28,060 bases of DNA from positions 1 through 28,060 of IMG/VR virus record IMGVR_UViG_3300044825_000279; one strand, given 5' to 3'. Below the pieces are notes generated by a model. That model did no database searches and was not told the DNA's origin. It saw nothing but the letters and a program-made list of their open reading frames with translations. Position numbers and translations under genes: made by a program. This DNA comes from a virus. Of the stretch, positions 1 to 28,060 are shown piece after piece; positions within the stretch are counted from its first letter, which is position 1, and every line of letters starts with the position of its first letter.

Positions 1-791
1 ACCTGGCCGCCTTTCTCAAGCACCGCAAGCGCCGCCTTACGCGCGGCGTCGATGACCGCCTCGACCCGCTCAGCGTCTTGCAGGATAGCAGCAATCGCTT
101 GTATTGGCAGCGCGTCAAGCTCCGCCTTGACCAGACGGTCGCGCGCGCCGTTCATCGCCGGGCAAATGATCTTCGCCGGGCACCACTTGCAGTGCTCGCC
201 CGCGTGAGGCGCGGTGTCGCGCTCGGCAGCGGCAAGGGCCATGCGCAGCTCATGCTCGAACTCACGCAGGCGCGCCTTGTCGGTCACCCAGCGCCGCACG
301 ACCGGCGGCTGCACGATGATGAGCTCGACAAACGTCCGGTCACGGAAAGCCCAATGGCCGCACGACAGCGCGGCGGCTGCGTAGAAGAGTAACTGATAGT
401 TCTCTTCCGCCGTCACCTGATGCCCGTCGCCCGTCTTCCAGTCGAGCACGTACGCGGTGTCTTTGTCGAGCACGCCAATCATGTCGACGGTACCGAACAC
501 GTCGGGGTTCCAGATGTAGTGGACGCGCTTCTCAAGATCGAAGAGCGCCTCGGCATGCGGGTCGACCTCGTTGTCGAACAGATCCAGCGCGGCCAGCACC
601 TTCTCGTCGTCGATGTTGCGCGAGTCGATGCGCTCTTCAAGCACCGCTTGCAGCATCGCGTGACGGCGCGTGCCTTCGCGCATGTCTTCGTTTTCTTCTT
701 GCGCGGGCATCTGCTGCGAGAGCTTGACGCTAGCCGGGCATTTGATGACGCGCTCGGCTGATGAGCCACCTACGATTTTAGAATGACTCAT
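1..791 (-). CDS. DUF2800 RecB/Cas4-like nuclease (3' end beyond window)
   Basis: Leftward open frame with no stop before the window edge, so the C-terminus is missing; 263 codons are visible. It reads MSHSKIVGGSSAERVIKCPA at the N-terminus, the typical start of DUF2800 phage proteins. A GTRRHAM motif with His44 is followed by Asp103 (FGTVDMIG) and Asp117-x-Lys119 (YVLDWKTG), which fit the PD-(D/E)XK nuclease core. Cys18 near the start and Cys201, Cys204 and Cys210 (CKWCPAKIIC) fit the four-cysteine iron-sulfur site of Cas4/AddB-type nucleases. The family is linked to phage recombination and replication; the exact role is inference. The ATG overlaps the stop of the upstream small gene as ATGA, so the two are translationally coupled. 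Family call is firm, biochemical role less so. Confidence 0.85.
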   Translation of the reverse strand, partial: MSHSKIVGGSSAERVIKCPASVKLSQQMPAQEENEDMREGTRRHAMLQAVLEERIDSRNIDDEKVLAALDLFDNEVDPHAEALFDLEKRVHYIWNPDVFGTVDMIGVLDKDTAYVLDWKTGDGHQVTAEENYQLLFYAAAALSCGHWAFRDRTFVELIIVQPPVVRRWVTDKARLREFEHELRMALAAAERDTAPHAGEHCKWCPAKIICPAMNGARDRLVKAELDALPIQAIAAILQDAERVEAVIDAARKAALAVLEKGGQ

Positions 792-1027
792 GGCTGCCCC
801 ACGCTAACACGACCGCCAACACTGCGTGACCACAAAAAGTCCACGCTTTCGACAGCGCCCAACGCCAGCAAATCTGCTGCCGTGTACAGCGTCATGTTAT
901 GGCGCGGGTAGCCGGGGCCAACGAAGATATCTTTGTTGCGGTAGTGCGGCACATGGGTAACCCCGCGCAACACGTACACCGTTTGCTCGTGCGTCTGCAC
1001 TTGTTTGTTCTGGTCCATCAAGTTCAC
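788..1027 (-). CDS. Small conserved-looking phage protein, unknown function
   Basis: A 79-residue product, first gene of the leftward early unit. I do not recognise the family. The reading frame starts with GTG at 1027; an AGGAG ribosome binding site at 1034-1038 lies 6 nt upstream of it, whereas the in-frame ATG at 1018 would be about 15 nt away, so GTG is preferred. The protein is soluble with no membrane segment, and has a central aromatic and basic stretch (HVPHYRNKDIFVGPGYPRHN). Its stop overlaps the start of the DUF2800 nuclease gene by ATGA, which suggests co-translation with that gene. Confidence 0.65.
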   Translation of the reverse strand: MNLMDQNKQVQTHEQTVYVLRGVTHVPHYRNKDIFVGPGYPRHNMTLYTAADLLALGAVESVDFLWSRSVGGRVSVGQP

Positions 1028-1033
1028 TTCAAT

Positions 1034-1105
1034 CTCCTAGAGTTGACTAACGGAAACCGCATGGTATACCATTGCTTTGAAGTTTGCAACGGCATAAACT
1101 TTGAA
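1034..1105. promoter_or_regulatory. Divergent promoter/operator region with 12-bp palindrome
   Basis: Rightward: TTGACT (1043-1048), 16-nt spacer, TATACC (1065-1070) preceded by TGG, an extended -10. Leftward: TTGCAA (1084-1089), 15-nt spacer, TATACC on the minus strand (1063-1068). The two -10 boxes share the perfect palindrome ATGGTATACCAT (1061-1072). CTTTGAA occurs twice as a direct repeat (1075-1081 and 1099-1105), and AAGTTT/AAACTT form an inverted pair between them. This is the only place from which both flanking operons diverge. Promoter activity and operator function are inferred from sequence only. Confidence 0.55.
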
Positions 1106-1411
1106 ACATGCGGGAGATCAAAAATTTTAGAGCGCGACATAGAGAGATACCTGGTGCGCCGGGTCAAGGACATCGGCGGCGTGGCGTACAAATTTGTCTC
1201 GCCCTCGAACCGTGGCGTGGCAGACAGGCTGGTGGTGCTGCCGCAAGGCGTGGTGTGGTTCGTTGAGGTGAAGAAAGAAGGCGGTCGTTTGTCGACCTTG
1301 CAGAACATCTTCATCGCAGAGATGGTGAGGCTGCAACAAAACATTTCAATTGTCTGGTCGAAAGAAGACGTGGATCAACTGATTAAGGAGATGGCCGAAT
1401 GTCATCAGTAA
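1061..1411 (+). CDS. VRR-NUC domain nuclease
   Basis: Small PD-(D/E)XK nuclease of the VRR-NUC family, a fold also found in Holliday-junction and structure-specific nucleases. Seen: ERDIERYLVRRVKDIGG, then PSNRGVADRL with the metal-binding Asp, then VVWFVEVKKEGG with the Glu-x-Lys pair and a following Gln (STLQ). Single-domain phage forms are about 90-100 residues. Family members normally begin just before the ERDIERYLV segment. Here no ATG exists there: the in-frame ATG at 1061 lies on the likely -10 box, and an ATT at 1124 has a GGGAG 7 nt upstream (1112-1116). The true start is therefore uncertain; a 95-residue product from ATT 1124 is plausible. It overlaps the next gene by 13 nt. Confidence 0.85.
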   Translation: MVYHCFEVCNGINFETCGRSKILERDIERYLVRRVKDIGGVAYKFVSPSNRGVADRLVVLPQGVVWFVEVKKEGGRLSTLQNIFIAEMVRLQQNISIVWSKEDVDQLIKEMAECHQ

Positions 1412-1743
1412 AAGAACGAGCGTTTGAACAAGCGATTAAAACGCTTACCGCATTGAACTGCCAATTTGCTGTCATAACGCCAGACGGCGTACGGCATGGA
1501 ACATTGGAAATTGCCTCAACTAAAACACGCACTCACACGTACCCGCGCGGCACATTTCTTAAGTACGTTAAGCCCATAATTGAGCATGTAAAAGTTGGCG
1601 ACGTAGTGTCTGTTCCAGGCGGCGAGTTTTCTTTAGATCAGCTACAAGGCGCAGTGTGCAACATCGCGTCAAATCTGTGGGGTCGCGGAAATTATACGAC
1701 CTCCAAAGTCGATGATGCTGTTGAACTGTTGCGACTTGCGTAA
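1399..1743 (+). CDS. Hypothetical early-operon protein
   Basis: A 114-residue soluble protein that I do not recognise. It starts inside the end of the VRR-NUC gene (13-nt overlap) with AAGGAG about 9 nt before the ATG. The N-terminal half (TALNCQFAVITPDGVRHGTL) looks like a short beta-rich fold. The C-terminal part includes VKVGDVVSVPGG and ends in a helix with LWGRGNYTTSKVDDAVELLR, the kind of segment found in DNA-binding or modification-related phage proteins. That is only an impression. Its position in the rightward operon suggests a role in early or replication functions. Confidence 0.7.
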   Translation: MSSVKERAFEQAIKTLTALNCQFAVITPDGVRHGTLEIASTKTRTHTYPRGTFLKYVKPIIEHVKVGDVVSVPGGEFSLDQLQGAVCNIASNLWGRGNYTTSKVDDAVELLRLA

Positions 1744-1755
1744 GGAGATGACGGA

Positions 1756-1890
1756 ATGAGTTACGAAGAACAGCGAGCAATTTTGATTCAGTACCTGCAA
1801 GTGATGATTGCCCGGAACGATTGGCACGGTGTTGCTGATGTCGCAATGGACCTGCGCGAGATGGAAGCCGAACAGCGCGGTGCGAAATGA
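1756..1890 (+). CDS. Small 44-residue protein, unknown
   Basis: Short frame reading MSYEEQRAILIQYLQVMIAR and continuing to EAEQRGAK. It has an AAGGAG site 9 nt upstream of the ATG and ends in ATGA overlapping the next gene, the same coupling used along the operon. It is predicted all-helical and acidic at the C-terminus. No family recognised. The good ribosome site and tight packing make it a real gene more likely than not. Confidence 0.6.
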   Translation: MSYEEQRAILIQYLQVMIARNDWHGVADVAMDLREMEAEQRGAK

Positions 1891-2219
1891 ACATCATTCG
1901 CATGGCGCAGGAGGCGGGGTTTGTAGATGGGATTGTAGACATTATTGGATTTGATGGCTTTGCTAACTTTGCCGCCCTTGTCGCCGCAGCCGAGCGCAAC
2001 AAACTGGCGCAGTGGATGGTATCGCTGGGCTATGCAACCGGACACGGTGACACGATAGAAGATCTGCTGGAAGAGTTGGAGTGGCAGGTTACTGAATCTT
2101 GGTCGAAGGTTGTCGTAGCAAGCGTTGAGGCTGAGCGAGAGGCGTGCGCTCAGATTGCGTTTAACGCCAAGACATACATCGAAGCTGCCGCAGCCATCCG
2201 AGCACGAGGTGAGAAATGA
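1887..2219 (+). CDS. Hypothetical phage protein with Ea22-like C-terminal helix
   Basis: A 110-residue protein starting by ATGA overlap with the gene before and ending by ATGA overlap with the gene after. The second half contains VEAEREACAQIAFNAKTYIE and ends AIRARGEK. This helical signature recurs in many small phage early proteins, including Ea22-like ones. The N-terminal half has a hydrophobic helix-turn pattern (FVDGIVDIIGFDGFANFAAL) but no clear membrane segment. Function unknown. Confidence 0.65.
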   Translation: MNIIRMAQEAGFVDGIVDIIGFDGFANFAALVAAAERNKLAQWMVSLGYATGHGDTIEDLLEELEWQVTESWSKVVVASVEAEREACAQIAFNAKTYIEAAAAIRARGEK

Positions 2220-2473
2220 GCATTGAAGCAATGAAGCAGGCATTGGATGCGTTGGAGATGTTGGCGCGGTATGAGAATCCCGAGACAAAAATTCAGGTCA
2301 GGAAGCCTAAAGACGGCGGGCCAATAGTGACCATGTATCCGCACAAGGTCGCATCTGATGCTGCTGCCGCCCTTCGCGTTGCCATCGAGCAGAAGCCTGT
2401 GCTTTGGTACCACCCGTTGAGCGGGCGCGTGCGGTTTGAAGCAACGCTAAAATGGATACCGTTGTACAAATGA
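2216..2473 (+). CDS. Hypothetical small early phage protein
   Basis: An 85-residue protein beginning MSIEAMKQALDALEMLARYE. This opening (a short amphipathic helix with repeated ALxALE) is common in small phage proteins of unknown role that accompany Ea22-like genes. The C-terminus (PVLWYHPLSGRVRFEATLKW) is aromatic-rich. Its stop overlaps the preferred start of the helicase gene as ATGA (2470-2473). No enzymatic motif is visible. Confidence 0.65.
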   Translation: MSIEAMKQALDALEMLARYENPETKIQVRKPKDGGPIVTMYPHKVASDAAAALRVAIEQKPVLWYHPLSGRVRFEATLKWIPLYK

Positions 2474-3759
2474 AGCTCCGACCCTACCAAGACGAGGCCG
2501 CAGATTTCTTGTTCGCCAACGACCGCGCGATGATCCTCGCGTGGGTCGGCGCGGGCAAGACCGCGACCGCGCTCACGGCCATGAAAGCAATGCTGGACGA
2601 GCGCCACGCCAAGCGCTTTCTTGTGCTTGCGCCGCTGCGGGTCGCGCAGTCTGTCTGGCCGGCAGAAGCCGCGCTCTGGGCGCCAGGTCTTGAGATCGCG
2701 GTTGCCGTCGGCTCGCCCGCGCAACGGGCGCGAGCGCTTGCGTCCAGCGCGCCAGTGGTTGTCACCAACTACGACAACCTGCTGTGGCTGTCGGAGCAAA
2801 AACTCAACTTCGATGCGGTTGTGTTTGACGAGCTGACACGGCTCAAGAACCCATCAGGCAAACGGTTCAAGGCGCTCCACAAGGTGATCGAGCCCATGCA
2901 AATCCGGTGGGGGCTGACCGGCAGCTTCACGTCCAACGGTCTTGAGGACGTGTTCGGTCAGTGCAAGATCGTCGATCAGCAGATGCTGGGCCGCAGCAAG
3001 GGCGCGTTCTTGCAGCAATACTTCCACTGCGTCAACCGCGACTTCGGCGACTACGTGCCGTTACCAGGCGCGCTTGATGCGGTCATGCAGCGCATACGCC
3101 CGTGGACGTACGTGCTGGAGTCGCACGAGTACCGCGACACGCTACCGCCGCTTTACACGCTACCGATCAAGCTCCAGATGCCTATGGAGCCCTACAAGAC
3201 GCTCAAACGCGAGATGGCGCTTATCTACCCCAACGCCGAGGTCATCGCCGCCAACGCCGCGGCGGTGACGTCCAAGCTCCAGCAGATGAGCGCTGGGTTT
3301 GTCTACGACACGGCCCGACAAACCGTCTGGCTGTCTGACCACAAGCTCGATGCGGTCGCGGACCTGCACGCCGAGAACCAGCGTGCGCCGATGCTCGTCT
3401 GGTATCAGTTCAAGGCGGAGCTTGCCGGGCTACAGTCGCGCTTTCCGCGCTTGCAGACGCTCACCAACGACGACTCGATCGCGCGGTGGAACGCGGGGCA
3501 GATTGAGATGCTGGCGGTTCATCCGGCCTCTGCTGGGCATGGGCTCAACCTGCAAGGGCAATCGCGCATGGTGTGGATGTCGCTCCCGTGGTCGCTGGAG
3601 CTCTACGAGCAGGCGGTCGGTCGGCTGCACCGAGGCGGCCAGCGCCATGACGTGCTGAATTATGTGCTCACGACCGAGGGCACGGTCGATGAAACGATCT
3701 GGAAGGCTTTACATGAGAAACGAGAGGTATCTGATATGGCACTAGAGGCGCTCAAATGA
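2470..3759 (+). CDS. SNF2-type DEAD-like helicase
   Basis: A 429-residue superfamily 2 ATPase. Motif I is GAGKT (residues 27-31), preceded by the Q-like LRPYQ. Motif II is VFDELTRLKN (about 118-127), the DEL-type Walker B seen in phage SNF2 helicases in place of DEAH. Later motifs are GHGLNLQ and QAVGRLHRGGQ (about 381-391), with the arginine finger. Both RecA-like lobes are present, and the length is typical of phage SNF2 proteins. These act on DNA in replication, recombination or transcription; the substrate is unknown here. I chose ATG 2470 over ATG 2452 because it overlaps the upstream stop as ATGA and begins directly at the conserved MKLRPYQ. It is the largest protein of the rightward operon. 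Confidence 0.92.
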   Translation: MKLRPYQDEAADFLFANDRAMILAWVGAGKTATALTAMKAMLDERHAKRFLVLAPLRVAQSVWPAEAALWAPGLEIAVAVGSPAQRARALASSAPVVVTNYDNLLWLSEQKLNFDAVVFDELTRLKNPSGKRFKALHKVIEPMQIRWGLTGSFTSNGLEDVFGQCKIVDQQMLGRSKGAFLQQYFHCVNRDFGDYVPLPGALDAVMQRIRPWTYVLESHEYRDTLPPLYTLPIKLQMPMEPYKTLKREMALIYPNAEVIAANAAAVTSKLQQMSAGFVYDTARQTVWLSDHKLDAVADLHAENQRAPMLVWYQFKAELAGLQSRFPRLQTLTNDDSIARWNAGQIEMLAVHPASAGHGLNLQGQSRMVWMSLPWSLELYEQAVGRLHRGGQRHDVLNYVLTTEGTVDETIWKALHEKREVSDMALEALK

Positions 3760-3908
3760 ACCGATGGACTGAACAACTAAAGGCCGCTCGGGCCGAGGCG
3801 CGCATACGGCAGCGGGAGTTCAACGCCGCCCAGCGCGCGCTCAACCGGGTGCTTGCGGAGATTGCAAAACTGGAGAAGCGAATTGAACTCGCTTCGAAGG
3901 CGGGGTAG
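3756..3908 (+). CDS. Small coiled-coil protein, 50 residues
   Basis: Starts by ATGA overlap with the helicase stop and reads MNRWTEQLKAARAEARIRQR, continuing to KLEKRIELASKAG. The whole sequence is a charged amphipathic helix with heptad-like spacing, so it is probably a short coiled coil. No family recognised. The overlap and dense packing support expression together with the helicase. Confidence 0.6.
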   Translation: MNRWTEQLKAARAEARIRQREFNAAQRALNRVLAEIAKLEKRIELASKAG

Positions 3909-3910
3909 AC

Positions 3911-4108
3911 ATGAATCTTAGCTGGCGAGATTTGCAACGAAGGCTTAATCAACTAACGGAGAGTGAACTATGGCAACTGATCGAAGCGGAACTGGCAGGC
4001 AAGAAACGTGTGTCTTTGATCGAGCGGATGCACATGCGGGCGGCAGCATTACGCACTACCCGGGAGCGCCTGGATCTCTTGAAACGCGCGACGCGCTCTA
4101 CGCCGTAG
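3911..4108 (+). CDS. Hypothetical 65-residue protein
   Basis: Begins 2 nt after the stop of the upstream gene. The product (MNLSWRDLQRRLNQLTESEL at the start) is basic and helical, with no motif I can name. A start-site Shine-Dalgarno is weak (GGCGGGG just upstream), so translation probably depends on coupling to the preceding gene. Confidence 0.55.
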   Translation: MNLSWRDLQRRLNQLTESELWQLIEAELAGKKRVSLIERMHMRAAALRTTRERLDLLKRATRSTP

Positions 4109-4110
4109 GC

Positions 4111-4239
4111 GTGGCCACTGACGTGCAGAAGACGTGGCGTCGGTATGGCTGGGTGCCGCCGTCAGAGCTGTCGAGTTACCATGACAAATGGGCGCGCGCC
4201 CAGCAACCCACACGTATATCGGAGGTCGGACGTGGTTGA
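4111..4239 (+). CDS. Small phage protein with WRRYGWVPPSE motif
   Basis: The frame carries VATDVQKTWRRYGWVPPSEL and SSYHDKWARA. The pattern DVxxTWRRxGWxPPSE...KW is a recurrent small phage protein of unknown role. The GTG at 4111 sits just after the upstream stop (4106-4108) and matches where such proteins begin. The frame is open upstream to an ATG at 3970, but that part is read across the previous gene and looks non-coding. The start has no strong Shine-Dalgarno. Product of 42 residues from GTG. Confidence 0.5.
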   Translation: MATDVQKTWRRYGWVPPSELSSYHDKWARAQQPTRISEVGRG

Positions 4240-4414
4240 TTACAGCGAAGGCTACTTGAACTTGAAACGCATGGTGGACGAGATTTGGCACGCCATTCTC
4301 GACAACGACATGACCCGCGCACGAGACATTTGCGCTGCAGCGGCTGTCGAAGCACGGCTTCTACGTCATCAGATCGGCTTGCAAAGCGAGAAGAAGCATG
4401 ACAGCCAAGGATAA
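4232..4414 (+). CDS. Hypothetical 60-residue helical protein
   Basis: The start is taken as GTG 4232, because GGAGG at 4221-4225 lies 6 nt upstream; the longer open frame back to 4145 is read through the preceding gene. The product begins VVDYSEGYLNLKRMVDEIWH and contains a helical pair with ARDICAAAAVEARLLRHQIG. No family recognised. It overlaps its neighbours at both ends (8 nt and 17 nt), as expected for a genuine member of this compact operon. Confidence 0.55.
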   Translation: MVDYSEGYLNLKRMVDEIWHAILDNDMTRARDICAAAAVEARLLRHQIGLQSEKKHDSQG

Positions 4415-4724
4415 AGTCTGGCGGTATATCAACGGTCACAAACGCGCCGTGACCGCGCAACAGCTTGCAGACTATTTCATACAATCAAAGTCAACGATCA
4501 TCAAGGTACTCAATGAACTCAAGGACCAAGGCAAGCTCGAAGTCATCATGGCTACAGAGCCCGGTAACGGACGCCGCCCCTACGCCTGGCAGCTCAAACG
4601 ATCTGGGGGCGTGGCCGTTCCCGAACTGGACGACACGCCGCCCGAGCCACCAGCTCCACGACGCGCCGCCTACGACCGACCGATGCTCAACTCCTACCCG
4701 CACGTTCGCGGATATGACGACTGA
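4398..4724 (+). CDS. Winged-helix DNA-binding protein
   Basis: 108 residues. The first 65 form a winged helix-turn-helix: VWRYINGHKRAVTAQQLADY then SKSTIIKVLNELKDQGKLEV, ending in a wing with GNGRRPYAWQLK. The layout resembles MarR/ArsR-type or replication-initiator winged helices. The C-terminal 40 residues are proline-rich (DDTPPEPPAPRR) and probably unstructured. It could be a transcription factor for the phage early-late switch or a replication accessory protein; the sequence does not decide. It lies at the distal end of the rightward operon. Confidence 0.7.
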   Translation: MTAKDKVWRYINGHKRAVTAQQLADYFIQSKSTIIKVLNELKDQGKLEVIMATEPGNGRRPYAWQLKRSGGVAVPELDDTPPEPPAPRRAAYDRPMLNSYPHVRGYDD

Positions 4725-4739
4725 ACTGGGAGAGGCCAA

Positions 4740-5060
4740 ATGGTAGACATGGTGAATCACCCGCCACATTACACGCGCGGTGGTGTTGAGTGCATCGACG
4801 CGCTCGCATCAGCAACCGCAGGGCTGGAAGGACTTGATGCGGTTTGCACTGCCAACGCTATCAAATATTTGTGGCGCTGGAAACAGAAGAACGGCGTCGA
4901 GGATTTGCGGAAGGCTCAGTGGTATATCGCTAAGCTGATTGAGACATCTGTAACGCCAGAGCCCGACCTTCTTCGACGCGTCTCGCCCAACCACGACCAA
5001 ACGTGGACCACGTGGGAAGTGTCTGTAGATAAGCCAAACGACGGTCTTGGAAGCTGTTGA
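4740..5060 (+). CDS. DUF3310 protein (SaV-like)
   Basis: 106 residues. The first 70 match the DUF3310 pattern: VNHPPHYTRGGVECIDAL, ANAIKYLWRWKQKNGVEDLR and KAQWYIAKLIE. DUF3310 proteins are common in phage early regions and some are described as nucleotide-kinase-like; the reaction is not established. GGGAG with 7-nt spacing supports ATG 4740 over the nearby ATG 4749. The last 35 residues (after about 4950) fall beyond the conserved domain and are read antisense to the end of the endolysin gene, a 131-nt convergent overlap. Confidence 0.85.
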   Translation: MVDMVNHPPHYTRGGVECIDALASATAGLEGLDAVCTANAIKYLWRWKQKNGVEDLRKAQWYIAKLIETSVTPEPDLLRRVSPNHDQTWTTWEVSVDKPNDGLGSC

Positions 5061-5448
5061 TGATGTCTTTTGCCGGCATGGCTGCGATCGCCCGCAACGT
5101 CAGCGGGCCGATCGCGCCGTCCGGTGTCGTGCCAATTGTCTCTTGCAAGAGCTTGGCCGCGCGGCCTGGGCCTGAGTTGATGGCGGTATCGAAGACCACG
5201 TAATCAACGCCCGCCGGCAGGTCGTCGGCGCGTACCTTGTCCCAATACTTAGTCTTATACAGCGGCGCCACGTCTTCGGGCGTCAAGTCGCGCATGTCCT
5301 GCTCGGTCACCGGATGGCCGCACCACTTCTCCCACGTCGCCTTGGTGCAGCCAAGGTTAGTGATGCCACCGGGGTCAAGCGGATGGTTTACAAAACCGCC
5401 CTCGTGATGCAGCACTGCCGCAAGCGCCGCGTTCCAGTTCTCTTTCAT
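4930..5448 (-). CDS. Endolysin, glycosyl hydrolase family 108 muramidase
   Basis: 172 residues. The N-terminal GH108 domain has HHEGGFVNHPLDPGG with the catalytic Glu at residue 16, followed by GGITNLGCTKATW. The second half is a PG_binding_3-type domain: DTAINSGPGRAAKLLQE, PDGAIGPLT and YLQTLPTWSTFGRGWARRV. It cleaves the glycan backbone of peptidoglycan at lysis. No signal peptide is seen, so it needs the holin next door for release. The start overlaps the holin stop as ATGA. It is the last gene of the leftward operon and its 3' end overlaps the DUF3310 gene on the other strand. Confidence 0.95.
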   Translation of the reverse strand: MKENWNAALAAVLHHEGGFVNHPLDPGGITNLGCTKATWEKWCGHPVTEQDMRDLTPEDVAPLYKTKYWDKVRADDLPAGVDYVVFDTAINSGPGRAAKLLQETIGTTPDGAIGPLTLRAIAAMPAKDIINSFQDRRLAYLQTLPTWSTFGRGWARRVEEGRALALQMSQSA

Positions 5449-5930
5449 TTCTTGCTCTCAATCGTATCTTGCTTAGCTTTGCTGCCCGCGCTGCTGCCAA
5501 AGAAGAAATTGAGGATGGTTGCGACCACGGTCGCAAGAATGAACCCCAGCACCGTATCAGCAAAGCGCACGTTGTCAGCCGGAATCTTTACCATCGTAAT
5601 CATAAAGATGTAGCTCGCTGCGACCAGCGACCAGAAGGTCGCCAGCACGTAGACGAACGACTTACTGATGCCGTTACCGTTGATGAGCGCGGCGATCTGC
5701 ATCGCGCGGGCGTCTGCCGTGTTCTTGTTCGCCTGCTCGACCATGAATTCTTCATGCTGCATCGCCCGCTCGCGCAGACGTGTGATGTCCTCGGCGCTCA
5801 TGTCTGGCTTGAGCTCTACGCCCGTCTTCTCCTGCACGTAGTCAAGCCCCTTGTCCACGACCGCTTGCGCGACCTTGGGCAGGTTGTTCTGGATAAGAGT
5901 AGATACGATACCAGCGACGATGGGTAGCAT
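5445..5930 (-). CDS. Holin, 3-TM gene-transfer-release type
   Basis: 161 residues matching the 'holin of 3TMs' family first described in gene transfer agents. An N-terminal hydrophobic stretch (MLPIVAGIVSTLIQNNLP) is followed by an amphipathic charged middle region. Two strong transmembrane helices come at about residues 92-112 (FVYVLATFWSLVAASYIFMI) and 122-144 (ADTVLGFILATVVATILNFF), then a lysine-rich tail. It forms the membrane lesion that lets the endolysin out. Its ATG overlaps the stop of a 24-residue membrane peptide (TAATG), and its stop overlaps the endolysin start. Confidence 0.9.
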   Translation of the reverse strand: MLPIVAGIVSTLIQNNLPKVAQAVVDKGLDYVQEKTGVELKPDMSAEDITRLRERAMQHEEFMVEQANKNTADARAMQIAALINGNGISKSFVYVLATFWSLVAASYIFMITMVKIPADNVRFADTVLGFILATVVATILNFFFGSSAGSKAKQDTIESKK

Positions 5931-6004
5931 TATCGGCTTATCTCCGCTAAGAAAACCATGAGCGCGCCGACTAAGATAATTACGATAGTCAGCAAGTAAT
6001 TCAT
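5930..6004 (-). CDS. 24-residue transmembrane peptide in the lysis cassette
   Basis: Reads MNYLLTIVIILVGALMVFLA then EISR and stop. Nearly the whole peptide is one transmembrane helix. It is coupled on both sides: its ATG overlaps the upstream stop (ATGA) and its TAA overlaps the holin start (TAATG). Such a precise fit is hard to explain by chance. It may be a holin partner or antiholin, or a leader that couples holin translation. No homologue recognised. Confidence 0.6.
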   Translation of the reverse strand: MNYLLTIVIILVGALMVFLAEISR

Positions 6005-6510
6005 TCCGGCCACCGATCTACCATGAACTTGATGATGTGGAAGAGGATAATTCCGCCTGTGCCAACCACAACTGCTATGAAGATGGCGTCCGACGTATTC
6101 TTGATGAACTTCTTACGTCGGCGCATTTGATCGTAAATCATTTTCTCGCGCTGCTCTTTGATGCGCCGTCGCATTTGTATGAACTCAAGATAGCCCTCTC
6201 GGCCAAGGTGCTGTAGCGCCCCGTAGTGGAACCAGTCGTACAGCGACTTTTCCATCTCTTTAATCTTGACCTGGGCGGCGTAAGCGTCAAACGCCTCCGC
6301 CGTGGCGGATTTGGCGAAGACTAGCTTTTTGAAGAGTGGCGGCTTCTTGTTCGCCTCGATGTTCATCCACTCTTGCAGATCAGAGACGGCAGACGCCCAC
6401 TTGCCGAGCTGACCAAAGACATCTTCGGCCTCTCGCCCTAGCTCTACCGCCTTCTTCAGTCCGTTGAAGACGGCAGTCGCAGTCGCCAACAGACTGATTG
6501 GGTCTAGCAT
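6001..6510 (-). CDS. Conserved phage membrane-anchored protein
   Basis: 169 residues from ATG 6510, which overlaps the preceding stop as TGATG. The N-terminus MLDPISLLATATAVFNGLKK and the FGQLGKWASAVSDLQEW segment belong to a conserved podovirus protein of unknown role. The centre is a long charged helix (MRRRIKEQREKMIYDQMRRR). It ends in one transmembrane segment at about 145-163 (IFIAVVVGTGGIILFHIIKF). The position between the ejection-type proteins and the holin fits either a virion-membrane protein or a lysis accessory protein. Confidence 0.75.
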   Translation of the reverse strand: MLDPISLLATATAVFNGLKKAVELGREAEDVFGQLGKWASAVSDLQEWMNIEANKKPPLFKKLVFAKSATAEAFDAYAAQVKIKEMEKSLYDWFHYGALQHLGREGYLEFIQMRRRIKEQREKMIYDQMRRRKKFIKNTSDAIFIAVVVGTGGIILFHIIKFMVDRWPE

Positions 6511-6677
6511 CAATGAACCTTCAGTACAAGCCCCAGTAACAACAGGATAATCGCGCCAGCCGCGCCGATCAAGATGTGTTCAATCCGCTTGATGCGTAGG
6601 ATTGTCTCAGTCCAGCGCTCTGCGCAGACGGCCTCGTGCGTGTTCAAGCGAGCCTCCAGGTCATTAGTGGTTGCCAT
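6510..6677 (-). CDS. Small one-TM protein, XhlA-like
   Basis: 55 residues: an N-terminal helix with NDLEARLNTHEAVCAERWTE and LRIKRIEHILI, then a transmembrane segment (GAAGAIILLLLGLVLKVH) to the C-terminus. The plan of a short coiled coil plus one C-terminal membrane helix resembles hemolysin XhlA-type phage lysis accessories, but the similarity is architectural only. It starts 3 nt after the upstream gene ends and overlaps the next gene as TGATG. Confidence 0.65.
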   Translation of the reverse strand: MATTNDLEARLNTHEAVCAERWTETILRIKRIEHILIGAAGAIILLLLGLVLKVH

Positions 6678-6680
6678 CCA

Positions 6681-8159
6681 TTACCTCGCAAGGGCATTAT
6701 CAACCGGCGCTGCTTGCTGTAACAGCGCATTACGCGCTTCAATATCGCGCGCGATTATTTCTGCTTCTCGACTGTATCGGGGTATAGTGCGGCGCTGCCC
6801 TACTGGCGACAAAAGATAGTTTCTTACGCCTTCCGAGATCAGTTGCGGCGCAGCATTAATAGCCCCCAACAGAGTCGCCGCGCCTGGTGCACCTATCTGG
6901 CTAGCAGGCTGCGTTACACGTGGGAATGCGTTAGCGAACTCACCTAGCGTTTTTAGCCCGCCCGACAAATACTCGCCTTTTTGCAAGGCTCGGGCAAACT
7001 TATTAGCGTCTACGCTTCCCGTGCCCTCGCGTATAGCATCTTCAATCGCGTGGCTAATAGCCATGCGTTTTCTTGAGGCTTGAAATTGAGCTAACAGCGC
7101 GTCAGCATCTCCTCGTCCGCTAGTTTCAATCGCTCGCGCAAGTTGACTTTCCATCGCACTTGCAATGTCACGCTGTGCTAACGCTAAATCGTTATCGCCT
7201 TTCTTAAAATTAGCTTGTGATTGCGCCCGAAGAGTACGCATAACTTTAATCGCGTCTTTAGCATCAAAATCGCCGACAGTGTATGTTTCTATAAGTTTGC
7301 CGACGTTTTCTGGCACCGCCCCTGGAAACGACGCGCTAGGCCCGGCATATTTTGATTCAATTGCAGTCAAATCTTTTAAGTACGTGTCATCCGTAGCGAC
7401 CTTACCAACCGCAGCAAGCGGTTCATAGCCTTTAGCGTACTCATCCTTGCGAATTTTTTGCATCGCTTCAGACGTGAGCGGTGCGGTGTCTGGCAACCCT
7501 GCTTCACGGCGCGCGATGGCGTCAGCCATTTCTTGATTGCGGACAGAAGCTGTCTGCTCAAGTCGCGTTTTACCTGCTAGTCGCTCTAAGTAAATGTTTG
7601 CGCCGGTTGGAGACACTGCGCCGGGCGTTACTACTAGCCCTTCTTGCGCGCCAGCCCGCAACGTTTCATCGCGAACCGCGCGGCGCAGCAATTCGTTTGC
7701 TTGCTGTTCTGTCACTGCGCCCTGCCGTGCTTGCCGCGCTAGCGCCATTTGGTTAGCTACTGCAGGCACCGCACCAGTCGAAGGAATATATGGCGGCAAG
7801 CCGGACATCATAGACCCAAGCCCAGATATTGCACGTTGGGCAAGCTCTGACTTAGGCTCATACTGAAACGGGCGTACGGCGGCTTTGACTTCCGGCGTAG
7901 CGCGTGACGTCAAGATAGACAGCGGCGCGCCTGCAATCGTGGCGGCCAACGCTACGGGCGTTTCAATCGCGCCCATGATCATCTCTCGCGCGGACAGTTC
8001 CGACAGCGGGCGCTCACGGGTCGTGGGCACTACCGGCGCAGATGTGTATGGAATGTCTGCGTAGACGGGTTGCTGTTCCTCCGGCGTCGCCGCTTGCGCA
8101 AATTTCGCAAACGGATTTTCAGCCGTTGTAGCAAATCGAGCAAACGGATTTTCAGCCAT
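6681..8159 (-). CDS. Putative ejection / internal virion protein
   Basis: 492 residues. It opens with a duplicated motif, AENPFARFATTAENPFAKFA (residues 2-21), like the NPFxxF repeats at the start of DNA-transfer proteins of other short-tailed phages. A hydrophobic alanine-rich segment follows (MGAIETPVALAATIAGAPLS), then long helical, arginine- and glutamate-rich stretches to the end. No enzymatic motif is seen. By position (after fibre genes, before lysis) and composition it fits the P22 gp7/gp20/gp16 class that is ejected with the DNA. Exact homology is not established. Confidence 0.65.
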   Translation of the reverse strand: MAENPFARFATTAENPFAKFAQAATPEEQQPVYADIPYTSAPVVPTTRERPLSELSAREMIMGAIETPVALAATIAGAPLSILTSRATPEVKAAVRPFQYEPKSELAQRAISGLGSMMSGLPPYIPSTGAVPAVANQMALARQARQGAVTEQQANELLRRAVRDETLRAGAQEGLVVTPGAVSPTGANIYLERLAGKTRLEQTASVRNQEMADAIARREAGLPDTAPLTSEAMQKIRKDEYAKGYEPLAAVGKVATDDTYLKDLTAIESKYAGPSASFPGAVPENVGKLIETYTVGDFDAKDAIKVMRTLRAQSQANFKKGDNDLALAQRDIASAMESQLARAIETSGRGDADALLAQFQASRKRMAISHAIEDAIREGTGSVDANKFARALQKGEYLSGGLKTLGEFANAFPRVTQPASQIGAPGAATLLGAINAAPQLISEGVRNYLLSPVGQRRTIPRYSREAEIIARDIEARNALLQQAAPVDNALAR

Positions 8160-9652
8160 TAACGTCCCCTAGCTCGCGCCGCAGCGCCCGGCCCAAACAC
8201 CGCATCAAACTGTTCATCAGTGCCTTCGCCGCGCAATAGCGACTGAACCGCTGCGGCAGGCGGCTGGGGGCCAGACGGCGCAGCGCCGCGCGGCGTAGCG
8301 GACCGCCCGCCTACAACCGGGCCTTGGGGCGCTGGCGTTGTCTGCATGCGTTCTGCCGCAAGCACGCCGTACTTCTTTAAGCGCGGGCTTTCAAAAATAG
8401 ACTTGTCGCCTTCCGACTTTAACCATGCGTCTTCAGCGCCGCGCAATGAATTGTTGTTCTTTGGATCGCTCAACCAATCACGATAAAACTTATCGTGAGC
8501 GATTGCGCGCTCTGCCTGCGCCCGCGCTACATCAAGAATAAACTCGTTGGCGGCTTTGGTGTTGCCCATGCGCGCACCAGCTTGTTCAATACGCTGCGCG
8601 TCTTGGTTGGTCTGGACGCCTTTCTGGTCAAGTTGCGCCGCAAGGACGCGTTCAGTTGCGGCTTGCAAGAATTTCTGGGCATCCGTTGCGTACTTCTCGG
8701 CATCCGCCACGCCAAGCGCCGCCAAAACCGACGCGGCCTTTGCTTTAGTTTCTGTAAGAAAGCCGGTATCAAATCCACGGGTAATCACGTCTTGCGCAGA
8801 CTGTATGCCAACCAAAGACTTGCGCGCCGCAGTAGCAGCGTTACCTACATCTTTTTGTTGTGCTACGTATAACTTACCGCGTTCAGTTTCTTCAGCTTTT
8901 TCGCCAGGCGATACGGTTGTAGTAACCGTAGTCGTCGGGCGTTGGCTGGCTCGAAACGCCGTAAACGCCGCCTGTTGGTCTGGCGTCATGCGATTAAACG
9001 CTTCAAACTCTTGCACAGACATTGGCACGCGGTCGCGCTGCGCTTTTTGTGCTGCAGTCGCGGCTTGTGACGCAGCCGCTTGGGCTTTTGTCTCAGTAGC
9101 CACCGTTGTGCGTTCTTTGAACGCCGCTTCTAGTCGATCTTTCTGCGACAGGGTGGTGTCAAGAATTTGCTTGACGCGAGCCGGGTCGTACGTCGGACCT
9201 AAGAACTGCACGTCGGCGGGCTTAAAGATGCCTTGGCTAGACAATTTCTGGACTGCAAAATCGTATGAGGCTTGATCTTTGGCCGCGCCAAGTACGCGCC
9301 CTACGATGTCTGCTTCGCTGATCATGCCCTTAAGGCGCGCTTCTTCTGCTTTACGCCGCGTTTCTTCCAATTGAGCTTCTGACTGCATGAGCGTACGCGC
9401 TTCGGTCAAGAACCCGCCGCGCACCAAAGCAGGCGCAATGTCAGTTGCCTTGGCTTCGGACCCAAACCCGCCCAAAATTCTTTCAAACTCGCCTTTGCGC
9501 CGTTGCTCGCGCAACGCGTTCTGCATCTGAATGTCGCCCATGCGCTGCTGCTGCAGAGCATTTTCAATCTGCGTGACTTGCGCCATCTGCGCAAGGGGGT
9601 TCGGGACTTCCAGCCCTTTGACTTGCAGCGCGATGTTGGGGTTAAGCGGCAT
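8159..9652 (-). CDS. Putative ejection protein, coiled-coil rich
   Basis: 497 residues. The start MPLNPNIALQVKGLEVPNPL and the helix ALQQQRMGDIQMQNALREQR resemble internal virion proteins of many podoviruses. Much of the protein is helical and rich in Ala, Gln, Lys and Glu, with coiled-coil character at about 40-110 and 175-205. A proline/glycine-rich tail (APQGPVVGGRSATPRGAAPS) ends it. The stop overlaps the next start (ATG at 8159). The ejection role is inferred from position and composition. Confidence 0.65.
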   Translation of the reverse strand: MPLNPNIALQVKGLEVPNPLAQMAQVTQIENALQQQRMGDIQMQNALREQRRKGEFERILGGFGSEAKATDIAPALVRGGFLTEARTLMQSEAQLEETRRKAEEARLKGMISEADIVGRVLGAAKDQASYDFAVQKLSSQGIFKPADVQFLGPTYDPARVKQILDTTLSQKDRLEAAFKERTTVATETKAQAAASQAATAAQKAQRDRVPMSVQEFEAFNRMTPDQQAAFTAFRASQRPTTTVTTTVSPGEKAEETERGKLYVAQQKDVGNAATAARKSLVGIQSAQDVITRGFDTGFLTETKAKAASVLAALGVADAEKYATDAQKFLQAATERVLAAQLDQKGVQTNQDAQRIEQAGARMGNTKAANEFILDVARAQAERAIAHDKFYRDWLSDPKNNNSLRGAEDAWLKSEGDKSIFESPRLKKYGVLAAERMQTTPAPQGPVVGGRSATPRGAAPSGPQPPAAAVQSLLRGEGTDEQFDAVFGPGAAARARGR

Positions 9653-9667
9653 GGCGTGACCTCACAA

Positions 9668-11197
9668 TCAACCGTACATAGACGCGCGGCGAACCGCAGC
9701 GTCTTGTAACGCGTTAACCATATTTTGATTGGCTGAATAATTTAGGTAGGTGTTCAACGCACCTGTCAGCGCGTTAGTCATGCCGACTTGCCCAGCGGCC
9801 TGTGCTGCTCCCGCGCTAGTCGCTAGATTGCCGACGTTGGTGCCGTACTGCCCGGCGGCTGCGCCTTGGTTTGATGCTGCAGCTTGACCCGTGCCCATTA
9901 AAGCGCCCAACGGCTGCAGGCGGTTAACGCGCTCGGCCTGGAACCGATTAAAAGCGCTGCCGTACTCTTGCGAGGCAAGGTCTTGGCCGTAGCGCGACAG
10001 CGCTTTGCCAGTAGCGCCGGACAGCAGACCACCTCTGGCCGCGCGGCTGGCCTCGAGCGCCTTCATACCCTCTGACAACCTGAATGCGTAGCCGGGGTCG
10101 GCTTGGAAGTCTTGCATGCCAAACGGGCGGGCGTACCGGCCAAATTCAGCGCCTTGCGTGCCGCCAGGCAGGCCTAAGAGCGTCAACAGTTGGTTCTGCG
10201 CGCTGATGCCCGCCGTGCGGAACGGCTCTTGCAGCGCCTTTTGCTCTTGATATACCTGATAGGCTTTATCAGCAGCGTAGCGAGCCGCGTCTGCTTGTGT
10301 CTCGGCGGCGCTTCTTGCCGTTATCGCACCTAATGCGCCTGTGCCGGCAAGAGCCAACGGCACCAAAGCGTTTGCGCCAAGAGCCCCGGCTCCTGCGCCG
10401 GCTGCACCCGCTAAACCTGCGCCAGTAAGCGCTGCTGCGCCTGCACCTGGAATAACAGCGCCTGTGACTGGGTTAAGAACGTCTCCGTAACCGCCATAGC
10501 CGGAGATGTTCGCGCCTGTTGCGGCGGCACCAACACCAGCACCAGCACCAGCACCAGCACCAGCACCAGCACCAGCACCAGCACCAGCACCAGCACCAGC
10601 ACCTGTTGCAGCGGTGGCGGGAACGCCGCCTAGCCCAGCATCTAACGCAGCTAACGTTTCAGGGCTAAGCGCTGCTGTGCCGGCTGCGGAAGCTGGCACA
10701 CCACCTAACCCAGCGTCAAGCGCCGCGAGCGCCTCGGGGCTAAGTGCGTTAACGCCCGCTGCGGTAGCTGCAGCAGTAGGGGCAAGGGCGTTTGCACCTA
10801 CACCGCCAAGCCCGGCATCTAACGCCGCAAGCTCTGCGGCAGTATACGTCGACATTGGTGCGAGCGGTGCAGCCGCGACGGGAAACGCCGTAGCAGCAGG
10901 TGCGGCAGCGGCTGCGGCGCTCTCCGCCGCTAACGTCGGGGCCACTGCCTCGGCAACCACAGCGTCAGCGACAGTTTCGCCCGCTGCGTTTACAAAAACA
11001 CCTGCGTCGCTGTAGTAATAGCCCAGCAACGCGGCAGCCGCTTTGACCGCGTCAGGATGGACGCCTAGCGGCTCAGCAATAACTTCAGCGGCTCGATTAA
11101 CAGCTTGATTTACGCCTTGTACGCCGCCTTTTACCGCGCCAAGAAGGCCACCGCCGATGTCTTCAACGGCGTTAAAAAAACTGCTGAAGAAGCCCAT
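9668..11197 (-). CDS. Putative DNA-ejection protein with Gly-Ala repeat
   Basis: 509 residues. The N-terminus ([20 protein letters not shown]) is amphipathic and membrane-active in appearance. Residues 120-192 hold three copies of a unit with core LAALDAGLGGV, and residues 200-222 are an almost pure Gly-Ala tract. The C-terminal half is the conserved part: EPFRTAGISAQNQLLTLLGL, DPGYAFRLSEGMKALEASRA and SRYGQDLASQEYGSAFNRFQ. This signature recurs in tail or ejection proteins of short-tailed phages. The low-complexity linker probably lets the protein thread through the tail, which is inference. Confidence 0.7.
   Translation of the reverse strand: MGFFSSFFNAVEDIGGGLLGAVKGGVQGVNQAVNRAAEVIAEPLGVHPDAVKAAAALLGYYYSDAGVFVNAAGETVADAVVAEAVAPTLAAESAAAAAAPAATAFPVAAAPLAPMSTYTAAELAALDAGLGGVGANALAPTAAATAAGVNALSPEALAALDAGLGGVPASAAGTAALSPETLAALDAGLGGVPATAATGAGAGAGAGAGAGAGAGAGAGAGVGAAATGANISGYGGYGDVLNPVTGAVIPGAGAAALTGAGLAGAAGAGAGALGANALVPLALAGTGALGAITARSAAETQADAARYAADKAYQVYQEQKALQEPFRTAGISAQNQLLTLLGLPGGTQGAEFGRYARPFGMQDFQADPGYAFRLSEGMKALEASRAARGGLLSGATGKALSRYGQDLASQEYGSAFNRFQAERVNRLQPLGALMGTGQAAASNQGAAAGQYGTNVGNLATSAGAAQAAGQVGMTNALTGALNTYLNYSANQNMVNALQDAAVRRASMYG
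10534..10599. repeat. Hexanucleotide tandem repeat (CACCAG x11)
   Basis: Eleven perfect consecutive copies of CACCAG on the plus strand, with degenerate copies CACCAA before and CACCTG after. On the coding (minus) strand it encodes the Gly-Ala tract of the ejection-type protein. Because the unit is six bases, gain or loss of a copy keeps the reading frame and only changes linker length. Confidence 0.95.
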
Positions 11198-11532
11198 TAG
11201 CTTATCTCCCGACCGCTTACGCGGAAGTTCATAGACGCCGCAAGGCTGCCAAGCGTCGAAATAAAGTCGCCCGTGTTCAGGATGTGCCCTGCAATCTCTG
11301 GGAACGTGTAAGTTTCAGCAGGTTGCAAGGTCTTTGCCTTAACGATTAGGTTGCTGTCGCCCGCAAGTTGCCCCGCCGGCACCAGATTGACGCTGATTGT
11401 ACGCGCAGCCGAGCTATAGTTGGTAGCGGTCATCTTGTCAATGATGACTGCTGTGACCGTCGCCACGTACTGAGTCGTCTGAACCTGCTCGACTGACTTG
11501 GCTTCAACCAGCGTCTTAGCATTAATTGGCAT
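11197..11532 (-). CDS. Small beta-rich virion-type protein
   Basis: 111 residues, beta-rich and low in charge: [20 protein letters not shown], then [15 protein letters not shown] and [20 protein letters not shown]. The profile resembles small jelly-roll or Ig-like phage structural proteins placed after tail-fibre genes. It overlaps the previous gene by 11 nt and the following gene by one base. No family name can be assigned with certainty. Confidence 0.65.
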
Positions 11533-11677
11533 CGCTATCCTCTGCAGGCAGCGGTTGATTGCCTTCGGCTAGCCACGCCAAGTAATCTTGATAATCACTA
11601 TTGGCAACGTCAGCGGGTATCCATGCGCCGTCGCTTAGCCGGCGCACAATGCTTGGCAAAGAAGTTAGCTGGTACAT
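11522..11677 (-). CDS. Small fibre-associated protein
   Basis: 51 residues from ATG 11677, which comes 2 nt after the fibre stop; the open frame extends further upstream but only as antisense-like text inside the fibre gene. The sequence ([20 protein letters not shown], then [20 protein letters not shown]) is a recognisable small phage protein found directly after fibre genes. The [17 protein letters not shown] ending is the shared part and resembles C-terminal segments of tail-fibre assembly proteins. Function unknown. Confidence 0.7.
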
Positions 11678-11679
11678 AC

Positions 11680-13200
11680 TTAAATCTCCGCGTTGGCAAG
11701 CCAGTGAATCGAGTAGCCAGTGCCAGCAGTTACTGCGGTGTTGCCCGTTAGCGCAAACGCGCTGTCGCCAATGTTTGCCGTTCCCGACGTAGGCGTTACG
11801 GCGGCTATAGTTTCCCAATTGGCTGACGCGGCGTTGGGGGAGTATGTTGTGATCGTCGGCGCGGTGCGTTTAGTAACCGCAAAATTTACCGGCGCTGAGA
11901 AGGCTTGGTTAAGGACTTGCCCGGTAGCATACGCCGCACCAAGTGTTGCGCCGGTATTTTGCGCAGGGGCTGTGGCGTAAGGTAAAGATTTTTCATAGTA
12001 CCGTTGGCACAACGCTAACTCTGTTGCAAATGATCTGTGTTCAAACGGCGTAGCAACATTGCCAACTTCAACTTGTACGCCGGTCAGCGCAAAAATGTTG
12101 CCTAGCGTGGCAAGCGCTTCGACTTGGTCCGGCGTGGCTACCTGATAACCTGCAGTCCAAGCGTTAGTATTTCCGGCATTTCTGGATGATCCGGCTACAA
12201 GTGTCCATCCAATGTTAACACCTGCTCCGTTAGTCCAGTTCCAGTTTGATCCTGTAGTAATCAACCCATTGATAACTGTGATTGTTTTGTACTCCCACGT
12301 ATTCGCAACGGACACTTCGTAGTTAGATATATAGTAGTAATCCACAGACGGCCATACGCCGTTGTACATCACAAGCGAATACGTTCCGGGGACAGTAGAC
12401 TTAACCCAAAATGAAATGGTGAATGTTTTGTTGACTAAAACGCGCGCGTCGTATCCTTCAATGATTTGAGTCATCGTGAAGTATTCGGTCGCGCTGGGTG
12501 GCGATGTGGTTGGCGTTGTAACCGTAAGCCTAGTGCTGTACTGAAGAGAAGGCTCTGACGCTGGGCCGTCTAACTGTTGTGTGACAGACATAACCGCCGC
12601 CGTAGCTGACATGTATGACCATCTATCCAGCATACGCAGAGAATTATTTTTGGTGTTAGTGCCCAAAGATGTTGTTAACGCGCCCGATCCACGCTGATTA
12701 ACGACCATCGACCCGTTAATGATTTTGTTACGCATCCCTGCGAGCTGACCGCCGTTATACGACGTTGCTACAACAGACCCGCCGGTAACGTTGCCCGTAA
12801 GGTTGCCGGTGACGTTGCCGGTTACATCGCCAATCACGTTGCCTGCGATAGGGCCGTTAATGGTTACGTTGGTAATCGTGCCGCCTGTGATGGCGACGCT
12901 GCCGGCGTTCTGCGTGGACATAGTGCCTGCAGCAGTGATCTGATCTACGGTGTACTGCAACACGCCGGATGAGTTTTGAAGCGTAAATTTGTACGCTTCG
13001 CCGGCAAGTAGCCACACATTTGCTTCGCCGCGCGAATCCAACACGATTGGGTTGGTGTTGGCAGTCGTCTGCGCCGCAGTGGTGTACGTGGTCTTGGGAA
13101 CGGTTGTACCCGCAAAATAGGTGTACAAAAGCCCATACGACAGCGGATTGCCGTTAGCGTCGAGAAACTGCAGCTTTGGGGTCGGCGAAATCGTAGCCAT
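11680..13200 (-). CDS. Tail fibre / receptor-binding protein
   Basis: 506 residues. Residues 1-90 form the common fibre head domain: [40 protein letters not shown] and [13 protein letters not shown] short repeat follows ([19 protein letters not shown], about 123-141). The main part begins [20 protein letters not shown] and contains LDRWSYM and [20 protein letters not shown] then [11 protein letters not shown]. This is a carbohydrate-binding-module-like fibre domain common in phage tails. The last 90 residues would form the tip. It probably binds the host surface glycan; the ligand is unknown. Confidence 0.88.
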
Positions 13201-13208
13201 GTTCGACC

Positions 13209-13841
13209 TCAGATATTGTTCGTGACGGTCAAGATGACCGAGGGAATGCCTGGATGCGGCGAGGAAGCCGCCGCAGCAAGTATTTGACAGCTTGTGTCAT
13301 CTGTTGACCACATCAGCTCAAAGTAGTCGCCAGCGATAAATTGGTGAATAAAGTTCCACGCGGCCACAAGCTCAGAGTCATTACCTTGGATGCGAACTTG
13401 GGACGCTGAGTTAGGTACGTCAACGCCGTTAACGCGCAACCAAATATAAACAAACGCGGTGCCGCCGGAAATTTTATCGAGCTGCGCGGAAAACTGAATG
13501 TTAAAGATGCCTGGCCGGTCAACGTAGATGCGTGACGTAGGCGAGCCAATCGTCACGCCGCGTTGGAATCCGACCGTGTTAAAGGTCATGCCGTACGCAG
13601 TGTTGATGACGGCAGCTGTTTGCGTGGTGGTGTCGTAGAAGTATCCGTAGCGCGTGGTGATGAGCTGCGGCGTATCAATTGCCGGGATGGTCTGTACGTC
13701 TTCCAACGAGAACTGATTCTGGCCCAGCCCCAACAGCGTAAACGCATTGTTAAAGAAGCGATACCACTCACGCTGCATGACATTGTCCGGTCCTTCAATG
13801 ACCGGAACACGCTGCGCCGGGATACGCGTGATGTTAGGCAT
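13209..13841 (-). CDS. Tail/neck structural protein with jelly-roll C-terminus
   Basis: 210 residues from ATG 13841, which overlaps the end of the gp10-like gene. The first 45 residues (VPVIEGPDNVMQREWYRFFN) form a helix that recurs in phage proteins docking to the tail. The rest is beta-rich: GVTIGSPTSRIYVDRPGIFN, IQFSAQLDKISGGTAFVYIW and LMWSTDDTSCQIL. This resembles a C1q/TNF-like or tail-needle-knob jelly roll. It sits where P22 encodes the gp26 needle, but it lacks the long coiled coil of gp26, so I do not call it that. Confidence 0.7.
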   Translation of the reverse strand: MPNITRIPAQRVPVIEGPDNVMQREWYRFFNNAFTLLGLGQNQFSLEDVQTIPAIDTPQLITTRYGYFYDTTTQTAAVINTAYGMTFNTVGFQRGVTIGSPTSRIYVDRPGIFNIQFSAQLDKISGGTAFVYIWLRVNGVDVPNSASQVRIQGNDSELVAAWNFIHQFIAGDYFELMWSTDDTSCQILAAAASSPHPGIPSVILTVTNNI

Positions 13842-15492
13842 TGGTGCCGCTCGCAATCAGCTCTGCGCCCATGATAGCCACGCGCCCATAGCCAGACCCG
13901 CTGACCTCATAGACGCGATCTCGCAGTTTTTGGGTCATGCCCAACCGACGCCAGATGACGCGCTTGCCGGTCTGACCTTCAAAGCCCATCGACGCGTTAT
14001 GCAGGCTTGACCATGTGTGGCCGCCGTCATCAGACCAACGCAAGCTGGCGATTAAATGCAAGCCAGGTGAATAGGCAATACTGGCAGGGCCAAGATTGAA
14101 CTGCGGGTTTGCAAACAATACCGGCACGCCGTTACTGCGCAACACCGCCGGGTTTGTTACGTTGTAAATGGTTCCGTCTGACGTGCGCACTTCCCACGGT
14201 GGGCCTTGCACACCGGGTGCGGGTTGAAGCGGCGGCGGAATTTCAGACGTGCCTGCTTCGCAATCCAACTGCAGGCTATGCTGCGCCGTGCGCTTTAGAT
14301 TGTTTTCGTTGGTCGGCAACGCGCGCCACGACCGCAGCCAAGTTTGCGGGCGCGTGTTGTAGAACTCAAAGTTAAAAAACGAAAAATCGTAATAGCCAAT
14401 TACCAACAACGTGTCGTGCCCTACGTACACGCGGCTGCCTAGCGCCGCCATGCAAGTAGGCGTATGTCTTTTTAGTTGCCCCGTGACGCTGTCCACATAG
14501 CCGCGTTGGTGCCACATTTGCGTGGCTGCGTCGTACACCCACGTAACATTAGCGGTAGGAAACGTAAGCACATAGAACATGTGCCCGTCTTGTTGGTACG
14601 TAAAGCCGATAGCATCTGAGATGGTGCCGTACGACTGTATGGCGTACTCAATCGCATGCGTCGAGATGCGCTGCGGCTGATAGCCGCGAGCACGGTAGAC
14701 CATACCAAAGCCGCGAGCGTCTGAGCCCAGCCAAAAGACGCTGTTGTCCATCTTGGCAACAGAGTACGGCGCTGCGCAGCCTGTTTCTAAAAACGCGCCT
14801 TGGATTGGCGCGAGCGGGTAGTCAGGCTGACCGGCGTCGTACCAGACCTCAGTGGAGTTGGTGCCAAAAATCCAGATTTCTTTGTGGTCGATAATCAACG
14901 ACACCACGTTGTCTGGCGAGGCTTCAGCGCTGGCAAACGACAGCGGTTCAACGCTGCTGCCATCAAACAGTTCAGTCACCCACACGCGCTGGCTGTTAGG
15001 CTCGTTGAACACAAAATAGCCGTTAACATAGCCAACTGTGACTGCGCCAGGAAAGTCGGGATCGCCGATCTTGGCAAACGCAGTTGTGTTGATGTTGTAG
15101 ATGTAACCATCTGGGTTGGTTGCGATGAAAATTTGCGTGCCATTGTCGACCATGCTGACAGGCCCGCTACCCGATATGTTTGTGCTAATGGTCGTTACGG
15201 TAATGTCAGGCGGTATTTGGCCCACAACAAACGATTCGTCAGCGATTAAATTTGCTACTGAAACAAATCGTGACCCGACAACCGCATACAACACGTTCTT
15301 AACGACCCACATGCCGCGAACGCTGCCGGTGCCGGCAAACGTTAATCTTGGACGAATCCCAGGCACGCGTTGAAAGTACGCCGCCGTCTTGCCCCCGTCC
15401 GGCGTAGACTCGGGGTACATGTTGACGAGCCGATTGTCCGCAGCATTGGTGCTGCGTGCAACGTACGCGGCTCCAAGGATGGGCGACTTCAT
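13834..15492 (-). CDS. P22 gp10-like tail accessory (DNA stabilization) protein
   Basis: 552 residues. It opens with GAAYVARSTNAADNRLVNMY PESTPDGG and continues YFQRVPGIRPRLTF, the hallmark start of the phage stabilization family of P22 gp10 (472 residues in P22). The rest is a beta-propeller-like series of strands with repeated Trp/Tyr blades such as KEIWIFGTNSTEVWYDAG and SVFWLGSDARG. The protein caps the portal after packaging and holds the DNA in. It follows the gp4-like gene immediately, as in P22. Confidence 0.9.
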   Translation of the reverse strand: MKSPILGAAYVARSTNAADNRLVNMYPESTPDGGKTAAYFQRVPGIRPRLTFAGTGSVRGMWVVKNVLYAVVGSRFVSVANLIADESFVVGQIPPDITVTTISTNISGSGPVSMVDNGTQIFIATNPDGYIYNINTTAFAKIGDPDFPGAVTVGYVNGYFVFNEPNSQRVWVTELFDGSSVEPLSFASAEASPDNVVSLIIDHKEIWIFGTNSTEVWYDAGQPDYPLAPIQGAFLETGCAAPYSVAKMDNSVFWLGSDARGFGMVYRARGYQPQRISTHAIEYAIQSYGTISDAIGFTYQQDGHMFYVLTFPTANVTWVYDAATQMWHQRGYVDSVTGQLKRHTPTCMAALGSRVYVGHDTLLVIGYYDFSFFNFEFYNTRPQTWLRSWRALPTNENNLKRTAQHSLQLDCEAGTSEIPPPLQPAPGVQGPPWEVRTSDGTIYNVTNPAVLRSNGVPVLFANPQFNLGPASIAYSPGLHLIASLRWSDDGGHTWSSLHNASMGFEGQTGKRVIWRRLGMTQKLRDRVYEVSGSGYGRVAIMGAELIASGTNA

Positions 15493-16205
15493 CAGTAATT
15501 ACCGGCGAAGATGTTGTAGCGCTGGCGCGTCCCGACGATGCTGTATGGGATCGCCATGATGTCGTCAGGATTGTTGATGCGCTTCAGGTTGCGTTTAGAC
15601 GTCATTGCAACCCGCTGCACTTGGCGCGAAGGCTCAACACCAAACTCAGGCGCTAGTTCACACGCCAAGTTGTAACGGAACGCGCGCAAATAGCCTGGCG
15701 GAAACGACAGCACCGTTGCCAAGATCGCGGGGCGCGTCAGCTCTTCGACCGACACAATGTGAAACTCCAGCACACGCGTTGGTACTGGATAGATGTACAT
15801 CTCAATGTCGGGGTAGGTCATGTTGACCCACATGACTTGCGGATAGGTGCTTCGCACCGTCTTTAACGCAATCCCGTTGTATTGCTGCTGGTTGATGAGC
15901 TTTAAGCCGTACGAGACGCCGGTAGACGGGTCTTTGAAGTACGTCGAATCATCAACCAAAATAGGCCGGTTGCCGACAAAATCGCCTGTCGGCCCCATCG
16001 TGCGGCTGATTACGGTCGCCGGCCAGCTAAAGATTTGATCTTGCGTCGCGTACACCGACAAGCGTTCGGTGTTCCACGAGTCGATCATCTGGTTCATCGC
16101 AGTCAGCGCATCGGCTGCTGACTCGGGAGAGGGCGACTCGCCCTCTGCTACTACACCAAGCAAGCGCAGTGCGCCTGTGATGATGTCACCCGCTGTAGTC
16201 GCCAT
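15492..16205 (-). CDS. P22 gp4-like head-to-tail adaptor
   Basis: 237 residues from ATG 16205, chosen because AAGGAGGT lies just upstream. The N-terminus TAGDIITGALRLLGVVAEGE with SPESAADALTAMNQMIDSWN is typical of the tail-accessory factor gp4 family, longer here than in P22 (166 residues). A beta-rich middle (YPDIEMYIYPVP) and FPPGYLRAFRYNLACELAPEFG follow. Known role of the family: binds the portal ring and starts tail assembly. The neighbours (gp10-like next, coat cluster before) agree. Confidence 0.88.
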   Translation of the reverse strand: MATTAGDIITGALRLLGVVAEGESPSPESAADALTAMNQMIDSWNTERLSVYATQDQIFSWPATVISRTMGPTGDFVGNRPILVDDSTYFKDPSTGVSYGLKLINQQQYNGIALKTVRSTYPQVMWVNMTYPDIEMYIYPVPTRVLEFHIVSVEELTRPAILATVLSFPPGYLRAFRYNLACELAPEFGVEPSRQVQRVAMTSKRNLKRINNPDDIMAIPYSIVGTRQRYNIFAGNY

Positions 16206-16392
16206 CGACCACCTCCTTGCGACGACGACCTCGGCGCGCAAGTTGGTTGATTGGCGCGCTGTCTACGGCCCCGTCAGGGTCTTCGCCAAGAGTATAGCGT
16301 GTCCAGCCGTTTTGTTCATCAAATTCGGCTTCTTGTTCGGCAATCGCTACTTTATCGCCGTGAACAGGGTGTCTCAGATAAATGATTGGCAT
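16186..16392 (-). CDS. Small phage protein upstream of the gp4-like gene
   Basis: 68 residues: MPIIYLRHPVHGDKVAIAEQ, then EAEFDEQNGWTRYTL and a basic tail LARRGRRRKEV. Short proteins of this pattern lie before head-tail adaptor genes in several phages. A separate function is unknown. Translation starts right after a terminator-like hairpin, and the 3' end overlaps the gp4-like start by 20 nt, so it may help coupling. It could bind DNA or RNA through the arginine cluster, but that is speculation. Confidence 0.65.
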   Translation of the reverse strand: MPIIYLRHPVHGDKVAIAEQEAEFDEQNGWTRYTLGEDPDGAVDSAPINQLARRGRRRKEVVDGDYSG

Positions 16393-16393
16393 A

Positions 16394-16416
16394 AAAGCCG
16401 GGGGCCGAAGCCCCCG
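16394..16416 (-). terminator. Candidate rho-independent terminator/attenuator
   Basis: On the minus strand a 7-bp GC stem (CGGGGGC/GCCCCCG) closes a UUCG tetraloop and is followed by GGCUUUUA. It lies 7 nt after the stop of the 119-residue gene and just before the next start. The U-run is only four bases, so it is likely a partial terminator that reduces expression of the tail genes relative to the capsid genes. Confidence 0.6.
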
Positions 16417-16422
16417 TCCTGT

Positions 16423-16782
16423 TTAGGCAGCCGCCATGATGACCCAGTTGGTCCCATCTTCGCAAACCAGCGTCGCAAACTTGCCTGCAGTAGCGGCCAG
16501 AATAGCCGTGCCTGCAGTACCAGATGCTAGGGGTTTGACGTTTGAGGACGCCGAAATCACCGTGTAGGTGCCAGACAAGTTTTTGATGGTGACGGTCCGA
16601 CCGATGTAATCAGAACCGCTGGGCAACGTCACGGTGACGTTGGCAGCAGCGCCGTTACAGATCACGTAGTTTTCCTCGTCGCCCAGCGTGAAGCTGGCGG
16701 TCTTGGTGACCGGAGCGTTGAGGTAAAGCGCCGTGAGCGCTGGGTCGGAGTACGCCACGCCAACAGGTTTATTGTTAGACAT
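16423..16782 (-). CDS. Small beta-rich capsid-type protein
   Basis: 119 residues. A short N-terminal arm is followed by strands such as KTASFTLGDEENYVICNGAA, NVTVTLPSGSDYIGRTVTIK and ATAGKFATLVCEDGTNWVIM. This is the phage fibre/decoration motif with conserved Gly-Thr-x-Trp end, where the last two strands close a small beta domain. AGGAG precedes the ATG. Position directly after coat suggests a capsid decoration or head-fibre protein; this is inference. Confidence 0.7.
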   Translation of the reverse strand: MSNNKPVGVAYSDPALTALYLNAPVTKTASFTLGDEENYVICNGAAANVTVTLPSGSDYIGRTVTIKNLSGTYTVISASSNVKPLASGTAGTAILAATAGKFATLVCEDGTNWVIMAAA

Positions 16783-16794
16783 GACGTAACTCCT

Positions 16795-17202
16795 TTAGGC
16801 GATTTTGTAGACCGTGTACGCACCATCCGCAGTTTTGCGGAAGCGGAACGCAGCACTCGACGTTACCGCAACCGCAACCAGCGCATTGCCGCCGTCGGTA
16901 ACGCCGGTGCCAAGCGCTAGCGTAACCGCGCCGGACGACGTGCCGATGTTGACAATGTTCAGGTCAAACGTGCTGCCAACCGTCGCGTTGGGAAGCGCGT
17001 TGTCAATCGCAACCGCCGTCGGCAGCGTGTACGTTGCAGCCGAGGTGGAGGGATTGGCTACCAGCATACCGCCCAGAATTTGAGCAGCAGACAGCGTCGC
17101 CGTGGACGTTGCGGTTTGAGGCGCGTCAGCAGCGCCCATGACGGTTTCAGCGCGATTGCCTGCGCCGACTTGATAACCGCCTGCACCATTGGGAAGAGCC
17201 AT
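16795..17202 (-). CDS. Putative capsid decoration protein
   Basis: 135 residues, Ala/Thr/Val rich and nearly without charge after residue 30: MALPNGAGGYQVGAGNRAET, AQILGGMLVANPSTSAATYT, VGSTFDLNIVNIGTSSGAVT and a final AFRFRKTADGAYTVYKIA. The strand pattern resembles phage decoration proteins. AAAGGA lies before the ATG and the start is only 12 nt after the HNH gene, which appears inserted between this gene and coat. Role inferred from location and composition. Confidence 0.7.
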   Translation of the reverse strand: MALPNGAGGYQVGAGNRAETVMGAADAPQTATSTATLSAAQILGGMLVANPSTSAATYTLPTAVAIDNALPNATVGSTFDLNIVNIGTSSGAVTLALGTGVTDGGNALVAVAVTSSAAFRFRKTADGAYTVYKIA

Positions 17203-17214
17203 GATTAAATCCTT

Positions 17215-17991
17215 TCAGATATGTTTCCAAGACCGGCGCTTACGGATGTCGGTAATCGACTGCCGTGATACGCCGTATTTCAGAGCTAAGTCTTTCCCAG
17301 GTTCGGAACTAGCCCGAATCGCCAGCACGTCTTCCGCTGTTATCTTCGCAGCATAGCAAGTCTCACCTTGTTTTCCAACGCGTTTGTGATGCACGACTTC
17401 CCCGGCAATGTGCCGCCAAGAATGCCGTTGCTTCAAGCTGCCGATGGTTGACGCGGTGACACCGTAGTCTGCGGCAATCGCAGCGTAAGGGCGTGGGTCT
17501 GCGAGAATCGCAGCCGCTTGCTCATCTGTAAGGATGGCATTTGGCCGTTCAACGCCGCGTGGAGCGCGATTGCGCCCTTTTGCGACTTTTTCTGCCATGT
17601 TCTCTGCGTTAGTGCCAGAGCGAAGATGCGCGGGATTTACACAGCACGGGTTGTCACAAGAGTGAAGCGCTTGCGTTCCTACTAGCAGATCGCCAGTGTG
17701 AAACGCTAACGAAAAGCGATGCGCTTTTTTGAAGAGCACGCCACCAACCTCACCCTTAAACATTCCGTAGCCGTTTTTATCCCTTGCGCCAATCCACTCC
17801 CAGCACGTATCAGTCTTTTTGACTTGCATAAAGAACCTTGTCTCGGCGGGCAAGCCGCGAAACTGTCCTGAATGCTGCGCAACCGCTATCGGCGAACCAA
17901 ACTTACGGTTTCGCTTCCAGTGTTTGTCGCAAAGTCCTAAAGCCAACACGACGTTCTCGCATTCCTTGATACAGCAGATTTTGGGGTTCAT
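17215..17991 (-). CDS. Free-standing HNH homing endonuclease
   Basis: 258 residues. A zinc-ribbon-like N-terminus (C6, C7, C11, C21, H24) is followed by an HNH core: KKAHRFSLAFHTGD and ALHSCDNPCCVNPAHL, with GTNAENMAEK (H110, C112, C116, N119, H122). The C-terminal third has two related DNA-recognition repeats, about 153-196 and 215-258, each ending in a helix-turn-helix and SWRHI or SWKHI. This repeat layout is typical of intron- or phage-encoded homing nucleases. It lies between coat and the decoration-type gene in the same orientation. Its GGAG and ATG lie in the 3' arm of a perfect inverted repeat. Confidence 0.93.
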   Translation of the reverse strand: MNPKICCIKECENVVLALGLCDKHWKRNRKFGSPIAVAQHSGQFRGLPAETRFFMQVKKTDTCWEWIGARDKNGYGMFKGEVGGVLFKKAHRFSLAFHTGDLLVGTQALHSCDNPCCVNPAHLRSGTNAENMAEKVAKGRNRAPRGVERPNAILTDEQAAAILADPRPYAAIAADYGVTASTIGSLKQRHSWRHIAGEVVHHKRVGKQGETCYAAKITAEDVLAIRASSEPGKDLALKYGVSRQSITDIRKRRSWKHI

Positions 17992-18020
17992 ACTAGTCTC
18001 CGATTAGGGAGACTAGTATG
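17989..18020 (-). promoter_or_regulatory. Inverted repeat hiding the endonuclease start
   Basis: Perfect 13-bp arms: 18020-18008 (CATACTAGTCTCC on the minus strand) and 18001-17989 (GGAGACTAGTATG), with a 6-nt loop CTAATC. The 3' arm contains the GGAG ribosome site, a 6-nt spacer and the ATG of the HNH gene, so in a read-through coat transcript the whole initiation site is paired. No U-run follows, so it is not a standard terminator. Confidence 0.85.
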
Positions 18021-18044
18021 CCCCAACTAGTTCCGTACTGTCAA
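18015..18044 (-). promoter_or_regulatory. Candidate private promoter of the HNH gene
   Basis: On the minus strand TTGACA (18044-18039, consensus), 18-nt spacer, CATACT (18020-18015, 4 of 6). The expected transcription start is near 18008, at the end of the 5' arm of the inverted repeat. A transcript from here would lack that arm and leave the GGAG and ATG free. Activity is inferred only. Confidence 0.5.
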
Positions 18045-18056
18045 CTCTCTAGAGGG

Positions 18057-19206
18057 TTAGCCCCAGAGACGGACGGCCATTTGCGGCCGGATGACAGAAT
18101 ACCCGTACAATACATCGATGCGACAAGGAAGTCGATCATTATTGATGTCGTATTGCCGTACGATACGCATCGAAATGCCGTTGTGAACCTGGCGCGAAGC
18201 CATGTCCACGCCTTGCGGCATCAGCAGATCGGCGGTCGCAAACGAGATCGCGTCACGGTGATACACAAGGTTCTGCGGGTACTGGGTGCTGGCGCTTCCC
18301 AAGAAGGTCACAACTGCGCCTGCCTGCGGGAACGAGTCCACGGTCGCCAGAGCTTGCGAGCTGGTGTAGATCGCCGGGCTCACGCTGACAGTGTACGCGC
18401 CGCTGGACGCGGTAGCGTCGGCAGTAGCAACGAACTGCTGCAGCGAACCAGTCGACTCACGGGTCTGCGGGTTAACCGCAAACACGCCAGCGATCGTGAA
18501 CACGTCGCCTGCCCGGATGATCTGCGAGCCAGTGCCGGTGATGGCAATGGTGGTCGCGCCTTGCGAGGACACGGTGGTCGTCACAGTATGCGCGCCCGTG
18601 CGGGTGCCGGTCGTGAACTGCTTGATCGACTGGGACATGTTGACTTCGTCAAGCCCGAGGATGCCTTCGCCCATCATGCCGTTCTTAAACTGACGGCTGA
18701 TGGTGGAGGTCGGGTTAAAGAGGCCTTTCATGCCTTCGACCAGCGCTGCGTTGGCCGCCGGGTTGACGGTCGCGTAGCGGGGGCTCATAACAGCAGCGGC
18801 TTCGTTCAGCTTCTGCTGCGCCTGCAGCAGCACGAGGCTGGTGCCGGGGGTCGTGCCGGGGGTGCCAACCGACTGGTAAACGTTACGGAAGGCGTTGGCA
18901 ACGTCAGCGTCGATGCTGGAAGCAAGCTGGCTGATACGAGGCTTCAGAACCCGTTCTGCGAAGTCATCGAGCTGCATGGTCAGCTCAGCGGTCGTGAAGT
19001 TCACGCCGATGTGCTTTTGGCTCGACACGGTCAGGGTGGTGAACTGTTCCTGATCGTCTTGAACTTGCAGCGCGGCACCGTCGGTCACCAGCGCGCGGTC
19101 CGGCAGACGGATACGCAGGGTGGAGCCGATTTTTGCGCCTTGAACAGCAAACGAGTCGTCGTACTGACGGTTAACGTTGCGGGTGATCACCAGGTTGTTC
19201 TCGAGG
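18057..19206 (-). CDS. Major coat protein, exon 2 (residues 18-400)
   Basis: P22-type major capsid protein. The exon begins at the predicted 3' splice site and supplies the third base of codon 18, then LENNLVITRNVNRQYDDSFA, GAKIGSTLRIRLP and NFTTAELTMQLDDFAERVL, the strongly conserved N-terminal region of this family. The middle carries an Ig-like insertion-type stretch (about 190-290) and the end reads INNDRLPCRIDVLYGYSVIR. The frame is open upstream to 19268, but the 21 extra residues are intron sequence and not coat-like. With exon 1 it gives 400 residues (53 + 1150 nt). The product forms the capsid shell after scaffold-directed assembly. Confidence 0.92.
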
Positions 19207-19967
19207 CCATGTGTTCGCCAAGGTTCGCTACGCCTTGACCGCCCTTTCGGGCTGCTGCATGTCACCATGCAGAGCAGACTATCTCTTCACCCTCTTACGA
19301 GGGGCTGTGCGCTTCCGGCCGCTTGGCCGTACTCCCTTACGGGATAGTCGTTACACCTTCCGCTGGTGAGGGCAAACGCCGCCGTTTTTGTGTTTACCGA
19401 CCTGACAGTTCATGCACAGCACTTGATAGCCGGGCGGGAACTTGTGCTTACACAACCAAAGATAGAACGCTGTGCCGCTGCTGCGATACGCACCAGACTT
19501 ACGCTCCACGTTGCCATCGTTGTTGATGTGGTCGATCGACAAAAACATCCGCTCAGTTTCGCCGCAGCACGCGCAACGATAGCCACCATAGGCAGCAAAT
19601 ACTTCGTCGCGTCGCCGGTCTTGGTTACGCTTTGTCTTTGCAGCTTCAGCAGCGCGTATGGCCGCTTCTTCTTCGGGACTTGCGTTTGCCAATTTCCGGT
19701 TGCGCCATTCGCGAGCGTGTTCCCGTGCTTTTTCACGGTTTTGCTCACGCCATTCGCGCATGCGTCGGTTGAATTCTTCACGGTTGCGTTCACGATAGCG
19801 AGCAGCGGCTTGGCGGTTAGCCTCGCGTGCTTCTGCTGCTTTGTCACTATCATGATTACCTTCACTTTTGGCTTGGCTCGGTGTTTTCATGTAATCATTC
19901 TACATGACGTCCACCGAATTCACACAGTTTTTCTACTGGGGTTACCCCCAGAGGAGACCATTAGTTA
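19207..19967 (-). ncRNA. Group I intron (td-like, IA2) in the coat gene
   Basis: 761 nt. P1: exon GAGAU (ending 19968) pairs with GUCUC (19958-19954), with U.G exactly at the 5' site. P2: CUGGGG-GUAA-CCCCAG (19951-19936). P4: GGUGG (19915-19911) with UCACC (19369-19365). P7: GACUAUC (19349-19343) with GAUAGUC (19283-19277). P9: CUGCAUG-GUGA-CAUGCAG (19272-19255), then the hairpins CCC-GAAA-GGG and CAAGG/CCUUG. The stretches UAACGACUAUCCC and GCUCUGCAUGGUGACAUGCA match the T4 td intron as I remember it. It ends in G at 19207. Joining the exons restores the coat frame (AU|C). P3, P6 and P10 were not resolved. Confidence 0.92.
19351..19890 (-). CDS. Intron-encoded HNH homing endonuclease
   Basis: 179 residues. 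The N-terminal half (20-95) is a long Arg/Glu helix with repeats like REQNREKAREHAREWRNRK, probably a DNA-contacting rod. The HNH domain follows: CACCG (C106, C109), LSIDHINNDGN (D120, H121, N123), then YQVLCMNCQVGKHKNGG (C159, C162) with a zinc-ribbon frame. It likely cuts intronless coat genes to spread the intron. Its TAA stop is part of the conserved UAACGACUA core, as in T4 td/I-TevI, though I-TevI is a GIY-YIG enzyme, not HNH. The ATG sits in a 6-bp stem (CATGTA/TACATG, 19906-19888), so initiation may be restrained by folding. No clear Shine-Dalgarno. Confidence 0.92.
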   Translation of the reverse strand: MKTPSQAKSEGNHDSDKAAEAREANRQAAARYRERNREEFNRRMREWREQNREKAREHAREWRNRKLANASPEEEAAIRAAEAAKTKRNQDRRRDEVFAAYGGYRCACCGETERMFLSIDHINNDGNVERKSGAYRSSGTAFYLWLCKHKFPPGYQVLCMNCQVGKHKNGGVCPHQRKV

Positions 19968-20020
19968 ATCTCGAGTGCTTTCCTGGTGATCATGTCAATC
20001 GTTAAGATTGAATTAACCAT
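19968..20020 (-). CDS. Major coat protein, exon 1 (residues 1-17 plus 2 nt)
   Basis: ATG 20020 with AAAGGAG upstream (about 11 nt). It reads MVNSILTIDMITRKALE and then AU, the first two bases of codon 18; the unspliced frame stops two codons later (I, N, stop). The family start MxNxLLTxxMITxEAL...VLEN is matched only when exon 2 is added, giving KALEI-LENNLV. Unspliced mRNA would give a 19-residue dead-end peptide. Too short for gene finders, hence easily missed. Confidence 0.88.
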
Positions 20021-20050
20021 GATCTATAAAACTCCTTTGGTTGATAAAAC

Positions 20051-20830
20051 TTACCTACCGTGTTTTGCTTCCCACATCCGAATCTGGCGCTGCCGTTCGG
20101 CTTCGATCCACTCGCTCGTGCTCATAGACTTCAGTGAGCGCGGGTCTGTGGTGTCGTAGGCCGGCCCGCGAGACGAGCCAGCGGCAACAGGTTGAATCGG
20201 CGCAGGGGCGTTAGACGGCTTCTTAACAGGTGGGCTCGAGGCCACTTTGGCTTCGATTTTCCCGATTTCTTTAGCCTGCAAAATTGGCGATAGGCGCGAG
20301 ATGCGATCCGCTTCTTTCGGGTTGAGCCCAAGGTAGTACGCTACATCGGGGCCAACGTCGGACGCCTGAATCGTCTGGGCCATCACGGTGGTGATCTTCA
20401 GACTTGGGTTGTACGCAACAGCTTCAAAATCTTCGTACTTGTCCCGAGCCTGCTCTTCCTTGTCGTGATACGACTCCAGAATCGCTGTTTGTTGACGCTC
20501 CAGTTCCCGTTGTTGCAAAAGCTGTTCGGCCTTTTGAGCTGCCAGTGCTTCGGCGTATTGCTCAACTGACTCAAACTGACTTTGCGAAACAGGCGCGGGG
20601 GCTGCAACTTGCGGTGCTGCGACAGGCGCTTTACTGCGATCACGTTCCCACGTTCTACGTTCTCTTGCGAGGCGTTTTCCAATCATCGCGTCCACTTCTT
20701 CTTGCGTGAACGTCTTGACTGTCTCCGGCGATGCTTCAACGGTTTCAGGCGTAGCCGTTACGACCTGTTCCGGCGCGGGTGCTTGCGCCGCTTCCGGCGC
20801 GTCCGCTACAACTTCAGGAGTGTTTTCCAT
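20051..20830 (-). CDS. Scaffolding protein
   Basis: 259 residues directly before coat, the usual scaffold position. An acidic, Ala/Pro/Glu-rich N-terminus (ENTPEVVADAPEAAQAP) is followed by FTQEEVDAMIGKRLARERRT and a long charged coiled coil with QKAEQLLQQRELERQQTAIL (about 97-122). A globular part (ISRLSPILQAKEIGKIEA, about 179-196) precedes a linker. The C-terminus is basic and helical (STSEWIEAERQRQIRMWEAK), as in P22-type scaffolds, where it binds coat. The protein directs procapsid assembly and then leaves. The FTQEEVDxxIxxRLARERxxWE pattern is common in phage scaffolds. Confidence 0.88.
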   Translation of the reverse strand: MENTPEVVADAPEAAQAPAPEQVVTATPETVEASPETVKTFTQEEVDAMIGKRLARERRTWERDRSKAPVAAPQVAAPAPVSQSQFESVEQYAEALAAQKAEQLLQQRELERQQTAILESYHDKEEQARDKYEDFEAVAYNPSLKITTVMAQTIQASDVGPDVAYYLGLNPKEADRISRLSPILQAKEIGKIEAKVASSPPVKKPSNAPAPIQPVAAGSSRGPAYDTTDPRSLKSMSTSEWIEAERQRQIRMWEAKHGR

Positions 20831-20833
20831 GTC

Positions 20834-20865
20834 TACTCATAAGAGTACCTGGTGAACCGCACCAG
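20834..20865 (-). promoter_or_regulatory. Tandem hairpins in the scaffold leader
   Basis: In the leader between the promoter and the scaffold ATG are two perfect hairpins: CUGGUG-CGGUU-CACCAG (20865-20849) and UACUC-UUAU-GAGUA (20847-20834). The second ends 3 nt before the ATG, and its GAG is the only Shine-Dalgarno-like site, so it could protect the mRNA or restrain translation. Confidence 0.55.
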
Positions 20866-20877
20866 TACGGTTGTGAA

Positions 20878-20905
20878 TTTATACAGTAGTCTTAGTTCAT
20901 GTCAA
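20878..20905 (-). promoter_or_regulatory. Near-consensus promoter before scaffold-coat
   Basis: On the minus strand TTGACA (20905-20900, 6 of 6), 16-nt spacer, TATAAA (20883-20878, 5 of 6). Expected start near 20871, giving a 40-nt leader to the scaffold ATG. The -35 box lies in the last codons of the upstream 52-residue gene. It is the best sigma70-type match seen in the window and probably raises scaffold and coat expression. Confidence 0.7.
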
Positions 20906-21050
20906 GCGGTGCTTGCGGTTGCACCTGCTGTTCAATCTGCGACTTCAACTTTTGCCAGATCGCTACAGACATTTCCAGCGGCAGTTTACCCAGCCCCATC
21001 GCGATGATGTTGGCTTCCTCGACCGTGATCTTGATCTCGAACTCTTGCAT
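20892..21050 (-). CDS. Small 52-residue phage protein
   Basis: Starts at ATG 21050, one base after the stop of the 103-residue gene. Reads MQEFEIKITVEEANIIAMGL, then GKLPLEMSVAIWQKLKSQIE and a Gln/Pro tail. The pattern of beta hairpin followed by EANxIxxGLGxLP...VxxLxxKIxxQ recurs in small phage proteins of unknown function beside fibre or capsid genes. A strong promoter overlaps its 3' end. Confidence 0.7.
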   Translation of the reverse strand: MQEFEIKITVEEANIIAMGLGKLPLEMSVAIWQKLKSQIEQQVQPQAPLDMN

Positions 21051-21051
21051 G

Positions 21052-21363
21052 TCAGGCAGCCCAGGGGAGCGGGGGTGACACGATAGTTGGGAATGCTTGC
21101 GCCTGAATCTGCGCGTTGACTGCGGCCTCGGTTGCGTCTTTGTCCACACCGTTCGCCCAGATCCAATCGAGCACTTGCTCTTGGGTCAGGCTGGCGTAGG
21201 GTGTAAAAGACTCAGGATCGGGCGAGGGCAGCGAGCAGGTGGCGTAGACGGAGGCTGAGTAGCCGTCCACCGTGTCCGAGCACTGCCAGTGAGCCACGAT
21301 GCAGACATCCGACAGATCGCCTTCGGATACTTTGCAGTCAAGACGGGAGATGTTCCAGTTCAT
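21052..21363 (-). CDS. DUF7936-like small phage protein
   Basis: 103 residues, starting by TAATG overlap with the fibre gene. MNWNISRLDCKVSEGDLSDV and VCIVAHWQCSDTVDGYSASV form a beta sheet; EQVLDWIWANGVDKDATEAA and AQIQAQAFPTIVSPPLPW end it. Proteins with this 'W-x-I...V-x-x-x-H-W...LPW' plan are common after phage tail or fibre genes and function is unknown. The family number is from memory and should be treated as tentative. Confidence 0.72.
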   Translation of the reverse strand: MNWNISRLDCKVSEGDLSDVCIVAHWQCSDTVDGYSASVYATCSLPSPDPESFTPYASLTQEQVLDWIWANGVDKDATEAAVNAQIQAQAFPTIVSPPLPWAA

Positions 21364-22862
21364 TATTTGGCCTCCAGTTGGGCTACACGGGCGCGGAGGG
21401 ATTGCAGTTCAGCAACAAGATCAGCAATAACTTCAGAAGTGCTTGCTTGCATATTTTGATAGACAGGATTGCCTTCTGCGTCAACCGCATCTTTTTGCCC
21501 AGTCACGCTATTTGGATACACTTCTTGAAACTTGTGAGCCAAAAAACCTCGGGCAGATGCTCCGTTGGCCTTCCAGGTATATTCAACAGGCTCAAGTGCA
21601 TCAATACGGGAGCCTGCGTCTGTAACAGGGCCGGTAACCGTTTTGAGACGATAGTCTGACGTAATGTTATAAAGAACGCCAGTAGTGCCGTTTTGAGTTA
21701 CAGACCCAATGACAGTGCTATCGTAAAAATATGCTTCGTAGTAAGTCCCGCTGCCAGAACCGTTAGAATGCCCAATCAATACTTGAGATGATGTTGTACC
21801 TAAGTTTTGAAAAACAAACCCGTTAGCGGGAGTGTTTGTTTGAGCATTAAGACCAAAGAGCACTTCCCCACCGCTGGTGATACGGGCGCGTTCGGTGTTA
21901 GCTGTCCAGAACGTCATTGCAGCGTTCTGGTATCCGATGTATCCGTTTGAGTCAAAGCTGTTGACAAAACGCAAATACATATCTGCGCCGGATGTTGCAA
22001 ACCTTGTTACTTCTGAACCAGATGATAAAACGTGCAACCTTACCGCTGGCGAAGTAGTTCCAATGCCCAAATCCCCATCCGCATCCAACGTCATTGCTTG
22101 GGAAAATACTGGGTCGTTTCCGATTACCGGAGTGGCAGTCGATCTCCACCACTGATGCTGACCAGCGGTTTGAGCATAGTATGTTGCGGCGTTAGCTGTC
22201 TCAAACTTATAGGAAGTGTCGTAGTAGTAATTTTGTCCAAAAAATGAAGTCCCGCCTGCGCTGGTGTTCCCACCAATGACGGTTCCACCTACAGCACCAA
22301 TTTGCAATACTTTAACGACACTTACCCACGGGCTTAACGATGTCACCCCTAGACCGAGGTTGCCGGAGGCGTCGAGGGTCATCTTGGTGGAGTTTGTGCC
22401 ACCGTAATCCAGTTGAAATGTCAGCGCGTTATTGTTTTTGGCCGCAGAACCAATCTCAATGCCCCAAGTGTTCCCAGCGGCATTTAAAACAATAGCAGAA
22501 GAAGATGAAGCGCCATTGCTGTCGTTTCTTAAGAGAATATTGTTTTGTGAGTTAGCGTTGGCGTAAGCAACCAACTTCGCAGTTCCACTTAAATACGAAC
22601 TTGGAGAAGTCGTACCAATCCCAACATTGCCGGCAGCATCTACCACAAACGGTGTGCTGTCAGGATTCGCAGAGTCCTCGACCAGAATCGCATTGCCTGC
22701 GCCTGTCTGCGTGATTCGCAGTGCATCAGTCGCACTGTTCGCGCTGATGATCGCCGTTGCGTTAATCGCAATGTCGCGCGGCACAACGTAGGTATCGCCT
22801 GACTGTGCGGCTTGAATTTGTGGGATTGCTGTATTGAGAAGAAGTACCTCGTAAGCGGCCAC
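21363..22862 (-). CDS. Fibre protein with S74 intramolecular chaperone
   Basis: 499 residues. A short head (MAAYEVLLLNTAIPQIQAAQ) is followed by strands and repeated units with the core DAxGNLGIGTTSP: about 69-82 (VDAAGNVGIGTTSP), about 164 (LDASGNLGLGVTS) and about 258 (LDADGDLGIGTTSP). The last 100 residues are a peptidase S74 chaperone: SDYRLKTVTG with the Ser-Asp...Arg-Leu-Lys site, then VEYTWKANGASARGFLAHKF and a C-terminal coiled coil VAELQSLRARVAQLEAK. Such domains trimerise the fibre and cut themselves off. Unusually, the gene lies in the head cluster, between portal and scaffold, and is the second fibre gene of this phage. Confidence 0.9.
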   Translation of the reverse strand: MAAYEVLLLNTAIPQIQAAQSGDTYVVPRDIAINATAIISANSATDALRITQTGAGNAILVEDSANPDSTPFVVDAAGNVGIGTTSPSSYLSGTAKLVAYANANSQNNILLRNDSNGASSSSAIVLNAAGNTWGIEIGSAAKNNNALTFQLDYGGTNSTKMTLDASGNLGLGVTSLSPWVSVVKVLQIGAVGGTVIGGNTSAGGTSFFGQNYYYDTSYKFETANAATYYAQTAGQHQWWRSTATPVIGNDPVFSQAMTLDADGDLGIGTTSPAVRLHVLSSGSEVTRFATSGADMYLRFVNSFDSNGYIGYQNAAMTFWTANTERARITSGGEVLFGLNAQTNTPANGFVFQNLGTTSSQVLIGHSNGSGSGTYYEAYFYDSTVIGSVTQNGTTGVLYNITSDYRLKTVTGPVTDAGSRIDALEPVEYTWKANGASARGFLAHKFQEVYPNSVTGQKDAVDAEGNPVYQNMQASTSEVIADLVAELQSLRARVAQLEAK

Positions 22863-22872
22863 GGCGCTCTCC

Positions 22873-23100
22873 TTAAATCGGGTTGTAAGACGTGCCGTTA
22901 CTTGTCAGCACTGTCTCGACAACATAGAAACTGGTGCCTGCACTGTTTAGCACTTCTTCATCGACAGTGTAAGGCGTTGCATCGCTGGTCAACACAATCC
23001 ACGGCGGGCCAGGGTTAGGTCCAGCAAAGTCTGTCGCCAGCGTAGCGACAGTGCCTAGCCCTAAGCCAAGTCCGTTACGGACGGGTATGCCAAAGCTCAT
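22873..23100 (-). CDS. Small beta-type virion protein
   Basis: 75 residues, starting by ATGA overlap with the gene before. MSFGIPVRNGLGLGLGTVAT opens it and the rest is Thr/Ser-rich strands ending TSDATPYTVDEEVLNSAG...VVETVLTSNGTSYNPI. Two similar halves are visible (VLTSDATPYTVDEEVLNSAG and VVETVLTSNGTSYNPI share VLTSxxTxY). The FGIPVRNGLGLGLG start recurs in small phage proteins beside fibres. Probably structural; role unknown. Confidence 0.7.
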   Translation of the reverse strand: MSFGIPVRNGLGLGLGTVATLATDFAGPNPGPPWIVLTSDATPYTVDEEVLNSAGTSFYVVETVLTSNGTSYNPI

Positions 23101-23399
23101 CGGATATTGATCGGTTTAGCGTAGACCGTACCAGCGGAAGCGATCTGGATCGCGCTGACTCGCCACGGTGCGCCGGTGCCTTGCGGCACGATGAACGGGA
23201 TTGGCGTGTTGGCCGGAATTGGCGTGGAGCTGGTCGTTGCAGTCACGCCTTCACCCACGGTCACGTAGGCAGCGGTCGTTGACCAGATCACTACGCCTTG
23301 CGGGCCTGCCGGCCAGGCCGTCGTGCTGCCCGCCGTGCCCGTGTAGGACGCGGTTCGGGCGGGAAAATCGCCGTCAGCTAGAGGATTTAACAGTTCCAT
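23097..23399 (-). CDS. Small beta-rich virion protein
   Basis: 100 residues with low charge and many Thr, Ala, Pro: GDFPARTASYTGTAGSTTAW, VVIWSTTAAYVTVGEGVTAT, IPANTPIPFIVPQGTGAPWR and VSAIQIASAGTVYAKPINIR. The 'PxxIxFxVPxGTGxxWRVSAIQxxxxGTVYxKPI' ending is a recurrent small virion protein, often next to head-fibre genes. It shares an ATGA overlap with the next gene. Confidence 0.72.
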   Translation of the reverse strand: MELLNPLADGDFPARTASYTGTAGSTTAWPAGPQGVVIWSTTAAYVTVGEGVTATTSSTPIPANTPIPFIVPQGTGAPWRVSAIQIASAGTVYAKPINIR

Positions 23400-23408
23400 T
23401 GTGCGTCC

Positions 23409-23771
23409 TTATGCGAGGAAGCGGAGCTTGTACAGAGTCGAGAGATACTGCCCCACGATCTCATCGATGATGTTTTGAAGCGGTGTGTCGGCTTTATCGC
23501 AAACCTTGTACCGCATCTCTTCGACGTCAGCAAGTGAATCTTTGAGAAACTCAATGACGTCGCTGTTCTTCTTAGCGCCCATCAGCGTGATGGGGCCGAT
23601 CAAACCGTGGCGGCCCTGGTAGGCTTCCGCAAACTTGTCTGCAAGCTCAACGATATTGTCGTAGAACTCGTTCAAAGCGACGTGTTTGGCGTAAGACTTG
23701 GTGTTGAGATGCACGCTGTGCGTGACATCGCGGGCTAGAAAAAGCGTACCGATAAAGTCTGCGCAGCTCAC
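23409..23771 (-). CDS. DUF5856 phage protein, ferritin/Dps-like helical bundle
   Basis: 120 residues, all helical: GTLFLARDVTHSVHLNTKSY, ALNEFYDNIVELADKFAEAY, GRHGLIGPITLMG and VCDKADTPLQNIIDEIVGQY. The pattern of His/Glu helices with HLNTKSYAxHxALxEFYD is that of DUF5856, which looks like a Dps-type four-helix bundle. No iron or DNA role is proven. It starts by ATGA overlap with the portal stop and is the first small protein after portal. Confidence 0.78.
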   Translation of the reverse strand: MSCADFIGTLFLARDVTHSVHLNTKSYAKHVALNEFYDNIVELADKFAEAYQGRHGLIGPITLMGAKKNSDVIEFLKDSLADVEEMRYKVCDKADTPLQNIIDEIVGQYLSTLYKLRFLA

Positions 23772-25903
23772 TGCGGTACTCCTTGCATCGCCATCTGCTG
23801 TTGAGCGACCACCATATCACCGGCTGTCATCACGTCTTTTAGCGTCTGCATGACCACGTCTTGCACCTGATCAGGCGTCATACCGCTGGAAACTGCCTGG
23901 ATTCGCTTAGTTTCAGCATTGTACTCGTCGATGCGCAGTTTTTGGGCTTCCATCGACTTGCCGACGTTCTGCAGCATGTTATACATCTGTTCCATCTGCG
24001 CTTGCATCGCCTGAATCTGCTGATTGGCCGCTTGCAACGCAGGATCGTCCTCATCCTGCAGCAGTTTGGGGTCGATCATCTTCTTCAGACGCTCAGCCAG
24101 CTCCTGCGCCCCCGGCCAATCCATGTTCTTGACAAACAGATCGCCTGCTGCAGCCCACAGGTTTGGGTTGCCTTGCAGAATCTGGCTCATCGCGTCCATC
24201 GACTCTTGACGCTTGGTTAGATAGCTGGGGCCAACCGTGACCTTGACGTCGTACTTACCAACGCCAGGGTTGTAAATCTTCTGCACCACGACACCGGCTT
24301 CGTTGACCATCTTCCGCACGGGTTCTGGCTGGTTCGGATCAAGCCGTACCATGTCAGAGTTGCCATCAACCTGAATAATCCGCGCAATCCGAGGCGTATC
24401 GTAGATTTTGGGGATCAGATCGACCAGTTGACGGCCTACGTAGCGGATCGCTCGAGCGTAGTTATCGACGTAATGGTACGTACCAACGTCGCCCTCACGC
24501 TGGCGAGCCAAAATAGCCCGTCCAGAGCGTTCATTTGAGGTCATCCCAAGGCTTGCGTTGTACTGCCCTGTAGCCGCTTTAATGTCTTCTGACGCGCCCA
24601 TTTTGGCCTGAATCAGGCCTGTTTGGGCCATTGGCGGCTGTGCGCGCTGCGGAAGCGGCAAAACGTTGCCGGCACCGTCGGTTACGTCAGGATTGACCTC
24701 CAAATACGGGTAATTCGTCGTGTTTGCGGTCTTCCACTTCTCTTCGTAGCCCTCAAACTGACCGCCGTAGCCGATAAACGGTGCTTTTGGCGCTAGCGCC
24801 AGCATTTCCGCCTCTTGGCTCACCCAGTAGTTGTACATCCGCTGGGCATCTTTAGCGTTTCTGACCAAACCTGAAATCTCAAGCTGGCCTTCGATGTTCC
24901 ATTCGTTGCCGATAACGCGAATAACAGGGATGTATGACCCCGCCCAGTCGCGTTCTTCGATGATCTCGTAGCCGTTGGTCTTGCACCACTTGATCTTCTT
25001 ACGCTGCACCTTGCGCTGACGGCTAGGTCTTAGCCCCATTTCGCGCATCATCTTGTCTTGCGGGGTGCCTTGGAACGTCGTCGTGCCGTCTGGGTACAGA
25101 TTTAGCGTCGCAGGCGTGTAATCGCAGTAGAAATATTCTGCAATTCTCACCGTCATCTCGCCCAGCCACTGCGACAGCGACTGGTCGCCCACGCCTTGCG
25201 TCATAATCGAGCTGACCGGCATAGCGTTGGGGTACAAGCGCTCATATTCGGTCTTCAGGATGTCTTCGGTGATGAAACACCACTCTGCATCCGCACCGCA
25301 CGGGTCTTGGATCGTCGGGTCCATGTAGACCGAAAAACTGTTCCGCACGCGCCCGATCTTGATGTCCTGATCAAAGCTCGTTTCGTCGCAATATTCGGTA
25401 AGAATCCGAATGTAACCCTCGCCAAACGTCACCTGGTTGTCGCACGCGGTGTCGTAAGCCACGTCAGCATTCGAGATGTACTCAATGTGACGGATCATGC
25501 CGTCAAAAATCTCAGCGACCTCAACGTCCGCCTTGTCGTCGGCTGGAATGACGTTAGGCGACGGCCTGTTTTGCCGCTGCTCGTTAGTCACCTGGCGCAC
25601 GTGTTGCGGCAGCTTGTTGATCGTCAGGCATGGCCGCGCGTTGATCGTCTGCCCTTGCACTGACCCGCGCACTGACAGCACGTCTGCCGGCCACTGATAG
25701 TGATTGTCAGGCGAGCCCGCCATAAACCGCAGATCGTCTAACTGATCTTCGCGCGTATCACTGTATGCGCTTACAGCGGTTCTAAACCGCTGACGCATTT
25801 CTGACAGCCGATGCGAGTCGCTCTTTTTAGCGTGCTCGCCCTCATCGCCGCCTACATCCGCGACGTAGGCTGCCCCAGCCATGCCTGTTTGATCGTAAGC
25901 CAT
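23768..25903 (-). CDS. Portal protein, P22 gp1 type
   Basis: 711 residues, close to P22 gp1 (725). Early motifs are FRTAVSAYSDTREDQLDDLR, GQTINARPCLTINKLPQHVR and QVTNEQRQNRPSPNVIPADD, typical of this family. The core has YISNADVAYDTACDNQVTFG and, later, GMTSNERSGRAILARQREGD and NYARAIRYVGRQLVDLIPKI. The C-terminal 110 residues form a coiled coil (QAMQAQMEQMYNMLQNVG), the barrel region in P22. Twelve copies form the ring through which DNA enters. The ATG overlaps the stop of the 48-residue gene (TAATG). Confidence 0.95.
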   Translation of the reverse strand: MAYDQTGMAGAAYVADVGGDEGEHAKKSDSHRLSEMRQRFRTAVSAYSDTREDQLDDLRFMAGSPDNHYQWPADVLSVRGSVQGQTINARPCLTINKLPQHVRQVTNEQRQNRPSPNVIPADDKADVEVAEIFDGMIRHIEYISNADVAYDTACDNQVTFGEGYIRILTEYCDETSFDQDIKIGRVRNSFSVYMDPTIQDPCGADAEWCFITEDILKTEYERLYPNAMPVSSIMTQGVGDQSLSQWLGEMTVRIAEYFYCDYTPATLNLYPDGTTTFQGTPQDKMMREMGLRPSRQRKVQRKKIKWCKTNGYEIIEERDWAGSYIPVIRVIGNEWNIEGQLEISGLVRNAKDAQRMYNYWVSQEAEMLALAPKAPFIGYGGQFEGYEEKWKTANTTNYPYLEVNPDVTDGAGNVLPLPQRAQPPMAQTGLIQAKMGASEDIKAATGQYNASLGMTSNERSGRAILARQREGDVGTYHYVDNYARAIRYVGRQLVDLIPKIYDTPRIARIIQVDGNSDMVRLDPNQPEPVRKMVNEAGVVVQKIYNPGVGKYDVKVTVGPSYLTKRQESMDAMSQILQGNPNLWAAAGDLFVKNMDWPGAQELAERLKKMIDPKLLQDEDDPALQAANQQIQAMQAQMEQMYNMLQNVGKSMEAQKLRIDEYNAETKRIQAVSSGMTPDQVQDVVMQTLKDVMTAGDMVVAQQQMAMQGVPQ

Positions 25904-26049
25904 TACTTCTTTTTCATTGGTGGTTTAGCCGCTGCGCGCTTGGTAGCGTATGCGATGGCGACTGCCTGTTTCACGGGCTTCCCTGAGCGTACTTCAGTAG
26001 AAATGTTCTTACGGAAGGCGGCTTTGCTGGGTGACTTGACGAGGGGCAT
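25903..26049 (-). CDS. Small basic phage protein (DUF6496-like)
   Basis: 48 residues: MPLVKSPSKAAFRKNISTEV then RSGKPVKQAVAIAYATKRAA and a Lys tail. The MPLVKSxSKxAFxKNI...GKPxKQAVAIAY pattern is a widespread short phage protein placed before portal genes. It is strongly basic, so DNA or RNA binding is likely; not proven. Its TAA overlaps the portal ATG. Confidence 0.8.
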   Translation of the reverse strand: MPLVKSPSKAAFRKNISTEVRSGKPVKQAVAIAYATKRAAAKPPMKKK

Positions 26050-26051
26050 AA

Positions 26052-26210
26052 CTACCTCTTTTTAGCTGTTTTAGCCGACTCTTTGAACGCTTTTGCGGTC
26101 GGTGCACCGGGTGCCCCCGGCTTTCGCATTTTCTCGCCAGACCCAGCTTTGATGCGCTCGCGTTTAGCGTGAATCGCTGCGTACAAACCAGGATCGCCGG
26201 GCTTTTTCAT
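26052..26210 (-). CDS. Small basic phage protein
   Basis: 52 residues: MKKPGDPGLYAAIHAKRERI then KAGSGEKMRKPGAPGAPTAK and a Lys-rich end. The KPGDPGLYAxIHAKRERIKAGSGEKMRKPGxxGAPT pattern is a recurrent small phage protein near terminase and portal. It is rich in Lys, Arg and Gly and probably binds nucleic acid. It begins by ATGA overlap with the HNH gene and ends 2 nt before the next gene. Confidence 0.8.
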   Translation of the reverse strand: MKKPGDPGLYAAIHAKRERIKAGSGEKMRKPGAPGAPTAKAFKESAKTAKKR

Positions 26211-26704
26211 TTGTGCGCTCCAACCGCAAGTTCTAGTCTATCGTCGCCAAGAAATTGTGCAACATCTCGGCACAACTCATAAAAATCTTCGTATGCAAAG
26301 TCTGATTTCATGCGATTTATTGCTTGGCACACCAAAATTGTATTTTCTGGCGTGTAGCCAATATCACTGTGAATGCGCTCTATAGAGACTGTATTTAGAT
26401 GCCCAGCTTCAAGCGTCATTTGGCGTCCGCTGTACGCGCATACGCCCCATTGAGTGTGCCAACACTTAACAATGTCTTGAATTGATAGAGAAAATTCTTG
26501 GTTGCGTTTAGCCGCGCTGTTTTTGGCGTTCCGCAAAAATACGCGAGCGCGGCCTTCAATCGTAGAGTTTATTTTTTCAAGCGAGCGAGCACTTCCTTTG
26601 CGGCAACATTCTTTGCACCAACTATGATAGCCGTCTGCCGTCTGCGCATGCTTAAAGTACAAGTCAAACGGCTTGCTGGTCTTGCACTTAAAGCAAGTCT
26701 TCAT
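26207..26704 (-). CDS. Free-standing HNH endonuclease with zinc fingers
   Basis: 165 residues from ATG 26704. The upstream open frame (to 26770) lies in the previous gene, and MKTCFKCKTSKPFDLYFKHA is the natural beginning. CxxC (4, 7) and WCKECC (30, 33, 34) form a zinc finger. The nuclease part has WGVCAYSGRQM, AGHLNTVSIERIHSDIGYTP and ENTILVCQAINRMKSD, which is the HNH-like order (Ser-Ile-Glu-Arg, Asn, Cys-x-x-x-Asn). Such genes are homing or packaging-associated nucleases. It sits in the compact terL-portal string and could be a recent insertion or a P22-like packaging accessory; the first is more likely. Confidence 0.85.
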   Translation of the reverse strand: MKTCFKCKTSKPFDLYFKHAQTADGYHSWCKECCRKGSARSLEKINSTIEGRARVFLRNAKNSAAKRNQEFSLSIQDIVKCWHTQWGVCAYSGRQMTLEAGHLNTVSIERIHSDIGYTPENTILVCQAINRMKSDFAYEDFYELCRDVAQFLGDDRLELAVGAHK

Positions 26705-26705
26705 G

Positions 26706-26969
26706 TCAGCATTTCCATCGTTTGAGTGACGCCTTAGCGCGCTCTGCGTCGCCTTTGGCATTCCTGACAACTCCTGACATGCGGGCGCAGAAGGATGCTT
26801 TGCGGCCTTTGTCAGCTTCAGTCTTCGGGTTGGGTGCGGGCGCTTTGAGGTTGCTGCCGGTGGCTGCGTTGTACTTGGCTCGGCCTTTGGCTGTCAGGCC
26901 AGCTCCCTTGGACACGGGCAGCTTCTCGCCGCGCCCCACTGCCAGACTCACAGATTTCTTCGTCGCCAT
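26706..26969 (-). CDS. DUF6321 small phage protein
   Basis: 87 residues from ATG 26969, which overlaps the terminase stop (TGATG). MATKKSVSLAVGRGEKLPVS, KGAGLTAKGRAKYNAATGSN and LKAPAPNPKTEADKGRKASF make up a well-known short phage protein that ends KGDAERAKASLKRWKC. The single-Cys ARMSG motif is conserved. It is highly basic and probably interacts with DNA during packaging, which is inference from composition and position. Confidence 0.85.
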   Translation of the reverse strand: MATKKSVSLAVGRGEKLPVSKGAGLTAKGRAKYNAATGSNLKAPAPNPKTEADKGRKASFCARMSGVVRNAKGDAERAKASLKRWKC

Positions 26970-28060
26970 CACGCACCCATCCAGCTTGTAGCGCCCGATG
27001 AGCGGTCAGAGTAGGCGCGGCGGGTGTTGGCGATGCGTGGTTCACGGCTGGCAACCGGATAGGCAAACGTCACGGCGATCGCGTCCGCCGCGTCGGGTGA
27101 TGCTAGACCCCTGGCTTTCATATCTTTCTTGCTCTCCAAGAAGATTGTACCGCTCGAGTCTGGCTTGGTCTTGGGGCCGGTCAGGTCCGCTTTGAGCTGC
27201 CTGTCTGGCGCAATACTAGCCGTCTTTAGCCAGTCTCGCATCGCACCCCACAGCTCCGCGCGCTTGTTGCCCCACATAATCTGGTTCTTGGCTTTCCAGC
27301 CAAAGTTTACCCCACGCACCTTATACCGCTGTTCAACCAGCCGGTCAAGTATTCCATACCCCAGCCCGCCTTCGTCGATCACCGTCAGCGTCGGCTTGTA
27401 CTCTTCGATCGCGTCAATGACGTGCCCAACGGTCGTCATCGTGTCATCGCCCCGATACCGCTTGATTGCGATGATGTCTCGACCTTGCCTGACCGCAATG
27501 ACTGTCGAGTCACCTCCTGACCTGGCCGGGTCAATTCCGATGACAATCGGTGCTGTCTCGTCTTTGTGTTTGGCGCGGCCAAAGGCGGCATCTACTATAG
27601 AAGGCCCAATAAACTGGTCGTCGCCTGCGCTCGGAAACTCTCCAAACACCTCGACCTTGGCCTGTATCGAGTCCTCGCCGTACTCCGCGATGATCTGCTC
27701 GTATATCTGCTTGTCGGTGCCTTCTACGTCGCGGGCGTCGATGTTTTCGGTTACCCAGAAGTCGCGCTTACTGTTGAAGCACTCGAAGAAGTAGCCTTGG
27801 TTGCGCCGGGGGTTGCTAAACGCGCACCAGAAGCGATGCGGCGTGTTTTCCGTAAAGAATCCCTGCGCCACGTCCCAGATCGGGTCTGGAATACCAGACG
27901 CCTCATCAAAGATCAGCAGCACCCCGTCGCTGTTGTGCAGACCGGCGTAAGCGTCCGGGTTTTCTTCTGACCACAGACGCCCCTCGACCGACCAGAAGCG
28001 CGTGCCCTTCTTTAGATCGCGCTCGACAATCTCAGCCAACCACTTGGCTGGCGTCACGCG
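26969..28060 (-). CDS. terL: Terminase large subunit (5' end beyond window)
   Basis: About 363 C-terminal residues. The reading frame continues to the edge (the GTG at 28057 is internal), so the N-terminal Walker A region is outside. Seen: Walker B LLIFDEASGI (residues 47-56 counted from that GTG), coupling motif FSNPRRNQGYFFECF, then the nuclease domain with IVIGIDPARSGGDSTVIAV (Asp176 as metal ligand), LTVIDEGGLGYGILDRL and SPDAADAIAVTFA with the last acidic residues. It is the packaging motor ATPase plus headful or cos nuclease. It heads the leftward structural operon in the window. Confidence 0.96.
   Translation of the reverse strand, partial: RVTPAKWLAEIVERDLKKGTRFWSVEGRLWSEENPDAYAGLHNSDGVLLIFDEASGIPDPIWDVAQGFFTENTPHRFWCAFSNPRRNQGYFFECFNSKRDFWVTENIDARDVEGTDKQIYEQIIAEYGEDSIQAKVEVFGEFPSAGDDQFIGPSIVDAAFGRAKHKDETAPIVIGIDPARSGGDSTVIAVRQGRDIIAIKRYRGDDTMTTVGHVIDAIEEYKPTLTVIDEGGLGYGILDRLVEQRYKVRGVNFGWKAKNQIMWGNKRAELWGAMRDWLKTASIAPDRQLKADLTGPKTKPDSSGTIFLESKKDMKARGLASPDAADAIAVTFAYPVASREPRIANTRRAYSDRSSGATSWMGA

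Follow-up and report, generated by a model that had tools for sequence, protein, structure and literature searches.

Capsid genes are normally among the most highly expressed genes of a phage, and an endonuclease gene that sits directly behind one raises the question of how its expression is kept apart from that of the structural message. The window analysed here, a stretch of 28,060 nucleotides of viral DNA (positions 1 to 28,060 of IMG/VR record IMGVR_UViG_3300044825_000279), contains such a gene on its minus strand. A coat gene matching P22_CoatProtein (E 2e-36) ends at 18057, and the free-standing gene behind it matches HNH_3 and HNH PHROGs; from these matches and its scattered presence and absence on the coat tree, it is predicted to be a homing endonuclease gene. 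We propose that it probably carries a cis-acting insulator, in which a private sigma70-type promoter is combined with a lock on the ribosome-binding site (RBS) against read-through from the coat mRNA. The features concerned are as follows.

18057-19210, minus strand: 3' part of the coat gene, putative source of the read-through RNA (P22_CoatProtein; the upper, exon, edge is approximate)
18039-18044, minus strand: -35-like hexamer TTGACA (promoter match; conserved form in close relatives)
18021-18026, minus strand: 5' side of the outer helix, TTGGGG (RNA fold)
18008-18020, minus strand: 5' arm of the hairpin, CATACTAGTCTCC (inverted-repeat match and covariation)
18015-18020, minus strand: -10-like hexamer CATACT, the outer part of the 5' arm (promoter match; relatives have TATACT or TACACT here)
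about 18008-18004, minus strand: predicted transcription start (from the spacing to the -10)
18002-18007, minus strand: loop CTAATC, 6 nt (RNA fold)
17989-18001, minus strand: 3' arm of the hairpin, GGAGACTAGTATG, that is GGAG-ACTAGT-ATG (inverted-repeat match and covariation)
18001-17998, minus strand: Shine-Dalgarno (SD) sequence GGAG, in the 3' arm, with a 6-nt spacer to the ATG
17991-17989, minus strand: start codon ATG of the HNH gene, in the 3' arm
17981-17986, minus strand: 3' side of the outer helix, CCCCAA, in HNH codons 2-4 (RNA fold)
17215-17991, minus strand: free-standing HNH endonuclease gene, 258 aa (HNH_3; phrog_59, phrog_3593)

The initial annotation had described perfect 13-bp arms enclosing the GGAG, spacer and ATG of the HNH gene, and this is confirmed. 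The arms of the hairpin at 17989-18020 are complementary at 13 of 13 positions, and the helix extends to 19 pairs when the outer GGGG/CCCC helix, reached across a 2-nt AA bulge, is counted in the longer fold with its six pairs TTGGGG/CCCCAA. The folded RNA has a free energy of -29.2 kcal/mol (z -6.3), a stability equalled by none of 200 shuffles, while the same RNA without its 5' arm is predicted to be nearly unstructured (-2.6 kcal/mol). No other inverted repeat of at least 10 bp (loop 3-20) occurs in the 28-kb window, and none of 30 dinucleotide shuffles of the window produced one of 13 bp. An Rfam search of the window at the gathering threshold gave no match.

The structure is shared by close relatives. 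A scan of viral contigs yielded 20 loci with an HNH gene 65-100% identical to that of the window, and a hairpin lies between the coat stop and the HNH start in all 19 loci whose upstream region was read. In an alignment of 13 of these loci, which amount to 10 distinct rows, standard pairs make up 96.2% of the cells in the 13-bp helix, against at most 44.7% in slid controls, and both sides have changed at 5 of the 13 pairs. The change in L009 reaches the start codon itself, which is GTG there and faces C instead of T, a compensatory change. G-U pairs are frequent in the helix, and pairing is kept while the sequence varies freely among relatives. The window hairpin is thus not a product of chance. 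A three-segment switch, in which an upstream GAACTAGT would pair with the 5' arm, was considered separately and rejected; this pairing reaches at most 8 bp in some close relatives and is absent from L005, L016 and L021.

The promoter proposed at the outset, TTGACA-18-CATACT, is present at 18044-18015, between the coat stop and the hairpin and with its -10 within the 5' arm; transcription from the arm/loop edge is a prediction from its spacing. As a single match it is near chance, since 10 promoter-like sites were found in 14 kb where 7.8 were expected, but it gains weight because its position inside the hairpin is kept in relatives. In close relatives the -35 reads TTGACA, TTGCCA or TTGCAG, 18 nt before the -10; the more distant L016, L017 and L021 lack that -35 but have a TGn extended -10, and several distant relatives have TATAAT as their -10. 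A T4 late-type promoter, TATAAATA, is absent from 17930-18150, which has TTGACA-18-CATACT instead.

Taken together, these elements suggest how a single RNA segment could separate two sources of transcription. The coat read-through RNA would hold both arms, with the SD and start codon buried in a long hairpin, and endonuclease would presumably not be made from the abundant coat message. A transcript from the private promoter, whose -10 lies in the 5' arm, would begin at the arm/loop edge, lack the 5' arm and leave the SD open. This predicted division into locked read-through RNA and open private transcript, already part of the initial annotation, is strongly supported by comparison: by covariation that includes ATG/GTG and its partner, by the -10 in the arm, and by recurrence behind capsid genes. 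The likely outcome would be low expression uncoupled from late structural transcription. Because the promoter is of host type, its timing may be early or constitutive, and with a sigma70-like promoter behind a late coat gene, the timing is probably the reverse of that of I-TevI.

The same plan appears well beyond the close relatives. Further HNH genes of roughly 33-64% identity were collected by profile search and from a named phage record, MW202691.1, and their upstream regions are unlike that of the window in sequence but follow the same plan. Examples are TGATATAATGCCCTCACATTAACTTGTGGGGGCATTTTTATG in L388, TGCTATAATACCCCTAGGTTAATTCTTAGGGGTATTTTTAATG in L442, TATATAATCCTCCCTGTAGTTATCTATGGGGAGGTTATATG in L036, CCGTATAATG...CATTATACGGAGAATCTATG in MW202691.1 (L218), and L385, where TATAAT lies in the loop of a GCCTCCG/CGGAGGC stem. 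To quantify the plan, we calculated how much free energy it takes to expose the SD and start codon, both in the long transcript and in one starting 7 nt past the best -10. In the long transcript the median cost was 19.3 kcal/mol for 39 HNH starts, in contrast to 6.0 kcal/mol for 174 other starts from the same locus sets. A joint lock-plus-promoter criterion (a cost of at least 10 kcal/mol, a -10 of at least 4/6 and a drop of at least 6) was satisfied by 31 of the 39 related HNH starts and by 1 of the 174 other gene starts, the family counts being non-independent through shared descent and several start codons having been picked by eye. Among the HNH genes adjacent to capsid genes, whose starts have a median opening cost of 20 kcal/mol, 30 of 33 satisfied it, as did 3.2% of 1320 dinucleotide-shuffled versions of the sequence upstream of these genes. 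The exceptions are L379, L386 and L391; L384 was left out because its N-terminus was missing from the match, which makes its start uncertain, and L033 looks intron-like. Two genes, T4 e and segB, served as the positive controls for the measure, and they ranked 4th and 3rd, respectively, of 50 T4 genes by opening cost.

What these genes have in common is their position. The upstream neighbour was a major capsid protein, of either the P22 coat or the SU10_MCP type, in 10 of 10 cases tested with Pfam, and about 45-70 nt separate the capsid stop from the HNH start. The HNH tree places the P22-side genes together in a large group and the SU10-side genes in a second one, with L401 and L218 outside both and of no firm position. 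Related HNH genes behind the two kinds of capsid gene would seem to have either retained the design or arrived at it anew. In contrast, among related HNH genes that mostly lie elsewhere, 2 of 63 satisfied the joint criterion, and one of these two, L452, is actually located behind an SU10 capsid gene. L395, on the SU10 side, was overlooked by the automatic choice of start codon and has the design as well. The rule suggested is one of position: behind a capsid gene the HNH start is predicted to be locked, and elsewhere it mostly is not. L248, found by a motif pattern and kept out of the statistics, carries an HNH gene of a different family (HNH_3 plus HNH) with TTGACG-17-TATACTAGCCTC...GAGGCTAGTATTATTATG; the gene in front of it encodes 393 aa and is of uncertain identity. 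This upstream gene had no match in Pfam, and its AlphaFold model was uninformative (pLDDT 28); the relative L497 gave a weak match to a major-head PHROG (E 0.005). The HNH-less relatives L497, L498 and L499 have terminator-like hairpins at that place (L498 and L499 judged by eye). L268, considered as another case, was rejected, as merely a 17-codon frame is present there.

Alleles that lack the endonuclease gene bear on where the hairpin came from. Near-identical coat genes occur with or without the HNH gene; on the coat tree this pattern takes 12 changes, of which well-supported branches force at least 7, and presence clusters no better than shuffled labels. Such scattered presence is the pattern expected for a homing element. 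At six HNH-less loci (L165, L166, L180, L186, L193 and L197), the corresponding position is occupied by TTGACA-18-CACACT and a 15-bp hairpin, which could be left over from a lost HNH gene or could be ancestral; a different function of the hairpin is therefore conceivable. In the HNH-less L220-L247, a perfect hairpin is followed by TTTCTATTT, with a 3' half that resembles the 5' arm of the window; aligned by eye, TTTCTATTT and the 5' arm region of filled alleles are 79% identical over 28 nt. Of the 58 distinct 3' flanks of HNH-less capsid genes, 29 have terminator-like hairpins, and the lock was thus possibly derived from a capsid terminator.

The same flanks, together with the hairpins kept at L165, L166, L193 and L197 and the one that precedes TTTCTATTT in L220-L247, could also mean that the hairpin mainly terminates or stabilises the 3' end of the coat mRNA and that the HNH start has simply come to lie over it. 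We consider this unlikely. The hairpin in the window has no terminator T-run after it but is followed by AACCCC, and in the diverged loci with an HNH gene the 3' arm invariably contains the SD, and the -10 falls within the 5' arm or the loop, neither of which a terminator needs; moreover, the feature tracks HNH genes sited behind capsid genes. An origin as a terminator with a later change of use is possible, and it would offer a possible route by which a selfish gene could establish itself in a structural operon at no cost to the phage that carries it. Tentatively, and with considerable doubt, we would extend the RBS-lock reading to a general form, in which homing genes that invade the position behind major capsid genes repeatedly remodel the capsid terminator hairpin so that it locks the RBS and embeds a sigma70 promoter, giving a portable, early-expressed insulator (termination and translational lock together in some) that several unrelated phage groups have either evolved or retained.

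Somewhat less probable again than a terminator with a chance overlap is that there is no private promoter at all, and that the hairpin alone limits expression until it is opened by RNA processing (e.g. RNase III) or by ribosomes. CATACT is indeed the exact complement of AGTATG, so the -10 is partly dictated by stem pairing, and the near-chance score of the match fits this explanation too. However, the first base of the -10 is T in most distinct rows (TATACT, TACACT) and not the Watson-Crick C, and this T pairs with the G of ATG solely as a wobble, which suggests selection on the -10 besides the stem. The retention of a -35 or TGn in relatives also argues against it, as do perfect TATAAT sequences in L036, L218, L385, L388 and L442, where the start codon is not the pairing partner, and a -10 matching at 5/6 or better, seen in 21 of the 33 capsid-adjacent HNH genes versus 22% of shuffles. 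That the inverted repeat acts as DNA, being an operator or a cleavage-resistant target of the HNH protein instead of an RNA hairpin, strikes us as very improbable. I-TevI does repress its own promoter via an overlapping operator (PMC2988022), and the repeat in the window likewise overlaps the proposed promoter; yet the frequent G-U pairs, and pairing that is kept despite free sequence change, fit RNA better.

For the favoured reading, a private promoter joined to an RBS lock, the underlying principle is established for I-TevI and has been described for I-TevII, I-TevIII, T4 segB and Aeh1 mobE (PMC2988022, PMC3014915). For I-TevI, the RNAs made early and in the middle phase are locked, and the open RNA comes from a late promoter (PMC2988022). 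As predicted for the window, the endonuclease gene of these T4-type systems lies inside the transcription unit of another gene, the read-through RNA carries an RBS hairpin, and the promoter is placed so that the gene's own RNA lacks the hairpin-forming sequence. The initial view of the locus as an independent case of I-TevI logic is supported as regards the logic, but the promoter is sigma70-like and not T4 late, and the upstream gene is a late coat gene. The suggestion that a free-standing HNH gene would be new to this design does not stand, as Aeh1 mobE is a free-standing HNH gene as well and T4 segB provides a further precedent (PMC2988022). T4 gene e, which has an RBS hairpin in its longer early transcripts and a promoter around the 5' strand, so that late transcripts lack that strand (PMC3014915), is different again: it belongs to the phage itself, is controlled by T4 late promoters and is not mobile. 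T4-type homing genes use T4 late promoters and silence early and middle read-through (PMC2988022). The window, in contrast, combines a sigma70-like promoter with a late capsid gene upstream, and the phages concerned have P22-type or SU10-type capsids.

IS10 likewise has a mobile transposase gene with its own promoter, and RNA structure prevents this gene from being translated on transcripts that come in from outside. Self-protection of Tn10 and IS200 from outside transcription is credited to Davis 1985 and Beuzon 1999 in a passage of PMC2965389. By analogy, the HNH gene of the window appears to work like these systems but is not a member of them: its product is an HNH_3 protein and not an insertion-sequence transposase, whereas Tn10/IS10 and IS200 encode such a transposase and no HNH homing gene at a fixed capsid-side site.

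Homing endonuclease genes near capsid genes are common, and the survey reporting this mentions neither promoters nor hairpins (PMC10448857). In the open-licence literature we found no description of sigma70-type promoters in RBS hairpins as a common trait of capsid-adjacent HNH genes, which is weak evidence of novelty. What appears to be new here is the host-type promoter version and its place behind capsid genes; the basic trick is already known from T4 and from transposons. Our results suggest that the T4 logic of a promoter inside an RBS hairpin is a general solution for homing genes behind the capsid genes of unrelated phages, with promoters of host type, and the natural variants are ready-made for testing the position rule.

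Several further observations were made in passing. In L388, L395 and L442, TTTTT or TTTTTT stands between the hairpin and the HNH ATG, so these hairpins could be terminator and RBS lock at once. Within the window, the coat gene is split in its 5' part by a group I intron at 19255-19976 on the minus strand (RF00028, E 8.1e-08, a score under the gathering threshold), which contains an HNH-like ORF of its own at 19351-19890; together with the free-standing gene, this makes the coat gene the target of two different HNH elements. The start of the intron ORF (19888-19906, minus strand) lies in a perfect 6-bp hairpin, CATGTA/TACATG, with TAGAAT across the 5' arm and loop, which could be chance because it is so short. 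An ORF near the terminase end (26207-26770, minus strand) looks HNH-like by eye and had no match in Pfam.

Promoters inside RBS hairpins may be a common insulator design. Many small genes of other viral contigs (L255, L266, L274, L294, L311, L287, L293, L254 and others) follow this plan, with TATAAT and GGAGG both perfect, as in TATAATCATCTCGAAAGGAGGTGATTATAATG, and it often lies just past a terminator-like hairpin with a T-run. In T4 (NC_000866, 48000-74000; L502), regB, nrdC.8, denV and e.8 have a TATAAT- or TACTAT-type sequence between the arms of an SD-covering hairpin, as in TCCTCTTGACTGTGGTATAAT...AAGAGGA of regB, and the opening cost is higher for regB and nrdC.8 than for e and segB.

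Follow-up and report, generated by a model that had tools for sequence, protein, structure and literature searches.

The window analysed here is the whole of a 28,060-base stretch of a virus record, and its coat gene lies on the minus strand, the strand to which all features described below for the window belong. This gene encodes a major head protein of P22 type (Pfam P22_CoatProtein 8.7e-36; PHROG 283 9e-72) and is split: exon 1 (19968 to 20020) runs from an ATG at 20020 through 17 codons plus AU (MVNSILTIDMITRKALE-AU) and exon 2 (18057 to 19206) restarts at 19206 and ends with a stop at 18057. Between the two lies a 761-nt intron (19207 to 19967, running from UAACUAAUGG to ACACAUGG) identified by Rfam RF00028, empty sites and covariation, and inside it is an HNH endonuclease ORF of 179 aa (19351 to 19890). 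A scaffolding protein gene (20051 to 20830; PHROG 8865) is found just upstream of the coat gene. The preliminary description of the locus had given the span as 19207 to 20020, which ends at the coat start codon and so covers exon 1 too. Two further endonuclease genes are present in the window: another HNH gene (HNH_3, PHROG 59) at 17215-17991, immediately downstream of the coat gene, and an HNH/endonuclease VII-like gene at 26207-26770, flanked by the genes for terminase and portal.

The insert contains the helices of a group I ribozyme. P1 (19954 to 19972) pairs exon GAGAU (19968-19972) with GUCUC (19954-19958) and has a U.G pair at the splice site, P4 (19878 to 19917) pairs 19912-19917 with 19878-19883, and P7 (19277 to 19349) pairs 19343-19349 with 19277-19283 in a 7-bp helix (GACUAUC/GAUAGUC) that encloses P7.1, P7.2, P3' and P8. 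The P3' strand is at 19305-19311, with its partner strand at 19921-19927. P2 with a GUAA loop, P3 and P8 were also found, P9 with a GUGA loop lies at 19255 to 19272, and P9.1, P9.2 and the 3' splice site with its terminal G occupy 19207 to 19254. P5 (19887 to 19907) is a hairpin, UCAUGUA-GAAUGAU-UACAUGA, whose 3' strand holds the start codon of the HNH ORF and which is matched by the leader of free-standing HNH genes. All of the elements first picked out by eye, namely the P1 U.G pair, the two loops, P4 and the 7-bp P7, are present. A search with the Rfam group I model, which had been proposed as a check, gave 37.5 bits for a 1.1-kb stretch (E 9.8e-8; E 1.1e-7 against the whole record), which does not reach the RF00028 gathering score of 50 bits; the default Rfam scan is empty because of this curated cut-off, and E-value mode was needed. 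The ORF splits the intron core. The check thus favours a group I intron by E-value and falls short by the curated score, and the assignment was therefore accepted on covariation together with the empty sites.

Covariation was assessed across 39 distinct introns at this site with the ORF removed. Compensatory changes on both sides occur in 30 of 67 helix pairs, each helix tested has 94-100% standard pairs, and RNAalifold recovers the helices unaided, the P7 pseudoknot excepted. In the core helices P3, P4, P7 and P8, 98.5-100% of the pairs are standard, and P3 and P8 also carry compensatory changes, while the td-like extensions P7.1/P7.2 and P9.1/P9.2 are 97.9-100% paired, also with compensatory changes. 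Every intron examined reads GAGAU followed by UAA across the 5' junction, has the U.G pair in P1 and ends in G, and the exon GAGAU is invariant across the intron-bearing loci. Coat relatives begin with M(A/S/G)NS(I/L)LTIDMITRKALEI or near that, and ...ITRKALEI-LENNLV is unbroken in nearly all of the 80 relatives retrieved with the coat protein, one of them (L005) carrying the intron at exactly this position; the splice points put forward earlier (19968/19206, a 761-nt insert) are borne out by these uninterrupted reading frames. Helices, covariation and empty sites agree with the original reading of a td-like group I intron with an HNH ORF, and on comparative sequence grounds the insert is confirmed as a td-like (IA2) intron in a P22-type coat gene. 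The intron would be expected to self-splice, restoring a normal coat mRNA.

Relatives were gathered by coat-protein and HNH-protein queries, the set was then widened and duplicates were removed, the loci being metagenome contigs. An uninterrupted coat gene with no HNH gene was seen at 180 loci (161 of these with at least 800 nt upstream), an HNH-bearing intron inserted at the identical nucleotide at 56, and a free-standing HNH gene with an uninterrupted coat gene at 32, the free gene being located between the scaffold and coat genes. These counts are not frequencies, because the HNH protein served as a query and enriched for HNH. One further locus, L243, has a 248-nt intron at the same site (1552-1799) with no ORF and a td-type P5, bringing the distinct intron loci to 57; this intron is 98.7% identical to that of the HNH-bearing locus L109 over 156 nt of 3' core. 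As an ORF-less intron occupies the same site, the HNH cassette is optional. The HNH relatives were all beside this coat gene (80/80 in a first scan and 79/79 new loci in a second), no locus of the sample has both the intron and a free-standing HNH gene in one genome, and 13 bacterial-genome loci with this coat gene have neither intron nor HNH gene.

The N-terminus of the intronic HNH protein is encoded by P4'/P6 and its stop lies in UAACGACUA adjoining P7, while the stop of the free gene falls anywhere from about 11 nt inside the coat gene to 23 nt before the coat start. HNH identity comes from the PHROG HNH families (E 2e-5) and from CxCC, IDH..N, CMNC and CPH motifs that are invariant in 21 aligned HNH proteins. 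Pfam gave no domain and NCBIfam no family for this protein, a PDB sequence search returned weak matches only, likely coiled-coil, and the best PDB match in a fold search with the predicted model is a phage endonuclease, itself weak (E 0.26). The gene is under purifying selection in both states (median dN/dS 0.10 in the intron, 0.12 when free). A tree of the distal coat gene, built with FastTree and with a topology that coat-gene recombination could distort, needs 23 changes for the free state and 22 for the intron state, both scattered, and the elements therefore appear to move among coat lineages, as expected of homing.

In order to compare the coat genes themselves, free-HNH loci were contrasted with HNH-free loci column by column. 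Out of 1176 coat columns, the 4 that differ most between the two groups are all no more than 18 nt away from the insertion point, at -8, -6, -18 and +7 (JSD 0.63, 0.43, 0.38 and 0.37; next 0.24; median 0.009). The changes at these positions leave the coat protein unaltered and distinguish a naive site type, CTCGAAATC followed by CTTGAG across the insertion point, from a recoded type, TTGGAAATC followed by CTTGAA. When free-HNH loci are set against their nearest HNH-free relatives, the whole-gene mismatch peak is at codons 7-15 (0.34 vs 0.11 overall), a peak shown neither by intron phages nor by comparisons among naive phages. On the coat tree, T at -8 accompanies the free HNH gene in 18.3 of 23 independent pairs and runs counter to it in 1.0 (median p 8e-5). 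The simplest reading of these sequences is that the free enzyme would target the intron site, and that a recoded target would protect its carrier and be copied along with the gene.

The correspondence between recoding and the free gene has exceptions in both directions. T at -8 is missing in 3 of 27 free-HNH loci (L151, L155 and L393), where C is kept; near 4048 in L155 we observed a junction codon ATG (Ile to Met) in place of the silent -8 change. Recoding is likewise not exclusive to free-HNH loci, since 7 of the 27 free-class sites (-18 to +7) recur in HNH-free loci, and T at -8 together with A at +7 was found in six HNH-free loci; in three of these another, unrelated HNH gene, or what looks like a relic of it, lies alongside. 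This other gene is an HNH_3-type endonuclease gene on the opposite strand that fills the scaffold-coat gap in HNH-free loci (L258 1066-1698, L060 1448-2077 and L233 1125-1685, each on the minus strand; also L037, L210, L228, L033 and L071). Among its carriers with full coat sequence 3/7 have T at -8, and as the other four are unrecoded there we rejected it as the cause of recoding. At about 1680-1760 in L197 the gap resembles a deletion relic of an HNH_3-type gene, with ends like those of L233, and the recoded site is kept.

The two arrangements of the HNH gene also have an RNA element in common. In HNH-bearing introns of the window's group P5 reads UCAUGUA-NNAUGAU-UACAUGA, and the same hairpin recurs directly upstream of free HNH genes. 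A P4-P5 profile finds matches immediately before the free HNH gene in 23 of 32 such loci; these are individually weak (best E 0.019), the 14 best matches all fall upstream of free HNH genes, and naive control loci gave no match at that spot. In most free-HNH leaders the hairpin is longer, has covarying pairs and buries an AGGAG ribosome-binding site in its 3' arm. Hairpin and ORF behave as a cassette, because L243 has a td-type P5 whereas the remainder of its intron is close to that of L109. The hairpin loop of P5 and of the leader also holds a promoter -10-like TAGAAT (19897-19902 in the window; TATAAT in several relatives), reminiscent of the late promoter at I-TevI (PMC2988022); the reading of this loop as a promoter was set aside.

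Taken together, we consider it highly probable that the locus houses a self-splicing coat intron and an HNH homing endonuclease that exists in two states, one of them beside a recoded target. The td/IA2 intron would leave the coat mRNA by self-splicing so that normal coat protein is made, and the intron-encoded HNH enzyme would cut, at the insertion site, the intronless coat genes of relatives infecting the same cell, with repair of the cut allele copying the intron across. The free-standing form of the same endonuclease, upstream of an uninterrupted coat gene, would home to the same site, silent recoding of the target sparing the free gene's own genome and travelling along by co-conversion. 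The mobile unit would include the hairpin, which would serve as ribozyme helix P5 in the intron form and as a leader hiding the ribosome-binding site in the free form. Empty sites, a conserved ribozyme, both arrangements, recoding, a scattered distribution and purifying selection on the HNH gene are directly visible in the sequences, whereas we infer from them that the intron splices, which site the enzyme cuts, that recoding protects and is co-converted, and which way conversion runs.

The order of events can be read in two ways. One possibility, which we hold tentatively and at rather less than an even chance, is that the free genes are intron escapees: one ancestor would have left with its P5 hairpin, surviving only beside a recoded coat target, and the hairpin would have become a switch over the free gene's own ribosome-binding site. 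Such an escape would reverse the accepted order, in which a free gene invades an intron. The alternative, only just short of an even chance and concerned solely with the order of events, is that no escape took place: an ORF-less intron would have been invaded by a free HNH gene that was already adapted to the coat site, along the route described by Bonocora and Shub. Invasion has the published precedent, and the ORF-less intron of L243, with its td-type P5 and near-identical 3' core, is of the kind it calls for. Against it, the shared segment spans P5 into the ORF, with the core strands P4'/P6 inside, which a single outward transfer of one contiguous segment would explain slightly more simply than invasion by the ORF. 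The HNH DNA tree (core-encoded ends removed) splits cleanly by arrangement (support 98/91). Midpoint rooting puts the free clade within the intron forms, which also argues against invasion; outgroup and non-reversible rooting of the HNH tree gave no usable root support. HNH protein trees, with and without far outgroups, have 1-6 arrangement changes and no firm root, and we preferred the DNA tree because columns encoded by the ribozyme core bias the protein trees.

A different objection concerns the recoding: its silent changes could simply be hitch-hiking with the adjacent HNH gene, neither offering protection nor marking a target. With only some 45-80 nt between the end of the HNH gene and the site, linked variants are to be expected, and the recoded site is common to some HNH-free loci. 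Codons 1-6, however, are closer still to the HNH gene and lack strong differentiation, the differentiation peaks around the intron insertion point and declines on both sides, and the association repeats in about 23 independent coat lineages. We regard hitch-hiking as unlikely and a recoded target as the better account.

It is very improbable that the intron is dead or unspliced, with coat protein made from an internal start such as the ATG at 19268 within the intron: a 403-aa ORF does begin in the 3' part of the intron, but relatives have the coat N-terminus given above, and splice-site bases and ribozyme pairs are kept across diverged introns. That the insert is an assembly artefact of a record that is a single metagenome contig can be dismissed as practically negligible, being refuted by independent copies, near-identical as well as diverged, at the same nucleotide in contigs of many different dataset numbers.

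Knowledge of how group I introns and homing endonucleases join rests on few phage pairs, and here one conserved coat site occurs in four natural states: empty, with an ORF-less intron, with intron plus HNH gene, and with a free HNH gene beside a recoded site. At a single site it thus becomes possible to test in which order events took place, how well a highly expressed gene tolerates an intron, and whether silent recoding gives resistance. In a close parallel Bonocora and Shub reportedly found in 2009 that T3 gene 5.3 and I-TslI of phage phi-I are homologous HNH enzymes, one free and one intron-borne, that cut at the same position. As in that pair, the coat-gene system has homologous HNH enzymes both within an intron and next to copies of the same gene that lack one; it differs in lying in a coat gene at dozens of loci and not in the DNA polymerase gene of a few T7-like genomes, in its additional ORF-less intron and recoded targets, and in that cutting is here predicted from comparison. 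F-CphI and the psbA intron of cyanophage S-PM2 likewise combine a free-standing endonuclease with the insertion site of an intron at which it is aimed (PMC6083498), an arrangement discussed with collaborative homing (PMC6083498, PMC10448857); there intron and free gene are in one genome, whereas here no locus has both.

The T4 td intron (IA2) with I-TevI is a close relative of the ribozyme. The resemblance of the core ends put forward earlier holds up: the two are 77% identical over 104 nt, a stretch that takes in the P9 region as well as UAACGACUAUCCC, where the I-TevI stop is found, and the endonuclease stop lies in the same UAACGACUA in both. In td, too, translation of the endonuclease is tied to an RNA hairpin (PMC2988022), but the host gene is thymidylate synthase and the enzyme GIY-YIG, in place of coat and HNH, and P5 is here replaced by the hairpin carrying the ORF start. 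The HNH ORF within a td-like core had suggested exchange of the td endonuclease; both components are indeed there, yet 574 phage records have part of this 3' core, so that it is widespread and not special to td, and HNH genes near td-like cores are common among phages. We therefore set aside replacement of GIY-YIG as the main story. A closer account would be that of a coat-specific HNH gene occurring both inside the intron and free-standing beside the same gene. Like the free HNH genes, those of I-TevI, I-TevII, I-TevIII, SegB and Aeh1 MobE have a ribosome-binding site enclosed in a hairpin (PMC2988022); in contrast to these hairpin-regulated genes, the hairpin here matches the intron helix P5.

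The preliminary description had called group I introns in coat genes seemingly uncommon, a claim that, like that of a td endonuclease exchange, is borne out only in part. At this site the element is common (57 distinct loci), and capsid-gene introns are documented in mycobacteriophage LittleE, by RT-PCR and N-terminal sequencing, and, as cited in the same report, in lactococcal phage Tuc2009 (PMC3706429). LittleE resembles our system in that its major capsid gene is interrupted by a group I-type intron carrying an endonuclease ORF and in that it has intronless relatives. It differs in that its splicing was demonstrated whereas ours is predicted from sequence, in its different capsid gene and in an ORF on the opposite strand (HNH in a legend and LAGLIDADG-like in the text); the parts of the LittleE report consulted describe no free-standing counterpart (PMC3706429). 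In another podovirus (L164, MW202512) the major capsid gene has, at about 2470-3260, what looks like a further group I intron that was left unannotated; it carries an HNH gene (42% identical), and the annotation gives only an icea protein and a capsid protein starting downstream. Targeted searches of the open-licence literature found no report of the present coat-gene system. Introns in capsid genes are thus already known and that part is not new; what is new is a coat site in four states, silent recoding of a target, and a hairpin common to a ribozyme and a free gene.
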